Both the position numbers and the translations under genes were made by a program. A stretch of 64,000 nt of DNA from Patagioenas fasciata (lineage: Eukaryota > Chordata > Aves > Columbiformes > Columbidae): the NCBI RefSeq assembly GCF_037038585.1, contig NC_092559.1:19764488-19828487 (forward strand), read 5' to 3'. How positions within the stretch are numbered: position 1 is the first letter of the stretch; each line of letters starts with the position of its first letter. Shown in pieces: positions 1-64,000 of this stretch. Below the pieces are notes generated by a model. It did not search any database. It was given only the letters and a program-made list of their open reading frames with translations, and was not told where the DNA came from.

Positions 1-19
1 CAAGACCCTGCACCCTAAC

Positions 20-562
20 CTTTCTCTCCACATTCCTGTGCAGTTCCAGCTCAAAGCAGCCAAACTCATCCAGGACTTCCTTAGTGGTGGAAGAGATGTG
101 GATCTTCAGAGTTGGATAGCACAGAGGGGCAAAAGGGACATGACTGCATCTGGGAGCAAGGCATGACCTGTGGCACCGGACCCCAGCTGCCAGTCCTGCG
201 GCTTACCCTGGTTGTTGGACTCCACGCAGAATGCAGTGTTCACCATGTCCCCAAACAGGCAGTACCGCAGCATCTTCAGACCCACAACTCTGGCACACAC
301 AGAACCTACAGGCACAGAGATGCCTGAGACTGCTGCAGGGCAGGTGAGCATCCCCCAGCCACAGTGTTAGCTGGTGTAGGGGCTCACCGGTTTGTAAGCC
401 AATATGCAAGCAGAGCTGGTCATTGGGCCAGTGATGGATCGTGAAGGTTTTGACAGCCTCAAGCAAGGCCAGAGCCATGTGAACAATCTTTCAGGCATGC
501 AGTTTCTTCTTGTGCACCAGCAGCCCCAACACCACCATGTAGGCATCCCCAATGGTCTCCAC
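20..562 (-). pseudogene. NPR2: NPR2 remnant: guanylate cyclase catalytic exons
   Basis: Three exon-like blocks on the minus strand encode the C-terminal cyclase domain of a natriuretic peptide receptor (membrane enzyme making cGMP from GTP). Block 388-562 reads VETIGDAYMVV then MALALLEAVKTF and is bounded by GT and AG. Block 207-305 (99 bp) reads [14 protein letters not shown] and has intact splice sites. Block 20-111 reads [20 protein letters not shown] and ends at a GT donor. Damage is visible: an in-frame TGA at 491-493 replaces the residue after HA, and the acceptor before block 20-111 reads AA instead of AG. The kinase-homology, dimerisation and first cyclase exons that should lie between 563 and 2112 are absent and repeats fill the space. 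NPR2 fits better than NPR1 because of the transmembrane and juxtamembrane exons at 2113-3145. Not functional. Confidence 0.85.
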
Positions 563-639
563 CTGCTGGGTCAGGGGGAGTGAGTAAATCCTGGGCTCCT
601 GCCCCATCCCAACTCAGCTGGGATGAGGTCAAAGGTTAA

Positions 640-985
640 CTTTTGGAATATTCTGTGTGGTAACACAAAGTGACAACAATTACCCAAGAGGTTCAATTAA
701 ATCATGAATTTACTAAAAACATCACTCAGAATTACAGGGAATAGTGGTTTGGCAAAAGTTAGTAACTATATCATAAAACTTAGCAATACTTTAACAACAA
801 AAACAATATTACTCTTAAATGCCCAGAATAAAATTAGAAAGAGAGAGAGAGAGGAAAAGGAGAGAGATAGTTTAAGATATCAGAAGAAAGGTAAGATCTC
901 ACCACTCCGTTGTTCTAGCTTGTGGTGGGTACAAAACTTCATTAATGCCATGCAGCACACACACACACACTAAAACAAAAAACAC
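640..985 (-). repeat. Old ERVL-type LTR fragment
   Basis: The stretch matches, loosely and in the same order, the minus-strand solo LTR at 30025-31126: a segment like CAATT..TTTTACTAAAA, then GTGACTTGGCAAAAGT-like sequence, then a purine tract (GAGAGAGAGAGGAAAAGG). It is divergent, has no clear ends and finishes near a short CA repeat at 955-970. It fills part of the gap where NPR2 kinase-domain exons should be. The flanks (563-639 and 986-1053) show nothing I can name. Confidence 0.5.
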
Positions 986-1053
986 ACAAACAAAACAGAC
1001 TAAAAAGTGTCCCAAGTGAGCAAGTTTTATAACCCAGTCCATTTAAATGCGAG

Positions 1054-1985
1054 TGTGGCGGATGCACTTGACCCCCACCCCCAGCCAAAACAGCAGCAGT
1101 TTAGTCAAGGCTCGAGAGGAGGTAAGGACCTGAGCTGCAGCCAGGCCAAGAATTCCTTCCAAGAGACCCACAAGGAAGCAGGACGGCACACTGAATGCCA
1201 GTAACTTGTGAGCACAGGGAGTCTCATGCATACTTTTCCTACTGTATGCAATTTGACTACTAGTCAAGCACTTCATTCTATAAATATGACAGCCTGGATG
1301 AGCCCACTTTGAGCTCTCCCTGCTAAATAAGTGAGCTGTATGGCAATGGTTTTACTACTCACAGGTCAGTGGATGAACCCAGTTCAAGTTCAATATTAAT
1401 CATTTAGCTTAAGTAGATGCACACCAAATGTAATGGATTATTTAGAGATATAAGGTTGTACGATTTTTAGTGTATTCTTTTTTGAGCGGCGGAGGAACAC
1501 GCAGGTCGACTCAATATGAGTGATAAAGCATAGTTTGATTTATTAGCCCAAACAGCATATACTTATACAGTTCACGATAATTATGCATACCTGTCACCTA
1601 CTAATTGGCTTAAGCTCTAATAGTCACATTTGCATGGTCCTCCTACTTGCAGTTGCTAGCTATGCTTATTCTACATTCTTGTGCTGTTGAAAGCTGTTTG
1701 TGAAACTCTGCCAAGGTCGCAGTGACCTTGCTGATTTTACTGAAACAGTCAGTGGTTCCCACTGCGGCCTAGTCTTGCTACTTATGCTAAGGTCTTCAGA
1801 ACAGGCTCTGCTCGTACAACTGCTCTGCAGACCCATGTCCCTTATTTTTAAGCCGTTCTCCAACATTCTTTGACTCATGTTACTTGGTAGATTAGATTTG
1901 CTAAAATTTTAAGCTGTAAGGTCCTGCTTGTATTTACCAAAATCAACTGCAGACTATACCTTAATATCTTCAAGGTCAATCTCTG
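1054..1985 (+). mobile_element. Partial copy of the 1.2 kb 'TGTGGCGG' LTR, split by another LTR
   Basis: It starts TGTGGCGGATGCAC and follows the same sequence as the copies at 3218-4459 and 9207-10358 (the ATGCATACTTTTCCTACTG block and GAGCTCTCCCTGCTAAATAA). The match breaks at about 1482, resumes at 1866 (CTTTGACTCATGTTACTTGG) and stops near 1985, so the promoter and 3' half are missing. Third and oldest-looking member of this family here. Confidence 0.75.
1483..1865 (-). mobile_element. Solo LTR (about 383 bp) nested in the 1054 LTR
   Basis: This insert interrupts the LTR that starts at 1054. It runs TGAGCGG..CCAACA, and TTCTTT appears on both sides (1475-1480 and 1866-1871), consistent with a 6-bp target duplication. 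An AATAAA on the complementary strand near 1540 puts the element on the minus strand. A 6-bp duplication is typical of class II ERVs; the family is not identified. Confidence 0.7.
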
Positions 1986-2112
1986 TTCAAATACCCGCCG
2001 CCAGGGAATCCACAGACCTACCATAGTCCCCCACATGCAGCCAAGAGGGAGCACTTCAGCAGGACTAGGAGGGTTTGGTGAGAGGGCTAAACTCCCCACC
2101 TGCCACACTGAC

Positions 2113-3145
2113 CTTGAAGTGGTAGGTGTTGGCAAAGATCTGATACTTGCCATGCGTGGTCATCAGGGAGCCGTAGCTGGAGCTGTGCTGCGGGGAAGGA
2201 GAGAGCTAGGGGTGGGGACCCTGGGGCGAGAGGTGACAAGCACCAATGGAGGCAGGCAGGGACACCCAGGGGCGTACAGGGGATAGTGCAGGACAAACTC
2301 CGATGGGTCAGCACAAGCTCTGCATGCTCTGTAGAGAGGGTAAAGTCTATAGGATGAGGTATGGTGCACTGCAGGGGATGGATAAGGTGTGGCTGCACAG
2401 AGGACAGAGGACTGCATAGGGGACAGATGAGGTCTGGTGCTCTATAGAGGATTCAGAGTTGTGTAGGGGATGGAGTGTCACATAGGAGATGGATGAAATG
2501 TAGCTTTATAGGGAATGTAGAGTTACGGAGGGAGGAAGGGTTGTGTAGGGGATCAACATGATGCAGCCTTGTAAGGGAGGAGTGTTGTGCAGGAAGGGAG
2601 GGTGGCACAGGGTCAGGAGGAAGGTGGTACCCCAGGACTGGCAGCTCAACCAGGGACAGGGTGAGACAGCTGCCTGCTGCCTTGTGGTACTGCTCGGGGC
2701 TCTCAAATGGCAGCTCATCCCAGCAGATCCTCCTGAGCATTCTGGCAAGCTCCTTCTCCAACATAAGCTTCCTGGGAGGCACATGGGGGTCAGGTCCCTG
2801 CAGGCCCCTGTCCTGCCCACTCCCCCACCAGGTTGAGGGGTGCTCAGGCAGAGGCACTCCCCAGCCCCAACTGACCTGAAGATGAGGAAGCTGGAAATGC
2901 TGAATATGATGAAGGTGAGGCCAGTGCCCAAACCCTGGATGACCATCATGGAGAGGGGGCTGCAGGCAGGAAGGGATGTCAGTATGGTCCAGCTGCCTGT
3001 GGGAACCGGGTGGCCATACACCCACAGGGAAGGGTGCTGGGGACCAAGGGATGTGGGGACCTGGTACACCAATTTTTCTCACAGGAGGGGTTATCCATGA
3101 TGAAGACGCAGGGTGAGTTGTTCAAGGCAGGGGGCCTTTCACCCA
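2113..3145 (-). pseudogene. NPR2: NPR2 remnant: transmembrane and juxtamembrane exons
   Basis: Four exon blocks on the minus strand. 3075-3145 encodes the end of the ectodomain ([16 protein letters not shown]). 2876-2959 encodes the membrane span ([19 protein letters not shown]). 2651-2771 starts [12 protein letters not shown] and ends AGSCLTLSL. 2113-2187 reads [19 protein letters not shown]. The three internal blocks have GT donors and AG acceptors in the expected phase, so this is a genomic copy and not a processed one. The span plus LMLEKEL and YGSLMT identify NPR2. The first block is cut at about 3145 by the 3' end of a CR1, and no further ectodomain exons are visible upstream. Together with 20-562 this is one decayed gene with a large internal loss, consistent with a dying sex-linked copy. 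Confidence 0.87.
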
Positions 3146-3217
3146 GAGAATCACAGAATCACAGAATGGTTGGGGTTGGAAGGGACCTCTGGAGATCATC
3201 TAGTCCAATGCACCTAC

Positions 3218-4459
3218 TGTGGCAGATGCACTCAACCCCCTCCCAGCCAAACCAGCAGCAGTTTGGTCCAGGCTCCAGAGGAGGTATGGGCCTGAGCCAT
3301 AGCCAGGTCAAGAACTCCTTCTAGGAAACCCACAAGGAAGAAGAACAGTACACTGAACACTGATGAATTGTGGACACAGGGAGTCTTGTGCATACTTTTC
3401 CTACTGTATGCAATTTGGCTACAAGTCAACCACTTCATTCTATAAATATGGCAGCCTAGATGAGCCTACTTTGAGCTCTCCCTGCTAAATAAGAGAGCTG
3501 TATGGCAATGGTATTATTACTCACAGGTCAGTGGATGAGCCCAATTCAAGTTCAATATTAATCATTTAGTTTAAGTAGATGCACACCAAATATAATGAAT
3601 CATTTAGCGGTATAAAGTAGTATGTTTTTTAATATACTCTTTGCTTCATGTTACTTGGTAAGCTGGATTTGCTAAAATCATAAGCTGGAAAGTTCTGCTC
3701 ATATTTACCAAAAGCAACTATAAACTACACTGAACACTTGCAAGATAAGACCTAGTTTGCACTTTGCTGGGAAGAACGGAACTGACTGCAGAAAAATAAT
3801 GATTCCAAGGTTAACACAGAGACATTACAGACATCTGCAAAATGAGGTCTATTTTGCACTTCACTGAAAAGAAAGTATTTATTCAGACAAAACAGTACCT
3901 GCAAGGCTATGGCCCATAAAAAATGTCTATGGCAAAACAAAATAAAGGCTCATATGAGATCAGCAAAAAAGATTCAATGAGATGTAAGAAGGCCTCAAAG
4001 TGAAATATTGCTATTGGACTGAATCATGGTATGGATGGTTTGTAAAGATATAAAAGTCTATGGTTTTCTATGCTCAGGTCGGAACCTCTGTGCAGGTACC
4101 CAGCTTGAGACAGCCCTCCTGCTATTCTACTCCATTAAATTTTTTTTCTGAGAATTTGTTTCCTGAAAGTCTGCTCTGCATATGGTTATCAGGTCTCGCC
4201 TGAAAGTTTGCCTCTGGAGTTCTAAAATATAGACTCTAGAGCGAATGGCTATCAGGGAGGGAAGACACCTGAAAGTTTGCTTCATGAACAGACACAGGTA
4301 CCTGGAGAGAAGGTAAGCAGCATTTGGGTTGGTATATTTCCCCCATGCAGTAAATAATAGAGTGAACCTGCCAATGAACTCTTTAAAGTTGCACTTCTAT
4401 TTGAGAGATCTAAGCATTGTTCTGCAGTAAGCAGAACCCTAAATTACTCCTCTGCGACA
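3218..4459 (+). mobile_element. Solo LTR, 1.2 kb 'TGTGGC..GCGACA' family
   Basis: It runs from TGTGGCAGATGCAC to CTCTGCGACA and interrupts CR1-1 exactly between its 3' tail and 3' UTR. The flanks CTAC (3214-3217) and CTGC (4460-4463) look like a 4-bp target duplication with one change. A TATA-like GATATAAAAG near 4047 and a downstream ATTAAA-type signal near 4134 indicate plus orientation. No internal retroviral sequence remains. A closely similar LTR lies at 9207-10358. Confidence 0.8.
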
Positions 4460-4951
4460 CTGCTAAAGAAGGTTCACCTAGACCAGATTGCACAGGAATG
4501 CGTCCAGGCAGGTTTTGAATGTCTCCAGAGAAGGAGACTTCACAACCTCTCTGAGCAGCCTGTTCCAGTGCTCTGGCACCGTCAAAGTAAATGAGCTTCT
4601 CCTCGTATTCAGATGGAACCTCCTATGTTTCAGCCTGTGCCCGTTGCCCCTCATCCTGTCGTTGGGCACCACTGAAAAGAGTCTGGTCCCATCCTCTTGG
4701 CACCCACCCTTGAGATCTTTATAAGTATAAATAAGGTCCTCTCTCAGCCTTCTCTTCTCCAGGCTGAAAAGAACAAGCTTTCTCAGTCTTTCCTCATAAC
4801 AAAGATACTCCAGACCCCTAATCATCTCTGTAGCTCTCTGCTGGACTTCCTCCAGTATTTCCATTTCCTTCTTAAACTGGGGAGCCCAGAACTGGACAGA
4901 GTACTCCAGATGCAGCCTCACCAGGGCAGAGTAGAGGGGAAGGATAACCTC

Positions 4952-6021
4952 TGTTGTGTATTGATAAGGATAATGGCTGAAAACATTGTGGCGAAACTAG
5001 TTCATCCAGCCACAACGGATGACACATTCAGTATAGGGTGAACTGCAATTTACATATCAACGACAAGCTAACGAGCCACAGACCACGCTGGCTGGCTGAT
5101 ACCGGAGGTAGGGGATGAGCTGTAGGGCACATAGCTCCATCTTCTGATATGCCCAGCTTGGCAAAGAAAGGGGAAAAGCTGAGACCCTTCAACATGGCCC
5201 AGGATTTGTCGAGACTTGACAATCTTTCACAATCACCCCTTCCCCCCAGACTTTCCTCTACTCTGAGAGCTATAAAAAAGCTCACCTAAAACAGCACTAA
5301 CAGGGAACTCACCCTCAGGACCCTCCGTGCACCAGCCTCGCCGCGGGAACCAGACCAGACACCGGAGGGTGCTGCGCTCCTGAACTACAAACCCCAGCAT
5401 CCTCCCTGCGGGACACCGGAGGCCATACAACATCGTACAAGTCCTGTCATCCATGCTGCGGAGCCGTAAGAGTGGCTAGATCCCTTACCCTTTTCTTTCT
5501 TCCTTTCTCTCTGCTCTTTCCTTCTCTCCATTTTTCTATATCCCTATTTCTGTGTCTCTCCTTCTGTGACTGGTGATATATTACTCTCTTTCTCTCTTTC
5601 TTATACCTTAGTTTTCCTTCCCTCTCTACCACTTTCTTTCTCTCTTTTCCTTTTCAACATATAAGAGTAACATCATCTTAAGCTCTGCTGTTGGATTCTT
5701 GTTAAATTTTGTGTTATAGCTACTAATGGTTGCCAATACATTGCTAGTAGAAGGACTCTTGCTGTTAACGTATTGATAAGTTCTGTGATATCACAAAATA
5801 CTTTTGCCAAGCCACTATTCGCTGTTATTAATATTCCAACACGTGCTTCTAGTAAAACTCATAATTAAATAGGACCCCTGGAGTGATTGTCTGTCATTCA
5901 CTTCACGTAACTGCACAGAATTAACCCAGAGTTAACTCACACCTGGTCTCATCTGTTGAGTAAGGGCGTGTGTCGCGTTCAGAGTTAACTCATCCCTCAT
6001 CCCATCTGTTGGGTTGGGACA
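4952..6021 (+). repeat. 5' LTR of ERVL-like element
   Basis: It starts TGTTGTGTATTGATAAGG and ends GGGTTGGGACA. It shares its start, a long pyrimidine tract (5480-5660) and the 3' motif GAGTTAACTCACACCTGG with the reverse-oriented solo LTR at 30025-31126. A TATA-like CTATAAAAAAG near 5270 would serve as promoter. Confidence 0.8.
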
Positions 6022-6029
6022 GTTTTATT

Positions 6030-6047
6030 TGGTGTCAGAAGTGGGAT
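6030..6047 (+). promoter_or_regulatory. Primer-binding site, tRNA-Leu type
   Basis: TGGTGTCAGAAGTGGGAT lies 8 nt after the LTR end. It differs at one position from the complement of the 3' end of a vertebrate tRNA-Leu, which is the primer class that gave ERV-L its name. This is the main basis for the ERVL label. Confidence 0.7.
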
Positions 6048-6138
6048 ATTCTGTGAGAAGCAGTTTAGAGGGGGGATAGGAGCCAGAGGTTTCAAAGGAG
6101 GACTGATTAGTCTGTGCCGCGTTCTCCAGCAGTGGGTC

Positions 6139-6833
6139 ATGGCATCCCAGGTTAAGCCAGACCTGGACTGCTCCCTGCTGTTGAATTTACTAAAAGATTA
6201 TAAGCCTTGCCTGACCCCTGAGGGTCTTAAGTGGGCCTCTGGATGTTGGTTGTCTCCAGATATTGTAACTCAGCGAATAAGGGACTTGGCAAAAAAAAAA
6301 AACCAACACAGGTTTAAACTTGGAAAAGGTAAAGCCATGATCTGTGCTGTTTTGGGAGCAGCATTGATAGCTGCCCAGAAAGAAAAAGAAACTGGGCAGG
6401 GGGTTGTAAGGCTCAGGCTGGACCGAGTCTCTCTTGGGGGAAGGTTGCACGGGAGTTGATTAATTATGACCAGCGTATGGGTTTCATTGGAAAAGAGGTT
6501 AAGTCTCAAGTAGCGGTGTGCCGAACTGAAACAGAGGTAAAATTCCCTCGCCCCCGAGACAAGAAATTTATGGGGATAGGTTTGAGGCATCAGTGTTGGA
6601 AATTAGGACTGGATAAAGGTATTCCCCGAGAAGTGATGGATGGCTTGCCCTTCCCCAATTTACAGCTGCTTGTAAAGATGTGTAAATCAGAAGATACAGA
6701 TCAACCAGGAAAGCAATACACCCCCACGGCCCCTGTAACTCAGGTGTCAGCCGTGCCAGTCATTCCCACAGCTCCTAGAGAGAAATTCAACAGCCCCTCA
6801 AAGCCGGGAAACTTCCTTCGCCGTCCCCAGTAA
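6139..6833 (+). pseudogene. Degenerate gag of ERVL-like element, first part
   Basis: Two overlapping frames (6139-6459 and 6456-6833) follow the primer site. The first begins MASQVKPDLDCSLLLNLL and looks like a gag N-terminus. The second contains CWKLGLDKGIPREVMDGLP, which resembles the sequence LWKMCLDKGLALSQLNGLP of the minus-strand fragment at 32600-33510. That link ties both regions to one ERV group. The frame change between the two and the stop at 6833 show decay. Capsid assignment is by position only. Confidence 0.6.
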
Positions 6834-6928
6834 GTGAGCCGGGGGACGGCGAATGGATATATTTCAGATGGCTCACTGAAAATAAGGGGGATCTGCTAGT
6901 AACTGGGACTCTCACAAATATTCTGTGT

Positions 6929-7735
6929 TTGGATTTACTCAAGGGTAAAGCCACAGCGTGCTCAGTGCTAGGAGCAGCCCCGGGGGCAGCTCAAAGCACC
7001 AGGCACCTGGACAAACAAACAGAGCAAGAAACGGTAAAGGTCCTACAGGACCAGTTAGCTGCAGAATGCAATACCACTCAGCAGCTCCTTACAGCTCTGT
7101 TAGATGCATTAGACCGGGAGAAAATCTTACAATCTGAATTGGAAGAATATAAGCAGGCAAAATATTACCAGACAAATCTTGATTCTGTTCCAGACAGTGA
7201 GCCCGGTTTTACCAGCCCAGCACAAGCGGCTGAGGAAGAGGGTCTTAAACTCCTGTATCCACCAAAATAATTGGAAATCACCCGGGAAGTATCTTATCCC
7301 AAGAACAAGCAGGCAACAATGAGGCCCCTCATTAAAACTGAGTCTACTGATAACAGCCAAGCGGGGCGGGGGGGGGGGGGTGGCTCTGCAAGTTGCCACC
7401 CTGTGGCCAACTTATTAGAGATTCAGGAGAAATATAGTAACTTAGCCCAAGAAACGGAAACAGAATGTGTTTTAACTGGTGGCGATGAAATTTTGCTCTC
7501 AGAGAAGGAAGCACAAGGGTATTCAGAGCCTGGTGTGCTTCTGACTGCTAATGATCAAAGAGAGTTGTTAACTCAACGAGCTGCCTATTGGGAGGGGGAG
7601 CTGGACCCTTTAGAAAGGGGAGACCCAGAATGCATTGAAACCCCCGCTGTAAATCACCTAACTGAAGATTTACAGAAGTCCACCTGTCCCCAGTTAATTC
7701 ACAAGAGCCCCAAGAGCCTTCCCCGGTGTTGGTAA
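6929..7735 (+). pseudogene. Degenerate gag-like frames with coiled-coil stretch
   Basis: Two frames (6929-7270 and 7271-7735) separated by a TAA. The first repeats a motif already seen at about 6325-6390 (KGKA..C..VLGAA..AAQ) and then becomes heptad-rich (EQETVKVLQDQLAAE, LLDALDREKILQSELEEY), consistent with a gag coiled coil. The second contains a glycine run from a poly-G tract at 7367-7381 and has no recognisable domain. Presumably remains of the same gag. Confidence 0.5.
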
Positions 7736-8745
7736 ATGTAGATCCTGTCAGGCCTCCTGACCCACTGAAACTGCGTGCAGTGCGGCTGCGGGACCTTTTG
7801 GGGGATGCGTCGTCTCCACGGGGTGGAGGGGGTGTGTTTCCCAGGGTGGTCGAGCTGTCACTTGGGTGGAGGTGGCTCAGGAACTTAATTGTGGTAGCAT
7901 GGGTCTGATAGGGGGAGTCACAAAAACGAAAACTGCTGTACCAAGAGTGGAATAGCAGGTAAATCGAACTTGTCCCCTAGGTGTCCCAGAGACAAAGAGA
8001 AACCTTTTGTGGGCTGAGGGAATAGAGAAGGGAATTCCCCAAGATGTAATAGATGGAATGTCTACCCTGGCCTTGTAAAAGCTTATTAGGGCATGGAAGG
8101 CACCCCATAAAAATGAACTGCTTGCTTGGGGGGGCATGGAAGCAGAGCCCTGAGCTGGTGGGACAGTGATTATCCCTCAGATGCCCACTGTTCCTGAGGG
8201 CGGATAACAGACCTGCCACCCCCAGTCAGTGAGTCAGGGGGCAGCCAGTGCGTTCATTTAAAGAGACTCACAGAAACTGTCAAGGGGGTCTGCTGATCGC
8301 CTTTCCTCTTGATTCCTTTAAAATCAATTCTCCACTGCCGAGGTGGTCCAAGACTCAGCCAAAAATGAGTTCAATGGGTTGCCTCTGACTTACTACTTTC
8401 TGTCCCCAAGCCCCTGCTATTCTTCCAGAGAAAAGGTAAAACAAGGACCCAGCAACCCTGCTCCACAAAACCAGATGACCTGCCCTCCTGAAACTACCAC
8501 CACTGGCACTGTACCCCTCGTTTTAAAGACAACAATGAACATTTATGCATGGAAAGCTACTGACACCTATGGGAAAGAGCACCAGATCAGCACTGGTGGA
8601 TCATCCCTTCTTTTTTTTTTTTTTTTTAAAGAAAAAAAAAGGGGGAGGAAGTAAAAGTTGCCTTTTAGTAATATTGTTATTTTACTATGTTTGGGGATTT
8701 TTATTTTGTATGTTAGCTTTTTTTTATCTTACAAGAAAGAAATGG
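7736..8745 (+). repeat. Duplicated gag-like module, then terminal polypurine tract
   Basis: 7880-8300 is a diverged second copy of 6500-6905: both contain GAGACAA.., then ATTCCCC(A/G)AGA.GT.AT.GATGG, then an AGTGAG(T/C)C.GGGG block followed by GGGG(G)TCTGCT. A T-run followed by AAAGAAAAAAAAAGGGGGAG at about 8612-8646 looks like a retroviral polypurine tract, but no LTR follows it. No intact frame. Confidence 0.5.
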
Positions 8746-9206
8746 TGTGGGGCTGGTCACACTCTCTTTAATGCACCCAAGGCTACCATTGGCCTTCTTG
8801 GGCACATTGCTGGCTCATAGCCAATCTGTTGTCCACCAGGACTCCCAGGTCGTTCTCTGCAGTACCGCTTTCCAGCAGGTCAACCCATAACCTGTACTGG
8901 TGCCTGGGGTTATTCCTCCCCAGGTGCAGGACCCTACACTTGCCCTCATTGAATTTCATTAGGTTCTTCCCTGTCCAGTCCTCCAGTCTGTCCAGGTCTC
9001 GCTGAATGGCAGTACAACCTTCTGGTGTGTCAGGCCTTCCTTGCAGTTTTTTTCATCAGCAAACTTGCTGAGGGTGCACTCAGTCTCTTCATCCAGGTCA
9101 TTTTTGAACAGGACTGGACCCAGTACTGAGCCCTGGGGAACCCCACTAACTACAGGCCTCCAGTCAGACTCTGCACCATTGACCACAACCCTATGAACTC
9201 TGTTGT

Positions 9207-10358
9207 TATGGCGGATGCACTCAATCCTTCCCCCCCCGCCAAACCAGCAGCAGTTTGGTCCAGGCTCCAGAGGAGATAAGGACCTGAGATGCAGCCAGGC
9301 CAAGAACTCCTTCTAGGATACTCACAAGGAAGCAGAATGGCATATTGAATGCTGGTGGCTTGTGGGTGCAGAGAGTCTCGTGCATACTTTTCCTACTGTA
9401 TGCAATTTGATTATGAGTAAACCACTTCATTCTATAAATACAACAGCCTAGATGAGTCCACTTTGAGCTCTCCCTGCTAAATAAGTGAGCTGTATGGCAA
9501 TGGTTTTACTACTCAGAGGTCAGTGGATGAGCCCAATTCAAGTTCAATATTAATAATTTAGTTTAAGTAGATGCACACTGAATGTAATGGATTATTTAGA
9601 AATATACGGTTGTATGATTTTTAATATACTCTTTGATTCATATTACTTGGTAGACTAGATTTGCTAAAATTTTAAGCTCGTGTTTACTAAAATCAACTGC
9701 AGACTACACTAAACGCCTCCAAGATAAAGTCTAACTTGCATTTTGCTGGGAAAATGGAACTCTCTGGGAAAACAACGATCCAAGGCTAAAGGAGAGACAT
9801 TACAGACATCTGAAAAGTGGGGCCTATTTTTCACTTCGCTGAGAAGAAAGGATTTATCCAGACTAAATATCACCTTCAAGGATATGGACCAAAACCAATG
9901 TCTACAACTGAACAAAACAAAGGCCCACATGGAGTCAGAGAAAAAGGGTCCAATGGGTAGCAAAGAACCTGCTGTTGGACTGGATCTTGGTGTGAATGGT
10001 CTGTAAAGATATAAAAGTTTGTAGTTTTCTATGCTCAGGCAGATCTCTGTGCAGGTACCCAGCTTGAGCCAGCCCTTCTTCTATTCTACTCCATTAAATT
10101 TTATTTTTCTAATAATTTTGTCTCCTGAAAGTCTGCTCTGCATATGTTTATCAGGGAGGGAAGGTGCCTGAAAGTTTGCTTCGTGAATGGGTACAGGCAT
10201 CTGGAGAGAAGGTAAGCCGCATTTGGCTTGGCATATTTCCCCCATGCAGTAAATAATAGAGTGAACCTGCCACCGAACTCTTTTAAGTTGCACTTCTCTT
10301 TAAAGAAACCTAAACATTGTTCTGCAGTAAGCAGAACCCTAAATTACACCCCGCGACA
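9207..10358 (+). mobile_element. Solo LTR, 1.2 kb family, in CR1-1
   Basis: Same family as 3218-4459: starts TATGGCGGATGCAC (first bases mutated from TGTGGCGG), carries GATATAAAAG near 10006 and a CCATTAAATTTT signal near 10090, and ends CCCCGCGACA. It splits CR1-1 between its RT 3' end and RT core. I could not establish an unambiguous target duplication. Confidence 0.8.
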
Positions 10359-10359
10359 G

Positions 10360-11198
10360 TCATCCAGCCAGTTCATGATCGATGGATAGATGGATCACTG
10401 TGCACTCATCCAACCCACACTTCCCGAGCTTACCTGTAAAGATGTTGTGAGAGACAGTGTCAAAAGGCTTGCTGAAGTCAAGGTAGACAACATCCACTGC
10501 TCTTCCCTCATCTACCCAGCCAGTCATGCCATCATAGAAGGCTATCACGTTGGTCAAACATGATTTCCCCTTGGTGAATCCATGCTGACTACTCCTGATA
10601 ACTTTATTTTCCTCCACATGCTTGGGGATGACATCCAGAATCAGTTGTTCCATCACCTTTCCAGGGATGGAGGCAAGGCTCACTGGCCTGTAGCTTCCTG
10701 GGTCATCCTTCTTGCCGTTTCTGAAGACTGGAGTGACATTGTCTTTCTTCCAGTCCTCAGGCACCTCTCCTTTTCTCCAAAACCTCACAAAGATGATGGA
10801 GAGTGGCTTAGCAATAACATCTTCCAGCTCTCTTAGCACTTGTGAGTGCATCCCATCAGGGCCCATGGATTTGTGGATGATCAGCTTGCCTAAATGATCT
10901 CTAACCTGATCCTCCTCAACTAAGGGAAAGTCTTCCTTTGTCCTGCCTCTAGGATCTGGGATTCCTGAAGTCTTAGCAGTAAAGATGGAAGCAAAGAAGG
11001 CATTCAGTAATTCCACCTTCTCTGTATCATCCATCACCAGGGCACCCACCTCATTCAGCAGCAGACCTACATTTTCCCTAATCTTCCTTTTGCTGCTGAT
11101 ACATTTGAAGAAACCCTTCTTCTTGTCCTTGACATCCCTGTTCAGTTTTAATTCCAAGTGGAGCTTAGTCTTCCTCACAACATCCCTGCATACTCTAA
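10360..11198 (-). pseudogene. CR1-1 reverse transcriptase, N-terminal and core part
   Basis: An open minus-strand frame encodes CR1 ORF2 RT: MGPDGMHSQVLRELEDVI, QHGFTKGKSCLTNVI and YLDFSKPFDTVSHN, which is RT motif A with its aspartate. The frame is cut on one side by the LTR at 9207-10358 and on the other by ERVK-1. The RT C-terminus with FADD-type motif C lies beyond the LTR at 8959-9206, where it reads FADEKN and so has lost the catalytic pair. Non-functional. Confidence 0.9.
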
Positions 11199-11300
11199 TG
11201 TTGGAAAGTAAAATGTGGGAAAGCAAGATATGCAGTTCCAGCCATCTGGATGATAAAAGAAGATCAATACTAACATGACGATCTGGACGGTCATGTTAGT
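11199..11300 (+). repeat. Truncated 5' LTR of ERVK-1
   Basis: The first about 100 bp (TGTTGGAAAGTAAAATG.. GGATGATAAA..) match the start of the 3' LTR at 15993. The sequences then diverge abruptly, so the promoter, R and U5 of the 5' LTR are lost. The copy cannot start transcription from its own 5' end. Confidence 0.85.
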
Positions 11301-13090
11301 GATTGAAAAAGTGTCCAGAGAATAGAACCTTGAAGTATAACACTTTGTTGTTTCTAAAGCGAGAAGAGTAGGACAAAAATAAAACTCTACAACAGATCAT
11401 TGAATCATTTCAGACAGTTTTACAGGAGGAATGGTCTGAACTTCAACAAGCTGGGAGAGAATTAACTGATAACACACAAGTCATAGAACACTTGCTGAAC
11501 TCTGCAAGATACTTTTCCTTATTAACCTGTTTTCTTTGTAGGTATCTGTTTAAGCATATTACAGTTTAATAGGTCTTTGTCTGTTATATGGTACAGTAAG
11601 TTCATAGACTGTTAAATAATGAGAATCCATGGACTCAAAATGTGCGTTTTGTGATAATACAGAAGATCATGAGTAATTTAGTTCTTTACTGCATGAATGT
11701 AATGGTAAAATTTTGTTTAGGGAGATAATTACAAAATGGGAACTGGTTCCACTACTAAAATACCACCTTGCTCTCCCTTAGGATGCATCCTTATACATTA
11801 GAGTAATTGCTCTTATTGCTATTAAATAATTTTGAAACCAGAAAAGAATTTAAGTAGTTAAACTCTGATTCGCATTGAATTTATGTGTTTGTTGGAAGTA
11901 TGGGAAAGAAAACTGAATGCTATGATGGATGTGAACTCGAAGGAGGTTGTACTGAAAAGTTGCTAGAATATGACCTGATTTGGATCTAGGAAAATGAAAG
12001 TAATGGATTGATAGTTAATATGCTGTTTATTGACATCTGTAAGACGTTGCAAATGGTAAACGGGGCTGAGGAATGTAACTATTGCTCAGCTAATTAGAAT
12101 TGCATATGGAGTGTATTATGGCTGGAATGAAATGGGAAAATAAAAAAGTAAAATATCCCAGGCCTGTGCTGTACTGTTTCAATATAAATTTCAGGCCTGT
12201 GTCAAGCTGCAAGATAAACTTAGCTCCCTGGCAGCTCCCAGACAGCTCCCACTTAGCACCAGCAAATAACGCCACCTGCGTGGCCTTGCCTGTATCTAAA
12301 TTGCAGCAAGAAGAGAAAGAAAAAGAAAAAAAAAAAAAAGAAAAACCTGGCTTCCCGCTTTTAAAGCAGTGAAAGGGGGGTTTTCTCTTCCCCCCCACTG
12401 CAGCAATGTTGTAATACTGAATGGAGGTGTCTGAGGGTGAAATTTAAATGCATCCCTAGCAGATCCGTAGTTCTAATGAAACTGGGAAATTAAACCAAAA
12501 ATCTTTTAATAGACTTATCTTGTGGTAACTAGTTGTAAGAGACTTCTTAGTAAATTCACCATGCTAGTTTTTGAGATTGTGGGAAAGAAAGAAAGACCAT
12601 TTTTTGAAACCAATGGAATGCTAAATTTGGAACAAAGTTTTAGCAGCTGAATTCTTGTATTTGCCAGAAAGCCCTATACCTCTCTTGGGTTAAGATTTGT
12701 TAAGTAAATTGTAATCTCAAATAACGTTTTCTGAGAATTCTGTTTAGTTTCATGTCCTACAAGAATCTGCTTGGATGGTGCAGATCTGCTTGCTGCAAGT
12801 GAGAAATCTCCAAGGAAATTTTGGATGCTGTATTTCCACTAGTATGGGCAACCAAAGTATCAGTAAAGCAAACCCTACGCTGATAGAACTGAAACAGGAC
12901 TTCGATCCGGTAAGGGAAAACAATATCCAATAAATATGACAGCCAAAACGGAGTTAGAAACTTTGATGAATAAATTTATGACAACCTTACAAACTAACTG
13001 CATTCAACTGGACTTGCAGATTTGTCTATAGCTACAACATAGAAACAACCTGTGGCTATTGTGGGAGAGTATGATGAGAATACAGACTGA
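11301..13090 (+). other. Decayed internal region of ERVK-1 without clear gene
   Basis: No frame with recognisable domains. At about 11390-11520 a short stretch translates with a coiled-coil look (ESFQTVLQEEWSELQQAG), which could be gag or env ectodomain. AT-rich sequence with many stops follows, with an A-rich run at 12310-12345. Presumed deletion-ridden gag/pro/RT remains. Confidence 0.4.
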
Positions 13091-13404
13091 TATACTTGGA
13101 ATGGATTTTTTTGCCCAATTCTTTTCGTAAAACTATTACTGAGCCCCTGGAATTGATTGTTACTCTGATCAAAAAAGGCAGAGAATGGATTCAGGCTTTA
13201 GTAGGCTGTGATCCATCTGTCATATATGTACCTTTTGTGAAAGCAGATTTTGATTTTTTTTTTTTATTCACAATCTCTGTCCTTGCAAATTGCGCTAGCT
13301 GATTTTCTTAACAGCATAGCTTTTGGCATGCCTAAATGTAAATTGCTTCAAAATCTGCGTGTCTTTGACATCAGACCACAGACCGTACTTGTATTCGGTC
13401 CTAT

Positions 13405-13795
13405 CCCAAATGCTCGCACAGTTTTTGTTGATGGTTCAGAGAAGTCTCATAAAGCTGTAGTGGTCTGGCGTGAAGATAACAATTGGCATAATTCTGTTAA
13501 AATTGTTGAAGGCTCAACCCAATTAGTGAAACTTGGTGCAGTTTTGTATGCCTTAGAGCTTTTTAGGGAGGAACCTCTAAATTTGGTTTGTGATTCTGAG
13601 TACGTAGTCAAGGTCCTGCAGCAGATCCCCTCCACTTTTCTTAAAGAAATCTCACAACAGCAACTTATTGATATGTTTGTATCATTGCAAACTGCATTAC
13701 AGCTTCACAAACACCCACTGTTTGTTACTCATATACGCTCTCATACAGCCTTACCAGGTCCCATAACTGAAGGCAATGCAATTGAAGATTCTTAG
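13405..13795 (+). pseudogene. RNase H domain of ERVK-1 pol
   Basis: The frame contains FVDGSEKSHKAVVVW (first catalytic aspartate), KLGAVLYALELF where a glutamate is normally expected, LVCDSEYVVKVLQ (second aspartate) and THIRSHTALPG with GPITEGNAIEDS at the end. The order is that of a retroviral RNase H. The final D motif region runs into a stop at 13795. RT, which should precede it, is missing apart from a possible C-terminal piece around 13096-13250. Confidence 0.8.
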
Positions 13796-13873
13796 ACTGT
13801 AGCTACAGTCTGTTTCCAGTCTACCAGGGCTTCACGTGCTTTCTTCCATCAGATTGCTGCTACCTTAAAAAAG

Positions 13874-14872
13874 ATGTTTGTTCTCACTCTCAAGCAAGCG
13901 AGAGACATAGTGTGCTCTTGCCGGGAATGTCAAGGTCTGATTACAAGCTCGCCCTCCCTTGGAGTTAACCCTCGCAGACTCTCAGCTAATGACATTTGGC
14001 AGTCTGATGTTACATGTGTTTCATCTTTTGGCCGTTTGAAATATGTCCTTGTTTCTATACATACTTTTTCAGGTATGCTTTGTGCATCTGCGCATACAAG
14101 TGAGAAAAGCAGAGATATTCAGCGTCACTGGACCCGCTGTTTTGCTACGCTGGGAGTACCACAACAGATTAAAACTGACAATGGTCCTGGATACACTGCT
14201 AGATCCATGCAATATTCTTTACAGCAATGGGGTGTTTCACATCTCACAGGTATTCCACATTCTCCCACTGGACAGGCTATCATTGAACAGGTGCACTCCA
14301 TGTTAAAACGGATGTTATTAAAACAAAAAAAGGGGAATATGACACCTCAAGAACAATTAGACAATGCAACATATACTTTAATTTTTTTGAATCGTACTAT
14401 GCCTCCCTCCTCTATCACAGCAGTGGAAAAACACTTCCGTGTTCCAGATTCACTGTCTCAGAGACCACAGCTTTTATACTGGGATCCCCTGCAAAACAGT
14501 CAGTGGCAAGGGCCTGTAGAGTTAATCACCTGGGGAATGAGCATACTTGTGTTCTTCTTCCAACAGGACCAAAGTGGTTTCCTGCAAAATATGTTAAACC
14601 TTTCTATGAGTTGGACAAACATGATGCAGGACCTAATGCCAGAGATACAGCATCTGTCCCTGCAGCAGAGGGCAACAAAGAAACAGAAGAGACCAAACGA
14701 AGAGGCACTAGCATATCAGAATGATACAGATTTACATTATTTGCACTGGGGACTAACTGGTGAAAAAACTTTCAATGCATTTGTTTTCCTTATTAGTATG
14801 GCTAACCAGTTTTCTCCAATATTTGTTAATAACTGTAGTAGTTGTAATTTGTATTGTTCTGTTCTATTGTAG
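13874..14872 (+). pseudogene. Integrase of ERVK-1
   Basis: The frame shows the CxxC pair of the zinc domain (CSCREC), LGVNPRRLSANDIWQSDVT (first D), KTDNGPGY (second D) and STGQAIIEQVHSML (E), so the D,D-35-E core is readable. At about 14535 the frame shifts: the C-terminal segment (VLLPTGPKWFPAKYVKPF) continues in another frame at 14535-14724. Nearby class II copies are ERVK-2 and ERVK-3. Broken, not functional. Confidence 0.85.
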
Positions 14873-15822
14873 GTTGATTTGCAACAAGAAAATGACACAT
14901 AAGGTATGATGATCCACAGTGGACATTCAAACTCACCAACAGAATGCCCCCTTTTGACTTTGGAGGCAAGAGGTGACTGCACCACCACTCCAAAGTAGTT
15001 TGTCAGATGACTGTGGTCACAGGCTGGATTGTGAGGCAGTACACGTTCCCCTGAAATCGGGAGCTTTCAATTTGGAGGTTGATGGCTCTTTAGCACCTTC
15101 TGTGCCTCACTGTGCCTGTCCCCACATGTATACACCTAGAATGGTACCAAGGTGTTGTCAATAAACTTCACCTCTACCAACTGATGGGTCAGGAGGGGTG
15201 GGACCCTCGGTCAATTGACAGGGTCCTTAACAAAGGAGGTGCCCAGACTAGCTGAGAAGCTTCTGGACTATGTTGTAATGCCCACAACCACATCTGGCCA
15301 AACAATGAAACGGGCTTCCCGCCGAAGACACCCTTTGAGTGGTCTTCTCGGAGCTGCTGGTCTGTAAACTGGAGTCCTTTCCTTAGACAGGAACACCATC
15401 TAAGGAAACTTCCTGGGATTAATGATACCTCACTTCTTTATTTGAGTGAGTGACTATTTCTTGTGAGTACCCTGAAGTAAAAGACCTCTAGTTTTGTTTC
15501 TTGCGAGTGACTACATGCACATTGTGGATCCTCATTATTCTTATGATATTGTCTTTAAATAATCTCCTTAGCTGATATCTGAACCTGTATTTTCTGTTAT
15601 CAGAGTGCTAAATATGTGTAATACTGTTGAAATTGAATTATAGTGTTTATGAGTGCTATGAAGTAAAATAACAGTCTTAGCTAATGTGTAAGGCCTGATT
15701 TAGGATTTAGCTAGTACCCTGAAAAATAATTACATAGTTTGTAGGAATTAGGACTGTAAGTCAAAATGGCTAACATTATCTGATAGCATAAAGCGATTAG
15801 ACCCTAAAACTTCATTTTCAGC

Positions 15823-15992
15823 TCTCAATCTGCATATATGGGTTTTTGTAGGAATTGGATATGCTTGTGTGATGTATTTTCTTGTAGTCCTCCGAATCAT
15901 CTGGAGAATGATACAGAATGCAAAGAAGAACAAAGCCAGGGTCCTTACTGCACTCATTGAGAACCTGATGTTTAAAACAAAAAAGAGGGAAA
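15823..15992 (+). pseudogene. Membrane-anchor remnant (env tail?) and polypurine tract of ERVK-1
   Basis: Just before the 3' LTR a frame reads a hydrophobic segment (WVFVGIGYACVMYFLVVL) followed by a basic tail (RIIWRMIQNAKKNKARV). Position and layout suit the end of an env transmembrane subunit; the rest of env is absent. The sequence ends with a polypurine tract AACAAAAAAGAGGGAAA at 15976-15992, directly next to the LTR. Confidence 0.5.
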
Positions 15993-16521
15993 TGTTGGAA
16001 AGTAAAATGTGGGAAGGCAAGATGTGCGGTTCCAGCCATCTGGATGATAAAGGAAGATCAATACTAACATGACCATGTGGACGGTCAAAGACATAATAAC
16101 ATAATAATATATAAAGGGCCTTGGAGAGATTACTTTGAAGTACGTTTCTCGTAATTGTAAAAAGTTATAGCCCAGACTCGTGAGAATGGTATCTCGGGCC
16201 AGATAACCGCCCCCAAGTGCATGGGATGTGTGAATGTCCTTGGGCCTGATCTGCGAACGAGTGGAAAAACAAGTGAGACAAACATCGCATGAGTTTAGTG
16301 TGTTCTTAATAACAATTAGTGGAAAAGCACCTTTTTGTAAACATCTTAGTCCAGGCCTGTACCTGTAAATCCTATAAATCATCAATGGTGAATAAAGAAG
16401 GCAGGCTAGGCCTAGATCAGCTCTCTGCTTGGCCAGGCTCTGCGCTCCTTCCTGAACAAGATCTCTGCCTCTGCGTGAATTTCTGTCTGCGTCCTGGTAT
16501 GCGTCGTCTCTAATCACCCCA
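15993..16521 (+). repeat. 3' LTR of ERVK-1 (529 bp)
   Basis: TGTTGGAAAG..AATCACCCCA, with a TATA-like CCTATAAATC near 16372 and AATAAAG near 16391. The solo LTRs at 28122-28617 and (reversed) 61386-61904 belong to the same family, sharing GGATGATAAAGGAAGATC and ATACTAACATGA. Confidence 0.88.
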
Positions 16522-16673
16522 CTCTAACAGTCACCTTATCTTCCTCTCAGGTGGTCTGTCCATTTTTCCAATTACATAAACATCCTCCTTCCACCTGAAT
16601 TTTTACTGGAGTTCCTTATTCATCCATGCTGGCCATCTTCTCCCTTACTTGATTTCTTGCTCATAGAGGTGCA

Positions 16674-17469
16674 TCAGTCTTGAGCTTGGAGGAAGTGATG
16701 TTTGAATATTAACCAACTCTCTTGGATCCCCCTACTTTCTAGAGTCCTAACCCATGGCATTCTTCCAGGTAGGACCTTGAAGAGGCTAAAGTTTGACCTG
16801 CAGAAGTCCGTGGTTGCAATCCTGCTTATTTCCCTGCTTCCTCCACGCAGGATCCTGAACTCCACCATCTCATGGTTGCTGCAGCCGAGGTTGCCCCCAA
16901 TCCTCACATCTTCAACCACTTCTTCTTGGTTTGTTAGGAAAAGGTCCAGCAGCACACCTCTCTTCATTGGCTCCTCCACCACCTGTGTCAAGAAGTTGTC
17001 ATCAATGATCTGTAGGAATCTCCTGGACTGTGCGTGCTTAGCTGTCTTGGCTTCCAGCAGATGTCAGGGTGATTGAATTCCCCCATGAGAACCAGGGTTT
17101 GTGATTGCGAGACTACTTTAATCTATCTGTAGAAGGCCTCATCAATTTCCTCTTCCTGATCAGGTGACCTGTAGTAAAGACCTGCAATATTGTCACCCTT
17201 GTTAAGTTGTCCCTTAATTTTTACCCATAAGGACTCTACTCATTCTTCATCCCCCCCAGGCAGTGTTTGATACATTGGAGTTGCTGTCTCACATAAAGTG
17301 CAACTCCTCCACCTCGCTTTGCTGGCCCGTTTTTCTGAAAAAGTACATAGCCTTCCATGACAACATTCCAGTCATGTGAGCTATCCCACCACCATGTCTC
17401 TGTAACTGCATAAAGATCATGGCCCTGTGACCGCATATAGATAACTAATTCTTCCTGTTTATTCCCCAT
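16674..17469 (-). pseudogene. CR1-1 endonuclease domain
   Basis: Minus-strand frames encode the 5' part of CR1 ORF2. 17236-17469 begins MGNKQEELVIYMRSQGHDL and has TETWWWDSSHDW and RRGGGVALYVR-like sequence (KRGGGVALYVR), the apurinic-like endonuclease core. 16674-16991 has DLFLTNQEEVVEDVRIGG and SNHEMVEFRI, its C-terminal part. The frames are interrupted, so it is a dead copy. Confidence 0.85.
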
Positions 17470-17600
17470 GCTACATGTGTTGGTATATAGACACTTCGGA
17501 GGAGTAGTCGAGCATGCAGGTTTCCCATGAGAGGTGCAGAAGGATCATCCATAGCCATAAATACCCTTGAGGTGGTTGGCCTTCTGGTTCTCATCTTGGG

Positions 17601-17955
17601 ATACAGCTAAGGAATATTTGTTGCTGCTCTGGTTGGCCTGGTCACCAGGTTCATCGGTCAGGGTGTACCTTAGTACACCCACAGCCACATGCATGGGGGC
17701 ACCTCAGCCCTGGGACCTCCACAATGGGACTGCATATGCACCCACGGCCCTATAACCCGCCACTGGGGACATGCACGCACCCTGCAGAGATGGCACTGCC
17801 TGTGGCTGTTCCCACCAGGGATGGACCCTTTGGCATTTCCTGTGCCCCTGTCCCGCCCTCTACACCCTGGGGGAGGGTCTCCACCACCCCATCATGCAGG
17901 GTTCACAGGATGAGCTGGGTTTGGATGTGCTGGTACTTGAGTTTTTGAGGCTCAT
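17601..17955. other. Unassigned stretch next to CR1-1
   Basis: GC-richer sequence between the recognisable CR1-1 endonuclease and the LTR of ERVK-2. I see no gene, exon or repeat that I can name. It may be the CR1-1 5' region or host intron. Confidence 0.4.
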
Positions 17956-18279
17956 TGTTGCTTTTCCATGCAAGAGATGGAACCTGACACATCAATATGA
18001 TGTTCACAGAGTTCAACTTTATTGTCCGACTGGGCTAGCTTTATACCAGAGCTGCCCCGTTCACATACCTTGCAACAATGTGATTGGTTACAGCACGTGC
18101 TATACAATAACGTGATAGGCTGCATGCACTGTCCACACGCTCTGCACGCGCGTGTCAGTGATTGTTCATTGGTTGTTACCTTCTTATAGGGTTCCTTTTG
18201 TTTCTTTTGTCTCTGGCTTCACCTCTCAGCCAGGCCAGCGACAACCCCATCCCCCCGGTGGGGGGGCTCTGCCACTACA
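17956..18279 (-). repeat. 3' LTR of ERVK-2 (about 324 bp)
   Basis: Read on the minus strand it starts TGTAGTGGCAGAGCC right after a polypurine tract (AAAGGGGGGGAGA, complement of 18280-18292). It contains a polyadenylation signal (complement near 18020, ACAATAAAG) and TATA-like CTATAAGAAGG near 18183. The outer end near 17956 is my best guess. Confidence 0.7.
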
Positions 18280-18294
18280 TCTCCCCCCCTTTAA

Positions 18295-18620
18295 TTTAAT
18301 ACAATGTTAACAATACGCTGTATCATTCTTTGAAGACAGTGCGAAATACAGGGTAAGAACATTAAAGCTAATACAATTACAATTAACAAGAAAAGACCTG
18401 TTTTCAATATTCCTTTTAACCAAACAAAGCATCCAACCCAAAAAACCCAACATCTTCTGTTATTTTCATGTTCTGCAAATCTTTAATCTTTTTATGCATA
18501 GATTCTGAATGTTTTTTAAATTCAAACAACACATACCATCAAAGTCTTCATAACTGTGACCATGGCCAATAACAAAAAATTAAACGCTGCTCTGTTTTGC
18601 GAAGTGGTATGCTCAACACT
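18295..18620 (-). pseudogene. Env transmembrane-tail remnant of ERVK-2
   Basis: Between integrase and the polypurine tract, minus-strand frames read an AAFNFLLLA-like segment, then a coil (SESMHKKIKDLQN), then a hydrophobic stretch followed by QRMIQRIVN-like basic sequence, with frameshifts. This is consistent with the end of a retroviral TM subunit: ectodomain heptads, anchor, short tail. The surface subunit is absent. Confidence 0.5.
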
Positions 18621-18658
18621 GGCTACATCCATTGCTAAAAGCGATAACACCTCTGAGG

Positions 18659-19637
18659 TTAAGAGTCATCATCATTGCAAGTGGTTTCTTTGTTAGCTAA
18701 CCAAGGTCTTACCCACTTTGCTGGGATCCACGAAATTTTATGGTTACCTGTAGAAACACAAGCATATCCCCTTCCCCAGGTTATTAATGACATAGGACCT
18801 TCCCATTGTTGTGTTGTCACATTAAACACACTAACCTTAGGTCCATTTTCAGAAAAATCTTTGACATTTTTGATATGGTGCATAACAACAGGTTCCATTT
18901 CAATCTCACTTTTAGGATTAAGCCAGTTCAGCACATACAATGTCTTCATCAAAACCTCTTCTGGACTCACACCAATTCCCCCTTGTTTTTTCAAAACAGA
19001 CAAAAGATTTTTCAAGGCGTGGTGTGCACGCTCAATAATTGCCTGGCCAGTAGAATTATAAGGGACTCCAAACAGGTGTTGTACCTTCCACTGGACGAGG
19101 AAGGTTGCAAGTGTATCAGAACGATATGTGGGGCCATTATCTGTTTTGATCTGTGTAGGAACTCCCATGACGGCAAAAAACTTGTGATAAATGATACTTT
19201 ACCGCTTTTGCATTTGCTGAGGTCAAAGCTGTAGCCCATAACAGTCCTGAACAGGTATCTATGGACAAATAAATGTACTTTTGTCGGCCAAACAGTGCAA
19301 ATTCAGTAATATCAGTTTACCATAACTGGCCTGGCTGCAAGCCCCGAGGATTCACTCCCTTTTGTTGCAGAGGCACTATGCGAGCACAATCAGAACAAGC
19401 TGCAATAATGGATCAAGCTTGTTCCTTGGTAAGGGTAAACTGTTTTTGGAGTGATGCTGAGGATTGATGGAAAAACTCATGAGCTTGTCTGGCTTGTTCA
19501 AAAGGAGATACATCTCTCACTGCCACGAGTTTGTCTATAATGCTGTTTCCCTCTACTAGCCCACCTGGTAGGTTAGAATGTCTATTTATATGCATTATAA
19601 ATACTGGCGCTGTCCTATAATCTAACACGTTCCACAA
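18659..19637 (-). pseudogene. Integrase of ERVK-2
   Basis: The zinc domain (QARQAHEFFHQSSASLQKQF) is in the frame at 19637-19413. The core has a TDIT first-D motif, then KTDNGPTYRS and STGQAIIERAHHAL, and the C-terminal domain reads EGPMSLITWGRGYACV and WIPAKWVRPWL. An in-frame TAA at 19317-19319 sits just before the first catalytic D (LW-stop-TDIT), and further frame changes separate the parts. The D,D,E residues are otherwise readable. Confidence 0.85.
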
Positions 19638-19639
19638 AT

Positions 19640-20186
19640 CTAATAATGCCTCAAATACAAGGAGTTGGAAACTTGCTGCAAAAGTGCTCTATGTATTCTT
19701 TGTACAACTCCCACAAGATAAAGAGAATCTGCTACCAGATTAACTGGGTAGTTATGCCATTTTTGTAATGCTGCTATCACCGCTTGCAATTCTAAAATTT
19801 GAACTGATCCTTCAGCCACAACAATCTGTGAATGCCACTGACCGTTCTCAAACCATACAAAACCTCCTTTGCGTGAGCGACTACTCACATCCGTGAAATG
19901 GTTATGGCATCTAATGGACGCTCAGTAACAATTGACATAGGCTCCAAGGGGAGGTTGGTTTTAAATATGGGATACGGTGGATAATGACTGTCCACCTGCA
20001 CCGGAATCCAGGTAAGAGCTAAGGCAAGATTGTCATGTTTGAGAAGGATCTGTTGAAACAGATTGCGAGAAATGGGGATCACAATTTTAGCAACATACGA
20101 CCCAGACAAAGTCAGATATCAGCTTAGTCCTTTCACTACCACTTGGGCAATGGCTTCCCACCTTTGAATGATGGTTTTTTGTTTTT
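19640..20186 (-). pseudogene. RT C-terminus and RNase H of ERVK-2
   Basis: 20109-19885 reads a connection-like segment (ALTWIPVQVDSHYPPYPIF). 19888-19640 gives RNase H motifs: VWFENGQWHSQIVVAEGS, QILELQAVIAALQKW (catalytic E) and LVADSLYLVGVVQ (second D). The last RNase H motif (LVEGNSIIDKLV) falls in the frame at 19637-19413. The upstream end is cut by LTR-X1 at 20192. Confidence 0.8.
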
Positions 20187-20191
20187 GACTG

Positions 20192-21009
20192 TGTCATGGA
20201 GACACCCCAAAGATAGTTTAGATGGACAACAGGGTCCAAAACAACTTTTATTCAGTAAAGAAAGTGCAGCAGATTAGCTGGTGGAAGACGGGGTTTTAGC
20301 TCTCCAATAGTGACATAAATACAGGTTCGAATATCAGTCGAGGTAATTATTAAAGGTGCAGCAAATATTAACAATGGAGATCCACAGTGTGCATACACAT
20401 GGCTCACCAAAAACAATGCCAGAGCCGTCCCTGACTCCAGGAAAAGTATACACTTGCCTGAATCTGCAAGGAATTATTAAAGAAAATACACGTGCTTATA
20501 TTTAAGCACGGAATAAGCACCTGTGATCCTGTGAGGAATTATTAAAGAAAATTTTATCACTCACCCACGTGGTTCGGTGGGGTGAATCCCGGTCCCAGGA
20601 AATTACCTTAGGCAGCCATCCTGCCTAAGGGGGAGGGCTCTTGGCTGCAGACTTTGGCCTGCGCTCCAAGAGGTCCGCACAACCGGCGGCTGGCCTCGTT
20701 GGGAGTCCTGTTTAAACAGCCTTGTCAGATCTGACTGTAGGCATTCCAGAAACTTCTCTGCACCCCTACTCTGGCTGTGGGGTTCCCTGAAGCTTCTAAG
20801 CACCCCCACTCTGGCTGTGGGCACCCAGTTGCTCCTTGACACCTCTATGCCCCCATCCCTTCTCTCTCTTAATGACCCTGATCAATGGGTTCCGGGGTTA
20901 AAACAAAAGAAGCTGTTAACCCCATTGCAGGAGAGGGGGGGGAAGATGTGTCTGCACCTTCCATATCGAAGGAAGGAAGGGAGGGGGAGGGGGGTGTGCA
21001 TCTGCCACA
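20192..21009 (-). mobile_element. LTR-X1: solo LTR in ERVK-2 pol
   Basis: On the plus strand it runs TGTCATGGAGACACC..CATCTGCCACA and is flanked by perfect 5-bp duplications GACTG (20187-20191 and 21010-21014). Same family as LTR-X2 (23400-24521) and LTR-X3 (35956-36998); all three share the end TGTC..GGAG.CACCCC and the block GATC.GA.CTGACTGTAGGCATTC (in part). This copy is the shortest (818 bp) and keeps only about three stem-loop units at 20453-20536. Confidence 0.9.
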
Positions 21010-22918
21010 GACTGTTTAGAAATATCCATTCTAATAGTAACAACGGATCTTTTTCTTCCGTACTCCACTGGGCCAAAAGTCCTGCCACCTCCTTATTGGT
21101 ATTATAGACATAAAAAGTAACAGGCAATTCTGATCTTATCTGCTGAGCAGTATTCTGTGAAATTTTTCTTGCAATTTGCTCAAGCGCTTTTTGTGCTTCT
21201 GGTGTAAGGCACCGTGGTTCTTGGGGGTCTTGTCCCCCACGAAGGAGACTAAACGACGGTTGCAAATCTGTAATTCCAACAACATTTCTTATCCATTGCA
21301 AGTCCCCTACCAACTTCATTGCATCGTGAAGGGTTGCTACCTTTGCTTTCATAGCAAGCTTCTGAGGTCTAATCATGGCCTGAGTTAGTTCATATCCTAA
21401 ATATTTCCATGGTGCGGTTCGCTGTACCTTTTCTGGTGCCACAACCAGACCCCACTGACCTAATTGCTTCATCAACTGAATTATTGTATCCTGACTAATT
21501 TCCTTTTCATTGCACAAAAGGATATCATCCATATAATGATAGATGATCATCTGAGGGCGTTGTTGCCTAAATGACTTTAAAGCCAAATCTACATACCATT
21601 GGCAAATAGTAGGAGAATTTTTCATTCCCTGAGGTAACACTACCCAATGATATCTTTTCGTGGGAGCTTGGTGATTAAGCACTGGAACAGTAAAGGCAAA
21701 CTTTTCACAATCCTCTGGGTGTAACGGGATTGTGAAAAAACAATCCTTCAAATCAATGACAGTTATATCCCAATCTTTTGGAAGCATGGTTGGGGTAGGA
21801 AGACCTGGTTGCTGTGCCCCCATATCTTTCATTACTGCATTAATTGCCCTGAGGTCCTGTAACAAATGCCACTTCCCTGATTTCTTCTGGATAGTAAAAA
21901 CAGGTGTATTCCACGGGCTGGTGGAAGGGACCAAATGTCCGAGACGGAGTTGCTCTTCAACCAACTCCTCTAAATGTGCGAGCTTTTCTTTTGGTAATGG
22001 CCATTGATCCACCCAGACAGGATCATTTGTTTCCCAACTCAGCTTCATACTCGGCCGGGTGTCGCTCGCCGCAATGGCCATTATCAAAAAGGTGACTGCA
22101 TGACTATTCCCCACTGAGACATCACATCTCTTCCTAATAATGCAATTGTCGTGTTTAGAACATAAGGCCATACCCATGCCTCTAAGCCCTCGACCTCTTA
22201 TCTTAACCATATGTGTGCTGATGTGGGTAGGAGTGGCCCCCCCTATTCCCACTACCATGGTATTTACTGCTTCTAAAGGCCAACACGGAGGCCAATCAGT
22301 GCGAGGGATAATTGTCACATCTGCGCCTGAATCTAAAAGCATTCTTTTTCTTTTAATCTCACTTCCAGGCCCATATATGGAAACTACCCTAGATGGTTTG
22401 TCCAAAGTCAGTTTTTCTGTGAAAGCAACCACAGGGGCTCCGGTAGAGCCAAAACCTTTCTGATCTCTTTCCGCATCTAAAGCCTTTGGGACACATACTC
22501 TGAAGGGTACCAATTGCGCTATACGGGTCCCCTGTTTAATAGTCACAGTGGGCATTAAGACTTGCAACATAATGCCTAATGGTCCAGCATAATCAGAGCC
22601 TATTAATTCAGGCAAAACAAACAATCCCTGTCTTGAAGCAGAAGAGTGGCCTATTAAAAGCGCACTCAATCCATACCCTAGGGGCCCCATTACTGTAGAT
22701 GGAACTACATGTACAGACTGGTCTGTTATTGTGACGTCTGTTCCCACGGCCAGATCAACACCTGCGCTTCCTGAGGTTGCTGCCCTGAGCTCGGACAAGC
22801 AACCATGGCTGTTCCCCCTCTCGGCTGGTATTGTGGTGTCATCGCACCCCAGCCCCTGGCGCTGGCCCTCCCGTTTCCTGACAGCGGTGTCCCATCTTTT
22901 TAAAATTTTGATCGACAC
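21010..22918 (-). pseudogene. dUTPase-protease-reverse transcriptase of ERVK-2 in one open frame
   Basis: dUTPase motifs come first: SAGVDLAVG, LIGHSSASRQGL, ELIGSDYAG, GTRIAQLV. The aspartic protease follows with LLDSGADVTII. RT has TSPWNTPVFTIQKKSGKW, VIDLKDCFFTIPLH (motif A), LPQGMKNSPTICQ and YHYMDDILL (catalytic DD). Protease and RT are normally in different frames. Here they are joined because a small indel near 22170-22190 shifts the protease C-terminus: the expected ALLGRDVMSQWG reads in the neighbouring frame and ends in a stop there. The RT is cut by LTR-X1 at 21009. Domain content is intact up to that point, but the protease end is not. Confidence 0.87.
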
Positions 22919-23399
22919 TGCACTGCTAGGTGTCCATACTTATCACACCGACTGCACATGCCATTGAAGCACGAATAATCGAGGGCAGCTGGCGACTGGC
23001 TAGTGCCATTACTAGGTCCCCCTCTCCGAGCGTACTGAGGGCAATTTCTTTTAATATGTCCTGTCTGTCCGCAAGTAAAACATGCTAGGCCGTGAGAAGA
23101 AGGGCTTCGGCCTTTCATTGCAGGCTTAAGTGCTGCAGCCAAGGCTGCAGCATGAGCCTGAGCATGTATTTTTGCCTTTTCTACCTCCTGTTGCAAAATC
23201 GGTACCCGTGTACAAGTTTCCACCATCTCTGCCAGAGAAGCAGTTTTCCCCAAGCCGGCTAATATCTGTTGGCATTGGGTGTTTGCATTCATCATGGCCA
23301 AATCTTTCCCCATAGCAGCTTTTGCCTCTGGAGTCAGGTTAGGAGAAGCATCTATAGCTTCTTTTAAATGGTCCACAAACTTCATATAGGGTTCCCCAG
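22900..23399 (-). pseudogene. Gag capsid end and nucleocapsid of ERVK-2
   Basis: After GEPYMKFVDHLKEAI, at the end of the major homology region, the frame continues through TPEAKAAMGKDLAMMNANTQ and reaches two CCHC zinc knuckles: CFTCGQTGHIKRNC and CSRCDKYGHLAVQC. These bind genomic RNA in class II retroviruses. The knuckle residues are complete. The upstream half of capsid is separated from it by LTR-X2. Confidence 0.87.
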
Positions 23400-24521
23400 T
23401 GTCACGGAGGCACCCCGAGGTTAGTTTAAGGGACAACAGGGTCCAAAACAACTTTTATTAAACCGGTCAGAAACAGGGTTTTAGCACTCCAAAAGTGACT
23501 TAAATATAGATGCGGATATCAGTTGAGGAAAATTATTAAGGGGCAGCAACTAATACAACAGGCGGTCCATAGAGTGCATGCACATGGCTTCACCCAAAAC
23601 AATGCCGGAGCCGTCTCTGAGTCCGGGAGAAGTACACACTTGCCTGTACACGGTGTGGGATTATTTTAAAGAGATACACGTACTCATAGTGAGTACGGAA
23701 AGTCTACACTCGCGATTCTGAGAGGGTAAATTTATAATATGCTCGCAATCCTGCGAGGGTTAATACTCGTGCAAATGTGCATGGAATATTACATGTGCTT
23801 ATGTGGAAGCACGGGAGGAAAATACACTCGCGATTGTGCGAGGAAATAATTTATACACGTGCTTGTATTGAGCACGGAAAGTTACACGTGCAAATGTGCA
23901 CAGAAAGTACACATGCTTGTATTAAACATGGAAAGTATGCATGCAAATGTGCACAGAAAGTTACATGTGCTTATGTGGAAGCACGGGAGGAAAATACACT
24001 CGCGATTGTGCGAGGATTAATTTTACACGTGCTCATATTGAGCACGGAAAGTTACACGTGCATATGTGCACGGAAAGTATAAATACACTTGCAATCCCGC
24101 AAGGAGAAGTTTTACTCACACCCGTGGCGGCAAGGCAAACGGAGTCTCCATCCCGGGGAGGGTGGGCTCTCGGTGGCAGCATCTCGCTCATGCTCCAAGA
24201 GACTCACGACAATGGGCGGAGTCTCAACGAGAGTCCTGTTTTTTTTATTGGCTGATCAGATCTGACTGTAGGCATTCCAGAAGCTTCTCTGCACCCCCAC
24301 CCTGGCTGTGGGGGTGCCCCTGAATCCTCCAAACATCTCCCACACTGGCCGCGGGCGCCCAGCAGCTCCCTGGTGCCTCGGCACTCCCTTCTCCTAACGG
24401 CCCTGGCCAGGGTGCTCTGGGACCAAACAAAAGAAGCTGTAGCAGAGAGAGAGGGAGATGTGTCTACTCCTTCCATGATGAAGGAGGGAGGGGGAGAGAG
24501 GGGGGTTTGCATCCTGCCACA
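23400..24521 (-). mobile_element. LTR-X2: solo LTR with expanded stem-loop array, in ERVK-2 gag
   Basis: TGTCACGGAGGCACC..ATCCTGCCACA on the plus strand, flanked by CCCAG at 23395-23399 and 24522-24526 (perfect 5-bp TSD). An AATAAA complement near 23455 marks the element's 3' side, so it is on the minus strand. By analogy with LTR-X3, whose TATAAAA lies at 36710-36716, the promoter is near 24240. The segment between promoter and poly(A) signal would be transcribed and contains the array at 23679-24103. 1122 bp, the longest of the three copies. Confidence 0.9.
23679..24103 (-). repeat. Tandem stem-loop array (15 units) in LTR-X2
   Basis: Plus-strand units, in order: 23679-23697, 23709-23724 (imperfect), 23742-23757, 23768-23783, 23795-23812, 23827-23842, 23858-23876, 23887-23903, 23912-23930, 23942-23953, 23967-23984, 23999-24014, 24028-24046, 24057-24072, 24088-24103. 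The main types are CTCGCGATTGTGCGAG, CGTGCATATGTGCACG, CGTGCTCATATTGAGCACG and GTGCTTATGTGGAAGCAC. Each is an inverted repeat, with GGAAA and TACA-type linkers. Stem pairs change together (CTCGC/GCGAG versus CTTGC/GCAAG; CGTGCTCA/TGAGCACG versus CGTACTCA/TGAGTACG). Confidence 0.9.
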
Positions 24522-25187
24522 CCCAGGATCCTGCTTTATTGTAGAATAGGGTGGCACAGGGTTACCTATATTTGGTAATTCTTTCACTGCCGCCAGGGCA
24601 AGCCCTTGCGTTTGCTGCAAAATCCTTGGATGAAGTGCTGCCTGAGTAGCACCATCCGCATATTGTCCACGACCCAATAATTGGTCCATGCTAGCTAATC
24701 GTAATGGATCATCAGCTGGTAAATGAACATTTTCTAATGCTGCCAATTCCACCTTCCCCTGCCACTTGTCCAAGAACAGCAGATACCCCGCTGGAGGAAG
24801 CAATAACTCCATCAATGCCCTAATATCTGTTTGAGTTAGTACTTGCCCCTTGAAAAATGAATTGATTAGCTGCATCACATGCTTATTATCCATACCATAT
24901 TGCATAACTGCACTTTGCAATTGCTTAACCATTTTCCGATCGAAGGGTGACCACTGCCTTTGTCCTCTGTTATCTATGTGCACTGGCATTGCTGTAATAC
25001 TGCCAGGTAACATAATCCCTTCAATGGTTGCATCCCTGATTACCCCTTGCCACTGTTGCCCTGCATTATGAGAGTGATGTCGAGGAATATCTCTACCCTG
25101 ATGCACAGGGGTAGCACCCAAATTATCATTACTGTCACTGCTATACAATTCCCTTGTGTTTCCCTGTGGATCAGTGAGTCGAAGCAT
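24522..25187 (-). pseudogene. Gag capsid (N-terminal part) of ERVK-2
   Basis: The open minus-strand frame encodes a retroviral capsid N-terminal domain: WQGVIRDATIEGIMLPG, WSPFDRKMVKQLQSAVMQYG, SFFKGQVLTQTDIRALMELL and DPLRLASMDQLLGRGQY. It is interrupted by LTR-X2 at 24521, and the continuation lies at 23399. ERVK-3 retains only the first part of the equivalent domain. Confidence 0.85.
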
Positions 25188-25232
25188 ATTCGCGAACCGA
25201 TCTGCTGACCCAGTCTCTAGCCCTTTTCCATA

Positions 25233-25584
25233 TCACGCTCTCAAATATTCATCTGCTTCCCTTATTGACCACATCCCATCTTCTACACATTTCTTTGCCC
25301 ATGTTTGTATTCGCTCCATTTTTATTTGGAGCTCCTTGAGAGTGAGGTCCAGTTCCACCCCCTCCTGTTCCTGTTTTCCCCATTTTTCATATTCCCTGCC
25401 AATTGCCTCCAACCCATCCTTAATTGCATCTGACACCTTTTTATATGCTGTTAACTGTGAAGTTTTACCAGCACTGCCATCTAATCTTTTCATAGCTTTT
25501 TAAAACTTCTTGCATCTGGGTCTCCTGCCATCTAAGCAAGTCCTTCAAGCTCTGCACGTGGCTCTCCTCCTGGAAGTCAGGGTG
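25233..25584 (-). pseudogene. Gag matrix region of ERVK-2
   Basis: A charged, helix-rich frame (YEKWGKQEQEGVELDLTLKE, RIQTWAKKCVEDGMW) lies upstream of capsid in a different frame, so a frameshift separates them near 25200. Matrix/p10 identity is inferred from position. It is truncated at 25585 by an LTR. Confidence 0.6.
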
Positions 25585-26151
25585 ATTTTTTTGATATAAA
25601 ATATACAAAACCAAACTTGAATGTCCCGGGGTAGAGCAGTGGGCGGAGCTGGCATGGCTTCAGCAGTTGCAGGGCAGGCACCCAGAAGTCATGGATGGGA
25701 CTTCACAGCAAACCGGAACTGGATTCAGGGATGCAGGGTCTCGGGCCTAAGGTCGCAGGCAGACAGGCAGGGTCCTCTTTAGATGCTGTCCATGGTCAAA
25801 GAGACCGAGATCCTCATGATCTCCCTCTTATATAGGATGTATGATGTATATGGGAAGGAATACTCGGTCAGTTTTAGTCACCTGTCCTGTCCACCTCTCC
25901 TGTAAACACGCCTCTCTCAATTATGGGATGTGTGGCATCTTATCAGTCTTCTTGGCTGTCATAGCAATAAATCTAAACATGAGCTTCTTCACCATTCCAT
26001 TGGTCATCTTATCAGCTCCGAGCACAGTGTCTGAGAAAAAATGTGCAGCTAACTTCAGGAAAGTGCAGTTACTTAGAAGAACTTAGCTGAAAGGAAAATT
26101 CACTAAAAGAGAACTGGTCTTGTTTTTAACAAAATCAGGACAGATGGCCAA
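25585..26151 (-). mobile_element. Partial LTR related to the 'TGTCCTGGTTTTG' family
   Basis: Read on the minus strand: TGTTGGCCATCTGTCC, then GATTTTGTTAAAAACAAG, TTCTCTTTTAGTGAATTT-like sequence, CCTATATAAGAGGGAGATC and GATTCCGGTTTGCTGTGAAG-like U5, ending in TTTGGTTTTGTATATTTTAT. These landmarks occur in the same order in the plus-strand LTRs at 34896, 41853 and 52763, but this copy is clearly divergent and lacks the 3' end. Confidence 0.7.
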
Positions 26152-27317
26152 CAAGTGCCAAGGCCTGTTTTTCTAAACAACCCATGCCCTCTCATCACAT
26201 TTACCTTGAGGGGAGCCTGGGCAGAGCCACAGGCAGCAGTACACTTAGGATGCTGGGGTACCTGGGGTGTTGGGGTACCAGGGTGTGTAGAAGCACTCTG
26301 CCAGCACTGAGGGCAGCGGAGATGCATGGTTAACCCACTGGCACAAAAACATGGCCTGACACGGAGCAGCCACAGCTGGGATAAATGGCCCAGGAGAGTG
26401 CCAAAGGATGATGGAGAGGGATAGAGCATGGGGGCAAGCATGGGAGGATGAGACTGTGCAAAGGAGGGCAAGGGAGGGCAAAAGGGCAAGGGAGCCATGG
26501 CATGGGGTTGCCCAGGCTGTGGAGCCCTGCCTGCCACCAGCAGTGGGAAGAAGGCACTCAGCGTGGGGTGGAAAGAGCATGTCCAACAGCTGGGGACCCA
26601 CAGACACCATCCAACCCAGGCTTGTAGAGCCCCTGCAAAAAACGTTGTGTCCAATCCATGGGGTGGAAATGGCTCTCCCCTGTGAGGAGGATTGGGGTGT
26701 GGGTGCCAAGTTCAGGGACACTCGTGGGAGACACAAGGCATGCCAGCACTCCTCCCAGCCCATGCTCCTCTGGTGGCACTAAACTTTATCCAGTGGGCAG
26801 CCAGCCTGCAGAATAAGGTGACATCAGGGTTTTGATCATGTCCCCTCTTCGTTGTCCCCTCTTTAGACCAACAACCTCATTGCTTAGTCAAGGTGGGGTT
26901 GGCTCTGATCCCACCTGTACTTCCAGCCTCCAGAAGCTATCCCATCTGACTTACCAGCTGTGGGAAGCAGGATGGTGTCACTCCCTGAGTAGCACTTTGT
27001 CCCATCCTGTCCCCCTTCCTGGCTCCTGGTTGCACAGCTCTCTCTGAGTTCCCTGCTCAGCTCTCCCCAGGGTCCAGTTGTTCTGGTGAGTGGTGAGTAC
27101 AGGTGAGCGGACATGGCTCAGAGCTGTCATCTGCCTGCATGCTGCTTGCATGCTACCTGTACACTGCCCGCACTCTGACCCAGTGTCCTGGGGGCTCTGG
27201 GGCTGAAGTATCTTCAAGGTGCTGGGCAAGGATACGTGCCCACATCCCATAGCCTCCCTGGGGCCTGAGGCAGCACCAGGGAAGTCAGCCTAGCTATATG
27301 TTGGGGTTGGGGTTTTT
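26152..27317. other. Unassigned unique DNA
   Basis: GC-rich sequence between an LTR and a CR1 tail. Long minus-strand frames (26103-26763) are proline/leucine-rich, overlap each other and show no domain. A GT-like donor context (CTCAAGGTAAATG on the minus strand near 26200) is the only exon-like hint. By position it could be the NPR2-RGP1 intergenic or 5' region. Confidence 0.4.
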
Positions 27318-27755
27318 TTTTCTGTTTAGAGAGAAGTCTGGAGCACAAGTCTTATGAGGAGCAGCTGAGGGAACTGAGGTTGTTTAGCCTGGAGAAAAGA
27401 AGGCCGAGGGGAGATCTTATCACTCTCTACAACTACCTGAAAGGAGGTTGTAGCATGGAGTGTGTTGGTCTCTTCCCCTAAGTAGCAAACGACAGGATGA
27501 GAGGAAATGGCCTCAAGTTGTGCCAGGGGAGGTTCAGATTGGATATGAGAAAAAATTTCTTTACGGAAAGGGTTGTCAGACATTCAAACAGGCTGCCCAG
27601 GGACGTGGTTGAATCATCATCCCTGGAGGTGTTTAAAAGATGTGTAGATGAGGTTCTTAGGGACATGGTTGAGTGACAGTGTTAGGTTAACAGTTGGACT
27701 CGATGATCTTGAGGTTGTCTTCCAACCAAAATGATTCTATGATTCCATGAAAATA
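27318..27755 (+). mobile_element. CR1 3' end, 5'-truncated
   Basis: Starts GAGAAGTCTGGAGCACAAG and includes the end of ORF2 ([14 protein letters not shown], [19 protein letters not shown]) and the 3' UTR with ATGATTCTATGATTCCATGA at the end. The 5' truncation is the common fate of CR1 insertions. Confidence 0.85.
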
Positions 27756-28121
27756 AAGCACTTGTGAGGAGCTGGAGCCAAGCTGCCCAGTGCCTAAAAC
27801 AGCAATCACAGCACTTCCTTGGATTTATGGTGTTTGCTTTCACAATGCCAGCCGTGATCCTGGGGCTGAAGGGGGTCCCTGGCACTGCAAAATAGCCCTG
27901 GGCAGCACTGCAATGGAGCCAGCCCGGGGCAGGCAGCAGAGTGCCAGGCGAGCAGGGGGAACCACTAGAATGTGTCCCCAGGAGGAGCTCAGCCTCATCC
28001 ATGCCAGCTGCCCTATCTCAGCTGCAGGAGAGTGGGGTGGGGAGCCAGGTGCCCTGCTAGGGTTCAGGGAGCTGAAGCAATCTGCATGCACCAGAGTGGA
28101 GCCAGCCATGCTGGCAGCCTG
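27756..28121. other. Unassigned unique DNA
   Basis: Host-like sequence between a CR1 tail and a solo LTR. Overlapping frames on both strands show no domain, no splice framework and no similarity that I recognise. Confidence 0.4.
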
Positions 28122-28617
28122 TGTGGGAGCGGCAGAACATACAGCTCCAGCCACCTGGATGATAAAAGATCAATACTAACATGATTAACAACTCCAGACA
28201 TCTGGATGATCAAGGAAGACTAATACTAACATGATTAAATCACAGCAATCAGTCAAAATACAAAGCGGTCTTGGACAGGTTATACAGGATGACTGTGTGC
28301 TTATGAGAGTGAGAGGCCGGGCTGGAAGACCACTCAAAGAATGCATGAGAGTGAGAGGCCGAGCTGGAAAACTGCCCAAGGAATGTGTGTGAAAGAATGT
28401 GACTGAAAACAGTCACAAGACGAGTGTGGTGTGTCTGGAATAACATTTTTTGAAAAAAACATCCTGTTTGACCTCTTGGTCCAGATCTGTAGCTGTAAAA
28501 TATAAATTGAGAAAGAATTAATTAAAGGGAGCTCTACTCAACTCTGCTCTGCTCTCGCTGCTAACAAGAACTCTGTGTGCGTGTGTGTGTCTGCGTGTGT
28601 CATTCTCAATCGCTGCA
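28122..28617 (+). mobile_element. Solo LTR of the ERVK-1 family with internal duplications
   Basis: TGTGGGAGCGGCAG..AATCGCTGCA, flanked by GCCTG (28117-28121 and 28618-28622; AGCCTG if the end is one base earlier). It shares GGATGATAAA and ATACTAACATGA with ERVK-1's LTRs. Two tandem duplications are visible: about 28141-28187 with 28188-28236, and ATGAGAGTGAGAGGCCG.GC at 28302 and 28344. TATA-like AAATATAAATTG lies near 28497. Confidence 0.8.
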
Positions 28618-28622
28618 GCCTG

Positions 28623-29319
28623 CCCCAGCCGGTTCCAGGACTGTGTTGTGCAGAGCTTTGTGTAGATGTTTCTGTTCTTGCAATAAAGTTTTTAAACAAA
28701 TAGGAGGTCTCCAGCCTGCGACTGTCGTGCAGGGCAGGCTGCGTCCAGCACCAGGAACGGTGTAGGAATACAGATCTTTGTAAGGCTGAGTTTTGCACAT
28801 TCAGATGTTTATTAGATTTCCATGCAAAGGGGAAAACTCTTTGAAAGGTTTGGTAGAAATGGGGAGCTAACTGTTGAGTGGGGAGATCTCCATTCTAGCT
28901 CCTGAATGCACAGCATGCATTCACTCCAGCTCCCCAAGGATCCCAAGACCAGCAGGATGCCTTCATACCCAGGAGCACAGACAGAGAACAGCCCGGGGAA
29001 CTCAGTGCTCCTCAGTTTTGGATCATCACTATCGTGCTGCCGCAGCATGTGGCTGCATCCATAACACCAGCATGTGCCAGCAATGCAAGGCTGGCCTGCC
29101 AGGAGCCTCCTCTGGGCAAGGGTAACAGGAGTACTGGGCTGTGCACATGAGACATCTTTCCCACGAGGCAGGACAGACTCACCTGGTGCCCACCTGGGCA
29201 TTGCAGATGAACCCAGGGGGACGCTGAGGTGAACACCCCACAGCATGCCAACGACAGTCCTGCCTGACATTCCCACTAGATGCTTGAAGCACCACAGGCC
29301 CTTACCAGCTCTCCTCACT
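28623..29319 (-). other. Probable RGP1 3' flank
   Basis: Unique sequence directly downstream of the RGP1 stop codon (29320-29322) on the minus strand. Frames here have no recognisable domain. An AATAAAG at 28682 on the plus strand does not fit RGP1 orientation. Most simply the 3' UTR and flank of the decayed gene. Confidence 0.4.
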
Positions 29320-31923
29320 TCAGATGGCGATGGAGTTGGTGCAGAACTGAGATACATAGGAAGCCAGGATGGGATTGGTGGGAAGGACTATGATGGGTAA
29401 GTCCCAGCTGAAAGTGTCCACTTTAACTTGTTCCCCCCAGTCCAGAGGATGGCCTCCAACTGGCTCCCAGAGGTCACAAACTCAAAGTACAGCTGCCACT
29501 TCAGGGACACTGTGGGCTAAAGGAGGGTCAGCAGCCAACACCACAAGGGACAGGGACAGAAGCTGTCTTGTGCTGGCTGTCCTGGTAAAGGGACAAGAAA
29601 ATAAGCCTACTCACACAGGCCAGCTCCCTCCCACACAACCCAGCCCTGCAGGGCAGTGAAGGCAGGACTGGGGAAATTGCCATCCTCCTACAGAAACCAG
29701 CAGGGTCAGGTCCCTTCCCTGTTGGTGAATCCATGGGTAGAGCTGAGCAGAATGGGCAAGCTGAAGCTGCTCTGGGACATGTGCAGGCAGACCTCCTGAT
29801 GGCGGGCGGGCATGCTGAAGGAGATGGGTTGACCCTGCTGGTGCTGGAACTCCTCCTGGATGCTCTCCTCTGTCTGCAGGCTAATGGAGAACTGCAGGGC
29901 AATCAGCAGGATGCTCACTCTCACACACTCACACAGCCCTGGCCAAAGCCTTGGGGCCTCCATTTCCCAAATGAGCTCAGAACTGAGGTTATTCCCCACC
30001 TCATCCCCCAAGGGGACCTTGACCTGTCCCAACAGATGGGATGAGGGATGAGTTAACTCTAGATGTGACACACGCCCTGACTCAAGAGATGAGACCAGGT
30101 GTGAGTTAACTCTGGGTTAATTCTGCGCAGTTATGTGAAGTGAATGACCTCTGGGGTCCAATTCAATTGTGAGTTTTACTAAAAGTACTTGTTGGAATAT
30201 TGGTTACAGCGAATGGTGACTTGGCAAAAGTATAACAGAACTTATCAACACATTAACAGCAAAAATCCTACTATGAGCGGTGTATTGGCAACCATCAGTA
30301 GCTATAATATGAAATTTAACCAGAAATCAAGAGCAGAGCTTAAAGATGGTGTTATCCTTATATGTTCAAAAGGGAAAGAGAGTGGTAGAGAAGGAAGGAA
30401 AACTAAGGTATAAGGGAGAGAGAAAGAGAGTAATATATATATATATGGAAGGAGAGACAAAGAAATGGGGGTATAGAAAAAAGGAGGAGAGAAGGAAAGA
30501 GCAGAGAGAAAGGAAGAAAGAAAAGAGTGAGGGATCCAGTCTCTTACGGCCCCACAGTGTGGATGACAGGACTTGTACAATGATGTGTAGCTTCGGTGTT
30601 CCATGGCAAGGATGCTGGGGTCAGGAGCGCAGCATCCTCCAATATCTGGTTCAGAGTGAGGGTCCTCAGGGTGCTGGTATTCTCCCGATGAGGCCGAGCT
30701 AGTATTTCCTTTGGTGAGACTGGTAGGCTGGTCTTCCCTCGATGAGACTGACAGGCCCTTAGATGAGACTGGTATTCCCTCAACTGTGCTGTTTTAGGTG
30801 AGCTTTTTATAGCTCCCAGAGTAGAGGAAAGTCTGGGTGGGGGGAAAAGTGGTGATTGCGAAAGAGGGACAAGTCTGGACAAGTCCTGGGCCACGTTAAA
30901 AGGGTCTCAACTTTTCCCCTTTGTTTGCCGAGCCGAGCATATCAGGAGATGGGGCTATGTGCCCTCCAGTACATCCTCCATCTCTGGTCAGTCAGCCAGC
31001 CTGATCTGTGGCTCGTTAGCTCATTGTTGATGTGTAGATCGCAGTTCCCGGTGCTCTGAATGTGTCTTCTGGCTGAACTAGTTTTGTCACAATGTTTTCA
31101 GCCATGATCCTTATCAATACTCAACAGACCTCAGCTGGGTCCCACTAGAAACCCTACAGCAGCCCAGTGCCACCTCAATTCCTTCTCTCACTCCCCCACC
31201 CAAAACCCCTGCCTCTCTCCACAATGACTCCAAAACCAGCACTGACCTGCAGACATGGGATGTCTCCTTCTGAGAAGTTAAAAGGTCCCAATAATATCCT
31301 CTTTGATCTTATACACAGTTTTAAAGATGCAGAACCCCACCTTCCCACAAGTGTTACTGATGTTATACAGGTCTGAGGAGCAAGAAGGGGGGGTAAAGGG
31401 TTGCAGCAGGATGAGGCTCTGCTCCATACAGCACTTTGGGTTAATAAAAGATCCCAGCAGAAATGACCCCACACCTGTTTCTTGTGTGTGAAGGACAGGT
31501 TCTGGAGGCAGCATTCCCTTTGGGAAACACATGCAATGAGCAAGAGCCAATCACATGCTGGATATACTGGGGAGAAGGTCTCTCTGGCTGAATTAGGAAG
31601 AGCCTGAGACTGGCAGGGAGAGTCTATGGGAAACTTCGATCCAAGCAGGCCCTGATGGAGCTGTTCCACAGCCCCAGTCAGAACTTTGCTTTGCCAGAAA
31701 GAGATTTTTGCAGTGAGCACTGAGCTGTGCTTCGTGCCCAGGTTAGGACAGAAGGTTCAAGCAGGGGAAATGACCTACAAAGGCTGCGTTGGGAGGTGAC
31801 CACCATGAGCAGTTGTCACCTGGTCTGCCAGGTGAGAATCTTTCTTCAAGTCCTCCTCCTCCTCCAGGAAGGGGTTTGAGGGCACCACAGACTCATCCTG
31901 TGGGAACTGGTAATCCTTGAGCC
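29320..31923 (-). pseudogene. RGP1: RGP1 remnant (Ric1-Rgp1 / RAB6A GEF complex partner)
   Basis: RGP1 partners RIC1 to activate RAB6 at the Golgi. Four C-terminal exons are recognisable on the minus strand. 31820-31923 encodes LKDYQFPQDESVVPSNPFLE. 31247-31372 encodes LYNISNTCGKVGFCIFKTVY. 29719-29891 encodes FSISLQTEESIQ and SFSLPILLSSTHGF. The last, 29320-29509, encodes [14 protein letters not shown] and [20 protein letters not shown], ending at a TGA. Several splice sites are intact. The donor after 29719 reads GG where GT is expected, and a 1-nt change in the C6 run at 29433-29438 shifts the frame in the last exon. N-terminal exons were not found, and a solo LTR (30025-31126) sits in an intron. 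Its neighbourhood with NPR2, in the same order as human 9p13.3, supports a genomic, decaying copy. Confidence 0.87.
30025..31126 (-). mobile_element. Solo ERVL-type LTR in an RGP1 intron
   Basis: The complement starts TGTTGAGTATTGATAAGG and ends with GGGACA, like the 5' LTR of the ERVL-like element at 4952-6021. Flanked by GACC at 30021-30024 and 31127-31130, a perfect 4-bp target duplication. The purine-rich tract at 30366-30533 is the complement of the pyrimidine tract of the family. 1102 bp, no internal sequence. Confidence 0.9.
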
Positions 31924-32599
31924 CTGGGGAGAAGGCAAGAGTGTCATTGGGGCAGGGTGCAGCCAGGCCTGTGTCTACAGGTTGTTGTTTGGATTTAGTT
32001 TGAGAATAATAAGATAACGAACACTTTGGGACAGAATTAATGTTTTTCTTCAAGTAACTTTCCAGTGGTTTTGAGTTGGAACAAAGAGAATTTAAGAACT
32101 TACTGTTAGCCGTTTTCTGAGAGACCAAGGTCTTTCTGGGATTTCTGTCTGCAGGTATGAGGCAGCTAAGAAGGGAGGCATAGATGGGACAGACTTTGAC
32201 TGACATCCAGGCTGATCAATGAGAATATTCCATGCCATTAGCGTCATGGTATGTATTTAATGAGAGTCAGGTTTTCCAGCTGGGGAGACCTCTTCCAGTT
32301 CTGTTCCATTTTGGTTGAGTTCCATTCAGGAGTTCCTTTAGTTTGTCCTTTTGCCATTCTGCTTTTTTTACAGTCAGCCTCTAGACCTTTCTGCCTCTTT
32401 GGTCTTTTCTCTCTCTCCCTGGGATCAGCTGTTTGGGACCAGGGTGCTCTCTTCCTGGGACTGACTGCTTGGCACAAACAGAGTTTGTGAGGAATTGCAT
32501 AGAGCATGACCATGCTAGCTAAGAAAAAGAAAAATTTCTAACTGCATGAAGAAAATTAACTTGATTTCAGTCAAACCAGCACACCAATATATTATGGGA
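31924..32599. other. RGP1 upstream/intron remnant, unassigned
   Basis: Unique sequence upstream of the first recognisable RGP1 exon. I searched for the preceding RGP1 exons by eye and found none. 32244-32513 carries a basic minus-strand frame (DPREREKRPKRQKGLEADC) of unknown origin, possibly ERV leader. Confidence 0.4.
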
Positions 32600-33510
32600 A
32601 CCTAAAAGCAAGGTTGGGCAGACTGTCTGTCCATTAGACAGTATTAGTTTATCCCTGACCAGTGGGTGAGTAGTGATTTTCCCCGTTGACGTCTACAATA
32701 GAAACTAACTGCTAGCTAAACGGAGGCTATCCTTTGTAAGTGTCCTTATCTACCATCAATATTTGGGCTCCTGTGTCAATGAGGAATGTTGTTAGGTAGC
32801 AGTTATTAACTGCAACCATCATCTAGGGACTGGGATCCTTAGCAGGGGGAGTAGCAGCTGCCATTACCTCCACTGAATCGAGCTCCACCCTAGTTTCCTG
32901 CATATGCATGGTCTAGATTTACTGCTGATAGATTTGGGTATAGCCTGAGCTCACTTCCCTTGCTTCTTCTGGCTCATTATCTCTTAAAATCTTACAGCGT
33001 CACCCCCATCTCCTGACACAGACCCCATAGCTATCAAGAGAAGTTAATGAGGAAAACCCAGCCAGTTTCCCTAGAACAGGAGTTGGCAGCCCATTTAACT
33101 GACTCAGAGCAAGCCCCTTATCTAAGCACATTTTCCATAATCTCTTACACTCAGCAGTAACTGAGAGCATTTCCCAATTTCCCCCTTTTGTTTTTGTCTT
33201 TTGCATGGAGACAGGCTGTCTCTTTTCTATTACATTTACTTTAGTTGAGGTTCTCCCCTGGTTTTTATCCTATGGGGAGTATAGTGGTAAATCTGCTAGC
33301 ATACTCTTGGAAAGTAGTACTGTTTAAGTTTGTCTTAATGGCCAAAGCTAAAGATTTCAGCACCCCCTCAGCTCCCTTTACGATAGGTCGGAAGTGTACA
33401 GGCTCAGGAATCACCTCCAGGGATTCTGTTCTGCAGGAGGGGGCAATGGGTGCTGGTCCTTCTAACAGAGCTAAAATAGTTTTCAACAGGGTGGTTTGCA
33501 GGGTTGCTGC
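32600..33510 (-). pseudogene. ERVL-like gag-protease fragment
   Basis: Minus-strand frames with several breaks. 33510-33265 reads KGAEGVLKSLALAIKTNLNS, 33206-33000 reads WKMCLDKGLALSQLNGLP, and about 32830-32730 reads LTTFLIDTGAQILMV, a retroviral protease active site (DTG). The middle motif matches the gag of the ERVL-like element at 6139-6833. The fragment abuts the 5' side of CR1-2 near 33480-33510. Dead copy. Confidence 0.7.
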
Positions 33511-33584
33511 TGATTTCCAGGGGCATGCACTTTTTCCTCCACAGTCAGTGGGATGCATAGCATGTCCCCAGCAGAAACCCATAA

Positions 33585-34070
33585 AAACCACACATGTGAA
33601 GACAAAAAGAAGGGTAGTTGTCATAGGGGACTCCCTTCTGAAGAGAACAGAGGGCCCAATATGCCTATCTGACCCAACCCACAGGGAAGTCTGCTGCCTC
33701 CCTGGGGCCAGGATAAGAGATGTTACTATTGGTCCTTAATTTTGGCAGAGAAGAGGTAGGAAAAAGAAATCTTAAGGCGATCAAAAGGGATTTCAGAGTT
33801 TTAGGGCAGTTGGTCGATGGCTCAGGTGTTTTTTTCTTCCATTCTTTCAGTAGCAGTCAGGAATACAAAATAGAACAGGCAGGCCCAACTAATCAACACA
33901 TGGTTCCGTGACTGGTGTCATCGGTGGAACTTTGGGTTCTTCAATCATGGGATGGTCTCTTCTTCGTCAGGTCTTTTGACATCTGATGGGATGCACCTCT
34001 CGCAGAAGGGGAAAAAGATGTAGGTTCAGGGGCTAGCAAGGATGATCGATAGGGCTTTAAACCAGATTGG
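33585..34070 (+). pseudogene. CR1-2 ORF1 esterase domain
   Basis: Frames read RRVVVIGDSLLKRTEG (GDS block of an SGNH-type esterase), CCLPGARIRDVT, then, after frame breaks, INTWFRDWCHRWNFGFFNHG and LLTSDGMHLSQKGKK with the D-x-x-H block. This esterase in CR1 ORF1 is known from avian and turtle CR1s. Stops and shifts inactivate it. Confidence 0.75.
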
Positions 34071-34214
34071 AAGGGGGAAGTGGGCAGTACCAGGCCAGTC
34101 AGTGATGAGGAATGGGACGGCACACCAAAGCTCGAGGAGGTGCGTGACAGTGAGATTCCTCAGACTGCGCCACGAGGTGAAGGGCACAATCAACCACACT
34201 TGAAATGCTTCTAC

Positions 34215-34724
34215 AATAATGCTTGCAGCATGAGGAAAAAGTAAGATGAACTAGAAGCCTTGGCCTGGTCCCAGGGATATGATATAATTGGCATCAGTGA
34301 AACCTGGTGGGATGAGTCCTGTGACTGGTGTGCCATGATGGATGGTTACAGGTTATTCAGAAGGGATAGGCAGGGTAGGAGAGGCGGGGGGGTGGCATTG
34401 TGTGTAGCGGAGGGGCTGGAATGCATAGAGCTAGCAGTTGTCAGTGGTAAAGTTGAGAGCCTCTGGGTAAGGATTAAGGGACAGACAAATAAAGCAGATG
34501 TTGTTGTGGGAGCCTACTATAGGCCTCCCAGCTGGGATGACAACACTGATGAGTTATTCTTTAAGGAACTAAGTGAAGCCCCCAAGACATCTTCCCTTGT
34601 CCTTATGGGGGACTTCAACTTACCAGATGTCAACTGGGAATATCATACAGCTGGCACCAACAGGTCCAGAAGATTCCTAAAGCATCTGGTTGATAACTTG
34701 TTGGTGCAGGTACTAAGGGAATAG
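34215..34724 (+). pseudogene. CR1-2 endonuclease domain
   Basis: Near-continuous frame: YDIIGISETWWDESCDW, RRDRQGRRGGGVALCV, ADVVVGAYYRPPSWDD and SLVLMGDFNLPDVNWEY, the catalytic Glu/Asp-Asn blocks of the apurinic-like endonuclease that nicks target DNA. The frame ends at 34724, and the region before the LTR at 34896 is broken. Confidence 0.85.
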
Positions 34725-34895
34725 ACCAGGAAAGATGCCTTCCTAGATTTGCTACTTGATAACAGAGAGGGTCTTGTGGGAGAAGTGGCAATTGGTGGCT
34801 GCCTTGGCAACAGGAGGAAAACTGACACCAAGACTAAACTTTAGATATGAGGAGAATTCTGGTTGCTCAGAAAACTACTTATTAAGGTCCCCTGG

Positions 34896-35560
34896 TCTCC
34901 TGGTTTTGTTAAAAAACAAGTTTCTCTTTTAGTGAATTTGCCTGTCAGCTAAAGCCTTCATATTAGCTGCATTTTCCTGGAGAACCAGATACATGTTTTG
35001 GTAAACATGGCAATGGAATGCAAACTTATTGATAAGTACGGATGGACATCTCGCGAGAGGGACAATGAGAAACCGGTGACCAAGAAACTGACCAACTGAG
35101 TATAACATTCCATTCACGTGAATACTTCATATAAAAGTGGGAGATCACGAGGATCTCGTCCCTTTTCCCTTTTTTCCTTTTCCCTTCTGCTTATAGCCGA
35201 CATTAGGAGAGGACCTTGCTAGTTGTCCCTGCAAACTGAGGCCTAGTGAGAGGCTGAATCCAGCTCCAGGTTGGCTACAGAGTCTAATCCAGGACTTTGG
35301 GTGCTGGTTCTGCAGTTGCTGAGACTTTCAAGATTGGTTTTGTATATTTTGTATTATTTTCTCTATTCTTATTAGTAGCATTAGTAAAACATCTTTAATT
35401 TTTCCAACTCTCTTCTCTCTGTCCTTCTTTCCCTCCCGATCGCCTGTCCTTAGTGGGAAGGGGGGAGAGGGAGGGGCAAAAAGGGGAAGTGGGGGGGAGA
35501 GGAGGTTAACAATACATCTGCAAGGGTTTTATTGTCACCCCACAATCTTAACCCTCGACA
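34896..35560 (+). mobile_element. Solo LTR 'TGTCCTGGTTTTG' family, in CR1-2
   Basis: Runs TCTCCTGGTTTTG (start mutated from TGTCCTGG) to ACCCTCGACA. Flanks CCTGG and GCTGG look like a 5-bp target duplication with one change. TATA CATATAAAAGTGGG near 35130 and a G-rich tract near 35455-35510 are shared with the copies at 41853 and 52763. CR1-2 reads on across it. Confidence 0.87.
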
Positions 35561-35955
35561 GCTGGGAAGAAGCTTTTGAATTTGCTGAGGTCCGTCAGTG
35601 TTGGTCGCTTTTTAAATACCACCTACTAAAAGCACAGGATCAGGCAAAATGCCAAAAATCTAGAAGGGGAGGCAAAAAGCCAGCTTGGTTGAGCAGGGCT
35701 CTTCTTCTTGAACTGCGGCAAAAGAAGAAAGTATATGGTCAGTGGAAGCAAGGTCATGTGTCATGGGAGTACTACAGAGATGCTGCTCACACTGTAGGGA
35801 AGAAATTCATGTGGCCAAAGCTCATTTAGAATTGAAGCTGGCCAGTACTGTGAAGGACAATAAAAAGACCTTTTTCAAATATATTAATGGCAAAAGGCAA
35901 ACTGGAAATAACATTGGTCCATTACTTGGTGAGTATGGTCACCTTATTAACAGGG

Positions 35956-36998
35956 TGTCACGGAGGCACCCCGAGGCTAATTTAAGGGACAACAGGGTCC
36001 AAAACAACTTTTATTAAACCGGTGAGAAACAGGGTTTTAGCACTCCAAAAGTGACTTAAATAGAGGTTCGGGTATCAGTTGAGGAAAATTATTAAGGGGC
36101 AGCAACTAGTACAACAGGCGGTCCACAGAGTGCATGCACGTGGCTTCACCCAAAACAATGCCGGAACCACCCCGAGTCCCAGAGGAGTACACACTTGCCT
36201 GAACACGGTGCGGTCTTATTCTTAAAGAGATACAGGTAAAGCGTACGCTCGCGATTCCGCGAGGGTAAATTTATAATACACTCGCAATTCTGCGAGGGTT
36301 AATTTACTTACACGTGCGAATGTGCACGGAATACTACACGTGCTTATGTGGAAGCACGGGAGGAAAATACACTCGCGATTGTGCGAGGATAAATTTATAA
36401 TACACTCACAATTGTGCGAGGAAATAATTTAAAGTACGCGTGCAAATGTGCACGGAATATAAATACACTTGCGATTGTGCGAGGAAATAAAGTTATACGT
36501 GCTTGTATTAAGCACAGGAAGTTACACGTGCATATGTGCATGGAATAAAGTTATATACTCGCAATCCTGCGAGGGGTTTTACTCACACACGTGGCGACAA
36601 GGCAAGCGGGGTCTCCATCCCGGGGAGGGGGGGTTCTCGGCGGTAGCATCTTCAGCTCGCACTCCAAGAGACCGGTGACAATGGGCCCAGTCTCGATGAG
36701 AGAGTCCCGTTTTATACTGGCTGATCAGACCTGACTGTAGGCATTCTAGAAGCTTCTCTGCACCGCCACACCATGTGTGGGGTGCCCCTGAAGCCTCCAA
36801 ACATCCCCCACACTGGTCACAGGTGCCCAGCGGCTCACTGGTGCCTCGGCAATCCCTTCTCCTAATGGCCCTGGCCAGGGTGCTCTGGGCCAAACAAAAG
36901 AAACTGTTAGCCTCAAGTAGCAGAGAGAGGGAGATGTGCCTACTCCCTCCATACTGAAGGAGGAGGGGGGGAGAGAGGGGGATTTGCATTCTGCCACA
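35956..36998 (-). mobile_element. LTR-X3: solo LTR with stem-loop array, in CR1-2
   Basis: TGTCACGGAGGCACC..TTCTGCCACA on the plus strand, flanked by CAGGG (35951-35955 and 36999-37003), a perfect 5-bp duplication. On the minus strand TATAAAA is the complement of 36710-36716 and AATAAA the complement of 36010-36015. The roughly 700 bp between them would be the transcribed R region, and the hairpin array (36248-36573) lies inside it. Very similar to LTR-X2. Confidence 0.92.
36248..36573 (-). repeat. Tandem stem-loop array (11 units) in LTR-X3
   Basis: Units on the plus strand: 36248-36263, 36281-36296, 36313-36328, 36339-36358, 36372-36387, 36405-36420, 36439-36454, 36468-36483, 36498-36515, 36527-36542, 36558-36573. 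They include CTCGCGATTCCGCGAG, CTCGCAATCCTGCGAG, CGTGCGAATGTGCACG and CGTGCTTATGTGGAAGCACG. Most are perfect or one-mismatch inverted repeats; the loops GATT/AATC(C) and AAAT/ATAT recur. Unit order and number differ from LTR-X2. Confidence 0.9.
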
Positions 36999-37003
36999 CA
37001 GGG

Positions 37004-38626
37004 ACACAGACAAAGCAGAGACATTTAATGCTTTCTTTGCTTCAGTCTTCAACACTGATGATGGACTTGGGGGGGCCCAATAGGCCTGGGCTAGAGAACC
37101 ATGGCTGTAAGAACAATAAACTCCCAGTCAATCCGGAACTTGTGCAGGATTTGCTAATCCAGCTAGATCCCTACAAGTCGATGGGGCCTCATGGAATTCA
37201 TCCAAGAGTACTTAAAGAGCTGGTTGATATATTGAGACCTCTCTCCGTGGTTTTTCAGTGCTCCTGGGAATCCGGATAGGTCCCAGGTGACTGGAAGCTG
37301 GTGAACGTTGTCCCAATCTACAAGAATGGCAACAGGGATGACCCTGGCAACTATAGGCCTGCCAGACTCACTTCTGTGCCTGGCAAAATCATGGAGAAGA
37401 CTATTCTGGGAGTTATTGAAAAACATCTGAATGACAATACAGTCATTGGTCCCAGACAGCATGGGTTCATGAGGGGAAAGTCCTGCTTGACCAACTTAAT
37501 TACTTTCCACAACAAGGTTACCCACCTAGTTGACCAAGGGAAGCCTGTCAATGTGATCTTTTTGGATTTCACTAAAGCCTTTGATACTGTCTCTCACAGT
37601 ATCCTCCTGGACAAAATGGCCAGCATACTGCTGAATAAACACATGATGCAGTGGGTGGGAAATTGGCTGACAGGCTGGGCTCAAAGGGTTCTAGTAAATA
37701 GGGTTATGTCAGGCCGGCAACCAGTCACTAGCGGGCTTCTGCAGGGATCCATCTTAGGGCCAGTACTCTTCAATGTCTTCATAAATGACTTGGACACAGG
37801 ACTTGAAGGAATACTAAGTAAGTTTGCCAATGACACAAAATTGGGAGGAGCTGTCGACACTCTTGAGGGCGAGAAGCCCTGCGGAAGGATCTGGACAAAC
37901 TGGACAACTGGGTAATCACCAACCATATGAAGCTCAACAAGAACAAGTGCCCAATTTTGCACCTGGGTGTCCCTGGCAACCCTGGCTGTACATACAGACT
38001 GGGGGATGAGATGCTGGAAAGCAGCTCCGTGCAGAGAGAGATCTGGGGGTTCTGGTTGACGGCAAGTTGAACGTGAGCCAACAGTCTGCCCTTGCAGCCA
38101 AGAGGGCCAACCGTGTCCTGGGGTGCATCAAGCACTGTATTGCCAGCTGGTTGAGGGAGGTGATTGTCCCACTCAGCTCTGCACTAATGCAGCCTCACCT
38201 GGAGTACTGTGTGCAGTTCTGGGCGTCACAGTATAAAAAGAATATAAAGCTACTGGAGTGTCCAGAAGAGGGCTACAAAGTTGGTGAAGGGTTTGGAGGG
38301 GAAGCCCTATGAGGACCAGCTAAAGTCACTTGATTTGTTCAGCCTGGAGAAGAGGAGACTGAGGCGAGACCTCATTGTGGCCTACAGCTTCCTCACAAGG
38401 GGAGGAGGAAGGGAAGACTGATCTCTTCTCTCTGGCGATCAACAACAGAACTCGAGGGAATGGCAGTAAGATGTATCAGGGGAGGTTTAGGTTAGACATT
38501 AGGAAAAGGTTCTTCACCCAGAGGGTGGTGGAGAACTGGAACAGGCTCCCCAGGGAGGTAGTCACAGCTCCAAGCCTGAAAGTATTCAAGAAGAGACTGG
38601 ACAATGCCCTCAGACACATGGTGTGA
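37004..38626 (+). pseudogene. CR1-2 reverse transcriptase core and C-terminus
   Basis: 37301-37915 is open and holds RT motifs: [53 protein letters not shown] (motif A), [16 protein letters not shown] (motif B) and [11 protein letters not shown] where FADD is expected (AND, so the first catalytic Asp is replaced by Asn). 38067-38312 and 38375-38626 carry the C-terminal region ([26 protein letters not shown]) in other frames. Inactive. Confidence 0.88.
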
Positions 38627-38724
38627 ACTGTGGGGTTGTCATATGTAGGGACAGGAGTTGGACTCAACGATCCTTGTGGGTCCCTTCCAACTCAGGACAT
38701 TCTATGACTTTATGATTCTAATTT

Positions 38725-39024
38725 TACATTTAATTCACACAATGTCACATCCTAGTAAAGGTGAGGAACATTATGGCATATAGAGAAATTCACAAGTTAC
38801 TTATTTCCAATTGTATATTCCATCAATTGTAAGAATGGCCTTAAAGTCTTTTTCCCAGTTGCACCAATAACATGGGCCTTTATTTTACTTGATTGTCCTT
38901 TACAATTTGCTACTACAGAGTGGGTTGCCCTACTATCTATTAAAAAAATCTATCATATCATTTCCCAGCTTTACTGGAACCAGAGGATCAGCTGGGGAGA
39001 CTTAATAGATTCCTCCCGTCCCCT
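38725..39024 (-). pseudogene. Protease start of class I ERV
   Basis: The minus-strand frame reads IDFLIDSRATHSVV, where a DTGA active site is expected (here DSRA, so inactivated), and HVIGATGKKTLRPFLQ, the flap region. Stops follow. It directly follows the nucleocapsid frame, as in gammaretroviruses where gag and pol are in line. Confidence 0.65.
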
Positions 39025-39294
39025 TCAATCTAATCCTATTTCTGCCATCACGATGGGCTCTTTAGTGTTCCCCTGAGTTTTCTTAAGATGAGGGCACTCA
39101 TTTTTCCAGTGCCCTTCCTGTTTGCAATATGCACACTGATTTGGTCCAAGGGGGGTTTGTCCAAAGGATGTTTTATACCAATTCCTTCCCCCTACGCTCC
39201 CCCTTTCTCTCCCTCGCAAACTTTCTCTCCCTCTTCTCCTGCTTTCCTGGTTTTCTGACAAGGCAGCAGCAAACAGGCAAGCTTGCAACTTCAT
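39025..39294 (-). pseudogene. Nucleocapsid of class I ERV
   Basis: An arginine-rich stretch (RRRGRESLRGRERGSVGGR) precedes one zinc knuckle CAYCKQEGHWKNECP (C-x2-C-x4-H-x4-C). A single knuckle is the gammaretrovirus pattern, in contrast to the two knuckles of ERVK-2. Confidence 0.8.
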
Positions 39295-39330
39295 TTGGAC
39301 CTGCTTCTCTTTTATTTCTATCTCATCACA

Positions 39331-39561
39331 CTAATTATATACTTTATAGGTAATCACTATTAGTTGTGACACAGACATACCACTTGTGTCATCTACCTTC
39401 TGCAACTTCTTTCTAATGTCTGGCACTGGCTGTCCAATAACTAACTTGTTAAACATTTTCTGATTGCTTTCCTCTTCTGGATTAAAATCAGTCCATTTCT
39501 TTGCCACTTCACCCAATCTTTCATAAAATGCCAATGGACTCATATTAAAATCTTGCCTCAC
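39331..39561 (-). pseudogene. Capsid fragment of class I ERV
   Basis: The frame reads RQDFNMSPLAFYERLGEVAK and IGQPVPDIRKKLQKVDD, resembling the C-terminal capsid region ahead of nucleocapsid. 39562-40030, upstream of it, is decayed gag without a clear frame. Confidence 0.65.
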
Positions 39562-40030
39562 TTCCTATAATTTAGACAAATTCTTTGGCTATTGCACTCC
39601 ATGCTGTATCCCATATAAAATCAAGTGTTGATATGTTCTCAGTCTTTCCAATCCCCTAGATGTAATGGGGAACTATCGTGGTTCTTCCCTACATAGATAT
39701 TGATCAGGGTCTGTCCCATGACACTGGTTACTCTCTTCCTTTGCTTTTTCTCACATCATCTGTCTTCCTTCACTAGTAAACAGATATTCTACTAGGGCCT
39801 GGATATCCCCTCCAGTTAGGGTTATGGGTTAATATAACAGTTTTAATCATCCCCTACAGTCCTTCTGGATTAATTCGATACAGTCAAACTGATTATTTCT
39901 AATTTAACAAATCTGAGGTAGTAAAGGGGATATGTACAAGCACTGGCCCTCCTTCAGGCCCAACAGTTTGTCTGAGAGGGGCCTGAAATATTGGATGTTG
40001 TCCTCTAGTTCTCCCAAAACAGGGCTAACA

Positions 40031-41308
40031 TTAGGTTGGTGCAAAATAATTGCAGTTTTGAACCATGAATTTTAAATCATTATAACTAGGTTCAAACACA
40101 TCTTTACTAATCAAAATAGGAAACATTACAATCAACATAGTTTCGTCAATGAGAAATAAGTTTGTTTATTCCTGTAGCATAAAAATCTGTGTGTTGGGTT
40201 TCGATGAACTCTTGGAAAGCATTTTCTGCATCCTGCTGTTTGTGGAAGTGTTTTCCCTGCAAAAAGTTGTCAAGATGCCTGAAGAAGTGGTAGTCAGTTG
40301 GTGAGAGGTCAGATGAAGATGGCGGATGAGGCAAAACTTCGTAGCCACAGCCCAATTCATTCAGCTTTTGAAGTGTTGGTTGTATGACATGCAGTCGGGC
40401 ATTGTTGTAGGCCCTTTCTGTTGACCAATGCTGGCTGCAAGCATTACAGTTTTCAGTGCATCTCATTGATTTGCTGAGCATACTTCTCAGATGGAATGGT
40501 TTTACTGGGATTCAGAAACCTGTAGTGGATCAGACTGGCAGTAGATCACCAAACAGTGACCATGACCTTTTTTTGGTGCAAGTTTGGCTTTGGGAAGTGC
40601 TTTGGAGGTTCTTCTCAGTCCAACCACTGAGCTGGTCATCACCGGTTGTCATAGAAAATCCACTTTTCGCCGCGTGTCACAATACAATCGAGAAATGGTT
40701 TGTTGTTGTTGCATAGGAGAAGACGACACTTCAAAATGATGATTTTTTTTATTATCGGTCAGTTCATGAGGCACCTACTTCTAGAGCTTTTTCACCTTTC
40801 CAATTTGCTTCAAATGCTGAATGACCATAGAATGGTCGACGTTGAATTCTTCAGCAACTTCTCATGTAGTTGTAAGAGGATCAGCTTCAATGACTGCTCT
40901 CAATTGGTCATTGTCAATTTCCGATGGCCAGCCACTATGTTCCTCATGTTCAAGGCTCTTGTCTCCTTTGCAAAACTTCTTGAACCACTACTGCACTGTA
41001 CATTTGTTAGCAGTTCCTGGGCCAAATGTGTTGCTGATTTTGCAGGTTGTCTCTGCTTCTTTACAACCCATTTTGAACTCGAATAAGAAAATTATTTGAA
41101 CTTGCCTTTTAGTCTAACATAATTTCCATAATCTAAAATAGATATAAAATAAACAGCAAGGAATAAGTCAGTAGTAAAAAAACCTTAAAGCAAGAAAAGT
41201 GCATTAAAATTATGTACAACATAACTACATTTCTTTAAGAATGTATTCCAATACCAAGCAGCAAATTTCAACACTGCAAAAACTGCAATTACTTTTGCCT
41301 CAACCTAG
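40031..41308 (-). mobile_element. Hsmar1-like mariner, nearly full length (1278 bp)
   Basis: The left terminal inverted repeat TTAGGTTGGTGCAAAATAAT starts at 40031. The right one, the complement of AAAACTGCAATTACTTTTGC and the following CTCAACCTAG, ends at 41308 with TA next to it. The transposase is on the minus strand: an N-terminal helix-turn-helix region near 41060-40800, KWIFYDNR around the first catalytic Asp, and at the C-terminus EVLPHPPSSSDLSPTDYHFF and FYATGINKLISH. Stops and frameshifts abound. Length and sequence match the mariner group that includes primate Hsmar1 and the SETMAR transposase. It sits in the class I ERV gag between matrix and capsid. Confidence 0.9.
40146..40481 (-). 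pseudogene. Mariner transposase C-terminal part
   Basis: The longest surviving frame of the transposase. It contains NARLHVIQPTLQKLNELG, where the second catalytic Asp of the DD34D triad (DNAR in relatives) is replaced by N-N, then the SPTDYHFFRHLDNFLQGK block with the third Asp, and ends with GINKLISH. With the triad damaged and the N-terminal half out of frame, it cannot transpose. Confidence 0.88.
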
Positions 41309-41328
41309 TAACTTCATTTTCTTCTTCA

Positions 41329-41802
41329 CTAGAAGAACTTGTGTCCACTTGTCAAGGAGTTACTACAAACCAATTGCTCATCCTCCTCAGTTTCTTTTTG
41401 ACAACCTTTTCCAATTTCACAACCACTACAACAGGAATTTGTCTTTTTCTTTTTCTCATTTATCAAATATATTCCATTTCGATGCTTCGAACCAACTAAC
41501 CCACATTTCCTTCTAGTGTCACAATCATTTCTAAGAGAGAAAAACAACTCCACATAAGGTACTTCATCCCACTTTTCTAACTTTCTACAAAACAACATTA
41601 ATTATAATATTGTGTTATATTGCAAAGACCTATTTTCTGGCCATTTTTCTTCATCTTCCAATTTATAAGCAGCCCACCATTGATTACAATATCTTTTCAA
41701 TTTATCCTTGCTTAGGGGGTCCCCTCCAAATTTTCTCAAATATTTTAAAATACATCCCAAGTGAGAACAAGGGGGTATTTCCTGTGAAGTAGCTGAACCC
41801 AT
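41329..41802 (-). pseudogene. Matrix region of class I ERV gag
   Basis: Starts MGSATSQEIPP (glycine-2 myristoylation-type start) and continues LGCILKYLRKFGGDPLSKDK and WWAAYKLEDEEKWPE, typical of a gammaretroviral matrix. After a stop at 41602 the next frame (41598-41329) starts with a KLEKWDEVPYVELFFSL segment. Truncated at the mariner. Confidence 0.75.
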
Positions 41803-41852
41803 ATCAGTACTGAAAAGAAATTCTTAACCCCTCTGCTCCAACCCTCAGTTGG

Positions 41853-42503
41853 TGTCCTGGTTTTGTTAAAAACAAGTTTCTCTTTTAGTGAATTTGCCTG
41901 CCAACTAAAGCCTTCATATTAGCTGCATTTTTCTGAAAAGCCAGATACATGTTTTGGTAGACAATGCAATGGTATGCTAGGTCATTGATAAGAATGGATG
42001 AGAATGGATGCACATCTCGTGAGAGGGGCAACGAGAAACAGGTGACCAAAAAACTGACCAACTGAACTATTCCATCCAATTCACATCATACTTCATATAA
42101 AAGTGGGAGATCACGAGGATCTTGCCCTTTTTCCTTATGGTCGACATTAGGAGAGGACCTTGCTAGTCGTCCCTGTGAACTGAAGCCTAGTGACAGAGTG
42201 AATCCAGTTCCAGTTGGCTGCAGAGTCCAATCCAGGACTTCGGGTGCTGGCCCTGCAGTTGCTGAGACTTTCAAGATTGGTTTTGTATATTTTGTATTAT
42301 TTTCCCTATTCTTATTAGTAGCATTAGTAAAACATCTTTAACTTTTCCAACTCTCTTCTCTCTGTTCTTTTTTTCCCTCCCAGTCACCTGTCCTTAGTGG
42401 GAAGGGGGGAGAGGGAGGGGCTGAAGAGGGAAGTGGGAGGAGAGAGGGGTTAACAATATATCTGCCACGGTTTTATTGTCACCCCGCAATCAAAACCTTG
42501 ACA
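41853..42503 (+). mobile_element. Solo LTR 'TGTCCTGGTTTTG' family, in class I ERV leader
   Basis: TGTCCTGGTTTTG..AACCTTGACA with TATA CATATAAAAGTGGG near 42094. Flanks GTTGG and ATTGG suggest a 5-bp duplication with one change. Orientation is opposite to the ERV it entered. 651 bp. Confidence 0.88.
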
Positions 42504-42829
42504 ATTGGCAAAGGGCCTCTCCCTTTGTCATGCATCTACATCTAGATGCATCTTGTGTCAAATGTTGGCTGCTTCCCAATGTAACTTACTAACCCTCCCC
42601 TTCTCTTACCTCTTTAAAAATACCTCTATAATGTATTGCACCATTGTGTCGCTTACCGCCCGATGGTTGGAGAGGAGCCAGTGGAGGTCCTGATCAATAG
42701 GTCAATGCATGTTGGAGTCCTGCTCGGTCCATGTCTCCTTCTGTCAGAAGCAGTAAGACAGTCCAGGCAAAACCATTACGACTGTCCCACCTGGGTTACC
42801 AGAAAATGTTGTCCCAAAAGGTGGGATGT

Positions 42830-43440
42830 ATTAGATGTATTCCTGGGGTGTATTAGAAGGGGGGTGGTTAGTAGGTCCAGAGAGGTTCTCCTTCCCCTCT
42901 ACTCTGCCCTGGTGAGTCCACATCTGGAATATTGTGTCCAGTTCTGGGCCCCTCAGTTCAAGAATGACAGGGAACTGCTGGAGAGAGTCCAGTGGAGGGC
43001 AACAAAGATGATTAAGGGAGTGGAGCATCTCCCTTATGAGGAAAGGCTGAGGGAGCTGGGTCTCTTTAGCTTGGAGGAGACTGAGGGGTGATCTCATTAA
43101 TGTTTATAAATATGTAAAGGGTGAGTGTCACGAGGATGGAGCCAGGTTCTTCTCTGCAACATCCAGTGCTAGGACAAGGGGTAATGGGTTCAAACTGGAA
43201 CACAAGAGGTTCCACTTAAATTTGAGAAGAAACTTCTTCTCAGTAAGGGTAACAGAACACTGGAACAGGCTGCCCAGGAGAGTTGTGGAGTCTCCTACTC
43301 TGGAGACATTCAAAACCTACCTGGACACCTTCCTGTGTAACCTCAAATAGGTGTTCCTGCTCTGGCAGGGAGATTGGACCAGATGATCTTTCGAGTTCCC
43401 TTCCAATCCCTAACATTCTGTGATTCTGTGATTCTGTGAT
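42830..43440 (+). mobile_element. CR1 3' end, 5'-truncated
   Basis: Begins in the RT C-terminal region ([40 protein letters not shown]) and reads through ENWNRL-like residues into a 3' UTR ending in three copies of TTCTGTGA at 43420-43440. The first frame is open to 43091; the second half is in another frame. This young-looking subfamily is also present, reversed, at 62818-63625. Confidence 0.9.
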
Positions 43441-44031
43441 TGTTACCTGGTGTGCAGATACCAATTTATACATGGGGTCAAGGTATTTCCTTTATTTACA
43501 GTTCTGCACAGAAAAAGGTGCTAGGCAATCTTTCTCAAAGCTAGCACACTAGAAGTAGGCTGAGCTATGTATTTATACATTTCAACTTTTAACTTTTAAC
43601 TATTCCTAACATCTTCTGCATATTTATGCCTACTCAGAGTTCATTGGTCTAAACTTTGCTCTCTTTGGTTTAAAGGTACAGTCCACTTTTATTCTTCTAT
43701 GCATGCTCAGTGAATAGTGGGCTTTTCTGAGTTGGGGGCGTTTTTTGAGTCAGAGGTCAAGATCTTCCCCTGCTACCTTTACTTTTCCCCTAGTTCCTAT
43801 AGCCTTTGTTTTGATCTTGGTAATTTCCCATCCTTTGGCCACCAAAACTTTGAATTCCTCATTTATCTTCCTTTTTATTCTTCACGGGAGAGTTAAATTT
43901 CAACCAAAAGGTTCAACCAAGTGAGCATCTCCACATAATACTAATCCCAAGGTCTAGGCAATCATAGAGCAGCAAAACTGATTCAAATTACTTATTCAAC
44001 TATACCAAAATTCAAGATCTAAGACATCACA
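43441..44031 (-). mobile_element. Solo LTR (591 bp)
   Basis: The complement runs TGTGATGTCTTAG..CCAGGTAACA, with TATA-like TGTATAAATAC and poly(A) signal AATAAAGG at the right distances. It abuts the CR1 tail on the left. No clear target duplication or internal sequence; family not identified. Confidence 0.6.
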
Positions 44032-45117
44032 CCCATGAGCAAAAAAAGAAATAGCTACCTAGCCGAGAGTGAGAGTGCCCATTCTTCCTCCTCCATCACC
44101 ATGTGGGCATCCCCTGTATCATACCAGGAAGCATGAAAGCATCAGCAGTCCAGCTGCTGCTGGATCTGCTTCAAATGCTTTTTGGGTAAGCTAATGTTTT
44201 ATATGCTTCAGCTTGGAGGTTTGGTCTATACCATTTAAATAAGCTAGTGGATCTGACAAAACTGCCAGAAAAAAAGATGATGGCTGCAAGAGACAGCAAT
44301 TTGCAGATGATAATGGCTGCCTAATGGTCCTTCAGCTCTTCCTGGCCACCTGTCCTGCCTAAGTGGTGCTCTCACCCAGCATATATCAGGCCTTAGCATG
44401 AACTGCGTTAGCCAAAATCTAAGCAGGAGTTGAGTGAGCAGTCGCACTCCACCAAATACGTTTGGCATAGACCAAACATCTAGCAAACTCATTGCTTTGG
44501 TGAGTGGAAGAGGTACTGTTCCTCCTCTTGCCTCACTGAGGGTGAGGGTAGGGGAAAGTTTTGAGCGCTTAAACTGAAGTCTGGCTTCACAGTTTGTAAT
44601 TGAGTAACAACTGATGGTACACACTTTCAACACGGCGAGATAAGTGCTAAATATGGATATACAAGCATACTAATAACAAAATAAAATAGAATACAATCCT
44701 ACAATTATCATAGTATGTAACATAAGATGCAATATGCCAGTTGCAGATGGTGCATTAAAATGTCATGCCAGTGATGACTAGCAGATTGTTCAATTTCTGT
44801 TGCAATTCTGATAATTCATTCTTAGGCAGGAGCAATCATTTTGTTCCTGTTGTTCCACAGAACATCACAAAGTGACACCATACATGTACAACTCTGCGAT
44901 TGTCATACACTGAGTCTAAAACAAGTATCTGAGGATATATTACTGGAACATGGGTCTTATATTACTAAATGCTCAAGGCAGCACCATTCATGGTTTCTCC
45001 ATTGTTCACATCCAGAAGTATCAATTAGATTGCCTTGGTTATCTATCAGTTTGCTTCCTTGAACTGGTGCCCATATTCTGTTAGCTACAACTATGGGAAA
45101 CAGGCTATACTGGTAAA
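44032..45117. other. Unassigned, probably decayed ERV or host DNA
   Basis: Low-GC sequence without a solid gene. A 129-codon minus-strand frame at 44244-44633 has no recognisable motif. 44850-45110 translates on the plus strand into broken pieces with cysteines and aromatic residues (TGTWVLYY-like), which might be env surface remains, but I cannot support that. Confidence 0.35.
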
Positions 45118-45225
45118 TCACAAAATCACAGAATGGTTAAGGTTGAAAGGGACCTCTGGAGATCATCTAGTCCAACCCACCTACTAAAGCAGGTACACCA
45201 AGAGAAGATGGCACAGGAATGCATC
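45118..45225 (-). mobile_element. CR1 3'-end fragment
   Basis: AATCACAGAATGGTTAAGG and the following GACCTCTGGAGATCATCTAG are the CR1 3' end in reverse. It stops after about 105 bp at the remnant LTR of the next element, which probably inserted here. Confidence 0.8.
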
Positions 45226-45379
45226 TCTCGTTATTTTATTAAACTGCGTTTATCTCAATCCAAGTTTCTCCCTTCCCTTTTGACTCCCTGGTTGGGGGGG
45301 GGGGGTGGGGGGGGTGGGGGTGAGCGAGCAGCTATCATGGTTGTATTGCTAGCTCGAGTTAAAACATGACAGGCTTTTG

Positions 45380-45397
45380 TGGTGCCCAACATGAGGC
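45380..45397 (+). promoter_or_regulatory. Primer-binding site, tRNA-Lys1,2-like
   Basis: TGGTGCCCAACATGAGGC differs at three positions from the tRNA-Lys1,2 type site used by several betaretroviruses and spumaviruses. It lies 9 nt after an LTR-like end (ATGACA). A long G-run at 45294-45325 is just upstream in the LTR tail. Confidence 0.6.
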
Positions 45398-45667
45398 TCA
45401 AAAACTGCTAAAATTTGGCACTAAAAAGAGGTAAAATTTAGAGATGTTGGTGTTCTTACTGCTGTGATGCAGATTCAATTTTTTTGGCATGGTGCCAACT
45501 CATAGGGTTGAGATACAGGTCTGTGTACTTTGGACATCATCTAGTAGTATTAAAGCAGTTTGAATTATATTGGTTTAAAGATGCTGTGACATAAGTTGTA
45601 TCAGCTGCTCTCTACAATGTGTTCTGCAGAACCTTATTTGTGCTGAGCATATTTCACTATTAGGTTC

Positions 45668-47270
45668 GTGCATTCTATTACATCTGGAAACTGGATGATG
45701 ATGATGATGTTTCTGTGTGTTTTGGCACTGTTGTATTTAGAGAAACCACTATTATATCTAGAGAAACCTCCAGTAGAGATTAAAGAGAAATACATCTATG
45801 TGTTTTCCAATTGGATGAGCCAATCTATAGAAAAGCTAACTAACTATACCTTTCCTTTTACATTAGGACAGATTACAGATGTTTTTGAGAGTTTTGAATA
45901 TCCTTGGAGCTTTGACCATACTTTATTGGTATTGTCAGGTCTGCTGAATGTGTGTCAGTTGATGCCAGTGATAAGAGAGATGATGTTTAATAGGAGGATT
46001 GCATCTATTCTAACTCCTGAGACTTATGTTCCATCTTCTCAAGCCTCAGCAACAGGCATGGTTATGGTTGCTGTCTGCCCCAAATGGGGGAAGGCAACTA
46101 AAACAGCTCCAACTCCTACACAGAGCAAGGCAGTGAAGGCTATAATAGCTACATTACCCACTACCCCACCCCAACTACTGCTTCTCCAGCCTCAAAGATT
46201 GACAAGGCAGCTCCAGCTCCTACACAGAGCGAAGCCGCCAAGGCCGTTACCTCCCTGACCGCAGACACTGTTGCTTCTCCAGCCTCATAGACCGACAACG
46301 CAGCTATTGCACCCCCCAACACTGTGCACTGCTACTGCTACTGCTGTAACCACAACAGCCACTGTAATTATGCCAATGTTGGTGACAGTCATTTAGACTC
46401 TGGAAATACATCAAGAGATTGTGAGCCCATATCGGCATCAGTTGCCAGTTGTAAGAAAGTCACAAGAAAGACTACTCATGCTACAGATGATGGCAAAGGG
46501 CCAACACCAACCCAAGGGTCAGTGTCATCAGCACAAGGAGGAGAGGAAATGACTCAATCCTTTTCTCCAAGTGAGCTGAGAGATATGTGAAAAGATTTTA
46601 GTCATCATGAAGGAGAGAATGTTGTAACCTGGTTGCTCTGATGCTGGGATAACGGAGCTGAGAGTATGGAACTAGAAGGTGGGGAATCCAGGCAGTTGGG
46701 ATCTCTGTCAAGGGATTCCACCCTTGATAGGGCAATTTCAAGAGAGAACATCTCCACCACCCTCTGGATCCGACTCCTGACAGCTATGAAAGATTGTATA
46801 TGTAAACCAGGGAAATGGAATACTATGGAGAGAAGTATCCAGTTCCTGAGAGAAATAGCTGTGCGGGAGATCATCTATTTTGAGCCAAACAGCCAAGAGG
46901 GGACAGACCCAGACAGAATCAATCGTACACGACCTTTGTGGCGCAGGTTTGTATGAAGCGCACCACCTGCATATGCTAAAGTCATTCACAGCAATGATCT
47001 GGTCAGCTGGAGGCAGACAAAGCATTTCTGATGTGATTAAGCAGCTTTGGGACTTTGAGGACAGCCTTGCTGGCTCTCTACAGGCTTGTGTCTCGACCAT
47101 GGAGAATCTGTGTGAAAAATCTGATGACCAGTTTGAAAAGCTGTTGCAGGAAATCAAAGAACTCAGAGAAGACAGGTTCCATTCACCACTTGCACATTTC
47201 AGCTATTAGGAGAAGGCATTTCCAATCTCAAGAGAGAGGACAGAGGCAGCCCAAAAAAGAGGTTCACTGA
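45668..47270 (+). pseudogene. Degenerate gag of the tRNA-Lys ERV
   Basis: Several frames in series. 45668-46258 has a hydrophobic start, repeated YLEKP units, then a Thr/Pro/Ala-rich linker. 46324-46590 continues the linker. 46666-46956 has LEGGESRQLGSLSRDSTLD and CKPGKWNTMERSIQFLREIA, capsid-like. 46880-47209 ends in a coil (EKSDDQFEKLLQEIKELRED). The frame changes and a TGA between 46590 and 46666 show decay. No zinc knuckle is visible. Confidence 0.6.
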
Positions 47271-47366
47271 GGTTCTTCCTCTGTGAGCAGGGAGAAAACA
47301 TGAGAAGGTGGCATAGAAGGCCTACCTCAGAACTTCAGGAATGAGTACATCAGTTAAAAGGAAAAA

Positions 47367-47726
47367 TGCAAGGGCGAAAAATCATGGACTCCACACAATC
47401 CAATATGAATTCAAGAGAAGCCATTTATTACAGAGACAAACCTCCTTATATATGCCGTTATTTCCTGATCACGCGTCCACACTCCAAGCATGCATTAGCT
47501 GATTGGATATTGTCCATGTTCACGGGCTGTCCACGCGCCCGAGTCTCACTGCTAATAGGTCTGTTGATTTACACCACGTTGGGGCCTTGTTATTTCAGAG
47601 TTGCTTCTCTCCCATGGCAGGTCCTGTTCACAGCCTTGAAATTCCTGGCTGGTTCAGTAACAAATCTCCATCTAACAGCAACCCCTCCACAACTCAGCCT
47701 CAAGAAAATCCCTCAAATCTCCCACA
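47367..47726 (-). mobile_element. Solo LTR (360 bp), ASLV-like family
   Basis: On the plus strand TGCAAGGGCGAAAAATC..AATCTCCCACA, flanked by GAAAAA at 47361-47366 and 47727-47732, a perfect 6-bp duplication. Nearly the same sequence forms the 5' LTR of the fragment at 49739-50736, which has a tRNA-Trp-like primer site. TATA-like CATATATAAGG (complement near 47445) gives the minus orientation. Confidence 0.9.
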
Positions 47727-47893
47727 GAAAAACTCCTAGGAATATGGCTGATCCAATTTACAAAAGGAGCAGAAGAGATTCTGATCCTCTTGAAGGAACC
47801 TCTAATTTGTACACAGAGACTGTGCATAACACACATTAGAGGGGTCCTGCGTCCAGCCAGGCCGAGGAAAGGAACAACAGAGTTTATTGGACT

Positions 47894-49738
47894 GTGCAGA
47901 TACAATGGCCTGGTACAACACGCCTCAAGGAGTACAAACCTTTGGTGGACACTGGTGCTCAGTGCACGATAATCCCCTCAAACTATAAAGGAACACAATC
48001 CATCAGTATTTCTGGAGTGACTGGGGGATCCCAGGAACTGACTGTTGTAGAGGCTGAAATGAGCCTAACTGGAAAAAACTGGCAAAAGCATCCCATTGTG
48101 ACTGTCTCACATGCTCCATGCATCCTTGGAATAGACTGCCTCAGGAGAGGGTATTTTAAGGACCCAAAAGGGTATCAGTATGCATTTGGCATAGCAGCCA
48201 TAGACACTGAGAATATGAAACAGCTGTCGACTTTGCCTGGTCTCTCAGAGGACCTTTCTGTTGTAGGACTGCTGATGGTTGACGACCAACAGGTGCCAAT
48301 TGCTACCATGACGGTGCATCACCGGCAATATCGCACAAATAGAGACTCTTTGATTCCTATCCAGAAGCTGATCCGTCAACTGGAAAGCCAGGGTGTGATC
48401 AGTAAGACTCGCTCACCTTTTAATAGCCCAATTTGGCCAGTGCGTAAGTCTAGTGACAAGTGGAGACTAACTGTAGACTATCGTGGCCTGAATGAAGTTA
48501 TGCTCAAGTGGAAGAGAAGAGTATATAGATCATGGAAGGAGGGGCTGACCACTTGGGGAGAATATAAGGCTGTTGTCAGAGGGTGTAGGGAGGCAACTAG
48601 GAAAACTAAGGCCTCCTTAGAATTAAACCTTGTGAGAGGGGTCAAGGACAACGGGAAGAGCTTTTTCAAATACGTGGCAGATAAAACTAACACCAGAACC
48701 AATGTAGGTAAACTGATGAATGAGGTGGGTGCCCTGGTGACAGAAGATACAGAGAAGGCACAGTTACTGAATGCCTTCTTTGTCTCTGTCTACTCTGCCA
48801 GAGGCTGTCCTGAGGAGCCCCGTACTGCTGAGGCCCCAGAGGAAGTCAGGACAATGGAGGAGTTTGCCTCGTTTGATGAGGACTGGGTTAGGGAGCAGTT
48901 ATGCAATCTGGACATCCATAAATCCATGGGTCCGGATGGGATGCATCCGTGGGTGCTGAGGGAGCTGGCTGAGGTCATTGCTGGACCGCTCTCCATCATC
49001 TTTGCTAGGTCTTGGGTAACAGGAGAGGTGCCTGAGGACTGCAGGAAAGCAGATGTCACTCCAGTGTTCAAAAAGGGCAAGAAGGAGGACCTGGGTAACT
49101 ATAGACCAGTCAACCTCACCTCCATCCCTGGGAAACTGATGGAACTACTTATCCTTGGTATCATCTCAAAGCATATCAGAGATAATAGGGTCATTAGGGG
49201 CAGTCAACATGGCTTCAGCAAAGGGAAGTTGTGCTTGACCAACCTCATTGACTTTTATGAGGACCTAACAAGATGGATGGATGATGGCAGAGAGGTGGAC
49301 GTGGTCTACCTTGACTGGAATAAGGCATTTGACACAGTCTCCCACAGTATCCTCACAGCTAAATTGAGGGAGTGCAGTCTGGATGATCGGGTAGTGAGGT
49401 GGACTGTGAAGTGGCTGAAGGGAAGAAGCCAGAGAGTCATGGTCAATGGGGTGGAGTCTAGTTGGAGGCCTGTATCTAGTGAAGTGCCTCAGGGGTCAGT
49501 ACTGGGGCCTGTATTATTCAATATATTCATCAACGATTTGGAGGAGGGAATAGAGTGTACTATCAGCAAGTTTGCTGATGACACCAAGCTGGGAGGAGTC
49601 ACTGACACACCAGAAGGCCGCACCGCCATCCAGCGAGACCTGGACAGGCTGGAGAGTTGGGCAGGGAAAAATTTAATGAAATATAACAAGAGCAAGTCTT
49701 GCATCTGGGTAGGAACAACCCAACTACATTCCATGTAG
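47894..49738 (+). CDS. Open frame fusing retroviral protease/RT start to CR1 RT
   Basis: 614 codons without a stop. Residues 1-202 are retroviral: aspartic protease ([26 protein letters not shown]) followed by the RT N-terminus ([33 protein letters not shown]). From residue 203 (about 48500) the frame is CR1 ORF2: [53 protein letters not shown] (motif A), [18 protein letters not shown] (motif B) and FADDTKLGG (catalytic DD at about 560-563). It ends shortly after [19 protein letters not shown]. The CR1 part lacks its endonuclease and its C-terminus. No promoter is identified; the nearest LTR upstream (47367-47726) points away. Probably an accidental fusion, but every RT motif is intact and both halves lie in one frame. 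Confidence 0.8.
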
Positions 49739-49739
49739 T

Positions 49740-50066
49740 TACCAATGATTTAACTTCTTTATCTCCATTGCTGAATTTATCCCATAATTTCTGCCCTATA
49801 TCGTCCCAAAGTTCAAGTTTAAGTTTTGAGTCACTAAAGCTCATAACAGTCTTTTCAGATTTTAGTTGCTTCAGTGTAGTAATCATCAGTTTCCAGGAGG
49901 TTACAAGGCCGAGAATATCTTTTTCACTGCGACTAATTGCCTTCCACAACACAGTTCCCACTTTTTCCCAAATCTCTGTTTGAAAAGCTCCTAACTGATC
50001 AGCAGGAAACCCATTGCCTCTGCACCAGATTAATAGTCTTTTGAGGTTACTCTCCTCATACTTCAC
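49740..50066 (-). pseudogene. Matrix domain with internal repeat, ASLV-like ERV
   Basis: Starts MKYEESNLKRLLIWCRGNG. Two similar units follow: IWEKVGTVLWKAISRSEKD and LVTSWKLM, then LWDDIGQKLWDKFSNGDKE and LVTTWNVV. This looks like an internal duplication within a helical matrix. After VTTWN the frame leaves gag and runs into reversed CR1 sequence, so the protein is truncated at about 115 residues. Confidence 0.75.
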
Positions 50067-50338
50067 CCCTCTCTTAGAATATGCGAGAGGAGCCGCAGTA
50101 TTTCTTCTTCTTCTTTAAAAATATTCTGCCCCATCTCCTCTCGCCCCCAGCTGTTCACCTCTTTGGGTGTCTGTTGCAATGATATCAGATCCTTTATCCC
50201 TCCTCTGTTGCTTCTGTAGCGATCAATCAGGAGTCACGCTGCCTGCAGACTGCGTCCCGGTCACAGTCCGGCCGCGCCGTTCCAGCTGGGGCTCTCTCCC
50301 CGCAGTGGTCATCCCCCTTCCGTAAATTCTCCTTATGG

Positions 50339-50356
50339 ATCATGTTGGGGTCACCA
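50339..50356 (-). promoter_or_regulatory. Primer-binding site, tRNA-Trp type
   Basis: The complement reads TGGTGACCCCAACATGAT, two nucleotides after the LTR. It differs at three positions from the tRNA-Trp primer site of avian leukosis/sarcoma viruses. Confidence 0.75.
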
Positions 50357-50358
50357 CT

Positions 50359-50736
50359 TGCGAGGGCGAAAAATCATGGACTCCACACAATCCAATATGA
50401 ATTCAAGCGAAGCCATTTATTACAGAAACAAGCCTCCTTATATATGCAGTTATTTCCTGATCACGCGTCCACACTCCAAGCATGCATTAGTTGATTGGAT
50501 ATTGTCCATATTCACGAGCTGTCCATGCGCCCAAGTCACTGCTAATAGGTCTGTTGATTTACATCTTCTTGAGGCCCTGTTATTGTAGAACTGCCTCACT
50601 CCCACAGCAGGTCTTGTTTTCAGCTTTCGAGCTGACCTTGAAATTCCTTTGAGCCTGGTTAGTTCAGAAATAATTCTCCATCTAATAGAAACCCATCCAC
50701 ACAACAACCTCAAGAAAATCCCTCACATCTCTCACA
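50359..50736 (-). repeat. 5' LTR of ASLV-like fragment (378 bp)
   Basis: TGCGAGGGCGAAAAATC..ATCTCTCACA on the plus strand, same family as the solo LTR at 47367-47726, with CATATATAAGG and a GCGTGATCAGG-type block. Differences from the solo copy are scattered, and this copy has about 18 extra bp near 50625. Confidence 0.88.
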
Positions 50737-51074
50737 GGTAATTGCTCCATAATACCATACACCATACTAACAGTATTCAGTAAGTACCTTTCAGGTCAAT
50801 GAAGAATGAACTTCAACAAAACTGAAGAAAGCCCAGCAATCATGAAACCAGAGCTGTCTTCAACAACTGGCATCCAGCCACCTCCTCAGGGTTGACACCT
50901 TTGACCTGCAAACCACAGGCATGAACTACATCAGATACACAAGCTATGAGTTCCAGATGTAGCATGCCACAATGCAACACTCCAACATGGCACTCCATCT
51001 TTCTTGCCCCAGGAGACCATCTTGACAGACAGAATACAAAGTCACAGACTAAGTGGACTTAATGAACATTTTAG

Positions 51075-51628
51075 AGGGATGAGATGATGCTGTGGACTAA
51101 GGGAATAATATCTATGTGCACATATATATATAAAGTTGTAGTAATTAACTGAAATGTATTGGTAAGTCTAAGACCTGAGCATGACAGAAAAGGTATAGAA
51201 TAAGGGGTGGAATATACTGAATCTCTCGCTGCCAGGAGTGTGACAGTCTGGGGCACTCTCGGTTCTCTCTGGACCACACGATTTGGTGCTATTGTGTTTA
51301 GGGAGTGAGCTGCTGTCCGGGACAGGGGGAGGTTTTGGCGCAGACTGTGGTCGGGAGGAGGCGAGCTGCAGCCACATGGTGAGAGATTGTGTTGTGTATC
51401 CATCGCTTTGTGTGTTCTTTCACTATTGTCATTGTTATTGTTGTGGGTTTTGTTTTGCTTTGTTTTGTTTTGTTTTCTCTGTTCCGTTAAACTGTCCTCA
51501 TCCCATCCCACAAGTTTTGCCTTTTGTTTCCTGATTCTCCTCCTCATCCTACCAGGGCAGGGAAGGGGTGAGTAAGTGGCACATGGTTTTAGTTGCTGGC
51601 TGGGGGTGGAACTGGGGCTAAACTGCGA
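51075..51628 (+). repeat. 3' LTR of the tRNA-Lys ERV (limits approximate)
   Basis: Ends GGGGCTAAACTGCGACA, followed at once by CR1. It contains a (TA)n run with TATATATAAAG near 51125 and a (TTTTG)n stretch at 51436-51475. The tail resembles 45226-45370. The start is uncertain. 50737-51074, before it, has no gene I can support. Confidence 0.6.
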
Positions 51629-51945
51629 CACTGCAAATTTTGTTTACCTGGACTTTAATAAAGCTTTTAACACTTTCCCACAGCATTCTCCTGGAGAAAC
51701 TGTCTGGTCATGGCTTGGATGGGCATATTCTTCTCTGGATAAAAATCTGGTTGGATGGCTGGGCCCAATGAGTTGTGGTAAATGGAGTTAAATCCAGTTG
51801 GTGGCCAGTCACAAGTGGTAATCCCCAGGGCTCAATATTGGGGCCAGTTCTGTTTAATATCTTTATCAGTGATCTGGATGAGGGGATTGAGTGCACTCTA
51901 AGTAAGTTTGCAGACGCCACCAAGTTGGGTGGTGTCACATACATA
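51629..51945 (+). mobile_element. CR1 RT fragment
   Basis: Translates, with breaks, as CR1 RT motif A to C: LEKLSGHGLDG-like, [19 protein letters not shown] and [11 protein letters not shown], where the second catalytic Asp is Ala. Bounded by the LTR on the left and another LTR fragment on the right. Confidence 0.82.
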
Positions 51946-52377
51946 CCTTGACTCAGATTCGCTGATCCCCTTGGTTGGAATATACTCAATACCTGAAGTC
52001 CATAAACAAAGGCTTTTATTTTGTGGCTCAGCTCACATGGCAAATAATTTGCTAATAGAAAGATTTACAATGCTTGTGGGGTTTATACTTTACATGACTT
52101 ATTACTTATTAAAAATAAAAGCAAAAGAATAAAGAGAGAGGGAGAAAAAGAGATATCACCACTCTCAGATCCCACAATGTGTATGATGGGTGAAATAGTC
52201 CTCTGGTTCTCAGATTCCACTATGAGAATGATGGGCAAAGTAGTCCTCCAGTGGTGGGTGCGCTGCCAGTGCTTGTATATGTCAAGTTCTTGCTTCCGGA
52301 TTGCTTGCTTACATAATCCTTGATCTTCTGCACAGATGCCACTGTGGGTGTTGGTCGCAAAAAGTGGAAGGGTCAGT
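51946..52377 (-). mobile_element. ERVL-type LTR fragment
   Basis: Contains the purine tract AATAAAGAGAGAGGGAGAAA and then ATCACCACTCTCAGATCCCAC and TGATGGGTG, in the same order as 30420-30570 of the solo LTR at 30025-31126. Divergent; ends not resolved. Confidence 0.55.
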
Positions 52378-52444
52378 ACTGTTGAGGGTGCACTTGGTCT
52401 CTTCATCCAGGTCACTGATGAACAAGTGGAACAGGACTGGACCC
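52378..52444 (-). mobile_element. 67-bp inverted CR1 microfragment
   Basis: GAGGGTGCACTTGGTCTCTT and the next about 45 bp are the complement of the CR1 RT segment around motif B/C. It is wedged between an LTR fragment and a plus-strand CR1 endonuclease segment. Confidence 0.75.
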
Positions 52445-53505
52445 ATTGCTATCATGGAGACGTGGTGGGACAGCTCACATGACTGGAATGTTGTCATGAA
52501 GGGCTATGTACTTTTCAGGAAAGACAGGCCAGCAAGGCGAGGTGGAGGAGTTGCACTTTATGTGAGAGAGCAACTTGAATGTCTTGAACTCTGCCTGAGG
52601 GGGGTTGACGAGTGAGTTGAATCCCTATGGGTAAAAATTAAGGGACAAGCTAATAAGGGTGATACTGTTGTGGGTGTTTACTACAAGCCACCTGATCAGG
52701 AAGAGGAAGTTTTCTACAGACAGCTGGAAGTAGCCTCACAAACACATGCCCTGGTTCTCATGTGTCCTGGTTTTGTTAAAAACAAGTTTCTCTTTTAGTG
52801 AATTTGCCTGTCAGCTAAAGCTTTCATATCAGCTGCATTTTCCTGGAAAACCAGATACATTTTTGGTAGACATAGCAATGGAATGCGAGGTTATTGATAA
52901 AGAACAGATTCACATCTCACGAGAGGGGCAATGAGAAACAGGTGACCAAGAAACTGACCAATGGAGTATAACATTCCATTCACGTGAATACTTCATATAA
53001 AAGTGGGAGATCACAAGGATCTCATCCCTTTTTCCTTATGGCCGGCATTAGGAGAGGACCTTGCTAGTCGTCCCTGCGAACTGAGGCCTAGTGACAGACT
53101 GAATCCAGTTCCGGTTGGCTGCAGAGTCCAATCCAGGAATTCAGGTGCCAAAGCAGTTGCTGGGACTCTCAAGATTGGTTTTGTGTAATTTGTACTATTT
53201 TTCTCTATTTTTATTAGTAGCATTAGTAAAACATTTTTAATTTTTCCAACTCTCTTCTCTCTGTCCTTTTTTCCCCTCCCAATCACCTGTACTTAGTGGG
53301 AAGGGGGGAGAGAGAGGGGCTGAAGGGAGAAGGGGGGGAGAGGGGGTTAACAATACATCTGCCACGGTTTTATTGCCACCCCGCAATCAAAACCTCAACA
53401 TCATGGGAGACTTCAATCACCCTGACATCTGCTGGGTAGGCAACACAGCTAAGCATGCCCAGTCCAGGAGTTTCCTACAGATCCTGGTGGGATCAAACTC
53501 TGGCT
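52445..53505 (+). mobile_element. CR1 endonuclease segment split by an LTR
   Basis: 52445-52762 encodes METWWDSSHDWNVVMKGYVL and RRGGGVALYVREQLE, up to HALVLM. After the LTR at 52763-53400 it continues MGDFNHPDICWVGNTAKH. One TGA interrupts it near 52616. It ends near 53505, where the 5' part of CR1-3 begins. Confidence 0.85.
52763..53400 (+). mobile_element. Solo LTR 'TGTCCTGGTTTTG' family, perfect TSD
   Basis: TGTCCTGGTTTTG..AACCTCAACA, flanked by TCATG (52758-52762 and 53401-53405), a perfect 5-bp duplication that splits the LVLMGDF motif of a CR1. TATA CATATAAAAGTGGG near 52995. 638 bp; the youngest-looking of the three plus-strand copies. Confidence 0.92.
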
Positions 53506-53833
53506 GCCTGGGGGCAAGACCACCACCAGCAAGAAAGAAGATCAAGGGATTCCTGTCTCCTCCCCTTCCCTGACTGAAGAAGGCAGGTCAAGGGAAAGGG
53601 GTGAAGAGAAACAAGTCCACACTAAGGTTGGCAGGAGAAACATCCCCCTACCCAACCCACCTTCCCAGGTGCCTCTGTCCAACAGGCAAGAGGCTCAGGA
53701 TGTGGAACGCAGCAACTTCAGGAACTAGGAGAAATGGCAGCAAGTTCCTGTCTGGTGCAGAATGAGGAGGGTTCCTACTGTGACCACCCCATCCTCCCAG
53801 GTTCTCTTGTAAAACAGGTATGAGGCCTTGTAA

Positions 53834-54457
53834 GTGGAACCAAACAACAACATCGAGGGAGTCAGTTCCACTGAGTTGGACGTGCTGCAGAGAATAAGTC
53901 ACCCTGCATCCTCCATCAAAACAGCTCCCACAAAGAAAAAAAGGCAGGTTGTGGTTGTAGGAGACTCCCTTCTAAAGGGAACAAAAGGCTGTATATGCAG
54001 GCCAGACCCACTTCTTAGGGAAGTCTGATGCCTCCCTGGGGCCAGGGTTAAAGATGTTAGAAGGAAACTTCCTGTCCTGGTTAGGACCTCAGACTACTAC
54101 CCACTAATAATTTTTCAGGTGGGCAATAATGAAAGTGAAAAGGGAAAGCTAAAGATGATCAAGAGAGACTTCAGGGCCTTGGGACAACTGGTCAAGGGAT
54201 CAGGAGCACAAGTAGTGTTCTCCTCTATCCCCACAGCTGCATTGTATGATGAGGAAAGATGCAGGAAGACCCAGCAGATCAATACCTGGCTGCAGGACTG
54301 GTGTCACTGGCAGAATTTTGGGATTTTTGATCATGAATCAGCTTACATGGCACCTGGCCTGCTAGCAACAAATGGGATGCACCTGTCTCAAAAGCAGAAA
54401 AGGATCTTGGGGCAGGAGTTAGAAGGACTTATTGAGAGGACTGTAAACAAGATTTGA
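53834..54457 (+). pseudogene. CR1-3 ORF1 esterase
   Basis: Reads KKKRQVVVVGDSLLKGTKG (GDS block), then a TGA at 54026-54028 where the cysteine of the CLPGAR block would be, then IIFQVGNNESEK, MIKRDFRALGQLVKGSGAQV and LLATNGMHLSQKQKR with the catalytic His block. A single nonsense codon breaks an otherwise long ORF1. The product in active elements is an SGNH-type esterase of unknown role in retrotransposition. Confidence 0.82.
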
Positions 54458-54663
54458 AGGGGGAGGAAACCAGGTGTGGCAGAGGCACACCCAAGGGTGA
54501 CATGCCGGTATCTGAGGGTAGTACTAGCGAGGCCCTTCAGTGTGCCAACCCAGTGGAATCAATGACTCAGCTGAAGTGCATCAATACAAATGCATGCAGC
54601 ATGAGCAACAAACAGAAGGAGCTGGAAGCCCTTGGGAGTCAGAAAAACTGTGATATAATTGCC

Positions 54664-54669
54664 ATCACA
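54664..54669. repeat. ERVK-3 left target-site duplication
   Basis: ATCACA here and again at 60791-60796. The interrupted CR1 frame (DIIAIT..ETWWDD) closes when one copy and the provirus are removed. Confidence 0.95.
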
Positions 54670-55120
54670 TGTGGAGAGTCTCTGGCTGTGTGCTGTGAAC
54701 AAGCCAGGGCTTGATGCGGCTGTGCTACACGGAAGGATTTCCCTGAGACACCAGAGACAAAAGGAAAGTAAACAGAAGCTGCTCTGCCCTCGACCCAGGC
54801 TGCAGGAGGGGCGTTGCCGCTACGCATGAACAGTCTGTGAGCAGTGCCCTGCAGCCAATCGCCATAGTGGGGGGGGATGAGTGACTGTGAGTGTAACCAA
54901 TTGTAGCCTGCACTTGCCGCATGGCCTTTTGGTATAGAGTATATAAGGCTTGGAAAAACGTGGTCTCGGGGACATTGATATTCAGTGTTGTTTAAGAGTT
55001 CATTAAAGAGTACGGATGGTAAATTCACATTGAATTAGACTCCTTACTCTCGCCCGGCCCGCCCGTTCGATCAAAGAGCTTATGCCGGCGTCTGGATTCG
55101 TCGAATTTACTACCACTACA
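54670..55120 (+). repeat. 5' LTR of ERVK-3 (451 bp)
   Basis: TGTGGAGAGTCTCTGG..TACCACTACA. TATA-like GTATATAAGGCTTGG at about 54938-54953 and poly(A)-like CATTAAAGAG near 55003 define U3, R and U5. CCAAT-like GCCAATCGCC lies near 54855. No difference from the 3' LTR seen. Confidence 0.95.
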
Positions 55121-55122
55121 AA

Positions 55123-55140
55123 TGGTAGCAGAGGATGGTT
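55123..55140 (+). promoter_or_regulatory. Primer-binding site, initiator tRNA-Met
   Basis: TGGTAGCAGAGGATGGTT, two nucleotides after the LTR, is a perfect 18-nt complement to the 3' end of vertebrate initiator tRNA-Met. An imperfect second copy follows at 55174. Confidence 0.88.
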
Positions 55141-55219
55141 CGTTAGCAAAGCATAACGCTCCGGATCTACATATGGTAGCAGAAGGATGGATCGTTAGCA
55201 AAGCATAACGCTCCGGATC
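55123..55219 (+). repeat. Tandem duplication of the primer-site region
   Basis: 55123-55167 and 55174-55219 are two copies of a 45-46 bp unit: TGGTAGCAGAGGATGGTTCG and TGGTAGCAGAAGGATGGATC, each followed by GTTAGCAAAGCATAACGCTC and CGGATC. The second copy has one inserted A and one substitution within the primer-site part. Confidence 0.93.
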
Positions 55220-55359
55220 GAAATTACTGCGGTAAGCAGCGTTCATAAAAAACGGAGCCAAGCCGGGGTGTGGGATAGTGTGCTTAGTCCGATATCAAAA
55301 GACGGGCACCTGTCGAGCTGGCCACTCGCATCCTACGTTAAGACCGCGCTGATAAGATA

Positions 55360-56202
55360 ATGGATATTGAAACAGCCGCGGCACTGCTGACGACTATTCT
55401 CTCTAAGAGAGGTATTGAATCGTCACAGGAAAAGCTAATCACATTGATTTTTTTAGCTCAGAAGTGGGGACACTTTGGAGAAGTTCCACTTTTGTTTTCC
55501 CCAACGGAATGGAGATCAGTGGGGGACACTATGTGGGACAAAACTATCAGAGAGGAAGAAGAGAAAGAAATTAAAGCTGTGAGAGAATTGTGGAAAACCG
55601 TATTAGAATCATTAGAAGTTATGAAATCGGAACAGCGTGCCGCCCTAAGAGCCGCGGAGGCGCTTGTCCCAGAACAAACCTGGACTGATAAAACTTGTCC
55701 AAAAGAAAAGAGGGGCCTGTGGGCTACTCTGTGGGGTCTGCCTGCCGTTCGGGGTGGTCGCGGGGTCCCGGCTCAGCCAATACTTTCACAATCCGATCTG
55801 CAACGCGGATTAGAAACTGCGCGGCTCGTAAACAAAGAACCGGAAGTTTCCCCCTCCGAGTCTCTGGGGCAATGTGCCAAGAAGGCGGAAGTGCAACTGG
55901 TCGACTGTCCGGATGTGGGAGGCCCTGAGTGCCGCCCTCCTCCTACCGCTCCGCCTCTGCCCTGCCCCGAGCCGGACGCCCCCCCTCCCTCCGAGAAAAA
56001 CGTGGGGGCCCGGCCCGGCCCGGCCGCGGCGCCGTCGCCGGGGCCGGGGCCGCCTCAAACTTTGCCTCCGCAAGCACCCGCGGAAGTTTTTTGTGAGCCT
56101 CCTCCTACATCATTGGGCTCACCCCAAGCAGTAGAGCAGTTACTGCAAGTTATTACCAACAAGCTTGAACAACTTAAGAGTGTCAAATGTAGAGAAAAAT
56201 AA
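55360..56202 (+). pseudogene. Gag matrix and proline-rich region of ERVK-3
   Basis: Residues 1-100 form a helical matrix (MDIETAAALLTTILSKRG, LIFLAQKWGHFGE, then a glutamate-rich helix). No N-terminal glycine for myristoylation is seen. Residues 180-250 are strongly proline-rich (CRPPPTAPPLPCPEPDAPPP), coded by GC-rich sequence unlike the AT-rich pol. The frame stops at 56200-56202, although the capsid continues in another frame from about 56165. A small indel therefore truncates gag. Confidence 0.85.
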
Positions 56203-56530
56203 GGAACAAATTGAGTTTCAAAAACCGGCTTGCCCTTCACAAACAATGCAATCAAAGGTGCCTATAGATTCTACTGACCAACCACAGCTCCGACGTGGCA
56301 GATGGTCAGGGGTCATCAAAGATGCCATCCTAGAAGGTGATTGGTCTCCAGCAAAATTAGCCCTACCGGTAATTCAAAATATGAACACTCAGACAACGGT
56401 ATGGGAACCACACAATTGGAAAATTTTGCAGCAAGCAAAACAAACAACCACAAGCTATGGTATACGTTCAGCAGCTACCGGACACAAAGAACATCTCCGA
56501 ACCTGTATCACAATCAGTGACCAACCGTGA
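56165..56530 (+). pseudogene. Capsid N-terminal stub of ERVK-3
   Basis: Reads RRGRWSGVIKDAILEGDWSP and WEPHNWKILQQAKQTTTSYG, matching the start of the ERVK-2 capsid (WQGVIRDATIEG, WSPFDRKMVKQLQ..YG). After YGI the similarity ends near 56460 and the sequence goes straight to the region before dUTPase. The rest of capsid and both zinc knuckles are deleted. Confidence 0.87.
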
Positions 56531-57299
56531 ACCAGGCTTCTTTCACCTCAACAAGCCAAGCACCGCAGGAAGCCTCGGAGTTGATGTGGAGACAGCAGTA
56601 GATATAACATTGACCAATACTGCAATTCATAGAATACCAACTAATGCTAAAGGACCTTTATTTCGACAAGATAGTCTCATTGGAGGCCTATTGATTGGCC
56701 GTTCTTCTGCTAGTATCAAAGGTCTTATAGTAATACCAGGTATAATTGATGCAGATTTCACAGGAACTGTTCAAATCCTGGCCTACACTCTGCATCCGCC
56801 AATTTTTATTCCTTCTGGGAGTAGAATAGCTCAGGTAGTAGCACTGGAAAACTGCCTACCAATGCTTCCAGGAGTTCCTCCAGCATCCTCAACACAAAGG
56901 CATGATAAAGGATTTGGATCGACAGGTCCTGCAGTTTGCTTCACCTCATCAATGACTCAGCGTCCCATGTTACGTGTGCAACTATTTCAGTCTGATTCTA
57001 CTGTTGTTGTAGAGGTAAATGCAATGCTTGATACTGGAGCTGATGTCTCCATCATTAGTCAATTCAAATGGCCACGAAATTGGAAACTTCAAAAATCAAT
57101 CTCTTCCACTGTAGCTGGAGTAGGGGGTCAAACTACTCCAAATATAAGTGTTGATCCCATTTCGATTAGTTTCCCTGAAGGTCAATGTGTTACCCTTAGG
57201 GTGTATGTAATGGAATTGCCAAGCAGCCTTGAGGCGCTTATTGGCCGTGATGTCTTGGGGCAACTTGGTGCTGTGTTAACTACTTTGCCTTTTCCTTAG
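56457..57299 (+). CDS. dUTPase-protease of ERVK-3
   Basis: 280 codons, open. The dUTPase part has GSLGVDVETAVDI, LIGRSSASIKGL, GIIDADFTG and GSRIAQVV, the ordered dUTPase motifs; it would limit dUTP during reverse transcription. The aspartic protease part follows: LDTGADVSII active site, flap AGVGGQTTPN and LIGRDVLGQLG near the end. The protein is normally made by frameshift from gag, and the ATG at 56457 is only the first in frame. The stop at 57297-57299 overlaps the RT frame (-1), as in betaretroviruses. I see no canonical slippery heptamer in the last 30 nt. Confidence 0.87.
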   Translation: MVYVQQLPDTKNISEPVSQSVTNREPGFFHLNKPSTAGSLGVDVETAVDITLTNTAIHRIPTNAKGPLFRQDSLIGGLLIGRSSASIKGLIVIPGIIDADFTGTVQILAYTLHPPIFIPSGSRIAQVVALENCLPMLPGVPPASSTQRHDKGFGSTGPAVCFTSSMTQRPMLRVQLFQSDSTVVVEVNAMLDTGADVSIISQFKWPRNWKLQKSISSTVAGVGGQTTPNISVDPISISFPEGQCVTLRVYVMELPSSLEALIGRDVLGQLGAVLTTLPFP

Positions 57300-57388
57300 T
57301 GGTCACTGGAAAGCAGTTGCCCAACCTTCCATTGACCTGGTTAACAGATAGCCCAGTTTGGGTTGACCAGTGGCCATTAACAGAAGAG

Positions 57389-57391
57389 TGA
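57389..57391 (+). other. In-frame TGA near the start of the RT frame
   Basis: In the RT frame the sequence reads DQWPLTEE-stop-LQKARELVEEQL. ERVK-2 has lysine at this position (WPLPKEKLAHLEELVEEQL). It is the only stop between the pro-pol overlap and 59989. The next base is C (TGACTG). Confidence 0.9.
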
Positions 57392-59989
57392 CTGCAAAAG
57401 GCACGTGAATTAGTAGAAGAGCAATTAGTTGCAGGCCATATCAAGCCTTCTACTAGTCCATGGAATACCCCAATTTTTGTAATACCAAAAAAGAGTGGAA
57501 AGTGGCGATTATTACATGACTTGCGAAAGGTAAATGATCAAATGCAAGCCATGGGTGCTTTACAGCCTGGATTACCATCACCTGTAATGTTACCAGAAAA
57601 TTGGCATATTCTAATTATAGATTTAAAGGATTGTTTCTTTACCATTCCTTTTCATGAACAAGATACACAGCGTTTTGCATTTACACTGCCTTCAGTAAAC
57701 AAAGCGGAACCAGCTAAAAGGTATGAGTGGGTAGTGCTACCGCAAGGTATGAAAAATTCTCCTACACTGTGCCAAATGTATGTTGCATGGGCACTTCAAC
57801 CTATTCGTGCATCATGGAAACAAACAATTATTTATCATTATATGGATGATATTCTGTTCTGTCAACAAGCTGAGTTCACAGAAAGTTCCATAGTCCAAAT
57901 TACGATCAAACTCAAAGAAAAGGGGTTGGTCATAGCTCCAGAGAAAGTTCAGAAGTCTGCACCTTGGAAATACCTTGGTTGGTCCATTTGTGATGCACAG
58001 ATTCGTCCACAAAAAATTGAATTACATACTGATTTACAAACATTAAATGATGTCCAAAAATTGTTAGGGGACATACAATGGATTAGAAATTGCGTCGGCA
58101 TTACTAACAATGATATAGCACCTCTTACTTCGCTTCTAAAAGGAGGTGATCCAGCTAAGAAAATAAGCTTAGAGTCCGTGCATCTCAAATGTCTTTCTGA
58201 TATTATACAAAAAGTACAGACAAATTGGTCTAGCCGAAGACTTTCTGATCGACCAATTTCCCTCCTTATTAGCAATCTAGAACATCCGTGTGCAATCATC
58301 TGCCAGTGGCAAAACAAAAACGGGGAATTCCCCATAGATGTTGCTACAGATTCTTCCTTTTGTGCCACTGTCAGATTGAAAACAGAAAATGATTTGCGAT
58401 TATTAGAGTGGATTTTTCTCAGTGTCCAACCAAAATTCAGTATTCAAACGAGACCAGAAGCAATTGGAGAATTGATTCGAAAAGGAAGATCTCGAATATT
58501 AGAAATTAGCGGTCAGGAACCAGATGACATCAGTATTCCGATAAATGGAGCCGATTTAGAATGGTGGCTGAGACATTCGATGCCTATACAGAATGCATTA
58601 TTAGGATTTATAGGCAAGGTACATTCACGACAACCAAAAGGTAAACTATGGCAATTCCTTAGAACAAATCAGTGGTTAGAGAGAAGCAAAGTAAAAGCAA
58701 AACCTGTTGAAGGCCTTACAGTATATACAGATGCAGGAAAACGAAGACACCAGGCAGCATGTGTCTGGCAAGAGAATAGTCAATGGAAACAGCATTTAAT
58801 TGAAGGTTCAAAAGAGGATTCATTGCAGACTTTAGAGCTCACGGCAGTAATATGGGCCTTAAATAATTGGCTGAAATCTGCTTTAAATGTTGTCACAGAT
58901 TCTTTGTATGTAGCAGGTGTAATACCCAGAATGGAAAATGCCCTGTTAAGACAATCGAATAATCCTCGATTAGGAAAATTGTTTGTACAATTGAGAGCTA
59001 TTTTAAATCAAAGAAAAGAACCCTGTTGTGTGATTCACATCCGCAGTCATCAATGGAATCTTGGTCTAGGTGAAGGAAATCAAATTGCAGATAGTTTAGT
59101 AAGTTCAGTACAGCACATGCCTCCAACAGATAAATTCCAACAAGCGAGACAAAGTCATGAGAGCTTTCATCAGAATGCCAGAGGTCTCCAAAGACAATTT
59201 GATTTAACTTTAAATGAAGCAAGAAGTATTGTACAGGCATGTCCTCAGTGTGGAAGCCAGATGTTAGGTATAGGAATCGGTGTCAATCCTCGAGGTTTAA
59301 AAGCCTTAGAAGTATGGCAAATGGATGTGACACATGTGCCAGAATTCGGAAAACTTAAATATGTGCATGTCACAATCGATACTTTTCCAAAAATGATATG
59401 GGCTACTGCTTTACCAGGAGAAAAAGCACTACATGTATGTAAACATCTTACAGCTTGTTTTGCTGTAATGGGTGTCCCAGAAAAGATTAAGACAGACAAT
59501 GGCCCTGCCTATGTTAGCCAGAAAGTTAGAACTTTTCTAATGAAATGGGGAGTGAAACACGTTACAGGTATACCTCATTCCCCAACAGGCCAAGGAATCA
59601 TCGAGAGAGCACATCAAATGATTAAAGGGTATTTGAGCAAACAGAAGCAGGAAGAGTTAGATTGTCAACAGCGTTTAGCAAAGGTGTTGTTTACCTTGAA
59701 TTATTTATGTCTAACTGGAGACCATGAGGAGCCTCCTGTGATCATTCATCATTATCAGATCAGACTAGGAAGGAAAAACACTTTACCGGAATTCATGGTG
59801 AGATATCGTGATCCCACCACTGGATTGTGGAAGGGACCAGTACCTGTTATTTTTAATGGTAGAGGGTATATGTGTCTCTCCACAGATCAAGGTCCATTGT
59901 GGGTTCCAAGCCGAGCAGTAAAGCCGGAGTTGAAACAAACTCAACCAAGTCAACTCCCTGCAGCAGAACCCTCGGAGGTCACAGAGTGA
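57392..59989 (+). CDS. RT-RNase H-integrase of ERVK-3
   Basis: 866 open codons; the first ATG is at 57521 (822 codons). RT: TSPWNTPIFVIPKKSGKW, IIDLKDCFFTIPFHEQD (motif A), LPQGMKNSPTLCQMYV and YHYMDDILF (catalytic DD). RNase H: TVYTDAGKRRHQAACVW, LQTLELTAVIWAL, VVTDSLYVAGV and GEGNQIADSLV, all four acidic residues present. Integrase: zinc domain SHESFHQNARGLQRQF with CPQC, core WQMDVTHV, KTDNGPAYVS and STGQGIIERAH (D,D,E), C-terminal GRGYMCLSTDQGPLWVPSRA. All catalytic residues are intact. Only the upstream TGA and the loss of gag argue against function. Confidence 0.92.
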   Translation: MQKARELVEEQLVAGHIKPSTSPWNTPIFVIPKKSGKWRLLHDLRKVNDQMQAMGALQPGLPSPVMLPENWHILIIDLKDCFFTIPFHEQDTQRFAFTLPSVNKAEPAKRYEWVVLPQGMKNSPTLCQMYVAWALQPIRASWKQTIIYHYMDDILFCQQAEFTESSIVQITIKLKEKGLVIAPEKVQKSAPWKYLGWSICDAQIRPQKIELHTDLQTLNDVQKLLGDIQWIRNCVGITNNDIAPLTSLLKGGDPAKKISLESVHLKCLSDIIQKVQTNWSSRRLSDRPISLLISNLEHPCAIICQWQNKNGEFPIDVATDSSFCATVRLKTENDLRLLEWIFLSVQPKFSIQTRPEAIGELIRKGRSRILEISGQEPDDISIPINGADLEWWLRHSMPIQNALLGFIGKVHSRQPKGKLWQFLRTNQWLERSKVKAKPVEGLTVYTDAGKRRHQAACVWQENSQWKQHLIEGSKEDSLQTLELTAVIWALNNWLKSALNVVTDSLYVAGVIPRMENALLRQSNNPRLGKLFVQLRAILNQRKEPCCVIHIRSHQWNLGLGEGNQIADSLVSSVQHMPPTDKFQQARQSHESFHQNARGLQRQFDLTLNEARSIVQACPQCGSQMLGIGIGVNPRGLKALEVWQMDVTHVPEFGKLKYVHVTIDTFPKMIWATALPGEKALHVCKHLTACFAVMGVPEKIKTDNGPAYVSQKVRTFLMKWGVKHVTGIPHSPTGQGIIERAHQMIKGYLSKQKQEELDCQQRLAKVLFTLNYLCLTGDHEEPPVIIHHYQIRLGRKNTLPEFMVRYRDPTTGLWKGPVPVIFNGRGYMCLSTDQGPLWVPSRAVKPELKQTQPSQLPAAEPSEVTE

Positions 59990-60143
59990 GGTGTAACCTT
60001 TGCATTGATTTAGCTGTGACATGTATGCGTACTATAGTTATATAAGTAGATCTTTAAACACCACTACCTCTTGAGTAAGTTTATCAACACCCAGCACATC
60101 GTTTGTTATAAGTTGAGTATCTTTAAACCAAAGTTCTTGGAAT

Positions 60144-60315
60144 TTGTTTAATCAATCCATTGCGATATTTAAACGGCAATGGAATACCTCAGGTTTATTG
60201 CAAAGTGCACTGTTTACGTTGATTGTTGTTGTTATTTATATGTTATGTATAAGTTGTTTTTTATCACATATCAAAAAAGGATTAGAACACACAGCTAATC
60301 AATCCTGGCTTGTCC
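60144..60315 (+). pseudogene. Short membrane-anchor frame of ERVK-3 (env tail remnant?)
   Basis: Starts MFNQSIAIFKRQWNTSGLLQ and continues with one hydrophobic span (SALFTLIVVVIYMLCISCFL) and a basic/polar tail. Its position between integrase and the polypurine tract matches the anchor remnants of ERVK-1 and ERVK-2, so it is most likely the last piece of a lost env. The frame runs on into the LTR. Could also be a small independent protein; no evidence of that. Confidence 0.5.
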
Positions 60316-60339
60316 AAAAAGAAAAAAAAAAGGAGGAAT
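60316..60339 (+). promoter_or_regulatory. Polypurine tract of ERVK-3
   Basis: An A-rich purine run ending AAAAAAAAAAGGAGGAAT touches the 3' LTR. It would prime plus-strand DNA synthesis. Confidence 0.85.
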
Positions 60340-60790
60340 TGTGGAGAGTCTCTGGCTGTGTGCTGTGAACAAGCCAGGGCTTGATGCGGCTGTGCTACAC
60401 GGAAGGATTTCCCTGAGACACCAGAGACAAAAGGAAAGTAAACAGAAGCTGCTCTGCCCTCGACCCAGGCTGCAGGAGGGGCGTTGCCGCTACGCATGAA
60501 CAGTCTGTGAGCAGTGCCCTGCAGCCAATCGCCATAGTGGGGGGGGATGAGTGACTGTGAGTGTAACCAATTGTAGCCTGCACTTGCCGCATGGCCTTTT
60601 GGTATAGAGTATATAAGGCTTGGAAAAACGTGGTCTCGGGGACATTGATATTCAGTGTTGTTTAAGAGTTCATTAAAGAGTACGGATGGTAAATTCACAT
60701 TGAATTAGACTCCTTACTCTCGCCCGGCCCGCCCGTTCGATCAAAGAGCTTATGCCGGCGTCTGGATTCGTCGAATTTACTACCACTACA
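60340..60790 (+). repeat. 3' LTR of ERVK-3 (451 bp)
   Basis: Same start, end and internal sequence as the 5' LTR; I found no mismatch in a line-by-line comparison. Followed by the ATCACA duplication at 60791-60796 and the resumed CR1 frame (ETWWDDSHNW). Confidence 0.95.
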
Positions 60791-60796
60791 ATCACA

Positions 60797-61385
60797 GAAA
60801 CATGGTGGGATGATTCTCATAATTGGAGCGCTGCAATGGATGGCTATAAACTCTTCAGAAGGGATAGGCAAGGAAGGAGAGGAGGTGGGGTAGCGATGTA
60901 TGTTAGGGAGGTTTTTGATTGTCTGGAACTTGAGGAGGGTGGTGATAGGGTTGAGTGTCTGTGGGTGAGAATCAAGGGGAAGGGCAACAAGGCAGACATC
61001 CTGGTGGGGGTCTGTTACAGATCACTCAGCCAGGATGTAGAGGCAGATGAAATATTTTGCAGGCAGCATGGAGGACAACTTCCTAACACAGCTGGTTAGT
61101 GAGCCTACCAGGGAAGGAGTCCCACTGGATCTGATGTTTGTAAATAGAGAAGGACTCATGGGCAACGTGTCGGTTGGAGGTCGCCTTGGGTATAGTGATC
61201 ATGAAATGATTGAGTTTACTATCCTTGGAGAAGTTAGAAGGGTGGTCAGCAGAACTGCTACTTTGGACTTCCAAAGGGCAGACTTTGATGTGTTCAGAAG
61301 GCTGGTTGGCAGAGTCCCTTGGGAGATAGTCCTGAAGGACAAAGGAGTCCAGAAAGGCTGGTCTCTCTTCAAGAAGGTAATCTTA
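60797..61385 (+). pseudogene. CR1-3 endonuclease (C-terminal part)
   Basis: Reads ETWWDDSHNWSAAMDGYKLF and RRDRQGRRGGGVAMYVREV, then DLMFVNREGLMGNVSVGG and YSDHEMIEFTILGEVRR in an overlapping frame. A segment with the GDFN block is missing between 61050 and 61080. Cut by the LTR at 61386. Confidence 0.85.
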
Positions 61386-61904
61386 TGCGGCAATGAGGAA
61401 CGACGCACACGGAGATGCAGACAAAGACACACACACAGGCAGAGGTTGTGTTCAGGAGGGAGCACAGAGCCAGGCAGAACAGAGAGAGCTGAGTCAGGCT
61501 AAGGCCCTCTTTATTAATCATCCACAATTTATAGGTTTACAGATATGGGCCTGGACTAAGAAGTTAGACAGGATGTTTTTTCAATAATTGTTATTCCAAA
61601 CATACCACACTCGTGTTGCGTCTGTTTTCAGTCACGTTCCCACAAATTCACAGACCAGGCCCAACATCATTCACACGTCACATATACTTGGGGGTGGTTT
61701 TCCTGCCTGAGATACCATTCTCAAGAGCCTGGGCTATCACTCCTTACAATTATGAAAAACATACTTCAGTACAACTCGTCCAAGGCCCTTTATATTTTGA
61801 CTAATTCCTGTGATTTATTCATGTTAGTATTATTTCTTTTTTGACCGTCTGGATGGTCATGTTAGTATCCATCTTCCTTTATCACACGTCTTGCTATTCC
61901 CACA
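61386..61904 (-). mobile_element. Solo LTR of the ERVK-1 family, in CR1-3
   Basis: On the plus strand TGCGGCAATGAGG..TATTCCCACA, flanked by ATCTTA (61380-61385) and ATCTCA (61905-61910), a 6-bp duplication with one change. The complement contains GATAAAGGAAGAT and ATACTAACATGACCATCC as in ERVK-1's LTRs. 519 bp. Confidence 0.87.
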
Positions 61905-62072
61905 ATCTCAGAGGTGCAGGAGCAGGTTGTCCCTGTGTGCCAGAAGGCAAGCCGGCAGGGAAGAAGGCCAGCCTGACTGAATAGACAGCTGCAACTGGAA
62001 CTTAGGAAGAAAAAGAATATTTATAACCTTTGGAAGGAGGGGCAGGCCACTCAAGAAGAATACAAGAATTCT

Positions 62073-62817
62073 GTGAGGTTATGCAGGGAGAAAATCAGAA
62101 GGGCCAAAGCCCAACTAGAGCTGAGCCTGGCTAGGACTGTGAAAGGCAAGAAGAAATGTTTCTATAAATACATTAGCAACAGGAGGAGGGCTAAGGAAAA
62201 TCTCCATCCCCTGATAGATGCAGAGGGAAACATAGTGACAGAGGATGAGGGAAAGGCTGAGGTACTAAATGCCTTCTTCGCCTCAGTCTTTAATAGTCAG
62301 AACAGTTGTGCTCCAGGTACTCAGCCCCCTGAGCCAGAAGACAGGGATGGGGAGCAGAATGAAGCCCAAATAATCAAAGGGGAAATGGTTAGCGACCTGC
62401 TACACAACTTGGACACTCACAAGTCTATGGGGCCAGATGGGATACACCCAAGGGTGCTGAGGGAGCTGGCGGAGGTGATCACTGAGCCACTTTCCATTAT
62501 CTATAAGCTAACTTTCAGCTATCTATCTATCTTGGCTAACTGGGGAGGTCCCAGTTGACTGGAAGTTGGCTAATGTGACATCCATCTACAAGAAGGACTG
62601 GAAGGAGGATCCAGGGAACTAAGACCTGTCAATCTAACCTTGGTGCCGGGCAAGGTAATGGAGTGAATGATCTTAAGTAACATCACACAGCACTTAGAAG
62701 AGAAACATTTGATCAGGCCCAGTCAACATGGGTTTATGAAAGGCAGGTCCTGTTTGACCAACTTGATCTCCTTCTGTGACAAGGTGATCCAACTAGTAGA
62801 TGAGGGAAAGGCTGTGG
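62073..62817 (+). pseudogene. CR1-3 RT, N-terminal part
   Basis: Open to 62558 with FYKYISNRRRAKENLHPLID, VLNAFFASVFNSQN and [19 protein letters not shown] short duplication/indel (CTATCTATCTATC near 62520) then breaks the frame. The remainder reaches HGFMKGRSCLTNLISF in another frame before the nested CR1 at 62818. Confidence 0.87.
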
Positions 62818-63625
62818 ATCACAGAATCACAGAATGATAGGGATTGGAAGGGACCTCAAAAGATCATCTAGTCCAATCCCCCTGCCACAGCAGGAACACC
62901 TAGATGAGGTTGCACAGGAAGGTGTCCAGGCGGGTTTTGAATGTCTCCAGAGAAGGAGACTCCACAACCTCCCTGGGCAGCCTGTTCCAGTTCTCTGTCA
63001 CCCTCACTGAGAAGAAGTTTCTTCTCAAATTTAAATGGAACCTCCTGTGTTCCAGTTTATACCCATTGCCCCTTATCTTATCATTGGTTGTCACAGAGAA
63101 GAGCCTGGCTCCATCCTCGTGACACTCACCCTTTAGATATCTGTAAACATTAATGAGGTCACCCCTCAGTCTCCTCCAAGCTAGAGAGACCCAGCTCCCT
63201 CAGCCTTTCCTCATAAGGGAGATGCTCCACTCCCTTAATCATCTTTGTGGCTCTGCACTGGACTCTCTCCAGCAGTTCCCTGTCCTTCTTGAACTGAGGA
63301 GTCCAGAAATAGACACAATATTCCAGATGTGGTCTCACCAGGGCAGAGTAGAGGGGAAGGAGAACCTCTCTGGACCTACTAGCCACCCCCCTCTAATACA
63401 TCCCAGGATGCCATTGGTCTTCTTGGCCACAAGGGCACAGTGCTGGCTCATGGTTATCCTGCTGTCTACCAGAGCCCCCAGGTCCCTTTCCCCTAAGCTG
63501 CTCTCTTAACAGGTCAGTCCCCAGCTTATACCCGAACCTGGGGTTGTTCCTGCTCAGATTCAATACTCTACACTTTCCCTTGCTATATTTCATTAAATTT
63601 TTCCCCGCTCAACTCTCCAGCCTGT
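62818..63625 (-). mobile_element. Reversed CR1 tail nested in CR1-3
   Basis: Starts CACAGAATCACAGAATGATA (CR1 3' end) and runs on the minus strand through the 3' UTR and RT C-terminus (63386-63159: [35 protein letters not shown]; 63593-63393: MKYSKGKCRVLNLSRNNPRF). It splits the motif-A region of CR1-3 ([13 protein letters not shown]). 5'-truncated, about 808 bp. Confidence 0.9.
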
Positions 63626-63639
63626 TATGTACTTAGACT

Positions 63640-64000
63640 TCATTAAAGCCTTTGACACCGTATCCCACAGCATTCTCCTGGAGAAGCTGGCAGCTCATGG
63701 CCTGGATGGGAGTACTCGGTGATGGATAAAGAACTGGCTGGAGGGCCAGGCCCAAAGAGTCGTGGTGAACTGAACCAAATTCAGTCGGCCACAAGTGGTG
63801 TTCCCCAGGGCTCAGTATTGGAGCCAGTTCTGTTTAATCTCTTTATCAATGATCTGGATGAGGGGATTGAGCGCACCCTCAGTAAGTTTGCAGATGACAC
63901 CAAACTGGGTAGCAGTGTTGATCTGCTGGAGGGTAGGAAGGCCATACAGAGGGATCTGGACCAGCTGGATTGTTGGGCTGAAGCCAATTGTATATAGTTC
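63640..64000 (+). pseudogene. CR1-3 RT, motif A to C, running off the window
   Basis: Reads [20 protein letters not shown] (motif A), then after a break [20 protein letters not shown] and [20 protein letters not shown], with the catalytic DD kept. GLDGSTR-stop near 63720 breaks the frame. Confidence 0.87.

Follow-up and report, generated by a model that had tools for sequence, protein, structure and literature searches.

Repeats within LTRs are commonly interpreted as enhancer DNA. In HTLV-1, the RxRE, a structured RNA of a few hundred nucleotides in U3/R, lies at the 3' end of all mRNAs and, in the excerpted account, is linked to export and to poly(A) positioning (PMC3434621). Gammaretroviral ERVs have an R region of approximately 70 bp, and lentiviruses one of 150, in the available part of PMC3601003; that of PMC3694450 gives 193 for PFV and 228 for HTLV-1. 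Among endogenous retroviruses, a 5-bp target duplication is given for ERV3/ERV4 in the class table of PMC4299795, likewise seen as an excerpt.

This study concerns three LTRs of an old retroviral family that carry rows of short hairpins. All inference rests on these three LTRs in 64 kb of DNA; this whole stretch is termed the window, and all positions are coordinates in it. Such a row of hairpins in an LTR family is unusual, and no LTR hairpin array was found in titles or abstract openings of the open-licence papers listed by the literature searches.

Results

Three solo LTRs of one family

Three LTRs, X1, X2, and X3, belonged to one family (LTR-X) and all lay on the minus strand within the window (Table 1). 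Each had TG..CA ends, a short exact target duplication and an AATAAA followed by a GT-rich stretch, as expected of solo retroviral LTRs. The target duplication was 5 bp in all three, the length listed for ERV3/ERV4; judged from solo LTRs without internal genes, membership of LTR-X in ERV3 or ERV4 would fit.

Table 1. Features of the LTR-X copies and of the provirus around X1 and X2 (window coordinates).
Feature	Position	Strand	Remarks
Solo LTR X1	20192..21009	-	818 bp; duplication CAGTC at 20187-20191 and 21010-21014
Solo LTR X2	23400..24521	-	1122 bp; TG..CA ends
Target duplication of X2	23395..23399 and 24522..24526		CTGGG (minus strand), 5 bp, exact
Solo LTR X3	35956..36998	-	1043 bp; duplication CCCTG at 35951-35955 and 36999-37003
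X1 hairpin units	20453..20535	-	Three units, first decayed
X2 hairpin array	23679..24103	-	15 units; unit 1 at 24088-24103, unit 15 at 23679-23697
X3 hairpin array	36248..36573	-	11 units
Duplication inside X2 array	23770..24079	-	172-bp period, 1.8 copies, 92% matches
TATA-like box a of X2	24243..24249	-	AATAAAA; upstream of array
GTGAGT of X2	24114..24119	-	Weak donor-like site just before array
TATA-like box b of X2	23501..23506	-	TATTTA; downstream of array
Poly(A) signal of X2	23454..23459	-	AATAAA, then GT-rich stretch
Gag p24 match of older provirus	24527-25187	-	
dUTPase, protease, RT matches of older provirus	21010-22918	-	
Integrase matches of older provirus	18659-19168	-	

X1 and X2 sit within what appears to be a single older class-II-like provirus on the same minus strand (18659-25187), into which these two solo LTRs of one family apparently inserted. 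When part of the surrounding gag was used as a protein query, 3 of 817 candidates matched, one of the three being a pigeon protein, at 86% over 19% of the query. Elsewhere in the window, two 452-bp direct repeats with 100% identity (54670-55121 and 60340-60791) flank a reading frame for RT and RT-thumb; together they mark a very young provirus, inserted on the plus strand. Two tandem copies of a 52-bp repeat (55116-55219) begin where the first long repeat of that young provirus ends. Another repeat, of approximately 670 bp, was present in three copies with 84-88% identity (34893-35568, 41850-42511, and 52762-53408).

The hairpin array and its repeat unit

The initial annotation had described 15 consecutive stem-loops in X2, with arms of a few types. 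Both claims were borne out: 15 units tiled the interval exactly, running from position 24103 downward, and the named arm types were present. Each unit comprised a C, an arm, a loop of 3-8 nt, the opposite arm, usually TGTA, and a T-rich linker, with a repeat length of 25-34 nt in X2 and X3 and 25-40 nt in X1. Across the 29 units of the three LTRs, a C invariably preceded the stem, and the four-base tail was an exact TGTA in 21 units (T in 24, G in 25, T in 28, and A in 28). Arm positions 2 and 6 were variable, and positions 4 and 5 near constant. There were two main arm types, CTCGC and CGTGC; arm type and loop length varied among units. Units 6, 7, 12, and 14 of X2 were altered members of the same repeat.

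Comparison with dinucleotide shuffles ruled out a chance origin of the stems. The X2 array contained 11 stems of at least 5 bp, compared to 2.2 ± 1.3 in shuffled sequences (0/1000 reached 11), and seven of at least 6 bp, compared to 0.6 (0/1000). The excess was weaker for stems of at least 7 bp (2 vs 0.17; 13/1000). In X3, eight stems of at least 5 bp were found (1.95 in shuffles; 0/1000) and one of at least 7 bp (0.14 in shuffles; 133/1000). A hairpin scan of the whole window identified the X2 and X3 arrays as its densest regions, with peaks of 10 and 8 per 425 bp, followed by a peak of 7 and with a mean of 2.6. These results confirmed that the array is real.

All 29 units went into a covariance model, which gave 19 matches with E < 0.001, all among those same units; since 10 of the 29 source units were missed, its sensitivity is modest. 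Rfam covariance models yielded no match at the gathering threshold anywhere in the window, and a known RNA family was thereby rejected. Z-DNA formation as a general property of the array was likewise rejected: of 17 alternating runs of at least 12 nt in the window, two lay in the arrays, both at unit 2. There, unit 2 and its tail form a 20-nt alternating purine-pyrimidine run in X2 (24053-24072) and in X3 (36523-36542). As a separate observation, a perfect hairpin of 10 bp lies between box a and the units of X1 (20606-20630); it is missing from the hairpin lists of X2 and X3.

Variation of the array between copies

Unit number was 3 in X1, 11 in X3, and 15 in X2, and the array is therefore a minisatellite that varies between copies. 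The X2 array contains an internal duplication (Table 1), and a 48-nt stretch of two units was identical at 23795-23842 and 23967-24014 in X2 and at 36340-36387 in X3. At both array ends, X2 and X3 had the same unit types in the same order. Unit 15 of X2 had no counterpart in X3, where a 17-nt gap, reflecting either gain or loss, removes the whole hairpin. LTR segments outside the array agreed at 78-93% between X2 and X3 (7-22% difference).

A pattern search for more copies matched two viral contigs and two genome contigs. On those four contigs the unit model gave a single match (E 0.35), and comparison of the X LTRs with contigs L001 and L002 gave 20-21 nt at best among the matches listed. The matches on all four contigs were taken as chance.

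Pairing and covariation of the arms

Watson-Crick pairs occupied 149 of 174 arm cells (29 units, six pairs each), compared to a mean of 113.6 after permutation of right arms (0/5000). Among the 19 distinct arm pairs, 93 cells were paired and 71.2 expected (0/5000). The other cells, read on the sense strand, comprised 8 G-U, 15 A-C, and 2 of other kinds. The excess came mostly from pairs 2, 3, and 6, where the two arm types switch; pairs 1, 4, and 5 hardly varied and so carried little information on covariation. When permutation was restricted to within arm types, 1/5000 reached the observed value. For the CGTGC type, 86 of 96 cells were paired and 76.3 expected (2/5000; for 10 distinct pairs, 23/5000). 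For the CTCGC type, covariation did not exceed permutation (63 of 78 cells vs 60.8 expected, 1139/5000; for 9 distinct pairs, 1757/5000). The earlier proposal that pairing had been kept thus stood between types, far above permutation, but not within the CTCGC type.

Alignment-based covariation covered four stem pairs, as pair 5 is split in the alignment. Over these, 93.1% of positions were paired compared to 75.9 in shuffles (0/500), and the covariation score was 0.545 compared to 0.247 (0/500). Slid structures scored at most 0.297, and slides by two columns kept 60 and 75% pairing because the arms are partly self-similar. Of five measures, the number of double-change pairs (3 vs 2.3 shuffled; 160/500) and that of further pair types (8 vs 6.7; 77/500) were not significant. 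Independent double changes were few, about six. Arm types make a strong case as far as pairing goes, yet the independent events behind it are few.

Both arms of CTCGC/GCGAG and of CGTGC/GCACG contain a CpG, and double deamination can therefore produce a matched pair without selection. Transitions at CpG sites numbered 18 in 116 sites, compared to six changes of other kinds in 174. All 29 units together contained four compensated pairs, of which three were at CpG; a CpG-aware null gave a mean of 1.45 (P = 0.056). Without X1 unit 1 the null was 1.15 (P = 0.028); with X2 and X3 only, minus X2 units 5 and 8 as duplicates, three compensated pairs were found (null 0.78, P = 0.046). The excess of compensated pairs over CpG decay is marginal, and such decay nearly explains the compensation within types. 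The matched substitutions from which selection or gene conversion for pairing had been argued, CTTGC/GCAAG and CGTACTCA/TGAGTACG, are present in the array. With three of four matched pairs at CpG and P values of 0.03-0.06, the argument drawn from them is nevertheless weak.

Predicted RNA fold and strand

The initial annotation had suggested a fold analysis of the minus-strand RNA. Sense RNA of the X2 array was predicted to fold at -132.9 kcal/mol, compared to -99.3 kcal/mol for shuffles (z -5.78), but antisense RNA folded as strongly (z -5.81). The sense RNA of the X3 array also exceeded shuffles (z -4.0). In context, mean stem probability was 0.63 (X2) and 0.70 (X3) for sense RNA, compared to 0.34 and 0.25 for antisense. 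The predicted sense fold consisted of short hairpins with some cross-pairing; stem probability was below 0.5 in 8 of 26 units (X2 units 1, 2, 6, 7, 8, and 9; X3 units 2 and 4).

Real linkers were no better than shuffled ones for hairpin formation, 12 of 30 shuffles being as good in X2 and 8 of 30 in X3, and the idea that linkers are shaped for independent hairpins was rejected. Selection on the RNA strand through tolerance of G-U was also rejected, as G-U showed no excess over A-C on the sense strand (8 vs 15, or 6 vs 5 after removal of pair 6 and the decayed X1 unit 1). On these fold models, a functional RNA strand for the array appears plausible.

Position of the array in R or U3

The array had been assigned to R. 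It does lie between an upstream TATA-like box and AATAAA, but TATA-like boxes were present on both sides of it. Box a, upstream, reads TATAAAA in X3, AATAAAA in X2, and TTTAAA in X1, and lies 464 (X1), 790 (X2), and 701 nt (X3) from AATAAA. Box b, downstream, is TATTTA in all three LTRs, 47-69 nt before AATAAA. Linkers of the X2 and X3 arrays contain TATAAA and TATTTA as well. With box a as promoter, R would span several hundred nucleotides; with box b as promoter, the array would be in U3 and R would be an estimated 40 nt or so. In either case the array precedes AATAAA, and transcription should place it at the 3' end of the RNA.

Identity between X2 and X3 was 223/240 after the array, 242/275 before box a, and 92/118 from box a to the array; the corresponding values for X1 and X3 were 184/234, 201/282, and 65/114. 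The block after the array was the most conserved in both comparisons, a pattern that would lean toward box b as the promoter. A GTGAGT occurred in all three LTRs. Scored with a donor matrix, it was the best site in X1 only, third in X2, and not among the six listed in X3; a splice donor before the array was not favoured, its letters being kept, yet weak in X2 and X3.

Discussion

The reading that we tentatively prefer, at somewhat less than even confidence, is that the array is a structured RNA module of the viral RNA 3' end, with a role like that of the HTLV RxRE. It is placed first because the arms vary without loss of complementarity or of the stem-flanking bases, and because there are known structured elements of U3/R that act in export and poly(A) control. 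With AATAAA downstream of it, the array would be part of the viral RNA 3' end and would fold there largely as a string of short hairpins. This string may have served the active element as a cis-acting post-transcriptional module, possibly in export, stability, or poly(A)-site control, and may have been redundant enough to gain and lose units. A more far-reaching version, in which a self-expanding C-hairpin-UGUA string acts at one or both RNA ends as a modular, multivalent array for protein binding or export, with an R of approximately 700 nt, is rather unlikely. Such an R would be several times the R lengths given in the cited excerpts.

Template switching and slippage without function constitute a realistic possibility, nearly as likely as the RNA module. 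Hairpins would make a polymerase or reverse transcriptase switch template, copying arm onto arm and keeping stems perfect, and slippage or unequal exchange would change unit number. In the excerpted text of PMC8794818, hairpin stems can arise and be repaired by template switching, which can mimic compensatory change. Consistent with this, the right arms of X2 units 3 and 9 differ by two adjacent bases that add two pairs at once, neighbouring pairs 2 and 3 change together between arm types, the X2 array contains the 172-bp-period duplication, and the gap in X3 corresponds to one hairpin of X2, as a gain or a loss. However, the loop-inversion footprint was absent (0 reverse-complement pairs among 18 interiors), although loop inversion is also rare in the template-switch data excerpted from PMC8794818. 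Moreover, the C and TGTA that flank the stem vary about as little as the least variable arm positions, and nine broken and seven wobble pair cells in the 29 units, of undated origin, remain unrepaired.

A DNA-level enhancer repeat in U3, with palindromes as sites for dimeric DNA-binding proteins, is unlikely. It requires that the downstream TATTTA is the real promoter. All three LTRs have this box at a similar place before AATAAA, whereas box a contains TATAAA in X3 only; conservation is highest in the block after the array, as is usual for R-U5; and tandem repeats are frequent in retroviral U3, according to the part of PMC3601003 available. CACGTG occurs at the arm-tail junction in 4 of 15 (X2), 3 of 11 (X3), and 1 of 3 (X1) units, but this is a minority of units, and the implied R is short. 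A dimeric site would, in addition, keep its half-sites and spacing, whereas arm sequence and loop length vary by type. The variety of arm types and loop lengths led us to reject a single dimeric protein site with constant half-sites.

The motif UGUA is the core of cleavage factor I sites, which usually lie nearer to AATAAA than approximately 220 nt. That repeated UGUA tails recruit this factor, with hairpins merely as spacers, is very improbable: most units do end in an exact TGTA, and upstream cleavage factor I sites are one of four poly(A) elements in the excerpt of PMC3694450, but the array ends approximately 220 nt before AATAAA, and shared tails are also expected from common descent of tandem units.

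As a hairpin minisatellite with co-varying arms, LTR-X provides a natural series of 3, 11, and 15 units with which to ask whether RNA export or 3'-end formation was tuned through copy number. It also offers a case in which selection on RNA pairing could be told apart from template-switch mutation.

MicroRNA precursors need longer stems than 5-8 bp. The stems of LTR-X, at 5-8 bp, are too short, and miRNA hairpins or a pol III pri-miRNA cluster were rejected. Foamy virus and BLV pol III pri-miRNA hairpins are likewise encoded by retroviruses, and the BFV cassette lies in U3 in the excerpted description (PMC7693620). ERV3/ERV4 elements have the 5-bp target duplication in common with LTR-X; the class description, as excerpted from PMC4299795, is without a hairpin array. 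In the foamy virus R region, GTGAGT is followed by structure and then by AATAAA in one LTR, an order that LTR-X shares (excerpt of PMC3694450). The PFV R is 193 nt in that same excerpt, while LTR-X has a donor-like site that is weak in X2 and X3, and a putative R. Tandem units inside the LTR are shared with the U3 tandem repeats of other LTRs, as described in part in PMC3601003; in LTR-X, by contrast, the units are hairpins whose arms co-vary between types. The HTLV-1 RxRE would resemble the array if the latter, which stands before AATAAA and is predicted to fold more stably than its shuffles, is a structured RNA at the 3' end of transcripts. The RxRE, however, is one structure of four stem-loops bound by the viral protein Rex, whereas LTR-X carries 3-15 similar short hairpins in tandem.
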